In this document: positions 1-64,000 of the stretch, in pieces
Position numbering within the stretch: the stretch's first letter is position 1
Layout: each line of letters begins with the position of its first letter
Source of the DNA: Pollenia angustigena
Taxonomy: Eukaryota > Arthropoda > Insecta > Diptera > Polleniidae
Reading direction: 5' to 3'
Assembly (NCBI GenBank): GCA_930367215.1
Contig: OV884059.1
Span: forward strand, 36,075,882-36,139,881
DNA: 64,000 nucleotides
Program-made: the position numbers and the translations under genes
The notes under the pieces: model-generated
What the model saw: the letters and a program-made list of their open reading frames with translations, nothing else
What the model was told of the DNA's origin: nothing
Database searches by the model: none

Positions 1-883
1 TTAGTGCATGTTTTTGCATATTTTAGCGTTTGCAACATTTTTGTGCATAAAGTAGTTAAACGAGCATTTTGCAGCATTTTTGAAGTTTATAGCGCATATT
101 TTGTTTTTTAAAGGCATATTTTGATTCATGTTTAATTTTTTTGATGCCTACAAGAGCTTTTGCAGCAAAACTTTTTTTTCCGAAATTCTGGTTAGCAGAT
201 GGCTTTCCTGTTTTAAATATATATCTGTATACCCAATTTAATTCGCCATCTACATTTTATTTTTACTCTAAAATTGTAAGCCAAAGCAGGTTGTCATTAA
301 AGATAAATGTTATGCGATGATCATAGAAATCTAGATCAATATGTTAGTATAACGATCGACGCAGACTCACTTTTAAAAGTGATGTAACGATGTCCATCTG
401 TCCGTCAGCCTGGTTTGCATATGGAGAATCGGTCTATAATTTTACTTTTCCCCATAAAAACTTTTTTCCGAATTAGATCTCTGTGTCTGTTAAACATCTA
501 ATTATGTTGGTTTTTAAATTTAATTCGACCCAAAAATATGTTAATGCAAATTAAATTATTTTTGAGTCAGTTCACATTTTCCCAGAGCTTCCCTCCCTTA
601 AAATTTTTAACGTTCTTTTAAATGTTAACCTTAAAGACAAAAACCCATATGAATGTTAATATCTAGATAATATTCGGCGCAAACATCTTAAGCTTAAGCG
701 ATAATATTTTTAGGTTTTTTTTTTATATTTTGTTATTAAATTGTTAAATATTTAACCTTTCAATGAGCAATTATTGATTTTTAAGGGCATATTGTTACCA
801 TTTTCTGGGTTTATATTCCAGTTTTTACTGCATATTTAATGCGCATCAAACGCTTTTTTTAGAGCATGTTTCTGGTTTCCCTG
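1..883. mobile_element. Probable right end of a hAT-type element (left end outside window)
   Basis: The stretch is rich in GCATATTTT-like motifs near both its visible ends and finishes with GTTTCTGGTTTCCCTG, which read backwards begins CAGGGAAACCAG, the style of several complete hAT elements in this window. The partner end is not in view, so no target duplication can be tested. No coding region is visible. Confidence 0.35.
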
Positions 884-1162
884 ATAATAACATAGCAAGA
901 CTTAAAAAGTTTTACTTGCAAGAGCTCTTTACATATGTAAAAAGGTTGAAAGCTCTTGCTCATAATGTTCTTAAAATATATAGGAGGTGCCACGTCCACT
1001 AAACATTTTCAAAATTTTTTGATTGTTCATTCCGGAGCGGTAACATACCGTCAAAACTTTATAAAAATAGGTCAAGCCTACAAAATTCGAACGAACACAA
1101 TTTCTTCTTTTGACATATTTTTCAACTGAAGTGCGACTAAAATATAACTTTTGATACAAAAT
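884..1162. other. Gene-free spacer
   Basis: AT-rich sequence with short open frames only. I see no domain, repeat or RNA gene. Confidence 0.5.
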
Positions 1163-1243
1163 TGTTTTGGTTACTTTTTTTCACTTTTGGTTACTTTATT
1201 TTTACATTTTGGTTACAATTTTTTTTTTGGTTGTGGCAACGCT
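1163..1243 (-). repeat. Short tandem motif at the end of an unknown element
   Basis: On the minus strand the stretch starts CAGCGTTGCCACAACC and continues with four spaced copies of GTAACCAAAA. It cuts off the Penelope endonuclease that follows at 1244. The start resembles the hAT-X end at 4129 (CAGCGTTACCG), so it may be a related terminus. Confidence 0.35.
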
Positions 1244-1622
1244 GTATGTGATTTCTCTCCGCACAAGGGGCTGCAAGTGCTGTTTTATGTGTCAGTAAAC
1301 TATTTCTGCATTTTAAATCCGATTTGTGTCCTGCAATTCTCGTCTTTAATTTATTTTTGGTAGTTCCTACATATACTTGATCGCATACGTTGTTTCCATC
1401 ACCATTGCACTCTATTTTATATATTACGTTCGACTTCTCCATTTTATCCACTTTTGTTTTTGTGTTAGAAAACAGATTTCGGAGTGTGTTTTCTGATCTT
1501 GGCGCTGTTTTATATTTTACTTTATTGTAAACACCTGACTTTTCTATTCTTTCTGATATGTGTGGTATATATGTCATTGATTTATAGATTCGTGGTTCTA
1601 CTTCTTCTCTTGTGATGTTTTT
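1244..1622 (-). pseudogene. Penelope GIY-YIG endonuclease (3' truncated)
   Basis: Continues the RT frame after a TAG stop. The GIY-YIG signature shows as VIYKIEC followed by QVYVGTTKNKLKTRIAGHK, giving the two tyrosines and the arginine. The frame then runs to AERNHI, where homology to the plus-strand copy ends at about 1244; the C-terminal segment with the metal-binding glutamate is missing. The enzyme nicks DNA to prime reverse transcription in this family. Confidence 0.82.
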
Positions 1623-3098
1623 CTATTTATTATTATTTTTTATTAGACTATTGATAATATTTTGTGGAAAAGAGTTTTTCCTTAGGTTTTCCTTAATCTT
1701 TTTGATATTTTCCTTATGAAATCCCCTGTCGCTAATCATTAGTACCCTGTTTATAAGATTACTAGTCGTGTTTATAATGATATTTTTGGGTTGGCATGAA
1801 TAAAAATTGATAATTCTTCCAGATGAAGTCGGTTTTTGGTACCAATCTATTTTAATTTTACTGTCTTTTCTTACAATCAGTATATCCAAATATGGTAATC
1901 TTTCATTTTCTTCTTCTTCAATTGTAAATTTTATATGTTGGTGAAAACTATTAAGTTCGGCTAGGGTGTCATCTATTGCATTTGTATTGATAATCCCAAA
2001 GAGGTCGTCAACGTATTTTGTAAGTAGTCTGGGTTTAGTTTTAAGATGATGAACGCAATGTTTGAGTAATTCCTCCATTACTATGTCTGCTACAATAGGT
2101 GAAGCTGGTGAACCCATTGGAAGGCCCTTACACTGAGTGTAAATTCTATTTTTGTATTTGAAATACCTATTTTCTTTAATGCAGAATTTTAAGACTTTTA
2201 AGAAAAGTACCTTTGACATCGTTGTGTGTTCCTGTGGACTGAAACACTTATTTTTGATAATATCTATAGCATAATCAACAGGAATATTCGGGAATAATGA
2301 TATTACGTCAAAGGAAATTAATTTTTCATCGTCACTTATTGCGGTATTATTAATATTATTACTAAATTGCACTGCATCCCTTACATTAAATTCAGATTTT
2401 TTCGTGAGTTTATTAAGAATATTTACCATAAACTTACAGAGTTCTCTTGATGGCGATTTAATTGATGAACAAATCGGTCTTAACGGAAAACCCTCTATGG
2501 ATCTTTGGTAATCCGTATATTCTTGGAGCTAGTGCCGCGTCAGTTTTCATTCGTCTTTTTTCTTTGCATTGCACTTAAATAATTCTTCGACTAGATCTCC
2601 TATAAGTCATTAAATCACACAGAATCTCATTCATTCTAGTCTCGTAATCATGTTTTTCCATGGCCACTGTGACGTTGCCTTTGTCGGCATTTAATATCAG
2701 AATATTCTTATTTCTCTTCAAAAATGCTTTTGCCTGGCCCACTGCGTTCAATACAAAACGCTCTCTTTTGTCTAGACTTCGTTTATTCAGATGATTTTCT
2801 ATCATCGTTGTAAACTTCGTCCGTGCAATTTCTTGTTGTTCTTTATCTTCTAACGTTAAAATGCAGTCTTCGCCATCAGCAATGAATTTAAATAAAGGGA
2901 ATTGTTTGTTTTCTGTTGGAATCGTATGTTTCTGTCCTCGTGAAAGAACCCACCCAACATCCTCTTTTATGTGTATGTTGGTTTTGTTTACAAACCACTT
3001 GTCATTAAATACTATTTCCAATTCTTTTCTTTGTTTTTCCCTTAAGTTTTCAAACTTTCTTTTGTGCGTATTCTTAATTTCACTGTTTTTCTTATTTA
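1623..3098 (-). pseudogene. Penelope reverse transcriptase (broken)
   Basis: The N-terminal part (3098-2575) is basic and contains ILNADKGN, a conserved Penelope segment upstream of the catalytic core. The core at 2429-1623 has motif A (SFDVISLFPNIP), motif B (QCKGLPMGSPASP) and the catalytic YVDD of motif C (TKYVDDLFGI), followed by the thumb region. The two parts are separated by an in-frame TAA at about 2575 and a frameshift near 2500 in the segment reading APRIYGLPKIH. An in-frame TAG at 1623-1625 separates RT from the endonuclease, which continues in the same frame. It would have copied element RNA at nicked target DNA. Confidence 0.88.
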
Positions 3099-4103
3099 GA
3101 AAACAAAAACAAAAGTGGATAAAATGGAAAAGTCGAACGTAATATATAAAATAGAGTGCAATGGTGATGGAAACAACGTATGCGATCAAGTACAGTTAAA
3201 CCTCGATTAACCGGGCCTCTATTAATCGGTTACATCTATTAACCGGCATGCGGTTCTTTTTATTTTTTACCTCTATTATCCGTGCTTCACCTCTATTATC
3301 CGTGCTTAAGATTTATACCTTTATTTACCGTGCTTTACATGTATTATCCGTGCAGCATTCATATGCTTTTGTTAGGTTAATCTAAATCCGGTGTTTCCCC
3401 TTTTTAAGTTAATGTGCCCACACATAAGAACATATTTGCGTTTGTATTAATTTAGTAAGTGAAATTTGAACATTTCGTCAGAAGAAATGCAAAAACAAAA
3501 AAGCATAAAACGTCGTAAAATGTACAAATTTTGTGCACTACATGAGTTTGTTCAACCAAAGCATAATCAGTAAATATTTGATTTTGCATTGTCTATGGGA
3601 ATTTGTATGTTTTTTATAAAAATATGTGGTATATTTGAATCTGCAGTTCCATAAATTTAATGTTGAAATAAAAATAAATAAAAAAAAAAAAATAAATTTC
3701 TGTATATATTAATATAACCTCTATTAACCGTGTATTTCGATTATCCGTGCTGGTGCCGGTCCCACGAGAGCCGGATAATAGAGGTTTAACTGTATATGTA
3801 GGAACTACCAAAAATAAATTAAAGACGAGAATTGCAGGACACAAATTGGATTTAAAATGCAGAAATAGTTTACTGACACATAAAACAGCACTTGCAGCCC
3901 ATTGTGCGGAGAGAAATCACATTCCCAAACTGGACGACATACAAATATTACAAACAGAAGAGAGGTACAATAAGCGACTTACACTGGAAATGCTACATAT
4001 AATAAACATAAGACAAGATAAGAGAATTAATTTTAAGAGTGACGTAGACAACGTAGCACAGAGCTTTAGGCATATTAAAAATAAGAAGAGAAAGGATCAA
4101 TAG
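3099..4103 (+). pseudogene. Penelope GIY-YIG endonuclease, inverted fragment, split by a pogo-like insertion
   Basis: Plus-strand fragment of the same family as copy 1. Codons up to ...NNVCDQV lie at 3121-3190 and resume with YVGTTKNK at 3795. Everything between is a 600-bp TA-flanked insertion. After it the domain is complete, including the downstream segment LTLEMLHI that carries the expected glutamate, and ends at a TAG at 4101-4103. Removing the insertion and one TA leaves the reading frame open, so the endonuclease part was probably intact when the element landed. Confidence 0.85.
3193..3792. mobile_element. pogo/Tigger-like non-autonomous DNA element
   Basis: Terminal inverted repeats start CAGTTAAACCTC and the insertion is flanked by a TA duplication (3191-3192 and 3793-3794), as in the Tc1/mariner-pogo group. 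The ends carry several spaced copies of TCTATTATCCGTGC, likely transposase-binding repeats. No transposase is present. It sits inside the GIY-YIG coding frame. Confidence 0.82.
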
Positions 4104-4436
4104 TGCAATTTTAAATGTGAACCAGCGTTACCGTTGGTGCCACTAAAGTGGCCATTTGCCACTTTTTCGACTGCTTGGATACTATTTGGCCACTTTTACA
4201 AAATGCACCTAAATGTGGTACTTTTTGTGATTCTTGCCACTTTTTTGATACTTTTTACGTTAGGAAAAGATACTTTTTTTCTTTCTGTTTTGTTATAACT
4301 CCCAGCTTTAATATAAGTAAAACTGTTTTAATATATGTATATGTAAGCAAGTTTATATGAAATTTATTTTCTTGACATCCGTGGTTAGCTGAAAATCTGT
4401 TGAATAAACTTTCTATTAACCTGTTTTATTTATTAT

Positions 4437-5057
4437 GGTGCCTATTATGAACTAAATTCGATTTTCGACAGCAGTCGAATTAGCTGATCGAACGAATTTT
4501 CATTTGGTATTATGGCGCGCATTCGATAAAAATTTACTATTGTGATTTTGTTAATTCACACTAGTACATTTTCGATCAGCTGTCACTTAAAATAAAAAAT
4601 TTTTGTTTACAAATTTAAAAAATTAAATTAAAGTTAAACGTGATTACGGCGAATTATGGTTGTTTTCAAATAATTTAGCTTCAGTGGGGTTTCATCCCAT
4701 TTTTTACATGCTGAACTTTGCTGCAAATCATTTGGTGAAAAAAGAATTTTGTTCCATAAGGAATATGAGCGCTTCCAATTGCTGTTAACGACGTTGGACT
4801 TTCATAAAATGAACAAAACAGATTAAGAATATTGCATTTGGTATACGAACACCAAAAAATTTACAAATAGTTAAATTTTCAACAAGTTTTTTACATTTAT
4901 TTGCACAGTCGAAAGCGAATTTGTTTTCGTTGAAAAATTCGATGCACAACGAAACTTTCGACAGTGCTGCCAACTCTTAATACCAAATTAAGATTCGATA
5001 GTCGATGTTCGATAGCCAGCGAAAATCGTTTATCGAATGTAACTCATAATAGGGGCC
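4437..5057. mobile_element. Inverted-repeat DNA element with TCGAT-rich ends
   Basis: The ends are GGTGCCTATTATGA and, inverted, GGCCCCTATTATGA. It is flanked by TAT on both sides (4434-4436, 5058-5060). Copy 2 of hAT-X has no insertion at this place (about 30356). Several TTCGAT motifs lie just inside each end. There is no coding capacity. The 3-bp duplication suggests a PIF/Harbinger-like element, though the target is TAT rather than the usual TTA/TAA. Confidence 0.7.
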
Positions 5058-5150
5058 TATATATATATTGGTCGTGAAGCACAAACCGAACTGTTGTGTA
5101 CCGAAAACTTTTCTAAAATTTGTGTAATTGATATTAAAATTAAAATCCAA

Positions 5151-5636
5151 CAGCCGTATTCATAACAAAAAGTTAGCCAAAGTTTGTACACTACGCACAA
5201 CGTGCTGCTAACTAGAATGCCGATTAAGCTTAGCAGCTTGTTGGCACAGAGTTAATTCATAACGAACTTTTCTCCATCTGCCATCTTTTAATAAATCAAC
5301 TCTGAATTTGTATGATGCCACACTGTATTACTCAGAAATGCAACACGTTTTGCTTTAATCATCGCTGAATTTGTCAATTTTTGTTTTTCCCTTCACATAT
5401 AAAAATTTTAAAATTAAAATAAATTAAGTAAAAGACAGCAAATTAAAAAAAAAAAACAGTCAATTAAAAAAAACCTACAAAATTGTTTGACATTAAACGG
5501 CTGTTTTTCACAAGTTGGCAAACGTTTGGCAGCTCGTTAACAAGAGTTTAGCAAATCGTTAGCCAGAGTTTGGTTAATGTATTATGAATAAACTTTTTGC
5601 TAACTTTATGCCAAATTTTTATTATGAATACGGCTG
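5151..5636. mobile_element. PIF/Harbinger-like MITE (CAGCCGTATTCATAA ends)
   Basis: The inverted ends CAGCCGTATTCATAA are perfect over 15 bp. It is flanked by CAA on the left and TAA on the right; the empty site in hAT-X copy 2 (about 30441) reads TAA once, so the duplication was TAA with a later change. Internal GTTAGC/GCTAAC motifs recur near both ends. Non-coding. Confidence 0.78.
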
Positions 5637-5694
5637 TAAGTTTTTACCAAAAATTGTGTAAGGAATTGATATAAAAAACCAAAAGCTCAATATA

Positions 5695-6921
5695 TTGAAG
5701 TATTTAGACCCATTATTTATAGTGCCTAATGACGATATAAACTATTTCGAATTAGTTTCAGAGTTTAAAGATATTATAACTGACCCAGATGCATTTATAC
5801 GTGAATTTAAACTTCTAGAGAGTAAAGTAAGTGACACGAATTACACTGGTTTACAGCCAAAAAATACCAAGAACACCACATGCCTAGATAAGTTAATTGG
5901 GACCTCCTGAACACGAAAATCGCTGTAATTTTTTTTTCCTAAGTACCGTTTTTAAGATAACGGTACTTTTGCGTTTTTCGGTGTATGGTCCCACTCAAAC
6001 CCTTGTGGAGCCCAACCAATAAGTGCGGTCAAAATAAATGGCATATCGAAAGGTAATCGAATGCCTTTTCCATCGATATGCTACAAATTTCTATCTGATA
6101 AGAAATGGCTGAGTAATGGCACCTCTAAGTTCAAAAAATGTCTATTTTTTACGTTTTTTTCAAAATTTTTCATTTTTATTTCGTTTTTTTACTACGTTAT
6201 ATTAAATATCTGGAATGTTTTATTTCTTAACCAAATAGTATATTTAATTACCAACATTTTTTTGAAAAGTAAAGTTTTTATTAAGGATTTTGTGGAACAA
6301 CAATATTTTCATCTCATATAAAATTCCGTGTTTTTTAAATCCATCAGTTTTAACGTAATTAAAAAAAAAACGAAATTTTATACGAGATGAAAATATTGTC
6401 GTTCCACAAAATCCTTAATTAAAACTTCGGTTGGGCTCCACAAGAGTTTAAGTGGGACCATACACCGAAAAACACAAAAGTACCGTTATCTAAAAAACGG
6501 TACTTAGGAAAAAAATTACAGCGATTTTCGTGTTCAGTAGGTCCCAATTAACTTATCTAGGCATGTGGCGTTCTTGGTATTTTTCCAAATTAAAAATTTG
6601 TAAAGCAGTGTTATGAACACATATTTAAAATTTCGAATACTGTGAAGATGTTTGGCGTGAAATTGGAACATTGAAAAATAGATTTGGTGAGTATACCTGT
6701 ATATATACTCAAACTTTTACAAATTGATCTTTCATAGTAGGTCTTCTGAGCGTGTTTTTACTGAGTTAGCTTTAATTAAAAATAAAGTAACAAATAGGTC
6801 GAAAGTAAGAACTTGCGAATCCATGCTTTAAATTTGTTAGATACTAGCCTTGAAGATTGGGTTCCAAGTGAAGACATTTTACGAAAGTATAGTTATAGTC
6901 GTTTTAAGAACAATCAATTGT
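5695..6921 (+). pseudogene. hAT-X transposase C-terminal relic
   Basis: The first piece reads LDPLFIVPNDD...FKLLESKVSD (5701-5835). After the foldback insertion the frame resumes in pieces: FWREIGTLKNRF, then FSERVLTELALIKNKV with RSKVRTCES, then EDWVPSEDILRKYSYSRF and a stop. The block 'SERV..LALIKNKVxNRxKVxTCES' matches the dimerisation region at the C-terminus of hAT transposases. Several frameshifts are present. Copy 3 at 36464 repeats the same pieces without the foldback. Confidence 0.55.
5861..6584. mobile_element. Foldback-like element with about 157-bp arms
   Basis: Arms at 5861-6017 and 6429-6584 are near-perfect inverted copies, starting AAAAATACCAAGAACACC. A second inverted pair lies inside (about 6281-6333 and 6363-6418). 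It interrupts the hAT-X coding region. No open frame of note. Transcribed, it would form a very long hairpin. Confidence 0.75.
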
Positions 6922-7150
6922 AAACAAATTTGTATGAAACTGACCATTAATAAATAACACAGGACTACATTGAAAAAGTTTGTTTAACCATTCCAACTGA
7001 TTCTTATATTTTTGGAATGCTAAAGACGAGTATCAGCGCAGTTTTCTCCCATTACGTCACATTTATCAGATACACCAATTATTGTAATTTCGGAAGATGT
7101 TTTGTACCATAATTTATAACTAAATCTAGTTTTATAGTTTTGGTTTATAA

Positions 7151-7864
7151 AATAATAAAGAATAAAAATTATTAAAAAAAAAAAAAAATCAATTATGCCC
7201 TCGAGCTTGTTTATTAACATAGGATTGTAAATTTAAAGGATGAATAAAGATAATTATATTTGTTCTAAAGTAAACTTTTATAAAAAACATGCTTTTGATC
7301 TACTATAGACAAGCAAAAGCATTATTTACACGTTAAAACCGGTGTTAATTTTAAAACTAGCTGAAGTTGTTTTTAACTCATTTAACAAAAGCATCAGCTC
7401 TTTTCGCCAAATAAAAAAGTTCTGGCAAAAAGTTAAAAATGTTTATGTTACAAGATATTGGTCGATATTTTGCAATTATTATTGATTTGTAGGAAATCTT
7501 TTATCTTTTAACAGAAAATACATATGTATGTATAGGCCCTAATTGTGTAAAACGCAATGCCAAAAATTACAATGCATGCAATAACAAAGTCAAAAATATT
7601 TTGTAATTTTGATGTTGTTTCTACATAAATTCACATTGCGTTTTTAATTGTGAAAAACGGAGGAGAAATATACACTCAATGGTAAATAGTGGTTTAAACA
7701 ACGAGCTATGACAAACAATGCGGCTTAAAATCAATTTAAATTGTGTAATAACCGTTATAAGTTGATAGAAAAGGTTTAAAAGTAAAAGTATATTTTTTTC
7801 TTTTCAGCTCATTTTAATAAAATCTTGTTTTTTTAAGGGTTTCTTGAATGAGTATACAAATTTT
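7151..7864. other. Gene-free AT-rich spacer
   Basis: No domain-bearing frame. A stretch near 7530-7650 resembles 21590-21700 weakly, so it may be an old repeat. Confidence 0.4.
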
Positions 7865-8190
7865 CAGCTCAATCGGTTGAATAAATTTGCTTCAAAATTG
7901 AGTTTCAAGCTTTATGGGTCCGGCTTATTGGATTAAGAGTGACGCGACACTATTTTTCGAGTTATTTTTAGCAAGGCTTTTCATTTGATACCGATACTGT
8001 AGGAGTGCATTGAAAAGTAATAGTCCGCTATCTTGGGGTTTGCCGCCATGTTGGATTGAGAATGATATCACACAGTTAACCATGCATTGTCAACTAAACT
8101 GAACGTGTATACTAAATTTCAGCTCAATCGTATTAAGATGCTTCAAAATTAAGTTGCAAGATTTCACCCGAACAAACATACATACATTGC
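7865..8190 (+). repeat. Interspersed repeat with retroposon-like tail
   Basis: Contains AATTTTCAGCTCAATCGG and a diverged second copy of this phrase about 260 bp later, then CCCGAACAAACATACATACA. Such phrases followed by a simple-repeat tail are common at the 3' ends of insect non-LTR elements and their short derivatives. The exact family is not recognised. Confidence 0.4.
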
Positions 8191-8532
8191 TAAATTAATA
8201 AAAGCTTTTAAAATATATTTAAACGTTATTATACTATAAAATTTCATTCTTCAAAACAAATTTAAATGATTTAAATTAAGAAAAAGAGTCGTTTTAAGCA
8301 CTTTCAGGAAATTGCTTATTGTGTGATAAAACCGTCAAAGCTCATGCTGGTAACATAAAGCGCCACTATCTAGTAATGCACATAAGGACATATCTAGTGA
8401 AGAAGGTCCCTTTGCTTATTCCTCACAAACACCATACAAAAAATGGAAAGTTAAAAATGTTACATTAAAAATGGATAAAGGGGAATGAATAATCTTGCAA
8501 TTTTTTATAGTAATTGACTAATTTAGCAGACA

Positions 8533-9440
8533 TTAAAAAAATCTAATCCATCCATGAAGAATGAATAAATCAAACTTTAAATTATCCATATTTACTTCTT
8601 TCACGATCATTTTATCAACTGAGTTAAACTCTTTACTTGTTGCACCACAAATATACAATTTTTGAGTAGAATTCGTATCTGTAATCGCATTAAAAACTTT
8701 TCCGTCAATCATTACAAGCATAAGTATATGATTAACCTTGATTGATCTCTCCCAAATGATACAATAGAATTCGAGACGTTTAGTTTCTTTTTCCACCCTC
8801 TATTTTTTGAGTTTTTTAGTGGCTGCTTTTAGAAATCCTATTTTTAACGCTCTGCAAAACCTAGTTGAAGATGGGCGTGGATATTGCCATACTGTTTTGT
8901 TATTACAAAAAATTACAATTTTGTGGTACAAAAGATGTTATGAATACAGCTGAATCACTAGCATCAAGGCCGTGAAATGCTTGTTTATAGGAACTATGTC
9001 GTGAGCTTCCATCAAAGCCCCACTTACTATATATTGTTATATTGTACAGTTGTTTATTATTTTAACAACCAAACTCACATTTGCTTACCTCAATTAAACG
9101 TTGAATATTGTGGCTTAGGAGTCCTTGTAGACTTACTTGCGCCGAAGTTTCGACAATTTCCAAATAATCTCGTTTTGGATAACATATTTGTTTAGCTTGT
9201 TGAACTTTTTTATTTGAAGCAAACTTATCGGGTGCTGCTTTTCTAGTTATATCATAACGGCTTCGAGTTAATTTGGCTTCTACAAAAACATTAAGAGCTT
9301 CTTATGAGGTCAGATGCTTTGTTACTTGCTCTAAGCTTTTTCTATATTATGTCGCTCTTGTTGGAGAAGTTGTTATTTCTTGCATGCAATCGCTCAGTTG
9401 CTTTAAGACTCAAAATTGTTGCATAAGTCAAAATATTTAG
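8533..9440 (-). pseudogene. Transib-type (RAG1-like) transposase relic
   Basis: Two minus-strand blocks belong to the same protein family as the Transib element at 39897-43084. The upstream block (9430-9100) reads VEAKLTRSRYDITRK then QQAKQICYPKRDYLEIVETS and SLQGLL, equivalent to LKLTKNQYTELRKR and VKLQALLEQT there. The downstream block (8796-8533) reads VMIDGKVFNAITDTNSTQK, LYICGATSKEF with a CxxC-like zinc site reduced to one Cys, and LHGWIRFF. Frameshifts and stops lie between, and 8800-9095 may contain foreign sequence. Terminal repeats were not found. Confidence 0.6.
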
Positions 9441-10349
9441 ACAAAGGATTATTATTTTTTTGGCTTTTGTATTTCCCTACATTTTTCAAATGAATATTCT
9501 TTACAACCTTGCTTTTTTGTAATGCTTTCGTTAGAGGAGCAATTTCGACACCGTATTACAAAAAAAAGTAAACAACATAGATCCATAATTTTTACAGTTA
9601 TTCGTGTTGAATTGTATCTACTTTTATATGGTACCAAATACTTATACGAAAAACTAACTTTATTTTTTGAATTAATACTCGTTTTGGACACTGTTAACCA
9701 TTCTGTGCAGCGGCATGATATCAGAGTCTACTATTTATTATAAATCGTCAAAACTTAAAATTTGCGAAAAATTGGAAAATTTGAAACAAACCCTTAAACT
9801 AATTTGAGATCGCTTAATCGGTTAAAAAAAAAACAAATTGTCGGAAAATAACATAAAATCGTTAAAAAAAAAAGAAATTGTTGCTCTATTAAGAACACCA
9901 AGTAAAAAAGGTTCTTTGATTGTGAACGAAGCTTAACAACAAAATACACTGATATTTTTTATAGATAAACCAGTGTATTGTGCATAATTTAAGCATATAA
10001 ACCCGAAAAATAAAAATTTTGAGTTGTCTCTTTTGAACAGGTGTGTACGTTGAGAAATGTAGTGGAAATATATAACATAACTCGAAAACTATGCATTTGC
10101 GCTACTTTTTTCACTTCTTATTTTCTTCGTATTTTTAAATTGTCTATAACCCTATGTACTTGTTTTATTTTATTTTGAGCTGCGTTGGTAAACTAGATTT
10201 AAGCCAAAAATTGTACCTAATCATTTCAATGTTATAATTACCGTTAATGGAGAACAATTTCAAGCAGTTTCGTACGTAATCTACTATGGATTATTGCAAT
10301 ATGAGAACCCCTGCATTATTTTTTCAACAATAAAACTTTGGTTACTCAC
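9441..10349 (-). other. Start of paraplegin intron 3
   Basis: Non-coding, AT-rich. The donor GTGAGT lies at 10349-10344. No further Spg7 exon could be found down to position 1, so either the intron is very long or a short exon was missed. Confidence 0.55.
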
Positions 10350-10584
10350 CGTCATTAATACCCAGGCGTTTTTCTACATCACGTAGTTTTTCCTCAAATT
10401 TTGAAACGTCAGCAACAGCCATATGAAATATTGTTGATGAGACCTTTCTTCCTTTAACAATAGCGCCGTCATGCAATATAATAGTTATCATTTCCATGTC
10501 AGGCCGTATAATTATTTCCTTGACTTCACCCGCAGATAACATATGATGCACAAATTCATTCCACGAAACATATCGGGTTGATCC
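10350..10584 (-). CDS. Spg7: Paraplegin (m-AAA protease), coding exon 3
   Basis: Encodes the start of the FtsH extracellular-type (intermembrane-space) domain: STRYVSWNEFVHHMLSAGEV, then a beta-strand run ending HDGAIVKGRKV and FEEKLRDVEKRLGIND. This matches the segment between the two membrane helices of paraplegin, a subunit of the ATP-dependent zinc protease in the mitochondrial inner membrane that does protein quality control and processing. The acceptor is TTTTAG at 10590-10585 and the donor is G|GTGAGT after 10350. The exon starts in phase 0 and ends one base into a codon. ATPase and protease domains lie downstream, outside what can be seen. Confidence 0.9.
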
Positions 10585-10639
10585 CTAAAATTATTAAAAT
10601 ATTTATTTATATTGTAAGTCACATTTTTGCATTGAGTAC

Positions 10640-10987
10640 CTCTGGCCGTTCGTTACGTGGAGACATTAGTAATGAAATAAATGCGACAAACATGTAAATG
10701 GTAAACATCCACATAATTGTTTTTGTCAGAACAGACTTTATTTTATCATTATTATCGTTTTTATTGCCATTGGAGTTTCCTGATGATCCTGAACTTGATC
10801 CTGCATCTCTTCCACTACTACTAGGTGATTTTTGTTGTTGCTCTGATTGTTTCCCGGCTTCATCACTGTTTTTTGGTGTATTAGAATAGAGATCAACGTG
10901 CATTTTCCGTATAACTTGTGGATTTATACCCAAAGATCTGGACAATAAATTGACAACGGCTTTATATTCATCTTCAAATAGTTTCAT
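10640..10987 (-). CDS. Spg7: Paraplegin, coding exon 2 (first membrane helix)
   Basis: 116 codons in phase 0. The frame starts directly after TTTCAG, so the ATG at 10987 is internal and not the start codon. It reads MKLFEDEYKAVVNLLSRSLG, then a low-complexity Ser/Gly/Asn/Gln linker, then a hydrophobic helix (IMWMFTIYMFVAFISLLM) and RNERPE. The helix anchors the protein in the mitochondrial inner membrane. The donor is GAG|GTACTC, less canonical than its neighbours but it keeps the frame into exon 3. The low-complexity linker is the fastest-evolving part. Confidence 0.88.
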
Positions 10988-11053
10988 CTGAAATAAGTAG
11001 TTGCTTAGACATTAAATTTTTCGCTTATTCTGTAGAAAATGTCTAGTAGTTAC

Positions 11054-11170
11054 CTGACTTCTACTTAAAACTGTTGTCAAGTTCCTTGGTTTAAGCTGAC
11101 TTAAAGTTATAAAGTTTGTCTTATTCACTATACCATTGATATTTCTTATTTTATGCAAGTTTTTCCACAT
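11054..11170 (-). CDS. Spg7: Paraplegin, coding exon 1 (mitochondrial targeting)
   Basis: 39 codons from the ATG at 11170, reading MWKNLHKIRNINGIVNK then SQLKPRNLTTVLSRSQ, rich in Arg/Lys/Ser/Thr without acidic residues, as expected for a mitochondrial presequence. The donor CAG|GTAACT follows 11054, and joining to the exon-2 acceptor at 10987 is in frame. The upstream region is short: a hAT element begins only 88 bp before the ATG. Exon prediction rests on the open frame, signal character and splice sites, not on residue-level similarity. Confidence 0.78.
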
Positions 11171-11258
11171 AATTAATATATTTTAAAAATTTCTCGTCTT
11201 TGTTATGAAATTATAAGACATACCGCCGCGGATAACTATAAAAATAATTGGATAAAAC
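11171..11258 (-). promoter_or_regulatory. Remaining upstream region of paraplegin
   Basis: 88 bp between the ATG and the hAT element. It contains a small GC-rich patch (ACCGCCGCGG) in AT-rich DNA. No TATA box in a clear position. The native promoter either starts here or lies beyond the insertion at 13205 and higher. Confidence 0.35.
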
Positions 11259-11439
11259 CAGGGCTGCCAGACACATTTATGAGGAAATCGTCAATTTTCT
11301 GAGAAAAAAAATAAAAAAAAATCGTCTTTCACGTATCGAAAAATCGTCAAAAAAAATCAGACCCCTTAAAATTAAGTTTTTTCGGAATTTTTGTTCGATT
11401 TTTATAAAAAAACATAATTACTTCATACTCGGCAAAAGT

Positions 11440-12300
11440 GCACTTTACGGGGCGTACGAAAAAAAAAAATTGGACCCCTCTAGAATAAAAAAAGAAAAAA
11501 ACCAAAATTCAAATTTAAGGAGAAGAGCCCATGGATCAAAAAACCGCCCCGCCCACTTAGTGGTATGTGTGGGTACTCAAATTAAAGGTAATTGTGCAAA
11601 AAAACGAAAATAATAAAATTTAGGTCTGGCGGTACTTCTGGGCCCCTCTGGGAGTAAAAAAATTTCCCCTCCCACCCTTATAACTATGTGTGGGTACTCG
11701 AATGAAAGGTATTTGGCTTACGATTGTAAATATTTTGTTTTTATTTTGTATTTAAGGATTTTTGCAAGGATTTTCTCCTCTTTGTTATAACAAAGACCGG
11801 CTTCGCTTACTAAAGTTTATCTGCATAGACGGCCTTCGGCCGGACGCAAGGATTTTCTCCTCTATGGTATAACAAAGACCGGCTTGGCTAACTAAAGCAT
11901 GTCTGCATAGACGGCCTTCGGCCGGGCGCAAGGATTTTCTCCTCTATGGTATAAGAAAGACCAGCTTCGCTAACTAAAGCTTCCCTGCATATAAAATATA
12001 CATAAATTAACCTAGAGAGGAAAATATTAAACGAATACAAAAACAAAATACATATTTGCAATCGTGAGCAAATTACCTTTAATTTGAGAACCCACACAGA
12101 TATACATAAATGTTTTGGGGGGGGACACTTTTTTGCTTTATTTTCGTTTTTCTTGCACAATTACCTTTAATTTGAGTACCCACAGATACCAATCAGTAGG
12201 CGGGGCAGTTTTTGGACCCAGGGGTCCCCACGGGCCTCAGTCCCCTTAAATTTTAATTTTGGTTTTTTTTAATTCTGAATCGGGTGGCACTTCAGCCGCA
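11440..12300. mobile_element. Inverted-repeat element with satellite core
   Basis: Left arm (about 11440-11610) and right arm (about 12125-12295) share inverted phrases such as GTGTGGGTACTCAAATTAAA with ACCTTTAATTTGAGTACCCAC, and CCGCCCCGCC with GGCGGGGC. hAT-B at 14650-15501 lacks this block, so it is an insertion. The core holds three 82-bp units. Boundaries are approximate. Confidence 0.55.
11764..11990 (+). repeat. 82-bp GC-rich satellite, three direct units
   Basis: Units begin GCAAGGATTTTCTCC at 11764, 11846 and 11928. Each holds two hairpin-forming stretches, GGCCTTCGGCC and CCGGCTTCGC. The same unit recurs at 30725-31145 in another transposon. Confidence 0.85.
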
Positions 12301-13281
12301 TTTTCAATTGTGTAAGAGCTACTGGGAGTCTCATAAAGAGCGTCTTTGATCGTCGATGACGGCATTTTTTAATTCCTCACACGGGAAAACTGTAACACAA
12401 CTGAGATTCTTCAATAGCACGGCGAAACACGCTTCCTCAATCGTTGTGGGAATCGTTTAAGACGTGGGTAAAGATTATCTAACGAGACTCATGTAAATAT
12501 TATCTTACAGTTCGTGATATGTTCGCCGTATATTTGTTGAAAATATGATTTTACAGAGAGTCGTATAAGGTTCAATCAATGGTGGTTTTACGAAAGAAAA
12601 ACAAAGTGTAACATTGTTGTTCTTGTACTCTGAAAATAATCATTTAAAGATTTTCTTAAGACTTGCATAAAACAGACGAACCTTAACAAAAGTGGCACGA
12701 GTTTTCTGATTTTAAAATGTACCATGCTAATAAAATTTGTATCAATCATACCTAAATAGAAGGGCGGCAATGCTTTGCAATTGGAAAAATCGATTTTGAC
12801 AGCTCGTTTAATAGTGAAGTGGGCCGCTTTTGTTAATTAATAATGGATATTTAGCTATTTTTTGGCCAATTTAGCGTTTTTATCTCTATTATTTCTGCAT
12901 AATTTGTGTTTTATTAAACAAGAAATCTATCGCTGTTCGTGACAGAACGTTGACGCTCTTGCTAAGGTATGACATATCAACCTAAGCGAAAGAAAACGTT
13001 TTACCTTCCGCTCTTGTTAAGGTACGGCTATTTAAACATTCCAAGATTAAAAACGAACGTGTCAGAAAACAAAATGTTTTATTCAGACTTTAGAGACTGA
13101 AAAAATCGTTACTTTTTAGAAAAAAATCAGCAAATCGGCACTGTGCTAATTTCGTTACAAAAAATCGTCAAAATTACGATAAATCTTCGAATCTGGCAGC
13201 CCTGGATTAAACAAACATCTATGCTAAAACTGCCAGGTCCAAAATAAAAATGTTAGGGTTTCTTTCAAAAAAGTTGCGTTT

Positions 13282-13423
13282 GTGCCGGTTCACACACATC
13301 AAGTTTCACTCGTCAAGTCTTGAGCTTTTAGGAGAGAAGGGAAAAGAGGTTGCCATTTCTTTTCCCCTCTTTCCTATAAATTCAAGACTTGACGAGTCAA
13401 ACTTGACGTGTGTGAACCGGCAC
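13282..13423. mobile_element. Hairpin MITE, 142 bp
   Basis: The inverted arms start GTGCCGGTTCACACAC and run about 45 bp each with few mismatches. Flanked by TTT on both sides. It carries no gene. Confidence 0.7.
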
Positions 13424-13448
13424 TTTTTCGTCAAGTCACATTTTGTAA

Positions 13449-13763
13449 GTCATCGTCCAGACATGCAATTTTTGCTGCCACAGTTTTTTTAATTTCGTCC
13501 AGACTTGCAATTTTTGTTGCAGCAATTCTTGAGTTTATTGGTGAGAGGGGTGAGAAGAGTGGGCAGGAAAACTAAGTTTCATGCATTCTGAAATTCTGTT
13601 TTGTTTTGTAATTCTAACACTTTTTAATTTATAGTTTGCTGCAGGTGTAATTGAATTTATATATAAATTAAAAAAAAAAAAATTTTAAATCTAGGAACTA
13701 ATACAATTTCAAAGCAGAATTTTAAAAAATTGCAACAACAAAATTGCAATTCTGGACGATGAC
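13449..13763. mobile_element. PIF/Harbinger-like MITE (GTCATCGTCCAGA ends)
   Basis: 13-bp inverted ends GTCATCGTCCAGA / TCTGGACGATGAC. TAA at 13446-13448 and 13764-13766 fits the TWA target duplication of this superfamily. TTGCAATTTTTG-like motifs recur inside both ends. Confidence 0.78.
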
Positions 13764-13927
13764 TAAGTCAAATAGAACTATACACAGGAAATTTTAAGAA
13801 TTTATGTTGCTTTAGCTTGTATATCACTATTTGTGTACTATTCTTCTTCCGCTGATATTGTTTATGTTCGGCAATAAATTTATTTCCATTAATTGCTTAC
13901 TTCATCAACCATTATATTGCAAATAAG

Positions 13928-14058
13928 TCCCCTTTTACAATGTGACAAGTGAAAGGCAGACAGATGAAGTTTGTTGGTAACGGTACCTAGGCTGTATGCG
14001 TGACACACTTTCGCCTTCAAACTTGTCTGCCTTTCACGTGCCATATTGTAAAAGGGGA
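13928..14058. mobile_element. Short hairpin MITE (TCCCCTTTTACAAT ends)
   Basis: Inverted arms of about 44 bp (13928-13972 and 14015-14058), including GTGAAAGGCAGACA. The target duplication is not clear. Confidence 0.6.
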
Positions 14059-14649
14059 ACAAGGAATATCTTAGTCCCTTTTTACAAAGACCCACGGACG
14101 AGGCAACATTAGTCGAAATATTTGTTACAACTTATGTTTCAGATTTTACCACAGACGATGACACTAAATACGAAACATTAGTATTACGTGTTTAAAAAAT
14201 ATTTTTTATGCTCACATTTTATGTCCCATAAATTTGGAAAATTTTTATATTTATTTATAATTTTCTTCCAATTCTCATAACTTGCAATTATTGCCATTTT
14301 CCGATTTCTTTCTTTTTCTCCAAGAGTTGCAAAAGCACCACACTCAACAACTGCTCTCAACAAAATGAGAAAGAAAATACAGCCAACATCGCTACACACG
14401 ATGAAACATTGTGCTTGGAAACATAAAATATCAAAAACATTTTGATACGGTAGAATCCCGATAATTCGTAATCGCAAGGGACCGGCCACAGAGAACGGCT
14501 TTGTGCAATTGCAAAAAAAAATCGCATTAAATGAACAGCAACAAATACACTCGCTTGCGGTCATACAATCAAACTTGCGCAACCGCAAACATTCGCTGCT
14601 TGTTTGCAGTCATTCAAATAATGCACATCGTGCCAAGGTATATTTACAG
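14059..14649. other. Mixed old repeats; pogo-like end at about 14450
   Basis: The stretch GGTAGAATCCCGATAATTCG at 14447-14466 looks like a pogo/Tigger terminus, and its inner sequence (GACCGGCC, GAGAACGGC) recurs inverted near 19545. No gene is visible. The ATG-initiated frames here have no domain. Confidence 0.35.
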
Positions 14650-15501
14650 ATATAAAAACGTTAGATTGACTAAAAAATAACTTAATTGCCATTATTAATT
14701 AACGATAGCGGAAAACTTCACTATTAACCGAGCTGTCAAAATCGGTTTTTCCAATTGCAAATCGTTGAGGCCGCTCTATTCAAAAACTAGAAAACGCGTG
14801 CTGCTTTTGTTTAGGTGCGGCTGTTTTATGCAAGTTTTAAGAAAACCTAGAAGTGATTATTTTCAGAGTACAAAAACAACAATGTAACACTTTGTTTATC
14901 TTTCATCAAACCATCATCGAAAGAATCTTTTACGACTCTCTGTATAAATCATTTTTCAACAATTATACGGCGAACATTTCACGAGTTGTAGCTACATGAG
15001 TCTCATTCAATTCTTGACATGAAAGACTCGATAGATAATCTTTACCCACGTCTTAAGGCCCAACCATAATATGCATAGCTGTGCTTAACCTACTGTCAAA
15101 AATTACCAAAAAGTCTCTCAAAAACTATAACAAAATCCAAAAACATTTGATTCCGTACGGAATGTGCAATTAGTTAAGCACTTTGCTTATGCAAATGACA
15201 GTTTCATAAAACTAAACAAAAAGTTTCCGTAAGTTCAATATGGTTTGCTTTATATGATTTACATGTTTTCGCACATTTGCTTAATCCAACTTAAGCACAT
15301 TATGGTTAGGCCTTTAACGATTGAAATAGCGTCTTTCGCTGTGCTTTGGAAGAATCTCAGTCGTGTTACAAAACATTGTTAAAAAAACACTAAATTTTAA
15401 GTTTTCCGATTGTTTGACGATTTTTCGAAACTTGAAAGAAGATTTTTTTATTTTTTCTCAGGAAATTGACGATTAACTCAAAAATTTATATGGCATCCCT
15501 G
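14650..15501 (-). mobile_element. hAT element B, partial, same family as A
   Basis: Read on the minus strand it begins CAGGGATGCCATATAAATTT at 15501 and follows element A through the equivalents of 12300-12860. It stops near 14650, where unrelated sequence starts, so the other end is lost. It is interrupted by a MITE at 15056-15313. Confidence 0.65.
15056..15313. mobile_element. PIF/Harbinger-like MITE (AGGCCCAACCA ends), copy 1
   Basis: Ends AGGCCCAACCATAATRTGC inverted; TTA on both sides (15053-15055, 15314-15316). hAT element A (about 12455) has the matching empty site with a single TTA. A second copy lies at 37326-37595. Confidence 0.8.
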
Positions 15502-15526
15502 GGTGCGACAATGATTGTTTTGGTAA

Positions 15527-16212
15527 CTTGAGGGTTACACGATCAAGTTTTGGCTATTAAGTTTTAATACACTCACACTTTTTTACCAATACACTCATAC
15601 TTTTAAAAATTGATACGAACTTGCCTCTAAAATTCTCTTGCCAGTGAGTGTATCAATTTTCGTTCAATAAAACATCTTATTACAAATCTTTTGAAGTTGT
15701 TTTTGTTTTTTTTTCACAAATATTTTGCCGGCAAAAGCTGAAGTTCTTTTTTTTTACAAATTGTTGCGGGAATTTTAAAATTTTAACTAAAAACCTAAAA
15801 AAATAGTGAAATATGTTTATTAATAAAATTTATTTATAAAATTAATAAGCAAAATGATGTTCTGCGATTCATAGAGCTGTACAGAAGCCATGAAATTTTA
15901 TGAATTTTTCATCATATAGGCGAAATGATTTGAAAATAAAAGCCTACGAGTCTATAGCTTCTGAAACAAAAATGCCAGTGGAAGAAGTAAAGAAAAAAAT
16001 AAAGTCCCTTCGAACAGCCTACAGTGCAGAAAAATCAAAAGTGGAAAATAGCAAAACATTTTGAGTTGTTTTCTCGGCGACGACATCTTGAAAAAGTAAA
16101 TTGCTTTCAACTTGCGTGCAGCCTACGTCACAGCTGCAACTTTTGCATATTTTGACAATCAGTATATGTAAAAGACTATCAAGAAAATCTTGATCGTGTG
16201 GCTGCACTGTAA
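15527..16212 (+). repeat. 686-bp tandem unit, first copy
   Basis: The unit starts CTTGAGGGTTACACGATCAAG and ends GATCGTGTGGCTGCACTGTAA. The second unit starts immediately after (16213) but is split by a hAT element. ACACGATCAAG and CTTGATCGTGT form a short inverted pair close to the unit ends. The copies differ at only a few positions, so the duplication is recent. Confidence 0.88.
15856..16064 (+). pseudogene. MADF-domain relic, unit 1
   Basis: Reads VLRFIELYRSHEIL, a stop and frameshift at about 15898-15906, then RRNDLKIKAYESIA, VEEVKKKIKSLRTAYSAEKSK and a TGA. The order 'I-ELYRSHxxLW ... W-xIA ... KKIKSLRTAYxxEKSK' is the MADF DNA-binding fold (a Myb/SANT relative common in insects and used by PIF-type elements as an accessory protein). 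Only the N-terminal domain remains. Confidence 0.7.
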
Positions 16213-16353
16213 CTTGAGGGTTACACGCAGGGTTGTTAGATGTGACGATTTTTCGTCATTTTGAGGATTTTTTTGTGAAAATACAGTAAAATGACGATTG
16301 ACGATTTTTAAACTAAAAGTAATAGTGTTATGACGATTTTCTGGCATCAGTAA

Positions 16354-16991
16354 GGGCACTGCTACACGTTCAATAAATATCGTGATATTTCTAGTATCAC
16401 GATATTTATTGAACGTGTAGCATGCAATATTGATGGATCGCGATCCATATCGCAGAATGGCCTAAAATATGAAATCCAGATCGCGGATCGTGGATCGGGT
16501 GATAACTATTGAACGTGTAGCATTTTCATGATATAAAATAATAATTATAAAAATTAATACGTCAGTAAAAAGTGTCAAAATAAAGGAAATAAAATACGCA
16601 GTGGAAAAAAATTAAACAAATAAAAAGTAAAATAATTGACAAATTTTGTGAAAAGTTTATTGAAATAAAGGGTAATGACAGAAGACAGTGAAATCGAGTG
16701 GGTTCTGCCGGTGGAATCGGAATTAACCAGTGAAAAAATTTTTTAAAAGATTTCATTTTTAGTTTGGAGGCATTGCCGGAATTGTGGGACTTGTCGGCTA
16801 AAGCTTATTCCGACAAAATAAAAAGAGCGACTGCACTGCAAAAATTATTAAAATAAACAAAATACATAAAAATAACAAAAATACTGACGCGATAAATATT
16901 GAACATGTAGCATACGCTCGTGATCCATCAATATTTTAAAATGGATCGTGATCCAAATATCACGATATTTATTGAACGTGTAGCAGTGCCC
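16354..16991. mobile_element. PIF/Harbinger-like element (GGGCACTGCTACACG ends)
   Basis: Inverted ends of about 37 bp start GGGCACTGCTACACGTTCAA. TAA flanks both sides (16351-16353, 16992-16994), and the sibling hAT at 29229 has the empty site. A perfect hairpin with 27-bp arms and a 7-base loop lies at the left end (16361-16421). The end phrase TTGAACRTGTAGCA recurs four times. Non-coding. Confidence 0.88.
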
Positions 16992-17388
16992 TAAAACAGA
17001 ATATAAACAATTGTATTGGGAACAGTTCAAAACGTAAAAATCATTTTTCGATATACAAAAATTATTAGAAATTAAACAAAAAAAAGTTGTTCCCCCATCA
17101 CAAACCAGGTGGTTTTCATTAGAAGCAAAAGTAACTCGAATTCTACAATTAAATGAATGTCCCGATTTGCGTCGGTCCTATTTGGTCCGCTTTTTAAAAA
17201 TTGGTTAAATCCGCTTTGCGATTTAATGATTTCGATTTGCGTCGCTTCATACGATTTCATTTTTTCGCTGAAGTCATAATCATATTTGAAGCCGAATTCC
17301 CATTTAATTCTGTTTCGTAAGTTATTCTAAGTATAGTTGAGTGTTAGGAAGTAAGAAGTTAGTTCTTAATAAGAAGTTGAGTAGAAAA

Positions 17389-17523
17389 ATGAGTGCAAAG
17401 TGAAGAAAATGCACTCGTTTGGAACTAAAATTGGACGTCATAAATCGTTTCAAGGCGGCTAAAAGACTGTTGATTTAGACAGAACCCTTGGTTTATCACC
17501 TTCAACAGTAAAATTAATCATTT
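17389..17523 (+). pseudogene. Tigger/pogo transposase N-terminal HTH fragment
   Basis: From ATG: MSAK, a TGA, then RKCTRLELKLDVINRFKAA, a one-base loss, and TVDLDRTLGLSPSTVKLII. This is the Psq/CENP-B type helix-turn-helix that opens Tigger transposases. Upstream (about 17150-17230) the sequence CCCGATTTGCGTCGG looks like a Tigger end. The fragment lies inside a hAT element; the sibling copy at 29783-29630 shares the same TGA, so the capture or insertion preceded the spread of both copies. Confidence 0.7.
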
Positions 17524-17569
17524 AAAGATAGCTCGAGTTAATAGCAAATGAGATTTTATTTTTTATTTA

Positions 17570-17696
17570 CAGCCCAAATATGAATAAAAATTCCCCGGGA
17601 GTTTTTTCCCTTTTCCCATTTTTACAATTGAATTTACATAGGAAAATTGGGAGAAGGGAGAAAACTCCCGGGGAATTTTTATTCATAATTGGGCTG
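17570..17696. mobile_element. 127-bp PIF-like MITE (CAGCCCAAATATG ends)
   Basis: Inverted arms of about 41 bp include TTCCCCGGGAG. TTA at 17567-17569 and 17697-17699; the sibling hAT reads AATTAATG, an empty TTA site. Confidence 0.88.
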
Positions 17697-18756
17697 TTAA
17701 TGTTTTTTGAATATGGATATATGAAATAAATAAATGTTTGTTATGTTTTTATGAAAATATATTTTTTCTTATGTATTTCTTTTCAAATGATAAATATATT
17801 TCAGCCCACTTGCTGAAATAAATAAAATAAAACTTAACCTTATCACTTTCTTTATCATAAATATAACACTGGCCAACACTCAATTTGCTTCTTTGAATTT
17901 ATCAACTGATACTTGAAAAGAACAAAATTGAACAAAATCCTAAAATTTTCAATGAAGCTTAAACTTTTGTCCACTGTAACTCTGTCATTTCTTGACCAAT
18001 GTTTACAAACGACCCATGGTTATCTTAGAAATTTTATAACCTTTCACTAGAAAAAAATAATTATATAATCCCTTTAAAATTCTTGAAGATATTTGCATTT
18101 CGGTCACATCATCCTTTTTAAAAACACAAATAAGCTATATCATGAAAACTAGAGCTGATAGAGACAAACTGATTACAGATTTGAATTCAGCGCACCAATT
18201 AACTAGAATCAGTAAATTCAAAGAAGCAAAAATTTTTTTTAATTTTGTCGGGCTGTGTAATTTGTTGCTAAAAATTTAGATTTTTGAACCACTCAATGCA
18301 ATAAATTGTCTCCAATTTGTAAAATTTAAATATTTGACGATTTGTTGACGATTTTGTTAACTGTCCATGACGATTTTGACGAATTTTGTTGAAACTTTTG
18401 ACGATTTTTAAAGAAAAAAGCCTAACAACCCTGGTTACACGATCAAGTTTTGGCTATCAAGTTTTAATACACTCACACTTTTTTACCAATACACTCATAC
18501 TTTTAAAAATTGATACGAACTTGCCTCTAAAATTCTCTTGCCAGTGAGTGTATCAATTTTCGTTCAAGAAAACATCTTATTACAAATCTTTTGAAGTTGT
18601 TTTTGTTTTTTTTTTCACAAATATTTTGCCGGCAAAAGCTGAAGTTCTTTTTTTTTACAAATTGTTGCGGGAATTTTAAAATTTTAACTAAAAACCTAAA
18701 AAAATAGTGAAATATGTTTATTAATAAAATTTATTTATAAAATTAATAAGCAAAAT

Positions 18757-18965
18757 GATGTTCTGCGATTCATAGAGCTGTACAGAAGCCATGAAATTTT
18801 ATGAATCTTTCATCATATAGGCGAAATGATTTGAAAATAAAAGCCTACGAGTCTATAGCTTCTGAAACAAAAATGCCAGTGGAAGAAGCAAAGAAAAAAA
18901 TAAAGTCCCTTCGAACAGCCTACAGTGCAGAAAAATCAAAAGTGGAAAATAGCAAAACATTTTGA
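18757..18965 (+). pseudogene. MADF-domain relic, unit 2
   Basis: Same broken frame as at 15856-16064, with one Val-to-Ala difference (VEEAKKK). It shares the same stop and frameshift, so the gene was already dead before the duplication. Confidence 0.7.
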
Positions 18966-19114
18966 GTTGTTTTCTCGGCGACGACATCTTGAAAAAGTAA
19001 ATTGCTTTCAACTTGCGTGCAGCCTACGTCACAGCTGTCAACTTTTGCATATTTTGACAATCAGTATATGTAAAAGACTATCAAGAAAATCTTGATCGTG
19101 TGGCTGCACTGTAA

Positions 19115-20629
19115 AGAAAAAAAAATACAAACAAAAAAGCCAGAAATCAAGCAATTATTACTCATGAAGACATTCAGCAGTTACTATGTAGTACAAGAAA
19201 AAAAATTTAAAAGAAACTAAACGCACATACTGATGTAAGTACAGTAGTTCTGTATGTACAATGTATTATTGTTATTGTTGTTAATGTTAACAAAGCGTCT
19301 CATCGAGTGGACAATGACTACTTGAATGCAAAAGTATAAGAATGTGTGCCTTTTGAATTTTCACAAGTGTGTTATATTGCGTGCGCAACAAAAATGCAAA
19401 CAAAGCACTTTGAATAAAAAACGAATGCATGCAAATATCAAATGTGTACGAAACGATATAAAAACTACCAACGTTGAACTTTGTTTTGCGGGCAAAGAGT
19501 GAATGTAAATTTGAGCGTATGAATAAATCAAGAAAAATTGTGATTTTGCAGTTCTCTGACCGGCTATCTCTTACGAATTATAGGGGTTTTCGATTAAGCG
19601 GAGTTTCGATTTAACGGGGTTAAAAATAAATAAGAATTAACGGGGTTTTTCAATTTATTTACCAAAACGATAAAAAACAATTGTTAAAAATAAAATACTA
19701 TATAAAAAAATCATGTAACAAACTGATCTTAAGAAAATAAACACACGCACAAGCAAAAACCCACGCAAAAAGATAGCGGTAAGCACAAAATCATTCTTTC
19801 CATGTTTGTGTTGATTTTATTACGAATTATAAGTGGTAGTTAGAAAACAATTATGATTTAAGATAATCGAATAATTTTTTTGTCCATTTTAAACGTTTAA
19901 CCCTCGTTAAACTGCTCTGAGTGGAGAAGCAGCTCGCGCTTTTTGTCATTATTGCTTAAGGACAAACAGGTCGTTTTTGTTTGTCTGCTTTTGTTGCGTT
20001 GTCTAACTGCGTCGTATAACTGTACCGAATTAGAGTTTTTGCGGTTTCTACAAGGAAATAACTCAGAAGTTTACTGGTGGAGACCAAAATACTCTGGAGC
20101 GTGTTCTGGAAGTTCTCGCCTTCCTATACGAAGGCTTAGGTCGAACGAGGTTTTGCGGTTAAAGCTCCAAAAATTGTGTGATACCCTGGCATTATAACTT
20201 AAATAGTATACAGTTTAAATATTTATGTTTAAAACGATTTCTTTCTTCCGTTTTGATGAAACTTGATTTAGAAATGATTCTTTCAATTATTGTTGACGTT
20301 GGAGAGATTGCAAGTAAAGCGTTATAAATAAAGCATATCCATTTCTGTTATTTTTCTTGGCTTTTCGAAAAACTGGCAGTTTTCCATCATACCACTTGAA
20401 TATCTTTTAATTTTTTAACAATTTTAATCATGTAATTAAAAGACTCGGCTTGTTTTTTACATAAAAAAACAAACTAATACTGTGAAAAACACATTTTCGA
20501 TTAATCGATTAATTGACATTAATTTTTCGTTAATCGATTATTCGATTAATCGATCAATATAAAGAAAAACATGCCCATTTTTCAAATAATGTTGCCTCGT
20601 CTGTGGGCAATTTAAAAGATGCTGGCTGA
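19115..20629. other. No recognised gene; possible pogo-type end near 19545
   Basis: AT-rich. TTCGATTAAGCGGAGTTTCG and GATTTAACGGGG at 19590-19620 resemble a Tigger-type terminus. An open frame at 19943-20197 (84 codons) has no recognisable domain. The patch at 20500-20560 is built of TTAATCGATTA palindromes. Confidence 0.4.
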
Positions 20630-20946
20630 CAAGGCGAATTCATACAAGGTGGTCTTATTTTGAAAACGTTTACAGCAGTGTAAAATATTTTAACGTTGTG
20701 TCAAAAATAATATAACACTGTTGTAAACAATTCAAAAAAATATTTCATTTTGTTTTTAATTTTAAATTTTGTGTTTTGAAACAAATACTTTAAACACAAT
20801 TTTAAATTTCATAATTTTTAACGAAAACTATAAATTTAGTTAAGATTCCCCAGAACAAGCAGGACGGTTTACCATTTTGACACATGGTTAGTTATCAGCT
20901 GTTTCCTACGTGGAAAGATAATTTCACCTGGTGTTAATCCGCCTTG
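20630..20946. mobile_element. hAT-like MITE (CAAGGCGAATTCAT ends), copy 1
   Basis: Begins CAAGGCGAATTCAT and ends TCCGCCTTG. The 8-bp flanks CTGGCTGA / CTGCCTAT agree at five of eight positions. Internal GGTGGTCTTATTTTGAAAAC recurs in the copies at 26119 and 48238. Confidence 0.65.
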
Positions 20947-21110
20947 CTGCCTATTTTTAGAAGGCGGACGCAAAAGTGATTCGTTAAACTAACATTTAAA
21001 ACACAAACAAATTTTGAATTTTGCGTTCCAAAAACAGACAGTTACTTTTTTTTAACTTAAGGCTCAGTTAGCCGGGAGTAACAGTCACCTTACTGTTCCG
21101 AACCGACAAT

Positions 21111-21295
21111 CAGGGTTCCCAGTTTTATTTTAAACCTTATCCCCAGTTTACGATTTTCATCCCCAAAAATAGCTGTTTTGTTATCCCCAAAAATCCTCAC
21201 AGATCAATTTAACATTTATTTATTTAATTACATTCATGTGTGTAATATTATTAAAACAAATTTTATTTGTACTTTGAGTTATACCTACAAAGGTA
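21111..21295. mobile_element. Left part of a split hAT element (CAGGGTTCCCAG end)
   Basis: Follows the inverted right end of the 810-bp element at 26820-27629, from its terminus to about that element's 27405, then stops. It is preceded by CCGACAAT (21103-21110). The complementary part lies at 43190-44182 and is followed by the same CCGACAAT. TATCCCCA motifs are repeated near the end. Confidence 0.75.
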
Positions 21296-21500
21296 CCCAG
21301 TAGCTCCTTTCTGTATTTCTCGCATCGTAAAATTTCTTACATGAAGTGTGAAACAAAAAATTCCATCGTTTCTCGATTTATGAGATAAAAGTGTTTCTGT
21401 ATTTGAATGCGAAAACAGACACAACAAATTCTGTTTATACTGGAATATTTCCAGTCAAATAAAAGCGAAATGTCAACAAAAGAAATAAATATAATAAAAA

Positions 21501-23416
21501 CAGGGCTGCCAGATTTGACGAGTTATCGTCATCTTGACGATTTTTTGTTCCGATATTAACAAAGTGACGTTTTGATGATTTTTGCTAAAAAAGTGACGAA
21601 AGCAAAAGCAAAATCAAAAATATTTTATAATTTTGTTGTTACTTTCTATAGAAATTCATCTTGAATTTTTAAATTTCAAACACTTCTATTTTGTGGCGTT
21701 GAAAATTGAAAAAAAAAAAATAATATGAATGTCTGTAGAAAGCAACAACAAATTTATAAAATATTTTTGATTTTGTTTTTGCTTTTAATGAAATTGTTGG
21801 CGTTGCGTTTTACACTTAGTCTTCGAAATAAGATAATTGTAAATATGTTTATATGTTTGTTTGTTAGAAAAAAAGATATCTTTAGAAACAAGGGTACAAT
21901 TTTTATATTTATCCCTATTGTGAAAATTTTCCTCGAAATTGTTTGTCTCTTCCCTAAAAATGTATCGGCAAAAGCAAAATTTCGAGGGAAAGTAATGAAC
22001 CGACTTGGATTATTTTGAAGATTTAATACTTCTTATATACATATCGTTAGCTAAAATGCAAAAGGACGTAACTAACAAAAATATAATTTTACAGGAGAAG
22101 CAAAAAACTTTATTAAATGAAAACTATAAACATGTCAGAAAACATGCGTTAATGGGTCATCCATGGAATTTTTTAAACAGTTTTCAAAGGAAACCATTTC
22201 ATTATATTTTGTTGAAAAAAAAAATGAGTAATTACGTAATTTTTCATTTATAAAATAAACACACTTGTAGTTACGTCCCTTTGTTTTTTGTTAATAAAAG
22301 CGCAATTTTTGATCCCAGAAGTGTAAAATTTTGTGTAGACATGTAGTTCAATGGCATTTATAATAATCAATCAAAAACGCGATTTTGAATTTTTTGTTAG
22401 TTACGTCTTTTTGCATTTTAGCTAACGATATACAAAATATGATTGATATTTGATATTCTTATCTTATATGTACACTTTTGTGCCAAAACCATTATTCCGG
22501 CAAGAAAGAAATTTGTTTGTCTCCCAGTAAAAACTTTTTCAAAATGGATAGCTTCTTTCACTCGTTATTTAGTAGCTTTCTTCCATAAGAACTTCGATAA
22601 CTACTGTTTTCTGGATGTATTTAGATAAAAAAATTACTTACTTTTGAATTTGTTCATTATGGCACAACCCTTGTAAAATTCATTAGTTTTTCAGTAGAAT
22701 TGTATGTAAGATTTTACTGGGTCCTTAACCCGTTTATTTATGAACCGATTTTTTTAATTTTAACTACCAGGTATTCTACTAAGTCTATTTCAGGTAAAAA
22801 AGAAAAAGATTATAGGAATAGGTAAATTAAAGATTTATATCTCAGCCATTTGTAAACCGATATAGTTAAATTTCAATAATATACTATTTCGGACTACATA
22901 CGATATAAATATAAAACAACGTTGTCACTATCAATTCCATAAAAACCCAGAATATTTATAATACTGTTATCAAAGCTGATTTAATTTAAAAATTTTCCAT
23001 TTTGATCTCGGTTTTTGTAAATATGTATATATCTATTTTAAAAAAGGATGTATGTTTATTTTATTAATCTTGGTTTCTTTTTGCTTTTGTAAAAATATTT
23101 ATTTTATTTTTTGTTTAAAATGATGTTTTCTCATGCCTTTGTGTAACTTCTCCAGGGGAAAATAACAATTTTAAATTGTTATCGGATTAAAGAAAATAAA
23201 TAATTTTGTAAAAAATAATCCTCCAGCTTAACAAATTATTAAATACCCATGAACTTTAACTATGTTTTTGTTTGATTATTTTATAATAAAAGTCGAAACA
23301 AATTTGTTTAAAATTGATTTTAAATTGCACGATTCTTAAAACAAAAAAAAACGATCTTTTTTATTTTTTTTCTCAGGAAATTGACGATTATGACACAAAT
23401 TTATCTGGCAACACTG
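21501..23416. mobile_element. hAT element, A family (1916 bp)
   Basis: CAGGGCTGCCAGA start and TCTGGCAACACTG end, nearly the same length as element A at 11259. Flanks AATAAAAA / ATGAAAAC agree at five of eight positions, a degraded duplication. Subterminal TGACGATTTT motifs. It holds a MITE at 22042-22430 and short open frames without domains. Confidence 0.7.
22042..22430. mobile_element. MITE with about 40-bp inverted ends (TATCGTTAGCTAAAATGCA)
   Basis: Perfect to near-perfect inverted ends, including GGACGTAACTAACAAA. Flanked by TACA on both sides (22038-22041, 22431-22434). A solitary end resembling it occurs at about 33300-33318. Superfamily not certain. Confidence 0.72.
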
Positions 23417-23629
23417 ATGAAAACCAAAACAAGAAAAGGCTAAAAAAAATTTAATATAACAAAATATAACAATTGTTTTTTGTTTATTTTCATCATATAA
23501 ACTATGCATTCATCATTTATATTCCTTCTATTTTTTTTATTTATTTTAAAAAAAATAGTATATAAACATATTTTAAATTCAAAATATCTACATTTTGTTT
23601 TTCTCGCCACCAATTTCAAATGTGACTTA

Positions 23630-24158
23630 GGGTGTGTGTGAAACGGTAGCAAGGTTCTATGGTGAAATGAAATTTGTTTGTGGTAGAAAATTTTCATATT
23701 TGTGCTGTGTGAAATTGTAACATTTTTGACAACGTAAAATTTTGACATAAAGAAAAAAACAATTACTAATAGTTTTGTGAAAATTAATAAATTAAACAAA
23801 CGTTTACTAATAATCATTTTAATTCTGTTGGAAATGAGATCGTCCCAACTATTTGATGAATTCGTTCTGATTTATTAACAATTTTTACAAAAAGTGTGGG
23901 CAAAGAAGCTTATACACATTTAAATACTTACATCTTGTATAATCCTTTTTAATTTTTTTTGCCGCTGGTCCTGCTTTCATATTATTTTTTATTTTGCTTA
24001 AACAAATTTGATGAAAAAAAATAATTTTGTGGTTGTCAAAAATTTCTACACTAATGTCAAAATTTATACTAGCCCCCAGGGCTAGTCAAATTTTATTCAC
24101 CTCAATAGTGTCAAAATTTTACTTCCATGAGTACTTTGCTACCGTTTCACACACACCC
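23630..24158. mobile_element. PIF/Harbinger-like element (GGGTGTGTGTGAAACGG ends), copy 1
   Basis: Inverted ends of about 23 bp with TTA on both sides (23627-23629, 24159-24161). It contains the hairpin CTAGCCCCCAGGGCTAG. A second copy with a further insertion is at 60570-61348. Non-coding. Confidence 0.85.
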
Positions 24159-24400
24159 TTATTTTGACAGTTGTTGAAAGAAACTTTTCGCAAAATATAG
24201 TTATAGAAACACTTTTTCTCGCATGCTTCCAATAATTGCTGGCAAATTATTTCTGTCATTTAAATAATTTGCCAATTCTCGCAAAAAAAGGCACAGAAAC
24301 TCTTGTGTGAGAAAAACCATTTTTTGTAATTTTCCTATTTTTAAGCTTGTTAGGCCTGGAGCTTCAATGTAAATAAAACATCAATTTTATTACAGTTTTT

Positions 24401-24440
24401 CCCAACGTTTCGTAGAGTATTTTTCTACTTCTTCAGGGGG
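24401..24440 (-). ncRNA. Hammerhead-ribozyme-like core in Penelope 3' region
   Basis: Minus strand: CCCC, then CUGAAGA (fits CUGANGA), an A, a stem GUAGA...UCUAC, then GAA, the palindrome ACGU as a minimal stem III, U, and GGG that can pair with CCC as stem I. The order of elements is that of a type-I hammerhead, a motif known from Penelope-like elements. Stem I is only about 3 bp, so activity is doubtful. Confidence 0.45.
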
Positions 24441-24626
24441 TGTCTATTTAAATATGTGTAAAAACGTACAGTATTTTTTTAAACCATGTATATAACTTAC
24501 AAATTTTTTTGATTATATTACATTTTTAAATATTTTATTTGTAAAAACAAAAAACAATTAACAATAATAATTTTCAACCACATCTCTTTCTAGTATCACA
24601 GTGAAAAACTTTTTTAAATTTGTTTA

Positions 24627-24916
24627 TCAATTTAAAACAACCCTGTAATTAATGTTGATGTTGTCTGTGTCTTCTTTCAGATTCATCGTCTTATTTATTT
24701 TCTGTTGGATTCGTAAACTTTCAATCGTATATCTCTTTTTTTCAACATTCTCTCTATCCAATATTTTGACGTTTTCAAAATCAGCAGTATGACCATGGTG
24801 TAACATATGTTGTGCTAGTGCTGTTGTTTCTTTGATTTTTGTTATGTCAATGTATATGAGGTCGCATGGTTCGTCATTATTACCTTTACATTGTATTTCG
24901 TATACAACGTTACTTA
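24627..24916 (-). pseudogene. Penelope GIY-YIG endonuclease, copy 2
   Basis: After the MITE the frame reads VVYEIQCKGNNDEPCDLIYI, matching the GIY and YIG positions (second motif degraded: YID for YVG), then HGHTADFENVKILD and RYTIESLRIQQK with the expected Glu. The usual motif Arg/Lys helix is shortened. The stop is at 24627. Upstream linker codons lie at 25172 and higher, on the other side of the MITE. Confidence 0.75.
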
Positions 24917-25163
24917 CACAAAGCATACAGAGATGAAAAAAGTGACGTATGAAAAATGTCCAAATCATTTGCGAGGGCAGCTTTCGAAGAAAGAGAAGGA
25001 AAAAGTTTTTTTGGTAGTGAAGTGGCAATGTGTAAAAACAGGCCGCTACTATCAACACGAACTGCGTAATCAAAACAAAAAATGCAAAAAGGGCAGCTTT
25101 AGAAGAAAGAGACGGCAAAAAACGCAAAATCTTCCGTCTCGTGACGTCTCTGTATGCTCTGTG
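24917..25163. mobile_element. 247-bp hAT MITE (CACARAGCATACAGAGA ends), copy 1
   Basis: 17-bp inverted ends and a perfect 8-bp duplication GTTACTTA (24909-24916, 25164-25171). It splits the linker of Penelope copy 2. Copies 2 and 3 are at 43737 and 40280. Confidence 0.92.
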
Positions 25164-25355
25164 GTTACTTATTTGTTGTTTGTCGATGGGTGTTTTAGTT
25201 CTTGTAAAAATTGTGTTGATCGTTCTATTTGGTTTATAAGCAAAACAAGTGTTTTTTGTCTTTATTGTGTTTCTTATGTTCGCATTATCAATAAGGTGTG
25301 GAACATATGGTACACTGTAAAAAACTTTTGGTGGTTCTTCCGTAATTAAGTTGGT

Positions 25356-25823
25356 TCAGTTATTTTGTTTTAATTGTGTTATTGCACTTTTAATCAGACA
25401 TTTGGTTAAGTTATTGGGAAAACAGTTATTTTTTAAAATTTTACGGATAATTTCAATATTTTTGTCGTGAAATACTTCATCGCTTATATTTAGAACTCTC
25501 TTAATAAAACTTTTTGCTGTATTTATTATTTGATTCATTGGTTGAGTAGTGTAATAATTCATTATCCTGCCTGATGATGTCTCTTTTGTAAACCAGTTAA
25601 ATATTATTGTATCTTCCGCCCTATGTAATTTTGTGTCCAGAAACGCTATTCTCCCTTCATTTTCCATCTCCATTGTAAATTTAATTTTAGAATGATAATC
25701 ATTCAATGTTTTTAGAATAATGTCCTTGTCTTGGGATGAAATTATTGCCAAGAAGTCGTCTACATATTTTGTGATGTATTTGATATTAATGTTGATCTCG
25801 TTAAGTTTTGCCAGTGCTTTCAT
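25356..25823 (-). pseudogene. Penelope reverse transcriptase, C-terminal half
   Basis: Starts within the palm at KYITKYVDDFLAI, so the catalytic YVDD is present but motifs A and B are missing. It continues with GRIAFLDTKLHR, FTKETSSGRIMNYYTTQP and the thumb region up to LIKSAITQLKQNN, where a stop precedes the linker. Same layout as 1623-2429 but only moderate identity. Confidence 0.85.
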
Positions 25824-25825
25824 TT

Positions 25826-25970
25826 CACACTATTTTTGTTGCAATTCACACGTTTCATGCGAAAAGTTTTACGATGTGAAAAATACAGAAACGGGCTACA
25901 GGCAGAAAAAGACAATTTCGGAACAAAAAATCGTCAAAATGACGATAAATCGTCAAATCTGGCAGCCATG
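25826..25970. mobile_element. Solitary end of an A-family hAT
   Basis: Ends AAATCTGGCAGCCATG with subterminal CGTCAAAATGACGATAAATC, the inverse of the start at 21501. The other end is missing; Penelope copy 2 begins at its left side. Confidence 0.6.
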
Positions 25971-26118
25971 GTCGCACCGATCACAAAAACATCTTACTGC
26001 CCGTCTACAACTGACATGATTTGCTGTTATAACTTGAAGTTATAAAAGCATTGTTAAAACATTTGCATTAACAACCGTGTTATAACATGAGAAAACTTCT
26101 AACATGATGAGTCTTTAC

Positions 26119-26343
26119 CAAGGCGAATTCATCCCAGGTAATCTCGGTACTACAACAAGTACAACTCGTAAAAAAACCACAAGTAATTTGTTTTTGTAAA
26201 ATCATTGTACAATGTCAAAAACAGAAATAAAACAAAACAGAAACGAAGATAATAAAAGAGAATAAACAAAATTTTGACATCCAACAGTGATTTTAGCTAA
26301 TATCAGCGGAGCTTTTAAGACCACCTGTAATAAATTCGCCTTG
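26119..26343. mobile_element. hAT-like MITE (CAAGGCGAATTCAT ends), copy 2
   Basis: 225 bp; both ends CAAGGCGAATT/AATTCGCCTTG. Flanks GTCTTTAC and GTCTATAC differ by one base. Confidence 0.8.
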
Positions 26344-26371
26344 GTCTATACCTAACACTAACATCATATTA

Positions 26372-26717
26372 GGCCCAGAACAGACGGTGAAACGCAACTG
26401 CAACGAAACTGCAACTTCTAGTTATTTTCGAGTTTCATTTGAGTTTATGCCATAGACTCCTTTGAGGGACCACACACGACGCGATCATTTTGCGACTGGT
26501 TTGAAATGCATTGGAAATCAGTTGCATTGAAACCGGCGTGCAGGAAACTCGTGTTTGCGTTTCATCTGTTCTCAAAGAAAATCGAAATGATTGTGATAAT
26601 TTCAATACATTCTGGTACAATTTAGGTTGCAGGGTGTGTGGAAAACGATTGAAACTGGTTTCAAAACAGTAATTTCTAAAGGGCTTCGTTGCAGTTGCGT
26701 TTTACAGTTTCTGGGCC
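26372..26717. mobile_element. PIF/Harbinger-like MITE (GGCCCAGAAACTG-type ends)
   Basis: Ends GGCCCAGAACAG and CAGTTTCTGGGCC enclose further inverted matches (CGCAACTGCAACGAA). TTA lies on both sides (26369-26371, 26718-26720). It lies between inverted copies of TCTACAACTGACATG (about 26003 and 26738), so a larger element may surround it. Confidence 0.72.
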
Positions 26718-26819
26718 TTAGTGTTAAAGTTAAGCATTTCATGTCAGTTGTAGACTGCATGTTATTAAAAAACGAAGCTAACAATGATATAAACCGCGTT
26801 ACCATTGGTGCCACTAAAG

Positions 26820-27629
26820 CAGTGTTCCCAGTTTTGGGGATTTATCCCCAAATTGGGGAATATATTTTTTGTAATTGGGGATAAACATTTCGTGAAAATC
26901 CCCAGGGGGTTATTTGGGGAATAGCACTTTTTTCGCTGGGAATTTTTGGCCATAATATATCATTATAAATTCCTTTTTTGCAATAGCAAGACCGATTTGG
27001 TCAAGATGTGGTACAAATTTCAGTCTTTTTTGCGGATTAAAACTTTTTCAAGAACTTGTTGCAATAGTTTTAAATATGCTTTTTGTACCAACAAGCGTTA
27101 CTTCTGTTGAACTAGTCCTTTTTTGTAATGAATACAACCAAAATCAATAATTGCAACAGAATGCAACATAAGTTATTAGAATTAAAAAGAACAAATACAC
27201 ACTTTAAAATAATAAAGCTTGCTGTGACAAATTTATTCAATCATCTCATAAACACTTTTTAAAGAAACAACTTGTAAAACAAAATTGCATTGGCTGATGA
27301 ATCAGAAGATTTTGATTCCCTAGTTTTTGAAATGATAAATATTGACGCATAATTATTTTTCTTTTGCGTTTTTACGTTACCCTTGTTACATAATATACAT
27401 GTGTAGATACGTAGAACTAAAAGAAAAAATATCATTAGTTTTAATATTACACAAATGAATTTATTTAAATAAATCAATGCATATTTTTGCATTGACCTAA
27501 TAGATATTATGTATTTTATTTTTAAGTAAATGTGGGGATTTTGGGGATTAGAAAATAGCTATTTTGGGGATTTTTGGGGATGAATATCGCAAATTGGGTA
27601 TACGGCTTAAAATAAAACTGGGAACCCTG
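26820..27629. mobile_element. 810-bp hAT element (CAGNGTTCCCAGTTTT ends)
   Basis: Inverted ends CAGTGTTCCCAGTTTT / AAAACTGGGAACCCTG; perfect duplication CACTAAAG (26812-26819, 27630-27637). Both ends carry repeated TTGGGGATT motifs. It is the reference copy for the split element at 21111/44182. No transposase. Confidence 0.93.
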
Positions 27630-27768
27630 CACTAAAGTGGCAATTTGCCACTTTTTCGACTGCTTGGATACTATTTGGCCACTTTAACAAAATGCAGCCA
27701 AATGTAGTACTTTTTGTGATTCTTGCCAATTTTTTGATACTTTTTACGTTAGGAAAATATACTTTTTA

Positions 27769-29096
27769 TATCCTTCACCTCAGGTGGAAAAGGGTATATA
27801 TAAGTTTGTCATTACGTTTGTAATTTCTACAATAGTGATCTTAGACCATAAAAAGTATACATATTCTGAGTCCTTATGAGGAGAGAAGTTGATTTAACAA
27901 TGTCCGTTCTTCTGACCGTATGTCCGTCTTACGTTTGATATGTGTTTTCCGAAGACTCCAGACATGATAGCGGCTAGGTTGTTTTACATTTATGTCACAT
28001 ATAGTCCACAATTCTTGCTATTGAAATTCAGCTAGATCGGTCCAACAATTTTAAAAAAATATTTACCAGTTTTCGCTTTTTAAATTTTATTTATAATGAA
28101 GTTTTAAGTATTCCCAGCGGGAAAACTCAGAAGACCTTCTTACTTCAGGCCTTTTTAAAGGCCTGCTTAGAAATTTTTTTGATTTATCTACTATTCTTAC
28201 GTAACTGCAAAAGAATGCCTCCACACTCGCTTCTATGAGAAGCGAGAGAAGAAGGAGTAACATTTTTTGTTTTGTTTTTTTGCACAAGCAAAGGCAAAAG
28301 AATTCAGATCCCTTTACAAAAACAAAGTAACATATGTTGTAAATCATTTTAGTTGAAGTTGAAAAGAGAAAGAGTAAAATTTTTGTTTTGTTTTTTTCGC
28401 CAAAGCGAAAGAACTCAGATCCCGTTATAAAAACAAAGTAACAAAGTAGGTGCATATTAAAATAAAAAATATAAACAATAATGTAAATCATTTTAGTTGA
28501 GTTTTTTTCATTAAGGAAGATAGGTACTTGTGCTTAAAAGTTTTATTTTATTATAAACTTTTATATGCAATCTATTTTACAATACATATTTAGCAAATTT
28601 GATTATTTCAATAAAAAAATAGGTATCACATGTTTTATTAAACTACAATAAGTTTAATAAAATATATAAACATACGTTTGTAAAAAAGGGGTATACATAT
28701 ATAAAAAGTTAAATAACAAGATAACCTTTTTGCTAAGGCCTTTTGACAGTCATTCTCTGGAAAGCCTTCTAAGAGCCATTTATTTGAAGGCCTTTAAGAA
28801 GCTCTGGGGAAGAAAGGAAAGCGGAAGGCCTTCTCCGCAATGACAACGCGTGTAAAAAAGATATGAGTATGGAATGGAGCGAGAAGGCCTTGTTTATCCA
28901 AAAGAAGTGGTACAGAGGCCTTCTGGAAGGCCTCCGTACTCCTTCTTTTTCCCGCTGGGTTGTATGTATGTATGTATGTATGTATGTATGTATGTATGTA
29001 TATGTAAAAATTATTTAGTTGCTCTGTATTCTGCTCGCACAATGGTGAAGGGTTTATAAGATTCGGCACAGCCGAATATAGCACTCTTACTTGTTT
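27769..29096 (+). repeat. Interspersed repeat (Helentron/DINE-like) with microsatellite
   Basis: Begins TATCCTTCACCTCAGGTGG and AAAAGGGTATATATAAG, and ends with the hairpin ATTCGGCACAGCCGAAT and CTTACTTGTTTT. A (TATG)n run at 28963-29003 precedes the end. Such units with a terminal hairpin and internal microsatellite are abundant in flies. Inserted in hAT-X copy 2. Confidence 0.5.
28113..28961. mobile_element. Inverted-repeat element with AAGGCCTT motif clusters
   Basis: Ends CCCAGCGGGAAAA / TTTTTCCCGCTGGG. At least seven AGGCCT motifs lie within 230 bp of the ends. Similar CAGCGGGAAAT plus GGCCT motifs are found inside the hAT at 32861. A roughly 120-bp internal duplication lies at 28260-28500. 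Target duplication not clear. Confidence 0.6.
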
Positions 29097-29228
29097 TCTT
29101 TCTGTTTTATTATAACTCCCAGCCTTAATATAAGTAAAACTGTTTTAATATATGTATGAAATATAATACATATAAAATATGTCATGCGTGGTTAGCTGAA
29201 AATCGGTTGTAAAACTTTCTATTACCTG

Positions 29229-30344
29229 CAGGGTTGTTAGGCTTTTTTCTTCAAAAATCGTCAAAAGTTTTAACAAAATTCGTCAAAATCGTCATGAACA
29301 GTTAACAAAATCGTCAACAAATCGTCAAATATTTAAATTTTACAAATTGGAGACAATTTATTGCATTGAGTGGTTCAAAAATATAAATTTTTAGCAAGAT
29401 ATTCTATTAATGATAAAGAAAGTGATATGGTTAAGTTGTATTATACTTATTTCAGCAAGTGGGTCGAACTATATTTATCATTTGAAAAGAAATACATAAG
29501 AAAAATATATTTTTATAAAAACATAACAAACAATTATTTGTTTCATTTATCCATATTCGCAAAAACATTAATTAAAAAATAAAATCTCATTTGCTATTAA
29601 CTCGAGCTACATATCTTTAAATGATTAATTTTTAGCGATATCACTTATGCAAATTTTTTTTACTGTTGAAAGTGATAAACCAAGGGTTCTGTCTATATCA
29701 ACAGTCTTTTTACCCGGCTTGAAACGTTTTATTACGTCCAATTTTAGTTCCAAACCAGTGCATTTTCTTCACTTTGCACTCATTTTTCTAAACAACTTTT
29801 TATTAAGAACTAACTTCTTACTTTCTAACACTCAACTATATTTAGAATAACTTACCTAACAGAATTAAATAGGAATTCGGCTTTTTACACGCAAATAGAA
29901 AAATTCTTCACATATGATTATGACTTTAGCGAAAAAATGAAATCGAAATCATTAAAACGCAAAGCGTATTTAACCAATTTTTAAAAAGCGGACCAAATAG
30001 GACCGAAGCAAATCGGGGCTCTAGGGTATATTTTTGCCTTTTCGATGGCATTTATTTAATTGTAGAATTCGAATTACTAGTGCTTCTAATGAAAACCACC
30101 TGGTTTGTGATGGGGGAAGAGCCTTTTTTGTTTAATTTCTAATAATTTTTGTATTTCGAAAAATTATTTTACGTTTTGAACTGTTCGCAATATAATTGTT
30201 AATATTTCTTGTAAGTGTTTTATTGATGCCAGAAAATCGTCATAACACTATTACTTTTAGTTTAAAATCGTCAATCGTCATGTTACTGTATTTTCACAAA
30301 AAATTCGTCAATATGAAGAAAAATCGTCACATCTAACAACCCTG
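29229..30344. mobile_element. hAT element (CAGGGTTGTTAG ends), copy 2
   Basis: Same family as 16228-18433 but inverted. Perfect duplication ATTACCTG (29221-29228, 30345-30352). It lacks the two PIF-like insertions of copy 1 but keeps the Tigger HTH fragment. Confidence 0.92.
29630..29783 (-). pseudogene. Tigger transposase N-terminal HTH fragment, sibling
   Basis: Minus strand: MSAK, TGA, RKCTGLELKLDVIKRF, KKTVDIDRTLGLSLSTVKKI. Better preserved than the copy at 17389 (no frameshift), with the same TGA at codon 5. Confidence 0.72.
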
Positions 30345-30492
30345 ATTACCTGTTTTATATATTGGTCGTGAAGCGCAAATCGAACTGTTGTGTACCGAAA
30401 ACTTTTCTAAAATTTGTATAATTGACATTAAAAGTAAAATCTAAGTTTTAACCGAAAGTTGTGTACAGCGTTACCGTTATGCGACTAAAGTC

Positions 30493-31539
30493 GGTGGCAT
30501 GTCATAACGTCCAGTGTCATAACGTCCAGTGTCATAACGTCCATCAAAGAAATGTCATAGCGTCCGCGGACGTTATGACACTTTGCAAAGTGTCATAATG
30601 TCCACAACTTAACTTATAATGAAAAATATTAAAATGTGTAAAATTTGTTTTGAAATATCAAAATAAGTAAGTATAATGCCAAAAATTCTTACAATTAAGA
30701 ATGTAAACAAATTTGGGATCATAGCCGGCCTTCGGCCGGGCGCAAAGATTTTCTTCTTATGGTATAACAAATACCGGCTTCGCTAACTAAAGCTTCTCTG
30801 CACAGCCGGCCTTCGGCCGGGCGCAAGGATTTTCTCCTCTATGGTATAACAAACACCGGCTTCGCTAAGTAAAGCTTCTAAAATCTGCCTTGTTTCCGAA
30901 CGAAAGCCGACTATGCAGAGAAGCTTTAGTTAGCGAAGCCGGTGTTTGTTATACCATAGAGGAGAAAATTCTTGCGCCCGGCCGAAGGCCGGCTGTGCAG
31001 AGAAGCTTTAGTTAGCGAAGCCGGTGTTTGTTATACCATAGAGGAGAAAATCCTCGCGCCCGGCCAAAGGCCGGCTGTGCACAGAAGCTTTAGCTAGCGA
31101 AGCCGGTATTTGTTATAGCATAGAGGAGAAAAACCTTGCGCCCAAAAGTGTTTTCGTTATATATTTAATATATACACCCAGAAAAAAACCGCAAAACAAT
31201 TTTTAAACATTTTTTTACCATATTATGTTTCATTTAACCAAATGATTGTCACCGACAACCATATTATGGTTAAATTAGTTTCTTTAAAAATAGCTTTGTT
31301 GGCTGGGACCATAATGAAACATGTTTTTCTCTGCGTGTATGCAGATCATTTTTTTGTATTTAACTTCTTTAGTAATTTAACTTTTGAAAGTGTCATAATG
31401 TCCATTTGCAAAGTGTCATAGTGTCCATGGACGTTATGACACTTTTGAAAGTGTCATAATGTCCATGGACACTATGACACTTTTTGGAGTGTCATAACGT
31501 CCATGGACACTATGACACTGGACGTTATGACATGCCACC
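30493..31539. mobile_element. 1047-bp inverted-repeat element (GGTGGCATGTCATAACGTCC ends)
   Basis: Perfect inverted ends of about 29 bp. Perfect 8-bp duplication CTAAAGTC (30485-30492, 31540-31547). The ends are made of repeated GTGTCATARYGTCCA units, five or more per side. The centre holds the 82-bp satellite. The GG start is not hAT-like, so the superfamily is open. Confidence 0.85.
30725..31145. repeat. 82-bp satellite, two plus and three minus units
   Basis: Two units read plus (from about 30725 and 30806) and three read minus; the phrase AGAAGCTTTA recurs at 30919, 31001 and 31083, exactly 82 bp apart. The two blocks face each other, so the array can fold back. Same unit as 11764-11990. 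Confidence 0.88.
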
Positions 31540-31547
31540 CTAAAGTC

Positions 31548-32860
31548 GCATTTTTGCCCCTTTTTTAATGCCTTGCCACTTTCTTTGCCCCTTAATTTTA
31601 AATCCCCTTTTGTATCATTTTGTATGTTTTTGTGCCCCTTTTGCCCCTTTTTGAACTTCCAGCTTTTACATGATTGTATGTTTTTACTTTACCGCATAGA
31701 AGTGCATCCGCTAAACGGATTTTTTTTTAAATTAGCATTATAAAACAATAATTGGTCCAATAGACTGAAAGTAGATACCTGGCAGACCATGTTCAACTTA
31801 TTAATAAATACCTATACATAGATGCATATTTTCGAAAACTAGATACTTACATATATAACAACTAAAGAAACAGCATAGCACTGTAATGCATTAATAAAAA
31901 TCAACCACTACTAACTTCTCCTAATAAGAAATATCAGAACTAAATTTGGTCCACCTATCACTCATAATAAAGGCGCTATTGTGCCAAAGCCCTTATTTTG
32001 GGAAAAATAACGTGGTTATAAGTCTATTACTAAGTCAATTAGTAACCGATTTTGTTAAAGGGTAAAATTATATGCAACAGTTCATGCACGTTAACTTGCA
32101 AACAAGACGTGTGTTTTCACTGTGTATATATACATTCGAACATTCGAACATCTCTATAGTGAAGTTCTATAAAATGAAGATTTTTATATAATGAACGAAT
32201 TTCAAAAATTATTATAATTTGATCTCCTTACACATAAAAAAAAAATCATAGGTACAATTACCTAAAAATATGGTATAAAATAACTAAGCGCAAAGGTAGT
32301 ATGGCAGCACAAAAGGTTTTGTAGCCTAGCAGATTATTTTCCAGATTATTTCTTACAAGCAGTTAAACATGTTTTGAGCAAATCTAATTCAAATCTGAAA
32401 ATATTTGTTCGCAAAGATACGTTGAGGGAAATAAAGATAAACACTTCAATGAAATTTTCTTAAATTTTAAATTGTTTTTCTTTTTCTTCCCCCTGCAAAT
32501 AATTCATGTCTTTGTGAACATCTTCAAATGTTTTTTTAAATTATATTTCTTAGTTGTTTTAAATGTCTTATGACAAATAAGACATTGCATGTCATCAAAA
32601 GCAATTTGTAACATAAAATACTTTTCGGCTGACATCATTAATATATCGCAATATTTTCAATTTATGTGTTCACTGACAGCAGTCGCGATGACGATTAAAA
32701 TGTAAAATAAGACACAGAAGTTCTGCAAGTGTAGTTTGTCTCTCCCACTCAACATGCTGATTTCCTTATTGGCTGATTGACGATCAAACAAAAGAGCGTA
32801 AGTATACGTGTGAGTTTAATTTGCTGATATCAGCCACTAATGGGCATCTTTGATTTAGAC
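31548..32860. other. AT-rich, no gene
   Basis: The first 130 bp (CTTTGCCCC repeats) look like a further hAT-X-type start. The stretch 32373-32430 is an inverted copy of 57410-57475, the inner part of the small hAT derivative. Nothing coding is seen. Confidence 0.45.
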
Positions 32861-35800
32861 CAGGGATGTCAGCGCCTTGCACAATTGTGCAAATTAATTC
32901 ACATGTACGCTTACGCTCTTTTATTTTGCGAGCGTAAAATATAATTGTTTACTGAGAAACACTCTCATTCAGCGGGAAATATCGCAAATATTGCAAGGCC
33001 TGTTTTGAGGCCTCTAAATATATTTATGTATATAAATAAATATACAATAACTGTATGTAGGTACATCTTTTTTTTTTGTTTTATTATCTTTTTTATTTTA
33101 TTTATTATCTATGTTTTTGTTTTGTTTTATTTCTATTTTTGACATTGTACAATGATTTTAAAACAGGGATTTCCATTTCTTTGCACAATTGTGCAATTGT
33201 GGTTATTTTTTAAGATAGAATTTTAAAATTTTATAAAAATATATATGTAAAGTGAATCCTAATCAACAAAAATTTCAAATTTTCAAAATAATTGTTTTGC
33301 ATTTAAGCTAACGATATGTGTTTTGTTCGTGAAAAATATTCGTTGATGCCTGTAACAGGGTCCCTTTTTCTTTCGTTAAAAAGACGTACCTAAATGCAGA
33401 AATTATTAAGAAAAGAAAAAGCCACAAGAATTTGTTGGTATTTTGTGATTGTAAAAATATTTTTGTTTCTGTAGCAATCGCGTCGGTGGGTTTTTTTTTT
33501 GAAAACTCTTTTCTTGAGTAGGTAAAAATATTTAAAAAACAAGTTAAAAAAGTCTTGTTTTGCTACAATTTATGTGTAAACCTATACACATAAAAGCAAA
33601 TGTGACAGCAGGTAAAATTTTTGGGTAAGAAGATGTGTTTTATTGATGTATTAATGAAACTTTATTGTTTCGCACTATTTTTATTGCTTACTTTTTTATG
33701 CTACAATTATATGACCGAGTCTAAAGAGTAAACCTTACTACTTTATGGTATTTATTTAACGTAACTTTGACCTGTTATAATGACTTCCCTGCAAACAAAT
33801 GGAAGATATCCCCTAAGGCAATAGTGTAGCAATATCTCCAAATTGTCATCTAAAAGAAAATAATCAAAGTAATATTTTATTTTCTTCCTTTTATAATTTT
33901 TTAGAAAATTACGCAATTTTTTTTTAAATTTAATACATACGTCATAAATAAAAAATAAAAATTAATCCAATTATTAAAACTTAAAAATTATTTCTCAAAA
34001 TATTCTGCAAAAGGTAAATATTTAAATTAAATAAATCGGTTAAATATTGATCTGTTTCCTTTTAAATTTAGTCAAGAATTTCTCAACCCTGGATGCAATT
34101 TTAAAGAAGTGGTAGGTTTTTTTTAAAGAATTTGGTGGAAGCTAAATATTTATGTATATTTTTTACTTTATTTTAATGATAAATTATATTATGTTAAGTA
34201 AAATTTATACGTATACAATTACCAATTTAATTTTAAATAAAAAGCTGTGCTTTTTTGTACCCAAATGGCAATTTTTTTAAATGCAAAATCTTCTTTTTAT
34301 CTTCCCAATGATATTTTGGTGATATCTTCCTATTTTCTTAAAAGTGGTTATCTGGCGATATTGCCAGTTAATCATCTAGCAGTATCGCTTTCGTATTGCT
34401 TAGAAGTATTGCCATCGAGACACGTTTCTTCCCGAAGGAAGTATCTTCCGCAATACGAAATCGATTATTACCGCAATAACATTTTTCATCCAGGCAATAC
34501 GTTTGGCAATACATAAGGTGTATTTCTGTGTTTGCTGGGTTTATACATTTTTGCAGGCAAACTCAGGTGCGCATTTGGTATTTTGTAAAAAGTTATGATA
34601 TACCATTAGCTAGAATTAAAATGTATGCACAGATGTTTGAAGTATGAGTAACCCAACACCGTGAATACCCTTTCTATTTTACTTACCACTATGAATACCC
34701 TAACTTTTTACTAAAATAACTTTTTCACGTTATAATTCTCATGTAATTCATTTTATTTTTGAATAAATAGACCAGGGAAATCCATTTCTATGTACAATTG
34801 TGTATACCTGTAAACTTCAAATTAGAATTTCATTTAATAGTCTTGTAGGCAGCGATAACGGACGTGCAAGCGGATGAGTTTATTAAAAAAAAGATAAATG
34901 ATGCCATATAAAAAATATTTTATGATAAAAAATGCATTTAATTATTTTCAATGTCTCTTATGTTTTAAAACATTTGAACTTAAGAGATTGTATACTTTGA
35001 AAAGGCATTATGATCATTTCCATAATGATATTAAACAATATGAAGTAAAAGAAAGGGAAAACCAATATAAGATTAAAAAAAAGATTTATTTGGATAGCTT
35101 GAAAAGTTGGGTATCACAAGAAGAAGAGCATGAAGATAGGATAGAAGAGTTAAAAATAGAAATATCAAATTTACTAACTTTGGAAATAGTAAAACAGGGA
35201 AGACCATTTTCCGATGGGGCATTTATAAAAAAGCTTTTCAATGCAGTTTTGGAAAAACTGAAAATCGATTGCAGCGTAATAAAAACGCTTCCCATGAGCC
35301 GAAATAGTGTCGTCAAGCGCACATCAATTTTAGCTGCACATATACAATCTGTGATTAGGGAAAAGTTAAAAAATTGTGAATATTTTTCTTTTTGCCTCGA
35401 CGAAAGCACCGACATTAATGATCTTTGCCAATTGGTCATTTGTGTTCGATGCATAGATAGTGAGTACAATGTTTTTGAAACTATGTACTCACTTGAAACG
35501 TTTTACGGTAATGTAACAGGTAAGGTATTATACGACGTAGTCTTTGAAAACCTGATATCTGTTACACAAGCTTCAAAATTAGCAGGAGTTTGCACGGATG
35601 GTGCAAACGTTATGGCCGGGAAGTATGAAGGTTTCGTAGGACAGCTTAAGCAAAATGGAATTGATGTACATGCTTTCCATTGTATAATTCATCAGTCCAT
35701 GCTTGCCTCAAAATTTATAAGTGATCATGCCGCTATTAAGACTGCAGAGCGGATAATCAATAGAATACGGGGGGTGGGCCATCATTCATTAACGCACAGA

Positions 35801-36463
35801 AAATTTGTAAGTTTTCTTAAAAACGTAAACGCCAATCACCACGACTTATTATAGGCTAGTAAAATCTACTCTTTTTATAATGGTGGTAAATACTTACAGA
35901 ATATTTTTAAACTTAATATTTGCATTAGTATGAGCAAATGAATTTTCATTGTTAGAATTCGCAAAGGTATGTTGAGCAAAAAACGAAAAATATTGGAAAG
36001 AATTGTATTAGGTTGTAAAAAGACTTCAAATATTGTGAACTGCGCAATTTTTTCAAAAAATAAGCAGTTTCTGAGGTTCCAAATTAAATTTATTTAAATA
36101 ATAACTGATTGTGTCTGTCCATAACTCAACATTTTTCGATAATTGTATTATTATTTATTGCTTTTAAGTCTTCATAGCAATAAATGTAAGTTAACTTTAA
36201 ATGGTCTGATGAAAAATGAATGGAAAGCATGAACAATATTTCCTCGCATAATGCTGGCCCTGGTGTTTGCATCGCCCTTTCATGAAAATGTTTTGTAAGT
36301 TTTAATACCTTACCTGATTCCCAACAATTTAATCGAACATAGATGACCCCTAGAAAAGGTCTTTAATAAGGCCTCGCAATAGGCCTCGCAACCGCATATT
36401 TCGCCGCTGGGCATGTAAGAGATAAGAGTAATCTCACCAACACAATCATAATTGACATCACTG
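32861..36463 (+). mobile_element. 3.6-kb hAT element with partial transposase
   Basis: Starts CAGGGATGTCAGCGCC, ends TTGACATCACTG. Perfect duplication ATTTAGAC (32853-32860, 36464-36471). Subterminal GCAAGGCCT / AGGCCTCGC motifs at both sides. Encodes the first half of a hAT transposase. A 1.1-kb derivative with the same ends is at 57061-58156. Confidence 0.93.
34898..35854 (+). pseudogene. hAT transposase, N-terminal half
   Basis: 318 codons, the longest open frame in the window. Residues 18-45 contain a zinc finger (CLLCFKTF then HYDHFHN). At about 160-185 CEYFSFCLDESTDINDLCQL gives the first catalytic Asp of the RNase-H fold. CTDGANVMAGKYEGFVGQL gives the second, followed by the insertion-domain motif AFHCIIHQSMLASKF (CxxH). 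It stops right after NANHHDLL, with 600 bp left to the element end. The third catalytic Glu and the dimerisation domain are absent, so it is a C-terminally deleted copy; typical members of this subgroup are about twice as long. Confidence 0.9.
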
Positions 36464-37110
36464 ATTTAGACCCATTATTTATAGTGTCTAATGAAGATAT
36501 AAACTATTTCGAATTAGTTTCAGAGTTTAAAGATATAACTGACCCAGATACATTTATACATGAATTTAAACTTCTAGAGAGTAAAGTAAGTGACACGGAA
36601 TATGAACACATATTTTAAATTTCGAATGCTGTGAAGATTTTTGGCGTGAAATTGGAACATTGAAAAATAGATTTAATGAGTATACGCTTCTGAGCGTGTT
36701 TTAACTAAGTTAGCTTTGATCAAAAATAAAGTAAAAAATAGGTTAAAAGTAAGTACTTGCGAATCCATGATTTTATCTTTAAATTTGTTAGATACTATCC
36801 TTAAAGATTGGGTTTCAAGTGAACATATTACGAAAGTATAGTTATAGTCGTTTTAAGAACAATTAATTGTAAAAAAATTTGTATGAAACTGACCATTAAT
36901 AAATAACACAGGACTACACTGAAAAAGTTTGTTTAACCATTCCAACTGATTCTTATATTTTTTGGAATGCTAAAGACGAATTTGAGCGCAGTTTTCTCCC
37001 ATCACGTCACATTTTTCAGATACACCAATTGTTGTTATTTCGGAAGATGTTTTGTATCACAATTTATAACAAAATCAAGTTTTATAGTTTTGGTTTATAA
37101 ACCTGATTAC
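36464..37110 (+). mobile_element. hAT-X copy 3, 3' part
   Basis: From TTTAGACCCATTATTTATAG on, it matches copy 1 (5701 onward) including the dimerisation-domain relic, without the foldback. Cut on the left by the 3.6-kb hAT, which used ATTTAGAC of this repeat as target. Confidence 0.65.
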
Positions 37111-37210
37111 AAAAATTTTAAGCAATAATAGACGAAATTGGATGAAAACTAAATATGCTTTAGTACAGAAATTAAAACACTAGCATGTATGCATTTATTT
37201 GTATTAAATT

Positions 37211-37321
37211 GCCCTACGGTGTCTACAAGAACATTTCTTTCGCATATTTATAAAAAACTAAAATAAGTTTTTGTTTTCAATACAAATATACCAAAGAAAT
37301 GTTCTTGTCGACATCGTGGGC
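37211..37321. mobile_element. 111-bp hairpin MITE
   Basis: Arms GCCCTACGGTGTCTACAAG and inverse, including AAGAAATGTTCTTG. About 38 bp per arm. Target duplication not clear. Confidence 0.65.
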
Positions 37322-37325
37322 TTAA

Positions 37326-37595
37326 AGGCCTAACCAGAATGTGAATAACGTGGCTTAAGCAACCGAGCGAATAAATGTAAATCATATGTGTAAAACCATG
37401 TTGAGCTTAAGGGAACTTTTTGTTAAATTTAATGAAACTGTAATTTGCTTAAGCAAAGTGCGAAACTAATCGCACATTCCGTACGGAATCAAAAGTTTTT
37501 TATTTTGTTTTTGTTTTTTTTAATGTATTTGAGAGGCTTTTTTGTTTATTTTTGACAGTAGCTTAAGTTTGTTTATGCACATTCTGGTTGGGCCT
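37326..37595. mobile_element. PIF/Harbinger-like MITE (AGGCCTAACCA ends), copy 2
   Basis: Sibling of 15056-15313 in opposite orientation; shares the internal palindrome ATTCCGTACGGAAT. TAA on both sides (37323-37325, 37596-37598). Confidence 0.8.
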
Positions 37596-37599
37596 TAAG

Positions 37600-38063
37600 C
37601 CTACAACGTTTGTAATTAGGTTGACTGTATAATAAAATTATAAAACTGTGGATTTTGTTATTAATTGTGGTACAAATCATCTTCCGAAATTACTGTAATT
37701 TGTGTATCTCATTAAGGTGCTATCAGACGGGATGTATTTTACATATGGTACTGTCAAATTTTCCATCTGTAAAAGTTGTACACATCGTGTGATACATATG
37801 AAACTTTGCATGTGTAAAATACATGTGGAAATACATATGTAACTTTTGCGATTAGAACACGCTATATTTTCCTTCGGCAAACATAAACAAAACAGCTGGT
37901 TTGTTTTGAAACGTAAACAAAAGTCAGCTTTTGTGATGGGAGAATCTGGGGGATGGGCAAATAAATTTCTAAAAAGTTTTCAAATATCTACCTGTGCAAT
38001 ACAGTGCCTTTAATAAATCACAGAAAATGTATTCAGAAGGAAAAGTACAAGAAATATATTAAT
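37600..38063. other. No gene; possible MITE half at 37725-37870
   Basis: GGTGCTATCAGACGGGATG followed by repeated ACATATG/TGTAAAA phrases looks like one end of an inverted-repeat element, but no partner was found. Confidence 0.35.
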
Positions 38064-38290
38064 AAATGTATAATGCAACATTTTTCATTTTTCGAATTTA
38101 TGCTATGAGCTAAATTTCAGTTATGTATTTTATAAAGCTTTTTTGTAATAGTTCTATTCCTTAAATTTTTCAGAAATGACTTTATACACTACCAGACTAT
38201 TATATTGTATTTTCTTTTTACATTTTACCTTAGCCTTCCTTTGGAAAGCAATGAGGTATATTGAATGTACAGAAAATTTTACAATTATTA

Positions 38291-38353
38291 GACACCAGCA
38301 GAATGTAATGCATTTTCTGGCCCGCTACGGCCTTCGTCAGCATTCTTTGTGTC
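38291..38353 (-). ncRNA. Type-I hammerhead ribozyme, unit 1
   Basis: Minus strand: stem I strand GACAC-AA-AGAAUG, core CUGACGA, A, stem II GGCC-GUAGCG-GGCC, A, core GAA, stem III AAUG/CAUU (palindrome, no loop), A17, then stem I return CAUUCU-GCUG-GUGUC. Predicted cut between 38306 and 38305. An A-A mismatch closes the base of stem II, which may slow the reaction. Confidence 0.72.
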
Positions 38354-38644
38354 TCACTGGATAGTGTTACTTTATAAAATGAATGTATTTAACTCAACTA
38401 TTTTAACAAATAGAAACTGGGAATTATTTCCTTCCGAAGGTTACTTTATATTATATTCAACATTTTTCATTTTTCCAATTTATTCTATGTGCTAAATTTC
38501 AGTTATGTATTTTATAAAGCTTTTTTGTAATAGTTCTATTCCTTCAATTATTATATTGTATTTTTTTTTACATTTTACCTTAGCCTTCCTTTGGAAAGCA
38601 ATGAGGTACATATATTGAATGTACAGAAAAATTTACAATTATTA

Positions 38645-38707
38645 GACAGCAGCAGAATGTAATGCATTTTCTGGCTCGCTACGGCCTTCGTCAGCATTCT
38701 TTGTGTC
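38645..38707 (-). ncRNA. Type-I hammerhead ribozyme, unit 2
   Basis: Same layout as unit 1. Stem II has one change (GAGCC for GGGCC) and the outer stem I one mismatch (CUGUC). Predicted cut between 38660 and 38659. Confidence 0.68.
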
Positions 38708-39028
38708 TCCCTGGATAGTGTTACTTTATAAACTGAATGCATTTAACTCAACTATTTTAACAATTAGAAATTGGGAATTATTTCCTTGTGAAGGTTACTT
38801 TATATTATTATAAACATTTTTTTCATTTTTCGAATTTATTCTATGAGTTAAATTTCAGTTATGTATTTTGTAAAGCTTTTTTGTAATAGTTCTATTCCTT
38901 AAATTTTTCAAAAATGACTTTATACACTACCAGACTATTATATTGTATTTTCTTTTTACATTTTACCTTAGCCTTCCTTTGGAAAGCAATGAGGTATATT
39001 GAATGTACAGAACAATTTACAATTATCA

Positions 39029-39091
39029 GACACCAGCAGAATGTAATGCATTTTCTGGCCCGCTACGGCCTTCGTCAGCATTCTTTGTGTC
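39029..39091 (-). ncRNA. Type-I hammerhead ribozyme, unit 3
   Basis: Identical to unit 1 over the 63 positions read. Predicted cut between 39044 and 39043, 384 bp from unit 2. Confidence 0.72.
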
Positions 39092-39448
39092 TCACTGGAT
39101 AGTGTTACTTTATAAAGTGAATGTATTTAACTCAACTATTTTAACAAATAGAAACTGGGAATTTTTTCCTTCCGAAGGTTACTTTATATTACATTCAACA
39201 TTTTTCATTTTTCGAATTTATTCTATGAGCTAAATTTCAGTTATGTATTTTATAAAGCTTTTTTGTAATAGTCCTATTCCTTCAATTATTCAGAAATGAC
39301 TTGAAGGAATAGGACTATTACAAAAAAGCTTTATAAAATACATAACTGAATTTTAGCTCATAGAATAAATTCGAAAAATGAAAAATGTTGAATATAATAT
39401 AAAGTAACCTTCGGAAGGAAATAATTCCCAGTTTCTAAATGTATAATG

Positions 39449-39891
39449 TATATATAAAACACATTTCATAAATATCTTATATTTGCTGCAACAATGTCAT
39501 AACCCAAAAAACATGTTTGGCAGAAAACAAGTTTAACGCGTTTTTGAGTTACCAAACCATTAAAGTCAATATTTTAAAAAAATTACTTCTCGAGAAAAAT
39601 ATTTCCATTTATTTTAGTTTTTACAACAAATGAGCCGTTTGTAAGTAAGTATGTATGTATGTCTATTTTAATACGATCAATTGTTTTTTAGTGTATAAAA
39701 TTACTAAACAATGTTTTTTGTTATATTTTTATACCATTTAGTATTATAATAAATAGAAAAAATCGTAAAAAATGCATAATGTGGTGTACTTATTTTAATT
39801 TTAAAAGACGTACCCTTTTTTTTTTTTTAATTCTCTTTTTGGTGTCACTTTTTTGTAGATCTCCCATTTTTTTGTACTTTTTAAAAATATC
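39449..39891. other. AT-rich spacer, no gene
   Basis: Only a short GTATGTATGTATG run near 39650 stands out. Confidence 0.5.
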
Positions 39892-40279
39892 CGACGCACA
39901 GTGGGAAATTTTACGAGAAGGCGGTCAAAATTCCATAACTTTTGACTGGATCGGTATTTTGTTTGCTCGATAGGTGCGTTGTTAGGCTTTAATTTGCGCT
40001 ATAAAACGTAAAATTCGACTGATAGGAGCAAAAGTTATGGGGAGTTCAAAATGCATTTTCATTTTTTTGTTGAGTTTCGGTGTAAAAGTTGAATATTTCA
40101 TATATGATTTTTTTATAATTTATCATTATTTCTCTTGTATTTTACAACTGATACTTATTTTTTTATTGTCGAACTTAGATCCTGTCAGAAAATGCCAATA
40201 TTTGGCCCCTGTAACTTTTTTAATCCCAATATTCACAGGGGCCAAAGGTTGGCTTTTTTGGGACGAGACGAGTTGTTAT

Positions 40280-40524
40280 CACAGAGCACACAGAGGCGTC
40301 ACGAGACAGAAACTATTGTGTTTTTTTCTGTAATTTTCTTCGAAAGCTGCCCTTTTTGCGTTTTTTGTTTTGATTATGCAATTTATGGTGATAGTAGCGG
40401 CCTGTTTTTACACATTGTCACTTCACTAACAAAAATTGTTTTCTTTCTCTTTCTTCGAAAGCTGCCCTCGCAAATGATTTAGGCATTTTTCATACGTCAC
40501 TTCTTCATCTCTGTATGCTTTGTG
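40280..40524. mobile_element. hAT MITE (CACARAGCATACAGAGA family), copy 3
   Basis: 245 bp; flanks GTTGTTAT and GTTGTAAT (one mismatch). Orientation is opposite to copies 1 and 2. It lies inside the Transib element. Confidence 0.88.
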
Positions 40525-40751
40525 GTTGTAATAAGGATAAAACTGAAAAAGAATATTTTGAAAAATGCCCAAATAGCATTCTTGGCTATCGATAACATTT
40601 TAGGTAATTCAACTTTTATTTTTGGTTTGAGAAGTATGTGTATTTTATTTTTATATATTAATACAAATATATGTATACTTAAATCAAAAATTAATTATAA
40701 TCTACATATAAACAATTTTAAATTAAACAATATTATTAAAAATTTCTTCTA

Positions 40752-41968
40752 AATAGCTTTGGGTTTCATTTTCCAGAAGTTGTTTAGCTTCTTCCTCTAA
40801 TTCGATTGAGGTTGACTTCCATTTTTGTCGAATACTGGACATACAGAAAATTAATTTCAATGCATTGGTCATCAAATTTAAATATTGCCGGTTGAAGTTC
40901 TTTAATTTGATCTTTTATTTTTCGAACTTCTTCAGTTATGACAACTTTAGTTTCCTTTTTGTAAACAAACTTTTTTGGTCTGCAATACTTTGTTGAAGAG
41001 GGAATTTCATTTTTCCATACATCCATTTCTGTAACTCTACTGGTTGACGGCTCTAAGCCAATATAAGTTTTTCTTAAACGTAATGGAACTAAAGATACCA
41101 TGAATAAGTTAGCATCAGATGAGTTTTCTGAATTACATTGCTTGTATTGTTTCTGACCAGAGCTTCCATCACATCCCCATTTAGAAAATAAAGTGATGCT
41201 GCAATTTTTACGTTTTTTTAAACAGCCAGCATCAAGTGTATTTAATAATCATTCTGCAGTTTGTTCGAGAAGAGCCTGCAATTTTACTTCTGCTGAACTT
41301 GAAGTTACACTAATAGCCGTTTGTGAAGGTAAGAACTCTTTTTTGACAGAAACTAAATCTCGATATGCTGGAAAGATTCCACAATTTTTTTCATTGGTTC
41401 GCTTTCGGAGTTCTGTATACTGATTTTTTGTCAGTTTTAAATCCAAAAATAGTGCAAATGCTTCTTCTGGAGTAAATTTAATTTCTTCAGTTAGTGTAGG
41501 CATACTTTTTAAAATCCTCTTTGTGCGTTTAGGGCTCGCTTCCACAATTTTTTCAATTATTGCAATTTTTGTTTTCTTATTTTGCGTTGGTTGAATTTGA
41601 TGCAGAAATGAATCCCTTATCATACTATGAGAAATTTCTTCATTGATATTTGCAAGCTTGAATCTTCGTGATCTTTCACTGCAATTGTCAATTTGTTTTG
41701 CGGGCCGACCCACTTTTCCAGTTCTTCTTAAAAATCAGATCATTTGTTAGCCATTTTTCGTTGCGTAAGTAAAACTTTTTCTTGTTTCTAGAACATTTAA
41801 GGTACCGTTTTCTTAATGTAAATGAAAAATTTTTATCTGATGTATTTTAATTTCTTGTTCGTTGCATAATTTAAAGAATGGATCATTCATTATGTGTAAC
41901 ACAAAATCTTTTTCATCTTTCTGTTGAAAATATATATCTGCGAGAACTTTATAACTGAACTTAGCCAT
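40752..41968 (-). pseudogene. Transib (RAG1-like) transposase, internally deleted
   Basis: From ATG at 41968: MAKFSYKVLADIYFQ..., a frameshift near 41850, LRKRYLKCSRNKKKFYLRN, another near 41720, then the long frame 41713-41249 (VGRPAKQIDNCSERSRRFKL ... VKLQALLEQTAE). A TGA at 41249-41251 is followed in the same frame by LFSKWGCDGSSG, which looks like the segment with the first catalytic Asp, then SDANLFMVSLVPLRL and STKYCRPKKFVYKKET. A last frameshift near 40795 leads to a short acidic tail ending at about 40752. The region with the second Asp and the Glu is missing. Confidence 0.7.
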
Positions 41969-43089
41969 TGTTTAAACAATAATGAAGGTAAAATTATGAA
42001 TGCATGCATTTTTATACTCTTGATAGAAGTTTTTTTAAATGATCTTTTGTTACCACTTCTTTGAAACATAAAAACCCTTTTTTAAATACAAATTTAATCT
42101 TTTATTAGCATTTCTTTGAAACATAAAAACCCCTGTTTTCCCACTTTTTAAAAGGATAACATACCGGCAATAAATTAACAGGTAACATGTAGGTAATTTT
42201 CACGTAAAATATAACTGCGTGCTGGTTTTTTTACCATTTACCTGCTCTTCCATTTTTTTAAATTAAGTTGCAATTTTCAGGTAATTAAACTATGTAGTTT
42301 ATGTTGCGGCTATTTACTAATGTTTAACCGTTTAACTTACTCAGAAATCTAACGTGTTAGTCTATTTATGTCGCCTATTCGTTTTGCAGCATCCGTTCAC
42401 CCACAATAAGTTCATAACAATGGCAATACCTTTACCTTCTCCAAATTAATTGATAACCTGACGTGCTAGATAATTTATGTTGTCTGAACTGCTTTATTTG
42501 TCGAAAATTCTTTAAGACTCATCTTCTTTAATTTCAGTAATGTTTCCTTGCAGGACTTATTTTTTGAACCGAATATCTTACCTTGGTTCACAGAAATTGC
42601 TGTAGTTCGCAAGGCCGTATCCAGACGTGTGTACAATGGGGTATAGAAATGTAGGTTAGATTCTGGACTACAAGAGAGTATAGATTTTTTTTGACGCGTT
42701 TTGACGGGCAGGACTTATGCTCTATAAAATAGGAAATTTCCGGGAATAGTTCTAGAGGTCGCAGAGTTTAATGCTTTAAACCACGTGTAGCTAATGAAAT
42801 AAACTAATTCACAAAACTTATTCTGTCAAAAAATCTTAAAAAAACAAAAAAGTTATGAGCATTTCAACTTCAAAAATTGACTCAGAAATTCAAAACTATA
42901 ACCAAATATTGAGAAAGTCCATTTCGGACCACCCTGTTCTCAATGAAATGGTTGAAATAGGGTTGACATTTTTTGGCTCCCGAGGTTCACTAGTATTTAC
43001 TTTCACATGAATAAAAAAATTTTAAAATCGGAGAACATAAAAAAAAATAATTTTGGCCGCCTTCTCAAAATATGAACCAATGTGCGACA

Positions 43090-43189
43090 GTAGCCTGGGT
43101 ATAAATAACAAAGCACGATGCAAGGTATATTTACACAAGGTAAACTCGTTGGCCCATATGTTTGTCAGCTGATTACCCCTAGTAGGAAC
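43090..43189. repeat. Terminal fragment CAAGGTATATTTACACAAGG
   Basis: The phrase at 43116-43140 recurs at 60394-60418 and in shorter form at 14635. It is probably one end of an unnamed element. Confidence 0.4.
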
Positions 43190-43210
43190 CTTAACATGTT
43201 TAAAGACTAT

Positions 43211-43429
43211 GGCCCGTTTTCACAACTTACCGATAGCTTAAGGTAGGATTTTATCGGACGTATAAAACGTGTTTCATTATTGCAACTTTACTTTTACCTA
43301 CCAGGTAGGATGGACCTTAATTTACTTTATCGCTCACTTTTGGTTAAAGTAAAGTTTTAATAATGGAACAGTTCTTATAAGGCCGTTTAAAGTCTACTTT
43401 AAGCTATCGGTAAGTTGTGAAAACGGGCC
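43211..43429. mobile_element. MITE with GGCCCGTTTTCACAACTTACC ends, copy 1
   Basis: 219 bp with about 33-bp inverted ends. TAT on both sides (43208-43210, 43430-43432). The internal phrase TACCAGGTAGGA is palindromic. More copies at 62886-63636. Confidence 0.82.
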
Positions 43430-43736
43430 TATGTTACTTAAAAAAACGCACAAAAAAATAATTATGCATCAATTATCATTTCAAAAACTACAGATAAAAT
43501 CTTCTGGTTGATCAGCCAATGCAATTTTGTTTTACATATTGTTTGTGTTAAAAAGTGTTAGCATTTAAGAAGATGGAATACATTTGTCACAGCCAACTGA
43601 ATTATTATTTTAAAAGGGTCTAGTAATTATAAGAAGAGCTTCTAATAACTCATATTGCATTATGTTGATTTCGATTCTATTTATAAAAGAAAAGACTCGT
43701 TCATAACATTCAGCAAGCTCTTGAAAAGGTTTCGAA

Positions 43737-43983
43737 TACAAAGCTTACAGAGATGAAAAAAGTGACGTATGAAAAATGCCTATATCATTTGCGAGGGCAG
43801 CTTTAGAAGAAAGAGAAAGAAAACGTTTTTTTGGTAGTGATTTGGCAATGTGTAAAAACAGGCCGCTACTATCAACACATATTACGTAATCAAAACATAA
43901 AATGCAAAAAGGGCAGCTTTCGAAGAAAAAGACAGAAAAAAATACAGTATTTTCTGTCTCGTGACGCCTCTGTATGCTCTGTG
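43737..43983. mobile_element. 247-bp hAT MITE, copy 2
   Basis: Perfect duplication GTTTCGAA (43729-43736, 43984-43991). The first base of the left end is changed (T for C). Same length as copy 1. Confidence 0.92.
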
Positions 43984-44190
43984 GTTTCGAACCAACAGCG
44001 TCTTGGTATGACAAAGTTTTCGAACAAAAAGACTTTTTGCATTTTTACCCACCTTGAACAAACTGGTCTTGCCATTGCACAAATGGCATAAATAATAATA
44101 AAAGTCCCCAGGTAAATCCCCCTGGTGACTTCCACTAAAATTGTATCCCCAATAAAAAAAATCCCCAAAAATGAGAACGCTGCCGACAAT

Positions 44191-45803
44191 CGTTATATAT
44201 TTCGTTTACAGTAACGATAGTTTTATTCTGTAAATTCTTTTTAACGATAGTATACTGCTGAATTTTTTTATTCATTTAATTTAATGTCTTGTAGCATTTC
44301 TGTCTTCAAAATATCAAAATACGCGAATGCCAAATACTCGAAAGCCATTTAAAACACTTTATCGATTTAATAAACACTTCGTTAATTATTAGCTCTGTTC
44401 CACATGCATAACGAAACAGTCCGAACTTGCACAAAGTTACCCAAAAGCGTTCCACATAACAATTTTTGTGCAATTAAGAGAGTAATTGAGAGAGTAATAT
44501 TTTTCATTTCCTGTACATATTTGCACGAACTTTTTCTTTGGTAAGTTCGGACAAGAAAAAACAATCAGCTGTTTGTGTTTACATATGAAGTGATAAATAA
44601 TTCAGGAAATTTACAAGCAAAAGAAAAAGTTTAGTTTTAATTAAAAAACCAAATTTAATGTTTTTGCAAAAAAATTAAAGTGGTAAAAACTTTATTGCAT
44701 ACATATTTCCCTTAATCTTTAATATAAAAAAACAAAATATAAAAAATTACAATGATGCAAATATTTTGGTTTTATAATGATATTACTTTTTAGCATCTAA
44801 AATCATGATATTTTGCATTTGCTCTTTTGCAAGACCATTTGCACCAAACACTGAACTCCGCTATTGTGAATAGATTTTTGCACTTGTTCATTGAACGATT
44901 GTTTATGCCACATTCTAAATTTAGTATCAGCGGCAGCATATAAGCGTGCATTTTCTGATGATATTGACAAGGAAAGGATAGAGGAACCCACTTCCGCAAA
45001 AGCATAGTAGAAAAGACGACTTCCTCTCAATTCCAGATTATTTTTAAACGAGTTTATAATATTTTCAAATATTCGTCAACAGGATTAAAAAACAACAAGA
45101 AAAACTGTAATTTCTTCCACTTCTTCATTTATCATTGGCCAAAAAAACTGTTTCTTTTACTGCATTAAATGTAAACAGAGGCTGCCAAAAGCGAAAAGTT
45201 TCACAGATATTTTCGTTTTTTGTTTGGCAGTTTTTGGTTTCGCCTGCAGTTTTTTAAAACTTGGTTGTCACGTCAAGAAGTAATCAACAGAATTTTGGAA
45301 CAGTGGGAGCCCACTCCATTATTATTTTACTCCGAATTATTTTGAAGGAGATTTTACAAGAGCTTAATACAATTTTTTTTATATTCGGACTTTCTACTAC
45401 TCCTTTCCTGGGGGGTTACCGCGTATTTCGATTCGAAAGAAATCATTTACGGATTCGAACAATTTGTACTGTGTATTACGATTTTCGTAATATTTGTTTC
45501 GAATAAACGGACGTTTTTCACACTTTGCGAAATATTCGTAAATTTTTCACAAAAAAGAAGATAGATTAAAAAAAAGTGTTCGAAAACGCTCTCTGGCGGC
45601 AATCAAAAAGAAAAATAAATGGATTTCTCGACCCTAAAAATCGCATGATACAGGTCTGGCTAGACCAAATACAATTTTTTTGCCTCTATTCTTGAATTTT
45701 TTTGAAAATGTAATTTCAACTAATTGTAGTGGGGAATGTAAGATGGGATAAACCCACTGTTTATTGTAGATGTGTTTTGTTTAAACTTTGATATTGTTAC
45801 AAG
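44191..45803. other. No certain gene; one unknown minus-strand frame
   Basis: 44400-44600 is an old repeat with inverted GTTCGGAC/GTCCGAAC phrases. The rest is AT-rich, except for the frame at 44803-45030. Confidence 0.4.
44803..45030 (-). CDS. Unrecognised open frame (about 75 codons)
   Basis: Reads MRGSRLFYYAFAEVGSSILS ... LYAAADTKFRMWHKQSFNEQ ... VQCLVQMVLQKSKCKIS. The composition is balanced and helical, unlike the surrounding AT-rich noise frames, and the local base content is higher in GC. No splice site pair or domain could be assigned. It may be an exon of an undescribed gene or an accessory transposon protein, or chance. Confidence 0.25.
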   Translation of the reverse strand: MRGSRLFYYAFAEVGSSILSLSISSENARLYAAADTKFRMWHKQSFNEQVQKSIHNSGVQCLVQMVLQKSKCKIS

Positions 45804-45926
45804 TACAATCAAAGTCCGGTTTAACGATTGATATAATGTTCAGACCTTTCGTTATACCGAGATATTCGTTATATCGATCAGTAATTTTTTGGTACACAAT
45901 TTGAATCAAAATTTAATTGTATTTAT

Positions 45927-46146
45927 CAGCCATGTCACTGTGTACAATTCCGTTCGGAAACGGAATTATTTGGTGCTTCAGAAAATGACCGTAAAAGATT
46001 TCGGAATGAAACCATTTTTGTTTTCATGCACGGAATGGGAGTTTTCTGTATCTGAAAGGTCAAAAAACTATTAAAATACACATTCTATCAATAAACAAAT
46101 TTGTTTTCTTCAATTCCGAACGGAATTGTACTCTGTGACATGGCTG
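45927..46146. mobile_element. MITE with CAGCCATGTCAC ends
   Basis: Inverted ends of about 33 bp, including ACAATTCCGTTCGGAA. TAT on both sides (45924-45926, 46147-46149). Non-coding. Confidence 0.82.
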
Positions 46147-46236
46147 TATAATTTAGTCTAGAAATAAAATTTTAATTGATATTTTCACGTTTATTTAAGA
46201 ATTTTTTTTATTTCTAATAATTAATTTCATTAAAAA

Positions 46237-46532
46237 TCATAAAATTGCATTTCTTGTTAAATTCTGTTCGCTTATTAGGTTATGGAAATGATTTTTAAAA
46301 GGCTCCACTAAATCTTGTCGAGCTGAAAGTGTTTCGCCAGTTTGCTTTAGCAACCTGATTCCATATATTTTCTTAAAACGTGATAGCCAGCCATCACTTA
46401 CGTGTATAAGATACATATTGAAGATTGTGGTATTCCATATTTTTGGGATATTACTGAAAGATTTACACCTTTCTTAAACTCTTCTAAAATCTTTAATTTT
46501 TTATCAAAAGAGATTTGACATCTCGTTTTCAC
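46237..46532 (-). pseudogene. Tigger transposase, DNA-binding part
   Basis: Reads KTRCQISFDKKLKILEEFKK, NLSVISQKYGIPQSSI (Psq-type HTH), then after a deletion and frame change DGWLSRFKKIYGIRLLKQTG and ETLSARQDLVEPF (CENP-B-type second DNA-binding domain). It ends before the DDE catalytic domain. The start codon region reads GTG; an ATG is lost. Confidence 0.78.
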
Positions 46533-47061
46533 AATGAACCAAACCAAACTACTAAAACTTTAACGAAAAAAAGCAACGCATCACACGTGTTCTTCAATAA
46601 AAAGCAAAGAAACCCAAAACACACAAAAATCTAACGGTTCTGTAACGATTTTTTTATTTTGCTTTTTCATTCGTTAAATAGGAATTATTTTATTTTGCCA
46701 TTCGCTATATAAGGTAGTTAATGTAAAAATTTGGCCATTCGTTATATGGGATATTCGTTAAACTGCGTATTCGTTATACCGGGCTTTGACTGTAGAACTA
46801 TTGCTTATAAGTCTTATACGTTTAACAGTTTTATTTGGTTTAATATCTTTAGTTTTTCTAAAATCTTTATGGATGAAGTTTCCTGATGATCTGGCCTAAG
46901 CAACCAGTGAAATGCGCATAGGAATAGCTTATCCCATCAACAATAAATTTCAAGTGTTTTTATCAAGAATAAAAACTGGGAATTAAGCACGGATAACAAA
47001 ATCTTTTGTTTTTATAGAAAATTGTAACAACATTTCAGTAATTAAAAAATTATATATATTT

Positions 47062-47070
47062 TTATTTATT
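47062..47070 (-). promoter_or_regulatory. Probable polyadenylation signal of tsg
   Basis: Two overlapping AATAAA copies on the minus strand, about 120 bp after the tsg stop codon. Confidence 0.5.
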
Positions 47071-47190
47071 CCTAATACACATATACTAACCATAGGTAAA
47101 TTCTAAATTAACGAACATACATAAATTCTATGTACGTATGTTTATAAATGGCTACTAAATGACAAAACTACAAATATATTTAAAATACGT

Positions 47191-47383
47191 TCAATAGTTG
47201 GTATTTACAGAACCATCGAATGGTCCCATATTATCCCCATAGTCTTGCATATCTTCGTCTAATGCATCATCAAATTCTTCAGCCAAGTCTTTGGATTCGG
47301 GACAATTTCTACAACGGCTTTCATTAACGCCATAGTTTATACATGTTGATCCCACGCATTCACAGCAACCGTCGTGAAACCAT
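47191..47383 (-). CDS. tsg: Twisted gastrulation, last coding exon
   Basis: After the acceptor TTTCTAG (47390-47384) the frame gives WFHDGCCECVGSTCINYG, VNESRCRNCPES and an acidic tail ending PFDGSVNTNY, stop at 47191. The Cys pattern WFHDGCCECxGxxC...C is the hallmark of the C-terminal cysteine-rich domain of Tsg, a secreted protein that binds BMP/Dpp together with Sog/chordin and tunes dorsal patterning. One base at the exon start completes an Arg codon from the previous exon. The upstream intron is about 6 kb and full of transposons. Confidence 0.95.
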
Positions 47384-47533
47384 CTAGAAAATAATAAAAA
47401 ATGTTTTTAAATATAAATACAAAATACTTATGTATATACATATTGTTGGAGCGAAGAATATTCGGATTCGTTTTTGTGAACTTTTCGCTGATTTTTGCTA
47501 TTTGCATTTGCTAAAATGCATGCAAATATTTAA

Positions 47534-48161
47534 CCCTTATGTGTGTGGAAAAAAAAACACCTTCTATAGGGTGGATAGGTACCTGGGTACCTTCATGCAA
47601 ATTGTATGAGAAATCTAATTTTTTTCTTGTATTGTACAAACAATCGATGGTTAATGATATAATATTAGAATTTTACTCTGGTTTTCTTCTTTTCATATAT
47701 TTTTTAAAATTCTACACTCAAAAAAAAAATTTGGAATATAAAACACCTTCTATAGGGTGGATAGGTACCTGGGTACCTTCATGGAAATTGTATGAGAAAT
47801 CTAATTTTTTGTCTTGTATCGTACAAACAATCAATGGTTAATGAAATAATATTAGAATTTTACTCTGGTTTTCTCCTTTTCATATATTTTTTAAAATCCT
47901 GCACCCAAAAAAAAAAAATTTGTAATATAAAACGTATACAGGTACCCAGGTACCTATTCACCCTATTAAGGGTGCAAAAAGCCAATTGGTATGCCACGCC
48001 CCCCCAAACTCATATTGTATATAAACACCTATGAAAATATAATAATAACAAAAAGTTAGGAGTTCTCATGAAATTGTAGAATTGTAGACTAAAATCTTAT
48101 ATAAAAAATTTCGATTTGAAAACGCAATAGGTACACAGGTACCTGTCCACACACATAAGGG
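47534..48161. mobile_element. piggyBac-type non-autonomous element
   Basis: Inverted ends CCCTTATGTGTGTGGA, 16 bp, flanked by TTAA (47530-47533, 48162-48165), the exact target of piggyBac. A roughly 190-bp internal duplication contains the palindrome GGTACCTGGGTACC. It lies in the tsg intron. No transposase. Confidence 0.88.
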
Positions 48162-48237
48162 TTAAAGCGAATAGCTAATGATAACAATATCATCTGAAAA
48201 CTTTTTAAGAAAAAAAATTGTAACAAACGTCAAAAAT

Positions 48238-48419
48238 GGTGGTCTTATTTTGAAAACGTTTTACAACACTGTAAAATATTTTAACGTTGTGTCAAAAATT
48301 CAAACAAATATTTGATTTTGATTTTATATTAAATTGTGTTTTTTTGAAATGTTATAACTTAAAAAAGTTTTAAATTTCACAATTTTTATCGAAAATTCAC
48401 CTGGTGTAAATTCGCCTTG
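48238..48419. mobile_element. hAT-like MITE (CAAGGCGAATT family), copy 3, left end lost
   Basis: Begins inside the family at GGTGGTCTTATTTTGAAAAC and ends AATTCGCCTTG. No target duplication can be tested. Confidence 0.65.
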
Positions 48420-48744
48420 ATCCTCTAGTTTCCATATTTTTTTATTGGATTTTCATAACTAGAACCTTTCTGGAGGGCTTGTAAAATTATCCTGTTAACG
48501 CCACCGCGTGATGGCGCTTATCCAGTTTGCTAAAAAACTATACCAATTTGCAATTATTTGAAACTTTTCGAGATTGGTATGTTTACAAAAAATTAAGAAA
48601 CCTCCCTTCTAAACAAAATTGTAAAACATAATACAACAGAAAAATAACGGTAAATTTTTGGATTGGCAAAAAATGAAAAAGTCGTAGAATAACTATTGTT
48701 ATTTTTCGCGAAAAGTCGATTTTGTTATATTGCTAATTATACAT

Positions 48745-49450
48745 AACAAGCTGGCCCGGCAAACGTTGTTTTGCCACATAACTTATTTCTTTCAGATGTT
48801 ACAGTGTCTGGAAGCCAAATTTTAAGAAAAATTTATAGGCTATAGTTCTTTCCAGATGTTAAACTATTTGCCTGCCCAATTTCAAGAAAATTAATTGATT
48901 AGTTAAGAGTATATAGGAGGCGAAGCTTTTACCCCTGTTTCACTATTTAATGCCCTGTCCTCTTTCCGATGTTACAGTGTATGCATGCCAAATTTTAAGA
49001 AAAACGGTTGATTAGTAAAGAAGATAGAGGGAGGGGGAGCTTTTACCCCTCTTGCTTTATTTCACGCCCTAAATAATAAAAACTTTAGGGTATAGTTCTT
49101 TCCAACTGTAACACTATTTGCGTCCGAAATTTCAAAAAAATCGGTTGACTAGTTACGAAGATATAGGGAGGGGGAGCTTTTAGCTCTATTTCACACCCTA
49201 TTCCCTATTCTCTTTCAGATGTTACATTGTCTGCACGCCAAGTTTTAAGAAAACCGGTTGATTAGTTTAGAAGATTGGGAAGTGGGAGCTTTTATCCCTA
49301 TTGCAATATTTTGCGGCCTCTAACGATATAAAATACACTTTACGACCTATTCACATACCTAACAAATACACATAAAAAATTTCATAAAAATCGGTCAAGC
49401 CGTTTCGGAGGAGATCAAAATGGAGGGCATTTTGTTGATATTTGTATGGG
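48745..49450 (+). repeat. Interspersed repeat with GGCCCGGCAAACGTTG start
   Basis: Starts CAAGCTGGCCCGGCAAACG and ends near ATCGGTCAAGCCGTTTCGG. Five diverged internal copies of TTTCAGATGTTACAGTGT (about 48790, 48850, 48960, 49100, 49210). The same family lies inverted at 51507-53030. Class uncertain (Helentron- or SINE-like). Confidence 0.5.
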
Positions 49451-49674
49451 AATATAAATATGTATATGTTTCAGAATGAATGCAGTGTTCACTAAAATGG
49501 CTATAACTCATGAACCAATACACATTTTAAGACCGTTGATACATAAAAACCTTCGTATTGACGTCACCTTCCACGTGAACTTTGCTTCACGCATTACAGA
49601 GAACATCAATTACTCACACAATGCAAGTTTTTTTTATATATACATATGTATAAAGATAAGAAAATTAAATTTTA

Positions 49675-50197
49675 AATTGAAGCACAGCCGCGAATAACGT
49701 TTTAAGTTACAAAATAATTTTTTTTCAGGAGAGCAAAAAAAACGTTTTTAACAGGCAAGATTATTAATTTTTTATTTTTTTTTTAGATTATTAAAAATAA
49801 TGACAATAAAAATTTTTATGCAAAATATCAACAAATTTTAAACTTAAATTACATGCGAATTTACATTTTATAACTTTTTTTTAGTGGAAAAAAGTTTCAT
49901 ATCCACAATCACGATGCCATTTAAAACGTTCTTCCACTACACAAAGCATCATGACCGATGGCTTTTAAAACGTTTTTCCACGTTTAAAACTATTTACTTT
50001 GTATCCTTTTTAAGTAACTTACAACGTTATTCCACTAGCTGACTCTTTGTATGCCCTCTTTAAAGGCTTTGAGGTGCATAATTTTGGGTGATTTGAGGTT
50101 TAAATAGTGTACGAGAGTAAGGTTAACGGTTATCTGCAAAAAAGCAGTTTTTGCAAAAAGTGGCTTTTACAACGTTATTCGCGGCTCTGCTTCAATT
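49675..50197. mobile_element. Inverted-repeat element with ACGTTATTCGCGG ends
   Basis: Ends AATTGAAGCASAGCCGCG with AATAACGTT, 27 bp with one mismatch. AACGTTWTTCCAC motifs recur four times inside the right half. Target duplication not seen. Non-coding. Confidence 0.65.
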
Positions 50198-50536
50198 GTC
50201 AAAAAAAAAAAAAATTTGTCTAAAATGAATTTAAAAAAAATTACATTTACTGCCTGTTCAACAATTTCGAACGTTAGAAAATTATTATGAACAACATTTT
50301 AAAAATATTTTCCATATAAAATTCTAAAAAAAGAAACAGCGATAGAATTTAAATTAACTTTATAAAATATTACATAAAATATAATAAAAAAAATTAAAAG
50401 GAGTGTACTGGTGTGGTACCAGATTCTCCCATTTTCAAAAACGAGCGTAAAAAATTATTTTTTTCAATCGCACAAAGGAGTCAAAAAATTCTCAAATATG
50501 ATCAATAATTTCATAAAATGCTGACTGGGTACATAT

Positions 50537-51498
50537 TAGGGATGCCAAACGAAAAATACCGAATCCCGAAATCCCGGGATTTACAGAATTTTAAAAATAT
50601 GTATATCAACTTCTATGCACAAAATGTTCGTTTTTATTGAAATTTTATACTCTATCCAAAAAAAATTATTAAAAGTTATATTTTTTATTGCAAATAATTC
50701 TTATTTCTGAGTTGAATTTTTTTTTTGGCACACAAAGATTAGTTAAATTTTTTATTTTTTGCTTGTTATACTATTGCTTCATAAAAACGTTTATTTTTAT
50801 ATTTTAAGGTAAAAAGCAATTCGAAGATTCACATTTTAAGCCTTTTTTACAATTATACATATTTAGCAAGGTAAGCTTGGGCTTAAGACATAATACCAAC
50901 ATAATAATGGTTATTGTCAACCAAGAAATAAAAACTATTCACGATCCAATTTCAGTATTTTTTAGAAAAATATTATTTAGAAAGAATACAAGTTTCCGGT
51001 CAAATAATAATAAAAAAAAATTTAAATTTGCTTAAAAAACATACGTTATATAAGACAATATTTCATAAACATATAAAAACTATCTGACGTATTCATGAAA
51101 AAAAAATTATTTAAACTTGAAATCGGTTTTTAGAAACATTTGTATGAAAAGTTTGTTTTAAAACAAATTGCAACCGAACTTAAATTATTGATTATGAATC
51201 TCGCAGTAATTATATGTATATCAGTACCCTGGAGGTGTACTGTACTATGCCGACTTAGTGTTACTACGATTAGGGAGTACCATTTGCCGTGTATTAATGT
51301 CGTCACAAATTAAAAAATTTTCAACAAAAATACGATTAAACAATTTAATAATTATATGAATAGAATTGTCACATTTTGTTTTATTTTGTTTTATTATTCA
51401 TAAAATAAATTGTTTTGTTATCCCGGGATTTCGGGATCGGTATTTCTAAAATCCCGAATCCTTGGATTTTCGAAAATCAGTCAAGATTGGCATCCCTT
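50537..51498. mobile_element. hAT element (TAGGGATGCCAA ends)
   Basis: Ends TAGGGATGCCAA and inverse of AAGGGATGCCAA. Flanks GTACATAT / GTACATCT, one mismatch. TCCCGGGATTTCGGGAT motifs at both ends. No transposase. Confidence 0.85.
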
Positions 51499-51506
51499 GT
51501 ACATCT

Positions 51507-53030
51507 ATTTATTTATATACATATATATAAAACAGGATGTGTGTATGTGTGTATGTATGTATGTAACGTATGGACTCCAAAACGGCTGGGCCGATTTTGA
51601 TCTTGTGAAGTCTAATTTTTGATTTTCGGTCTGCGGGCGGAGGGGCGTGGCAAAATCCAATTTTCATATTGCACCACCAATGACATCTATATAATTTGGA
51701 CGATTTTTTCTTTAAAATGATCGCCATGGTCCAACTTTGATTTATACGAAAAGAAAATTTTGCCCCGCCCACTTTTACACCCAATTTTTTGAGAATTACC
51801 TATAATCAGAAAGCGGCTCCATCGATTTGACAAATTTTTCTTTCAAATGTTCGTATTAATCCATTTTAAGTTTTCATCGAAAGAAAAATTTACCAAGCCT
51901 ACTTTTACGCCCACTTTTTCTATTAAGCGCATAACTTGAGAACGGCTTGACCGATTTGGACGATTTTTCTTTAAAATTATTGCCATGGTCCAACTTAGGT
52001 TTTAACGGAAATAAAATTTTGCCCCGCCCACTTTTTTCGATTTACCTAAAATCAAAAAACAGCTCCATCGATTTGACTTATTTTTCTTTTAAATGTTCGT
52101 ATTAATCCATTTTACGTTTTCATCGAAAGAAAAATGTACCACGCCCACTTTTTCATCGCCATGGTCAAACTTAGGTTTTTACGGAAAGAAAATTTTTCCT
52201 TGCCCACTTTAATGCCCACTTTTTTCGATTTGCCTAAAATCAGAAAACGGCTCCATCGATTTGACTAATTTTTCTTTAACGGATTTTTTTGGACTGGACA
52301 ACCAGTGTTGCCATTAGGATACGAAATATACATTTTTCGTATCTTTTGAAGGCTTCACGTACCATGTATAATCCTGACATTGTTCGTATCTTTTGAATCT
52401 GTATGCAAAACTTACTTAAACTTATTAAGACTGATCGTCGAAACCGACTCAATACTTATACAATAGCAGCTTTGATAATGGTGAAAGAAAACATTAAGGA
52501 CGTTTCAACATACGATTCACCTAAATCTTTGAATACAAGTTGTGCGAAGTTGTTCGGAGGAAATATGAACATCTCTTATTTTTTAGGAAATTTATATGTA
52601 ATTTTTTGATATACTCGACTTGGTATTAACGCCTTAACTCGTATATTAATTTTTACAAAAATGAATTTGTTTCGATAACATCTAAAGATAGTTACATATA
52701 ATTAATTTTAATGTTTGCTTGTTGTATTTTTAAAAATTACATACCATATATTTATGACTTAAATAAATATAAAAATTAATTTATATGATATCATTTTCTT
52801 TACAATATTTATTTAATATGAAGTAAAAATGTAATGTTAGTAATGTTAAACGTTGAAAATGGACTTACAATTTTTTCAAAATGTATCTTTTTGGGAAAAA
52901 GTGTATTTTTTTCAAAATGTATTTTTTTGGGAAAAAGTGTATCTTTTTGGAAACTAAAATGTATCTTTCTCGAAATTTCACTGGCAACACTGTGGACAAC
53001 GTCTGTCGGGTCAGCTAGTACACATATATA
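51507..53030 (-). repeat. Interspersed repeat, inverted copy, split by a hAT
   Basis: On the minus strand starts CTAGCTGACCCGACAGACG (like 48750), includes roughly 200-bp internal repeats with GGGCGGGGCAAAATTTT, and ends in a (CATA)n run near 51545. The hAT at 52303-52992 interrupts it. Confidence 0.55.
52303..52992. mobile_element. 690-bp hAT element with transposase tail
   Basis: Ends CAGTGTTGCCA / TGGCAACACTG; perfect duplication TGGACAAC (52295-52302, 52993-53000). The frame at 52415-52500 reads LIKTDRRNRLNTYTIAALIM, the end of a hAT dimerisation domain, so it is an internal-deletion product of an autonomous hAT. The right end has three copies of ATGTATCTTTTTGGGA-like phrases. Confidence 0.9.
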
Positions 53031-53347
53031 GAAAATGTGTATTTATATTATTATTAAACATAAAAAAATTTATTTGCATAAGAATATTCAACATATTTTA
53101 CTTTTCGCACTCGCAAAAATTTTATTTGATTAATTGCATTCGCATTCGCAAAACTTATATTTGCCGGGCCCCTAAAATATATTTATATATGTATTAAACA
53201 TTAAATTTTAACATTGCTCGTTTTGCTATTTAACAGTTTAAGCAATAGGTATTCTTAGGAGAAAAAAAAAAAACAGAAAAGCGAGTGATTTTAAGCAATT
53301 ATATGTAGATTCGAACTTATCATCACAAACATAAATTAATCCTTTAC

Positions 53348-53492
53348 CTATAACTACTTGCACCAGTACTCTGACAGCTTTGTCTGCACTTATTCCAGGA
53401 AGTGCACTGATCCAAATATATAACAGTACAGTTGACAGTTATCATGTTATCTCTTTCTTTTAAAGCTTCATCCAAGTTTTTATCATTAGTTC
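53348..53492 (-). CDS. tsg: Twisted gastrulation, penultimate coding exon
   Basis: Acceptor TTATCCAG (53500-53493), donor TATAG|GTAAAG. Encodes TNDKNLDEALKERDN, then VNCTVIYLDQCTSWNKC and RQSCQSTGASSYR, part of the C-terminal Cys-rich domain with a likely N-glycosylation site (NCT). Phases fit both neighbours. Confidence 0.95.
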
Positions 53493-53550
53493 CTGGATAA
53501 AAAGAAAATTAAAAGAAAGTTTTATTTAAATGCTTAAGTTTATAACTCAC

Positions 53551-53757
53551 TAAAATAGTTCAGGTCTTTTTCCAGTTTCGGACCAGATAACACAGTATCG
53601 AAATCTACTTGGAATGTGAATATATTCCAATTATAATCAAGATCATCTGCCGGTGATGATACCAAAACATTAAACAGCTCCGGAACTCCCTCAAAATCTT
53701 CTACATGTGATTTCTTTGATAAAGAGTTTCTAGTGTCATTTGGTCTAGGGCACAATT
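53551..53757 (-). CDS. tsg: Twisted gastrulation, internal coding exon
   Basis: Acceptor TTTCAG (53763-53758), donor TTTTA|GTGAGT. Reads LCPRPNDTRNSLSKKSHVED, FEGVPELFNVLVSSPADDLD, YNWNIFTFQVDFD and GPKLEKDLNYF, the conserved middle region of Tsg. The exon with the signal peptide and the N-terminal BMP-binding Cys-rich domain is not in the window and must lie beyond 64000 or be hidden. The gene is distinguished from its paralogues only by overall likeness. Confidence 0.94.
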
Positions 53758-54019
53758 CTGAAATGCATATTAAATAAAAGAAATCATTAAATAAATACAT
53801 TCTAAAAATCCTTCCAGTTGTTCTTTAAAGCAAATCTTAAGTAATATAATAAATATAATTTTTAAAGTGCCCAAAATTCCCCTTTTATCCCCTTATGGAC
53901 CCATATATTCGAAATGTTTTGTGATAAACTGACATAGATATTTTCATAAAAGTTTACATCAAAACTAGCCGTTCCCGCCGTTAACCTTTTTGTTCCGTCC
54001 CAGTCGTAACAATTATAGA
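53758..54019 (-). other. tsg intron sequence
   Basis: AT-rich, no exon or repeat recognised. Confidence 0.5.
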
Positions 54020-54780
54020 TAAAAACAAGTTAGAGTGCTATATTCGGCTGTGCCGAATCTTTGATACCCTCCACCGACAGTTCGAATGTTTAAGGAGTAA
54101 TATCTGTATGATGTTATTATTATCTTAAACTGTGACGATTTGTTATTAATTATGGTTTTAGGCGACTAAACTGTTTTCCGGTATATATGGGGCCTAGGTA
54201 AATTAAGGACCGATCATCACGAAATTTCACAGCGTCATTTCAAGTCCTTTAAAACTGTGACGTACCAATTTCTGCTATGATAGCATTATTAATTATGGCT
54301 TTAGGTGTACTAAACTGTTTTCCGGGAGTAGGGTTTCTATGGGGCCTGGGGTAAATTATGTTCCGATCTTCAAGAAATTTCACGGTATCATTTATAGTCC
54401 TATAAAACCGTGACGAGCCAAAATTTTTATTTGCATTATTTTTTACGGTTTTAGGCGTACTTAACTGTTTTCCGGTAGTAGGGTTTATATGGGGCCTAAG
54501 GTATATTATGGACCGATCGTCACGAAATTTCACAATGTTATTTTTAGTCCAAAAAAACTGTGACGTACCAAATTTTGTTACGCTAGCGTTATTTTTTACG
54601 GTTTTATGCGTACTAAACTGTTTTCCGGGAGTAGTGTTTATATGGGGCTTAGGGTAAATTATGGACGGATCTTCACGAAATTTAACAGCGTGATTTCCAG
54701 TCAAATAAAACAAATTTTTGCAAAATCTTATCTCATTCCGTGCCTTGTTCCAGCATGTATGTTATTTTTTGTAACAAAAT
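54020..54780. repeat. Interspersed repeat with four roughly 145-bp internal units
   Basis: Begins CAAGTTAGAGTGCTATATTC and the hairpin ATTCGGCTGTGCCGAAT (cf. 29060). The phrase ACTGTTTTCCGG recurs at about 54178, 54313, 54463 and 54617. The long minus-strand open frame here (54713-54249) only reflects the repeats. Confidence 0.6.
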
Positions 54781-55439
54781 TATCAACTTTTTAAGGTGGT
54801 GACTCCACATTTTGATTCATAGCTCTGGTCCTGCTGAACCGATTTTGCTGGATTTCAATCCCAAACTGCTTAGGATAACTACAAGCAATTTGGCACCAAG
54901 TTTGTTCATTGTTTGCTCTTAACTAGGGAATGGTAAGTAGATGCAATCGATTTTCGAATTTTCGACTTTTTTATTTCCATTTTTAAAATAAATTTATCGT
55001 ACCTTAAAATTGATTAATCGAACCTTAAATCGTTTAAGAATAATTTAGAGACCTTGTTTATAAAAAAATAAGTAAACATTAATTAATAACATTAACAAAA
55101 AAAACTGAATATACAAACAAGTAAAGTTGCGAAAGACGGTTGTCAGATCTCACAATATTGCCAGTTATATGTGCTAAAAATATCTTGCAGGAATGTGAAT
55201 TGGCAATTTTGGTTTGACAACGTTGTTAGAAAAAGCATTTTCAGTTCAACTGAATGATTCACTAAAGGTGCTTTTACAAGATCTGTATTTAGCAGTGTAC
55301 TTGTCATATTTCCCACTTCAAAAATCATACATGTCGTGTTAACGCAAAAAAAAATTTGCTTCTGTAAATGTCAGATGGAATTAGCAGTGTAGAATGTTTC
55401 AATTAGAGCGTGTTCTATTTTGACGTGGGCCAAGATAGC
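54781..55439. other. No gene seen
   Basis: The first 130 bp look like the tail of the repeat before it. The rest is AT-rich without structure that I could assign. Confidence 0.4.
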
Positions 55440-55561
55440 GTCGAATTTGGGAATTTAAGAACCGGGAAAACAAAATACCCAAATTCGGGTCTTTTGCAGA
55501 ATTAGAACAAAAAGTTAGCGTCAAATTTCAGAATTTATGGGGATTTCCAAAAGTAAAAAAC

Positions 55562-57056
55562 AAGTAAGAAAGTATAGTCGGTCAAGCCCGACCATATGAT
55601 ACCCTACACCACAGTATTAAAAAACACATCATGCTTATATGTCCATATAAATATGGATTTATCTATGTTTATAAAACTCATTAAAATCGGGTTAAAAGTG
55701 TGTGAGGGGCAGAAATTGCCCCCTACCTCCCCTTGTGGTCCTATTTTTGAAAAACTATAGCTTATGTGTCCCTATAGCAGTGATAACCAAGCAACAAACA
55801 AAGTTGTTGTATACATATGAATTGCCGACCGTGTCTGTGTCAAAAAATACGATTATTGACTGCATCGCGATACTATGGAGTGTCCCGAACAAAGTTGTTG
55901 TATACATGTGAATTGCCGACCGTGTCTGTGTGAAAAATACAATCTATCTATGTTTTAAATTTCATTAAAATCGGTTTGAGAGGCAGAAATTGGCCCCTCG
56001 TGGTCCTATTTTTTTTTAAAAAATACATCCTTTTTGTGTGCATGAAGATATGGTTCTATGTAAGTTTTAAATTTCATTAAAATCGGTTTGATAGTTTCTG
56101 AGAGGAAGAAATTTCCCCCTATCTTCCCTCGTGGTCCTACGATTTGGCCCATTTTCAATAGGCTTGGTCCTTGTGTTAATAAGAACCTATGTCCCAAATT
56201 TTGTCAAATTATCTCCAAAATTGCGACCTGTACTTTGCGCACAAGGTTACATGGACATCCAGCCAGCCAAATAAATTCATTTAACCGTTTAGATTCAAAT
56301 TCAGAAATATATACAAATATGGCAATTTACATAATTAACCAAAATGTTATAGTCAGGTATATCGGTTATATTTAATACGATAAAAAACAAGTAAGAAAGT
56401 ATAGTCGGTCAAGCCCGACCATATGATACCCTACACCACAGTATTTAAAAACACATCATGCTAATGTGTCCATGTAAATATGGATTTATCTATGTTTATG
56501 TTTGTGAGAGGCAGAAATTGCCCCCTGCCTCCCCTTGTGGTCCTATTTTTTAAAAACTGTATAGCTAATATGTCCCTATAGATATGGATCTATCTATGTT
56601 TTAAATTTCATTAAAATCGGTTTGTGAGGCAGAAATTGCCCCTATCTCCCCTCGTGGTCCGATTTTTTTAAAAATTTATACATTTTGTGTCCATATAGAT
56701 ATGGTTCTATCTATGTTTTAAATTTCATTAAAATCGGTTTGATAGTTTCTGAGAGGAAGAAATTTCCCTCTATCTTCTCTCGTGGTCCTACGATTCGGCC
56801 CATTTTCAATAGGCTTGGTCCTTGTGCCAATAAGAACCTATGACCCAAATTTTATAAATTGCGACCTGTACTTTGCGCACAAGTTTACATGGACATCCAG
56901 CCTGCCAGCCAGCCGGACGGACATCGTTAGTTCGACTCAGAAAGAAATTCTGAGTAGATCGGTATACTTTAAGGTGGGTCTAGGACCACTATTTTAAGGA
57001 GTTACACACATCAGCACAAATGCATAATACCCTCTCAACTATTGTGGTGTGGGTAT
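55562..57056 (+). repeat. Two tandem interspersed repeats (CAAGTAAGAAAGTATAGTCGG)
   Basis: Units begin at about 55562 and 56387, each with the hairpin GTCGGTCAAGCCCGAC and ATACCCTACACCACAG. The second is complete to ATTGTGGTGTGGGTATAAAA; the first is cut near 56385 and holds an extra internal duplication (about 55800 and 55890, TTGTTGTATACAT). The family is widespread in flies. Confidence 0.6.
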
Positions 57057-57060
57057 AAAA

Positions 57061-58156
57061 CAGGGATGTCAGCGCCATGCACAATTGTGGAAATTAATTC
57101 ACATGTACGCTTACGCTCTTTTATTTTGCGAGCGTAAAATATAATTGTTTACTGAGAAACACTCTCATTCAGCGGGAATTATCGCAAATATCGCAAGGCC
57201 TGTTTTGAGGCCTCTAAACAGAAATAATATAAATATTTATGTATATAAATAAATATGAAATAACTGTATGTAGGTATGTACACCTTTTTTTGTTTTATTA
57301 TCTTTTTTATTTTGTTTTTTATCCAGATAGGGAAAATATTATTAAGTTCTCGAAAAATTTAGACGGGGCGCTATATACTATATTCAAAAAAAAAATTCCT
57401 CCAAATGTTTGTCGCTTTTTTCCTCAACATATCTTTGCGAACAAATATTTTCCGATTTGAAATACATTTGCTCATAACAACGCAATAAATTAACATCCGC
57501 AAACCTAAATAATGTTTTGTTGTTACGAAAATCTTCTCTTTTTATAATGGTGGTAAATACTTACAGAATATTTTTAAACTTAATATTTGCATTAGTATGA
57601 GCAAATGAATTTTCATTGTTAGAATTCGCAAAGGTATGTTGAGCAAAAAACGAAAAATATTGGAAAGAATTGTATTAGGTTGTAAAAAAAACTTCAAATA
57701 TTGTCAACTGCTCAATTTTTCCAAAAAATAAGCAAAGTTTTTGAGGTTCTAAATTAAATTTATTTAAATAATAACTGATTGTGTATGTCCATAACTCAAC
57801 ATTTTTCGATAATTGTATTATTATTAATTGCTTTTAAGTCTTCATAGCAATACATGTAAGTTAACTTTAAATGGTCTGATAAAAAATTAATGACAAGCAT
57901 GTAGGTATATACTATGTTTCCTCACATAATGCTGGCCCTGGTGTTTGCATCGCCCTTTCATGAAAATGTTTCTTAGTGTAAATTTCAGTACCTTACCTGA
58001 TTTCCAAAAATTTAATCGAACATAAATGACCCTAAGAAGCCGTTAATAAGGCCTCGCAATAGGCCTCGCAATAGGCCTCGCAACCGCACATTTCGCCCGC
58101 TGGGCATGTAAAAGATAAGAGTAATCTCACCAACACAACCATAATTGACATCACTG
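57061..58156. mobile_element. 1.1-kb derivative of the 3.6-kb hAT
   Basis: Same ends (CAGGGATGTCAGCGCC, TTGACATCACTG). Perfect duplication GTATAAAA (57053-57060, 58157-58164). About 280 bp of left end and 630 bp of right end match 32861-36463; the transposase gene is gone. Confidence 0.93.
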
Positions 58157-58355
58157 GTATAAAAACATTAGTGTTCAAACCGTGTTTGAACACTTTTACT
58201 TTATAAACCAATTCCTTAAAATTGCATGTTTCTATAAATATGGGTTTTATTTAAACTTTCCACTAGCATATTATCTAATGCATCCATTTTTATAAATTTT
58301 CTTGCCACTTGTAAGAACAAATATCCCATTCTGGAAAGCAAAATTTAAATCCTGG

Positions 58356-59184
58356 AGGCTTATTCTGAATTGCGATGCGAAAATCAATGCGATGCGCAAA
58401 TGAAATCTGATGCGAAAGAAAATTGGTATTCTGTTAGACTTTCGCAATCGCATTCGCAATTTATTTTCAAATCGTGGCAACGCTGCTCAAATACGTCAGT
58501 GTCAATAAACGTCAAATTAAAAATAAATAAATTGTTTGTGTTTGGCTGTGAAAATTGTTTAGAAAGTTTATTAATGACATTCTGTAATAAAAAATATAAT
58601 AAAAATGGATTTTGTGGCACTGTGTTTCGACTAAGAAGAAAATGAAAATGTTTTGTGTGTACTTTAAAATCGTCCCAAACCTATTAAAATTAAAGTTGAA
58701 GTCAAATATTTTCATACTTTTTTCATCCTGCAGCTTCTCTTATAGGTGGTCCATTGGTATTTAGTTCTTCAGTTAACGTTTGCCACAAAGTATTTGCCGA
58801 CTGACGTGCATTTGGTGTTTTCAAATGGCCTCTTGCCAATTGGCTGTGCTTATTAATAAATTCCATCATTATTTCAAATTGACGCGGTTTGGTGGTCTTA
58901 TTTCTTGCTTCCCTGAATTAAATAATAAATATATGAATGAATAAATAAATAAAATATTATCTTTCACTACCAAGTTGTACTTTGCGAATGCTATTTTGTT
59001 GTCGAATAAATTTTGCGAATTTGACATTTGTTTTCGCAATGTAGAATACCGACTCGTCACCTTTTCGCATTTGAAATGCGATTAAAAAAAAACTTTGCGA
59101 ATATCGCAATACAGAATATCAACTGTTCGCATTTATGCATTTTCGCATCGCATTGATTTTCGCATCGCAATTCAGAATAAGCCT
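58356..59184 (-). mobile_element. Inverted-repeat element with zeste/Myb-like gene
   Basis: About 40-bp nearly perfect inverted ends start AGGCTTATTCTGAATTGCG. CCTGG (58351-58355, 59185-59189) flanks both sides as a candidate 5-bp duplication. More than a dozen TTCGC/GCGAA motifs cluster within 210 bp of the ends. It encodes a Myb/SANT-type domain on the minus strand. Superfamily unresolved. Confidence 0.8.
58723..58912 (-). CDS. Myb/SANT-like (zeste-type) DNA-binding domain, partial
   Basis: After a good acceptor (TTAATTCAG) the frame reads KPRQFEIMMEFINKHSQLAR, GHLKTPNARQSANTLWQTLT and EELNTNGPPIREAAG, then TGA. It matches the N-terminal half of the 'regulatory protein zeste' type Myb/SANT domain, which binds DNA. 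The last helix (usually GWKKVW...) is lost at the TGA. Probably the DNA-binding protein of the surrounding transposon. Confidence 0.65.
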
Positions 59185-59504
59185 CCTGGCGTCCACGCTT
59201 TGCATTTCAATATTAGTCGTTAATTATTTTTAAAATGCAACAACATTAATTTTGCAACAAACACATTACCAAAGCCTGCTCGAAATGATCATATCACAGT
59301 TAAAAAGTTAAAAGTTAAAAAGCTCAAAGGATAAAAAAGTATTGAAAACAACAGGGGGGTCCTGCGGTATTTTTAATATGAAAAAGTACTGAAAAAAGTA
59401 CCAAAATACTGAATTTTTCAACACTGGCAAACATACTCATATCACACTATTTTAATTATTTTTCAAAGCATGCTGTGATTTGGATTAAAAAATAAATAAA
59501 AACG

Positions 59505-59622
59505 GGTGTTATTCAATCCGGACTATAGAGTTGCAATCAATCCGGATTATAGAATACGCAATGAGCTGCAAAATTCTGACCGGATTACCGAATATTCCGG
59601 ATTAGTGGAGTCCGGATTACTG
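59505..59622. mobile_element. Solitary pogo/Tigger-type end
   Basis: Ends GGAGTCCGGATTACTGTA with three more spaced ATCCGGA motifs upstream, the usual look of a Tigger terminus with TA at the border. The partner end is not found. Confidence 0.5.
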
Positions 59623-59630
59623 TACATACA

Positions 59631-60107
59631 GTTTATACCGGGCAGAAGCCTGTGTTCCATGGGATAAATCAGCAACGCTTTTTACTGACCATTTTGGATG
59701 CACCCAAATACCTCAGGAACGAACCGAACGATTTTTTGCACGAATCGCTCATTTTGTCAGGAAAACGATTTACTTTCTGAATACATACAGTTTATACCGT
59801 GCAAAAGCCTGTGTTCCATGGGATAAATCAGCAACGCTTTTTACTGACCATTTTGGATGCACCCAAATACCTCGGGAACGAACCGAACGATTTTTTGCAC
59901 GCATCGCTTATTTTGTGCAGAAAAAGATTTACTTTCAGAATACATACAGTTTATACCGTGCAAAAGCCTGTGTTCCATGGAATAAATCAGCAACGTTTTT
60001 TACTGAACATTTTGGATGCACCCAAATATCTCGGGAACAGACCGTACGATTTTTTGCACGCATCGCTTGTTTTGTTCCTAAATGTGTATTTTTTAATTTG
60101 TGTTAAC
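59631..60107 (+). repeat. 159-bp tandem repeat, three units, frame-preserving
   Basis: Units start at 59631, 59790 and 59949 (phrase GTTTATACC). 159 is 53 codons, so frames persist through the units. One frame reads LYRAKACVPWDKSATLFTDH then FGCTQIPRERTERFFARIA per unit. A second overlapping frame is also open. No known domain. Confidence 0.8.
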
Positions 60108-60569
60108 TATTTTTTGTATTTTTATTAAAAATATTAGTTATTTTTTAGTTCCCCTTTTTAAATTCCTAAATTCGACGCAAACTTTTTTTTACTTTTGGAA
60201 ATCGCTATAAATTCCTTAAATCGACGCTAACTTTTTGGTCTAATTCTGCAAAAGACCCTAATTTGGGTATTTTGTTTTCCCGGTTTTTAAATTCCCAAAT
60301 TCGACACCATTTCGTGGCGAAAAACAGCCGATGCTGTTGTTAAATGAGTTAGAAACAACTTCAGTTAGTTTTAAAATTAACGCCGGTTTAAACAAGGTAT
60401 ATTTACACAAGGTAAACTCATTTGGGAGTGTAGACATGCTGCTCTATAAAAGGAGCCGAGTTGAGTATGCTTCTGCTCAGCGTTGCCAGAAGATTTGGAA
60501 GGAAAATCTTTTTTTGGTAAAAAAAAATCTTATTTTGAAGAGAAAAATCTTGAAATTTTTTAAAACAAA

Positions 60570-61348
60570 GGGTGTGTGTGAATCCGTAGCAAAGTTCTAT
60601 GGTGAAAAGAAATTTGTTTGTGGTAGAAAATTTTCATATTTGTGCTGTGTGAAATTGTAACATTTTTGACAACGTAAAATTTTGACAAAGAAAAAAAAAT
60701 TACTAAGTCTGTGTTCATACGGCTCATGTCTTAATGATCTACTTTATAGGCGAGAGGGACGAGGGTAAAAGAAACGAGTACACAGATGCATGTACTGTCT
60801 TTACGTTTTGCTTTTTCATTCGTTGTTTAATTTTGTTATTGTTTTCAATATCAAAAAAGGACATGTCGTCAACATGACATGAATCATTTGAACGCCAATT
60901 CATGTTCAAAGAAGAAAACGGAAGAATCTTGTCAATAAGACATGAGACGTATGACTAATAGTTTTGTGAAAAAGAATAAATTAAACAAACGTTTACCAAT
61001 AATCATTTCAATTCTGTTGGAAATGAGATCGTCCCAACTATTTGATGAATTCGTTCTGATATATTAACAATTTTTACAAAAAGTGTGGGCAAAAAAGCTT
61101 ATACATACATATTTAAATACTTACATCTTGTATAAATCTTTTGAATTTTTTTGCCGCTGGTCCTGCTTCCACATTATTTTTTATTTTGTTTAAAAAAATT
61201 TGATGAAAAAAAATAGTTGTGGTTGTCAAAAATTTCTACACTAATGTCAAAATTTATACTAGCCCCTAGGGCTAGTGAAATTTTATTCACCTCAATAGTG
61301 TCAAAATTTTACTTCCATGAGTACTTTGCTACCGTTTCACACACACAC
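60570..61348. mobile_element. PIF/Harbinger-like element (GGGTGTGTGTGAA ends), copy 2
   Basis: Sibling of 23630-24158, broken by a 249-bp insertion. The target duplication is less clear than in copy 1. Confidence 0.78.
60707..60955. mobile_element. 249-bp PIF-like element inside copy 2
   Basis: Inner inverted ends TCATACGGCTCATGTCTTA / AAGACATGAGACGTATGA. TAA on both sides (60704-60706, 60956-60958); copy 1 (about 23766) shows a single TAA. Confidence 0.8.
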
Positions 61349-62693
61349 AAAGTCAAAAAAGTAAAAATTATTAATTTTTTAAAAGAAACTACTTTTTATT
61401 ATGGAAACTATATATTTAAATTTAAATACGTAATTGCGGTATTTATACAAAATTAAATTGTAGGTTTAAAATTGTGTTTTAGTTATATTTTCCAAAAAAA
61501 TACATTTTAAATGCACTTAATTTATAATAAATAAGAACGTAAAAAAGTCCATCTATATAAAGAAGTTTCATCGAAAGTAATTAAATTCTTATATTAGAGA
61601 TGTATACATTTTGGGGAAAAAAATTTGGTTTGGGAGCTATGAAGCTCATACATCATATGAAATCTTTAGGGTTCTTAATTTAATATTATATTTTTTGATA
61701 CCGTTGTTATATCGAAGGCATTTTGAGAAAATTGCAAAAAGCTCACTGAAAACTATGGATATTCCTAAATATATTCCTAATAAATTTTTATTAAAATAAT
61801 GTTGGTACACATTTAAACAGATATTCTTATGTATAAATACTTTGTTTACAAATTGTCATAAACATGGAATGTGGTATTTTCAAACCAAAAGCTTCATAAC
61901 CCTTAACTGAAACTTTTTACCACTCCTCTTGGTCTAGGCAGACCACAATTAGAACAGCTTAAAAATCCAATTAAATAAAAAGTTAATAAATATATTTTTT
62001 TTATTGAACGTATGTTATTTGCTAGATTATACGAATTTATTATATATTTTTATTATTTTATTTTACATGCAAGTCATCGAATATGTAGTCCTTAATTTTG
62101 CACATTGCTTTTTCGCATCTACCACACATTTATATATAGAATTCACGTTTCTGTTTTTTTGATATTTTTTCCTATTTAAAAAATATTGCAAGAAAACAAG
62201 AATTCGGTCTGGCCAAAAGGGTAATTTCATAGACTTTTATATAAAATTTATCCAAATTAGTTTCATTCGATTCAGCACGTATCATTATAGAACTAACGCC
62301 CTTGTTTTTTTGTTTTATTCGAAAAATATTGCAAGGAAAACACAAATTTGGTCTGGCCCGACCAAGACGGTAATCCTAGGGCTTAGTTTCATTAGTTTTA
62401 CCTTTTGGTACTAAGACATAGTAACTAAATACATACATGCACTTTTTTGTTCTTTAATAAATTAATCTTTAAATATATACTATACATTTTTTCTTTTCAC
62501 AAATAATTTTTATCAATATTCCCAAAATGAACAACCGCGAATCTATGATGCTTTTTTTAATGTTTTGTTTGCCCAGAAACAAGATGCATGTTAGTACAAA
62601 AGTACAAAAATGTGCAAAACCAATAGACAACAAGCTGATATAAAACCTCATTGTTTTAAAAATTTACTGTTTAAAAAATTGTTAAAGAAAATT

Positions 62694-63459
62694 ATGTATG
62701 TTGCACAAACTTAAAGTTAAAAATCTTTATATCTAAAAATAAAAAATCTTAATTTGAGAAAAAAAAATCTTTAAATCTTATTTTGTTCAAAAAATCTTGA
62801 AAAATAAGAATTCTGGTAACGCTGCTTCTGCTTATCGATTAGATCAAAAACGTACTTTTAATAAAAGTTTACTTTAGAACTCTTAGGCCCGTTTTCACAA
62901 CTTACCGATAGCTTAAAGTAGACTTTAACCGGCCTTATAAAAAATGGTCCATTATTAAAACTTTACTTTAACCTAAGTGAGCGATGAAGTAGATTAAGGT
63001 TCATCCTACCTGGTAGGCTAAAGTAAATTTGTAACAATGGAACACTTTTTATACGGCAAATAAAATCCTACTTTTAGCTATCGGTAAGTTGTGAAAATGG
63101 GTTTAAAGTGTTCCATTATTAAAACTTTACTTTAACCTTAAGTGAGCGATAAAGTAGATTAAGGTTAATCCTACCTGGTAGGTTAAAGTAAAGTTGTTAT
63201 AATGGAACACTTTTTATACGGCCGATAAAATCTTACCTTTAGCTATCGGTAAGTTGTGAAAACGGACCTAAGAGTTCTAAAGTAAACTTTTATTAAAAGT
63301 ACGTTTTTGATCTAATCGATAAGCAGAAGCAGCTTTGCCAGAATTCTTATTTTTCAAGATTTTTTGAACAAAATAAGATTTAAAGATTTTTTTTCTCAAA
63401 TTAAGATTTTTTATTTTTACATATAAAGATTTTTAACCTTAAGTTTGTGCAACATACAT
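62694..63459. repeat. Palindrome with about 193-bp arms around MITE copies
   Basis: Arms 62694-62885 and 63269-63459 are near-identical inverses. The outer 130 bp of each is the right end of the 2.35-kb hAT; the inner 60 bp is its flank. The centre (62886-63268) is one MITE unit plus a partial second. Confidence 0.85.
62886..63268. mobile_element. MITE with GGCCCGTTTTCACAACTTACC ends, fused copies
   Basis: A complete unit (62886-63106) is joined to a second that lacks its left end (63107-63268). Flanking TTA/TAA belong to the palindrome. Confidence 0.8.
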
Positions 63460-63636
63460 ACTTACCGATAGCTAAAGGTAGGATTTATCGGCCGAATAAA
63501 AAGAATTCCATTATTATAACTTTACTTCAACCTAACAGGTAGGATGAACTTTAATTTACTTTATCGCTCACTTTAGGTTGAAGAAAAGTATAAGAAAAGT
63601 CTACTTTTAGCTAATGGCAAGTTGTGAAAACGGGCC
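63460..63636. mobile_element. Same MITE family, left end missing
   Basis: Begins at TTACCGATAGC inside the family and ends GTTGTGAAAACGGGCC. It starts exactly where the palindrome arm stops. Confidence 0.75.
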
Positions 63637-64000
63637 ATTTAGTATGCTTTGTTTATTATTATAGTTATGGGCATTTGAGTTTTTAAATTTTTTAAAAACA
63701 GATAACGGTAAAAATGGCTTTGTTAACGAAGTACAAAAAAGTGATAAATATTTTTTATTTTTTAAACTTACAATAATTAAGTTCTTAAATTAGAATATTT
63801 AAATTGTAAAATTAGAATAATTAAATTGTTTAACTGAAAATTAATATCTATTATTATTTTACAAAATTAAAATTAACAAAGCTTTTTTGATTTAAACATT
63901 TAATTTGAAAATTTTTATAGTAAATTCGTTTCATAAACCTCTTATAAACCTGTTTTATTTTTTATGAATAAGGGGTTTAATATTAAAGATTTCTAATTTT
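63637..64000. other. AT-rich, no gene
   Basis: Nothing recognised up to the window end. Confidence 0.5.

Follow-up and report, generated by a model that had tools for sequence, protein, structure and literature searches.

A probable hammerhead retrozyme family in the fly Pollenia angustigena with head-to-head arms and ends at two internal sites

Results

Structure of the element

The window, by which we mean the whole 64-kb stretch of Pollenia angustigena DNA analysed here (31% GC), contains at 38064–39448 a tandem array of related units on the minus strand, which is closed by an inverted piece and bounded on both sides by a target-site duplication (TSD). Each of the three unit junctions carries a type-I hammerhead motif. 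The features are:

38064–38075, no strand: left TSD, AAATGTATAATG, 12 bp (shifted-boundary control, 0/40)
38076–39300, minus strand: direct cDNA arm, made up of partial unit a, unit b, unit c and partial unit d
38076, minus strand: outer 3′ end of the direct arm, putative reverse transcriptase (RT) start site 1, unit position ~230
38076–38305, minus strand: partial unit a, 230 bp
38290–38358, minus strand: type-I hammerhead, intact form, A10.1·A11.1, predicted cleavage 38305/38306
38306–38659, minus strand: unit b, 354 bp
38644–38712, minus strand: type-I hammerhead with two lesions, predicted cleavage 38659/38660
38660–39043, minus strand: unit c, 384 bp
39028–39096, minus strand: type-I hammerhead, intact form, predicted cleavage 39043/39044
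39044–39300, minus strand: partial unit d, 257 bp
39301–39436, plus strand: inverted (head-to-head) second cDNA arm, 136 bp
39436, plus strand: outer 3′ end of the inverted arm, putative RT start site 2, unit position ~275
39437–39448, no strand: right TSD, AAATGTATAATG, 12 bp, a perfect match to the left TSD

In the minus sense, the order is the inverted 136 bp, the 257 nt of partial unit d, the complete units c (384) and b (354), and finally the 230 nt of partial unit a, with 38076 as the last position. The inverted piece is 97.1% identical to unit b and 97.8% identical to unit d. Both outer ends are directly adjoined by AAATGTATAATG, and the duplication measures 13 bp if one extra T is counted. 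Two random 12-mers from the window would be identical with a probability of 3 × 10^-6, or 4 × 10^-4 with a boundary slack of 11 × 11. An earlier note on this DNA had described tandem minus-strand units with predicted cleavage sites 354 and 384 bp apart, a 136-bp inverted piece closing the array, and perfect 12-bp flanking repeats. We recovered both spacings and found the inverted piece and the repeats, the latter abutting the element.

The window copy has no poly-A tail. A 37-aa ORF overlaps the hammerhead in units a and c, and its frame is shifted in unit b. Matches to miRNAs in Rfam (E ≤ 10) were rejected, being located on the long palindrome around 39300. Elsewhere in the window, tandem repeats of ~82 bp with GGCCTTCGGCC palindromes are present in both orientations (11764–11991, 30723–30879 and 30901–31143). 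A 318-aa ORF on the plus strand (34898–35854), presumably a transposon-derived gene, has a zf-C2H2_12 match just under the Pfam cut-off.

Copies in the genome

We searched the host assembly (1.37 Gb in 31 contigs) for further copies. The hammerhead core, with up to three mismatches, occurred 8,318 times (4,190 + 4,128), and the reversed-pattern control gave no matches. Pattern searches of the viral_contigs and genome_contigs collections, which are not animal genomes, returned none. A DNA search of the host assembly with the region around the putative start sites, in a mode that passes over common words, also gave no match. Searching with the 354-bp unit produced 709 candidates, 40 of which were scored to give 27 loci including the window, and a second sample of 20 loci was taken in position order from exact matches to the hammerhead core. 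In total, 47 loci were analysed: 26 from the unit search, 20 from the core search, and the window. Once loci that leave their stretch (L010, L011, L012, L014 and L017) and blocks shorter than 200 bp had been dropped, the analysable set comprised 44 blocks from 42 loci. Positions within the unit follow the numbering of a reference unit and are accurate to within a few nt where units carry indels.

The unit is ~382 nt long, and some loci hold long arrays of it. L009 has 12 hammerhead junctions and units mostly of 382 bp, 7 of 11 of them identical, and no TSD was found there. L012 is unit sequence throughout its 5.5 kb. The array in L017 (C6:3984000-3993990) extends over at least 9.4 kb; many of its units lack 45 bp (reference 317–361) and others the last 34 bp. 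The earlier note had held that its reading would fail if other copies formed a long satellite without target duplications or belonged to a larger coding element. Long arrays of this sort do describe some copies (L009, and L010, L012, L014 and L017, which leave their stretch), but not the short ones. A larger coding element was not seen, matches to coding sequence of Penelope-like elements (PLEs) being present in only 2 of the 47 loci.

A second hammerhead element lies in the window at 46792–47007 on the plus strand, with its hammerhead at 46883, U·U at the base of stem II and a palindromic stem III. It has copies in L038, L040 and L020 as well as diverged ones in L030, L036 and L037; some stop short and others continue for another ~46 nt, a hint of the same two-ended structure. 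The two elements have a stretch of ~34 nt in common (83%), in opposite orientation. In L040, a retrozyme block at ~2319–2945 interrupts the second element within its 3′ tail and is flanked by a 13-bp TSD, AATTTTGTATTCC.

Hammerhead motifs

The earlier note had placed a hammerhead in each full unit. The parts are as it described, but the middle motif (38659/38660) is damaged, with G to A in stem II and G to C in the outer pairing of stem I. A descriptor scan of the whole 64-kb window, in which a mismatch was permitted in the first stem II pair (a choice made after the original observation had been seen), returned the three unit-junction hammerheads and one more at +46883, compared with 0.025 sites expected per 64 kb from 40 first-order Markov windows. 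The note had taken the lack of a hammerhead hit above threshold as a refutation of its reading, and as far as Rfam goes this was the outcome: Rfam 15 produced no hammerhead match in the whole window at the gathering score and none at E ≤ 10 on four stretches including 38270–38380, although the motif stands far above its chance rate in the descriptor scan. The unconstrained minimum-energy fold of the intact motif formed stems I and II and the outer extension of stem I, with the caveat that two core nucleotides were paired with stem III letters.

Among 126 hammerheads from 27 loci, which are not independent and in which long arrays weigh most, the pair 10.1–11.1 was always A·A or C·A and never Watson–Crick: position 10.1 was A in 69 and C in 57, and position 11.1 was A in 126/126. 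The remaining core positions were kept in 125–126 of these 126 motifs. In other hammerheads this pair is among the most conserved, and the mismatch best tolerated there is U·U (PMC3088659), which is found in the axolotl HHR_Amex2, a weak cleaver as a monomer (PMC7229834). The A–A mismatch at the base of stem II, earlier called unusual, is real and general in this family, but it has a precedent in the U·U of HHR_Amex2 (PMC7229834) and other natural hammerheads (PMC3088659). Activity of the retrozyme hammerhead with an A·A or C·A pair is a plausible prediction and should not be assumed.

The hammerhead was not clearly better conserved than the remaining unit. In a comparison from which L038 and L039 were removed as divergent, and for which 20 loci had been preselected by an exact core match, the rate of minor states was 0.020 in the hammerhead and 0.028 in the rest of the unit, and 12.8% of circular shifts were as low. 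With the 45 bp missing from them, many L017 units have lost the 5′ half of the motif, and in L022 one half of stem II is absent from two motifs. A dimeric form, which has been reported for other hammerheads, would be allowed by the palindromic stem III. Cofolding two copies gave a dimer fold, but its energy gain of −9.9 was matched by 60 of 200 mononucleotide shuffles, so the cofold is no proof of a dimeric hammerhead.

Insertion ends

The 44 blocks comprised 28 head-to-head blocks, 16 in a single orientation and none tail-to-tail. Exact TSDs of 10–17 bp with a score of at least 9 flanked 18/28 head-to-head blocks and 5/756 control pairings, in which left and right flanks were paired across different loci. 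With the threshold lowered to 7, the numbers were still 18/28 for the head-to-head blocks and 44/756 for the control. None of the 16 single-orientation blocks had a TSD, and none reached a score of 7.

All 18 TSD-flanked head-to-head blocks had one end at unit position 227–237 and the other at 271–283, the spacing between the two sites being 39–53 nt (median 44 nt). If each end chose freely and equally between the sites, the chance of 18/18 would be 4 × 10^-6. The site windows were fixed after the first sample had been viewed; in the second sample (20 loci), the end rule was obeyed by 9/9 TSD blocks. Untrimmed ends gave the same pattern, and the rule is therefore not produced by trimming of the TSD. 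Overall, 23/28 head-to-head blocks had one end per site, including five outside the TSD set (L020, L046, L048, L051 and L054; windows 222–245 and 266–292). The other five (L016, L022, L031, L043 and L052) had at least one end outside both sites, and none of the ten blocks outside the TSD set had both ends at one site. All 18 TSD blocks, the window copy among them, terminate at the two internal sites beside the TSD, without a poly-A or simple-repeat 3′ end of the LINE type. As far as the accessible text of the openly licensed literature goes, we found no earlier report of a one-site-per-end rule for retrozymes.

Arms and template RNA

Arms longer than 292 nt, which hence run across the cleavage junction, made up 43 of 72. 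Because they cross it, these arms were not templated by a single cleaved linear monomer; the RNA copied may have been a circle, an uncleaved multimer, or monomers joined by template jumps. The 5′ ends of arms fell within 3 nt of the junction in 3/72 cases, with 1.1 expected. Two arms of the same locus were on average 97.3% identical, compared with 94.0% between loci, and the within-locus value was the higher one in 20 of 23 loci (the exceptions being L018, L042 and L046). The two arms of a locus look as if they had been copied from one RNA.

The identical units of L009 are what would be expected of a rolling copy of one circle, although homogenisation after insertion could have a similar outcome. 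In the case of the window copy, one monomer circle is unlikely to have been the template, because the units have diverged unequally: one carries 14 private changes and the others 2 and 3 (P = 0.001). Compared with itself at an offset of 738, the window array is 97.1% identical, and two sites group units a and c against b and d, which would fit a dimeric or multimeric template. One site groups unit d with the inverted arm.

Penelope-like elements in the window and near copies

The window contains remains of two PLEs:

1209–4112, minus and plus strands: PLE1 relic, head-to-head composite
24609–25823: PLE2 coding remains

In PLE1, a minus-strand copy reaching to ~3099 is joined head-to-head to a plus-strand C-terminal copy from 3100, and the plus copy is interrupted at ~3193–3791 by an insertion of roughly 600 bp with CCTCTATTA-type ends. 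The 302 proteins matched by its pieces include, among the best 120 listed, many unnamed ones and some from Musca, Haematobia, Lucilia, Eurosta and Drosophila virilis. The retrozyme unit showed no likeness to either window PLE by blastn or by local alignment, the latter being a weak comparison with gap costs that were too lax. About 170 nt downstream of the PLE2 remains, at 24390–24452 on the minus strand, lies a minimal hammerhead-like motif (CUGAAGA, GUAG/CUAC, GAA, CCC/GGG); Rfam found nothing on this stretch.

A tblastn search of the 47 loci with 120 PLE proteins (E ≤ 1e-5) matched two loci, L028 and L049, the queries representing one PLE group, so that decayed or distant PLEs would escape it. 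No PLE-coding match fell inside a retrozyme block, and no RT/endonuclease ORF was found within the element. The match in L049 is ~1.7 kb from the block. That in L028 (1407–1685, 36%, C-terminal part) ends ~20 bp before the block that starts at 1706. Because the match is oriented against the neighbouring arm and is separated from it by the TSD, we take it for a remnant of a PLE located at the target site.

Discussion

Our preferred reading, held with a probability of about 0.8, is that the element belongs to a metazoan-type non-LTR retrozyme with thousands of copies, whose non-coding type-I hammerhead unit of ~382 nt would be moved in trans by the RT/endonuclease of a PLE. Like the metazoan non-LTR retrozymes described previously, it forms non-coding tandem units (170–400 nt in those) with a type-I hammerhead and thousands of copies, has TSDs of more than 4 bp where present, co-exists with PLEs, and has a weak stem II base, comparable to the U·U of HHR_Amex2 (PMC7229834). 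It differs from them in its A·A or C·A pair at 10.1–11.1 and in its resolved ends, with head-to-head arms and two end sites, one per side. Insects are mentioned in one sentence as metazoan retrozyme hosts by Cervera and de la Pena (2020, PMC7229834), who argued that PLEs move retrozymes because the two have features in common and occur together. The plant LTR retrozymes are also non-autonomous, hammerhead-bearing and tandem, but have type III hammerheads, LTRs with PBS and PPT, and a 4-bp TSD (PMC7761336, PMC11722881).

PLE copies consist of pLTRs, often with an adjacent inverted pLTR, most often head-to-head, with TSDs of 8–10 bp where present and an optional 31-bp tail on one inverted pLTR (PMC3846280). 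An anole PLE protein was reported to cut and extend both strands in vitro, with internal starts at two adjacent sites, the stretch between which is the genomic tail that the authors term unique to PLEs (PMC11167929). The fly element shares partial tandems, an adjacent head-to-head copy, a short TSD, an optional one-sided tail, AT-rich targets and a hammerhead (PMC3846280, PMC11167929). Its tail has a median of 44 nt, as against 30–40 bp in published PLEs of other animals. Unlike PLEs, its unit has no RT/endonuclease coding, and its hammerhead is canonical where the PLE form is minimal.

In another reading, the unit would belong to an unrecognised PLE family as its pLTR or 5′ region, and an autonomous PLE would be the source of the copies, as its solo or tandem pLTRs. 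Insertion anatomy is the same as that of PLE pLTRs (PMC3846280), pLTRs contain hammerheads, and in L028 a C-terminal PLE match lies ~20 bp from a retrozyme block. However, PLE coding was present in just two of the 47 loci, in the opposite sense and across a TSD in L028 and ~1.7 kb off in L049, and unit directly succeeds unit at the 126 hammerhead junctions. The extended stem I and the stem III of 2 bp plus a tetraloop are also canonical and retrozyme-like, unlike the minimal PLE form (PMC7229834, PMC7761336). We consider it unlikely that the copies are pLTRs.

Movement by an enzyme of the LINE (non-LTR) type, with the inversion arising from ordinary twin priming, seems to us more doubtful still. 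Twin priming in LINEs yields 5′ inversions together with TSDs, and would account for both features here. A twin-primed LINE copy should show a scattered second start, whereas in 18/18 blocks the two ends adjoining the TSD lie at fixed internal sites, each end at a different one, and the window copy is without a poly-A tail. A 2024 review names LINEs or PLEs as candidate movers of retrozymes (PMC11722881). Least probable of all is a satellite origin, with tandem units produced by unequal exchange and the locus a piece of such an array. Long arrays do occur, over the whole 5.5 kb in L012 and ~9.4 kb in L017, and with 7/11 identical units in L009, but the short dispersed copies with TSDs and fixed ends disfavour a satellite origin.

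Returning to a retrozyme moved by a PLE, the earlier note had proposed that a Penelope-type enzyme copied the element and that priming on both strands gave the inversion. Many copies do share the TSD, the inversion and the two-site end rule; the PLE enzyme itself we still infer. The simplest reading of the ends is that both 3′ ends of the target would be extended on the sense RNA from two internal places. The head-to-head palindromes of PLEs have been explained as self-priming on an antisense template (PMC3846280), but two fixed outer ends beside a TSD would be better fitted by priming on two strands. We conclude that these junctions, as read from genomic copies, point to insertion of a retrozyme by PLE machinery.

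The insertion may be envisaged as follows. A multimeric retrozyme RNA, either read-through or possibly circular after predicted hammerhead cleavage and ligation, would be bound by a PLE protein, which would cut both strands of an AT-rich target 10–17 nt apart. Both 3′-OH ends of the target would then prime cDNA synthesis on this one RNA, starting at site 1 (~230) in one case and at site 2 (~275) in the other. Joining of the two cDNAs where they meet 5′-to-5′ would produce both the TSD and the head-to-head inversion. In one respect this departs from the anole PLE in vitro: the retrozyme ends of TSD blocks are always at differing sites, whereas Frangieh et al. report a start site that was alike on both strands, and hammerhead mutants without effect on insertion (PMC11167929). 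We lean, by a modest margin of belief, towards an obligately asymmetric PLE reaction, in which a paired complex on one RNA would use site 1 for one strand and site 2, ~44 nt off, for the other. Retrozymes would then persist by carrying the two-site start region, and their hammerhead would work, if at all, without a Watson–Crick pair at 10.1–11.1.

The ends fixed at two internal sites, taken together with TSDs and head-to-head arms, bring junction evidence to bear on which enzyme moves animal retrozymes. The question of the mover becomes testable in terms of the RNA motif, the protein and the reason for one site per strand, and the retrozyme family offers a high-copy model for this in a fly.
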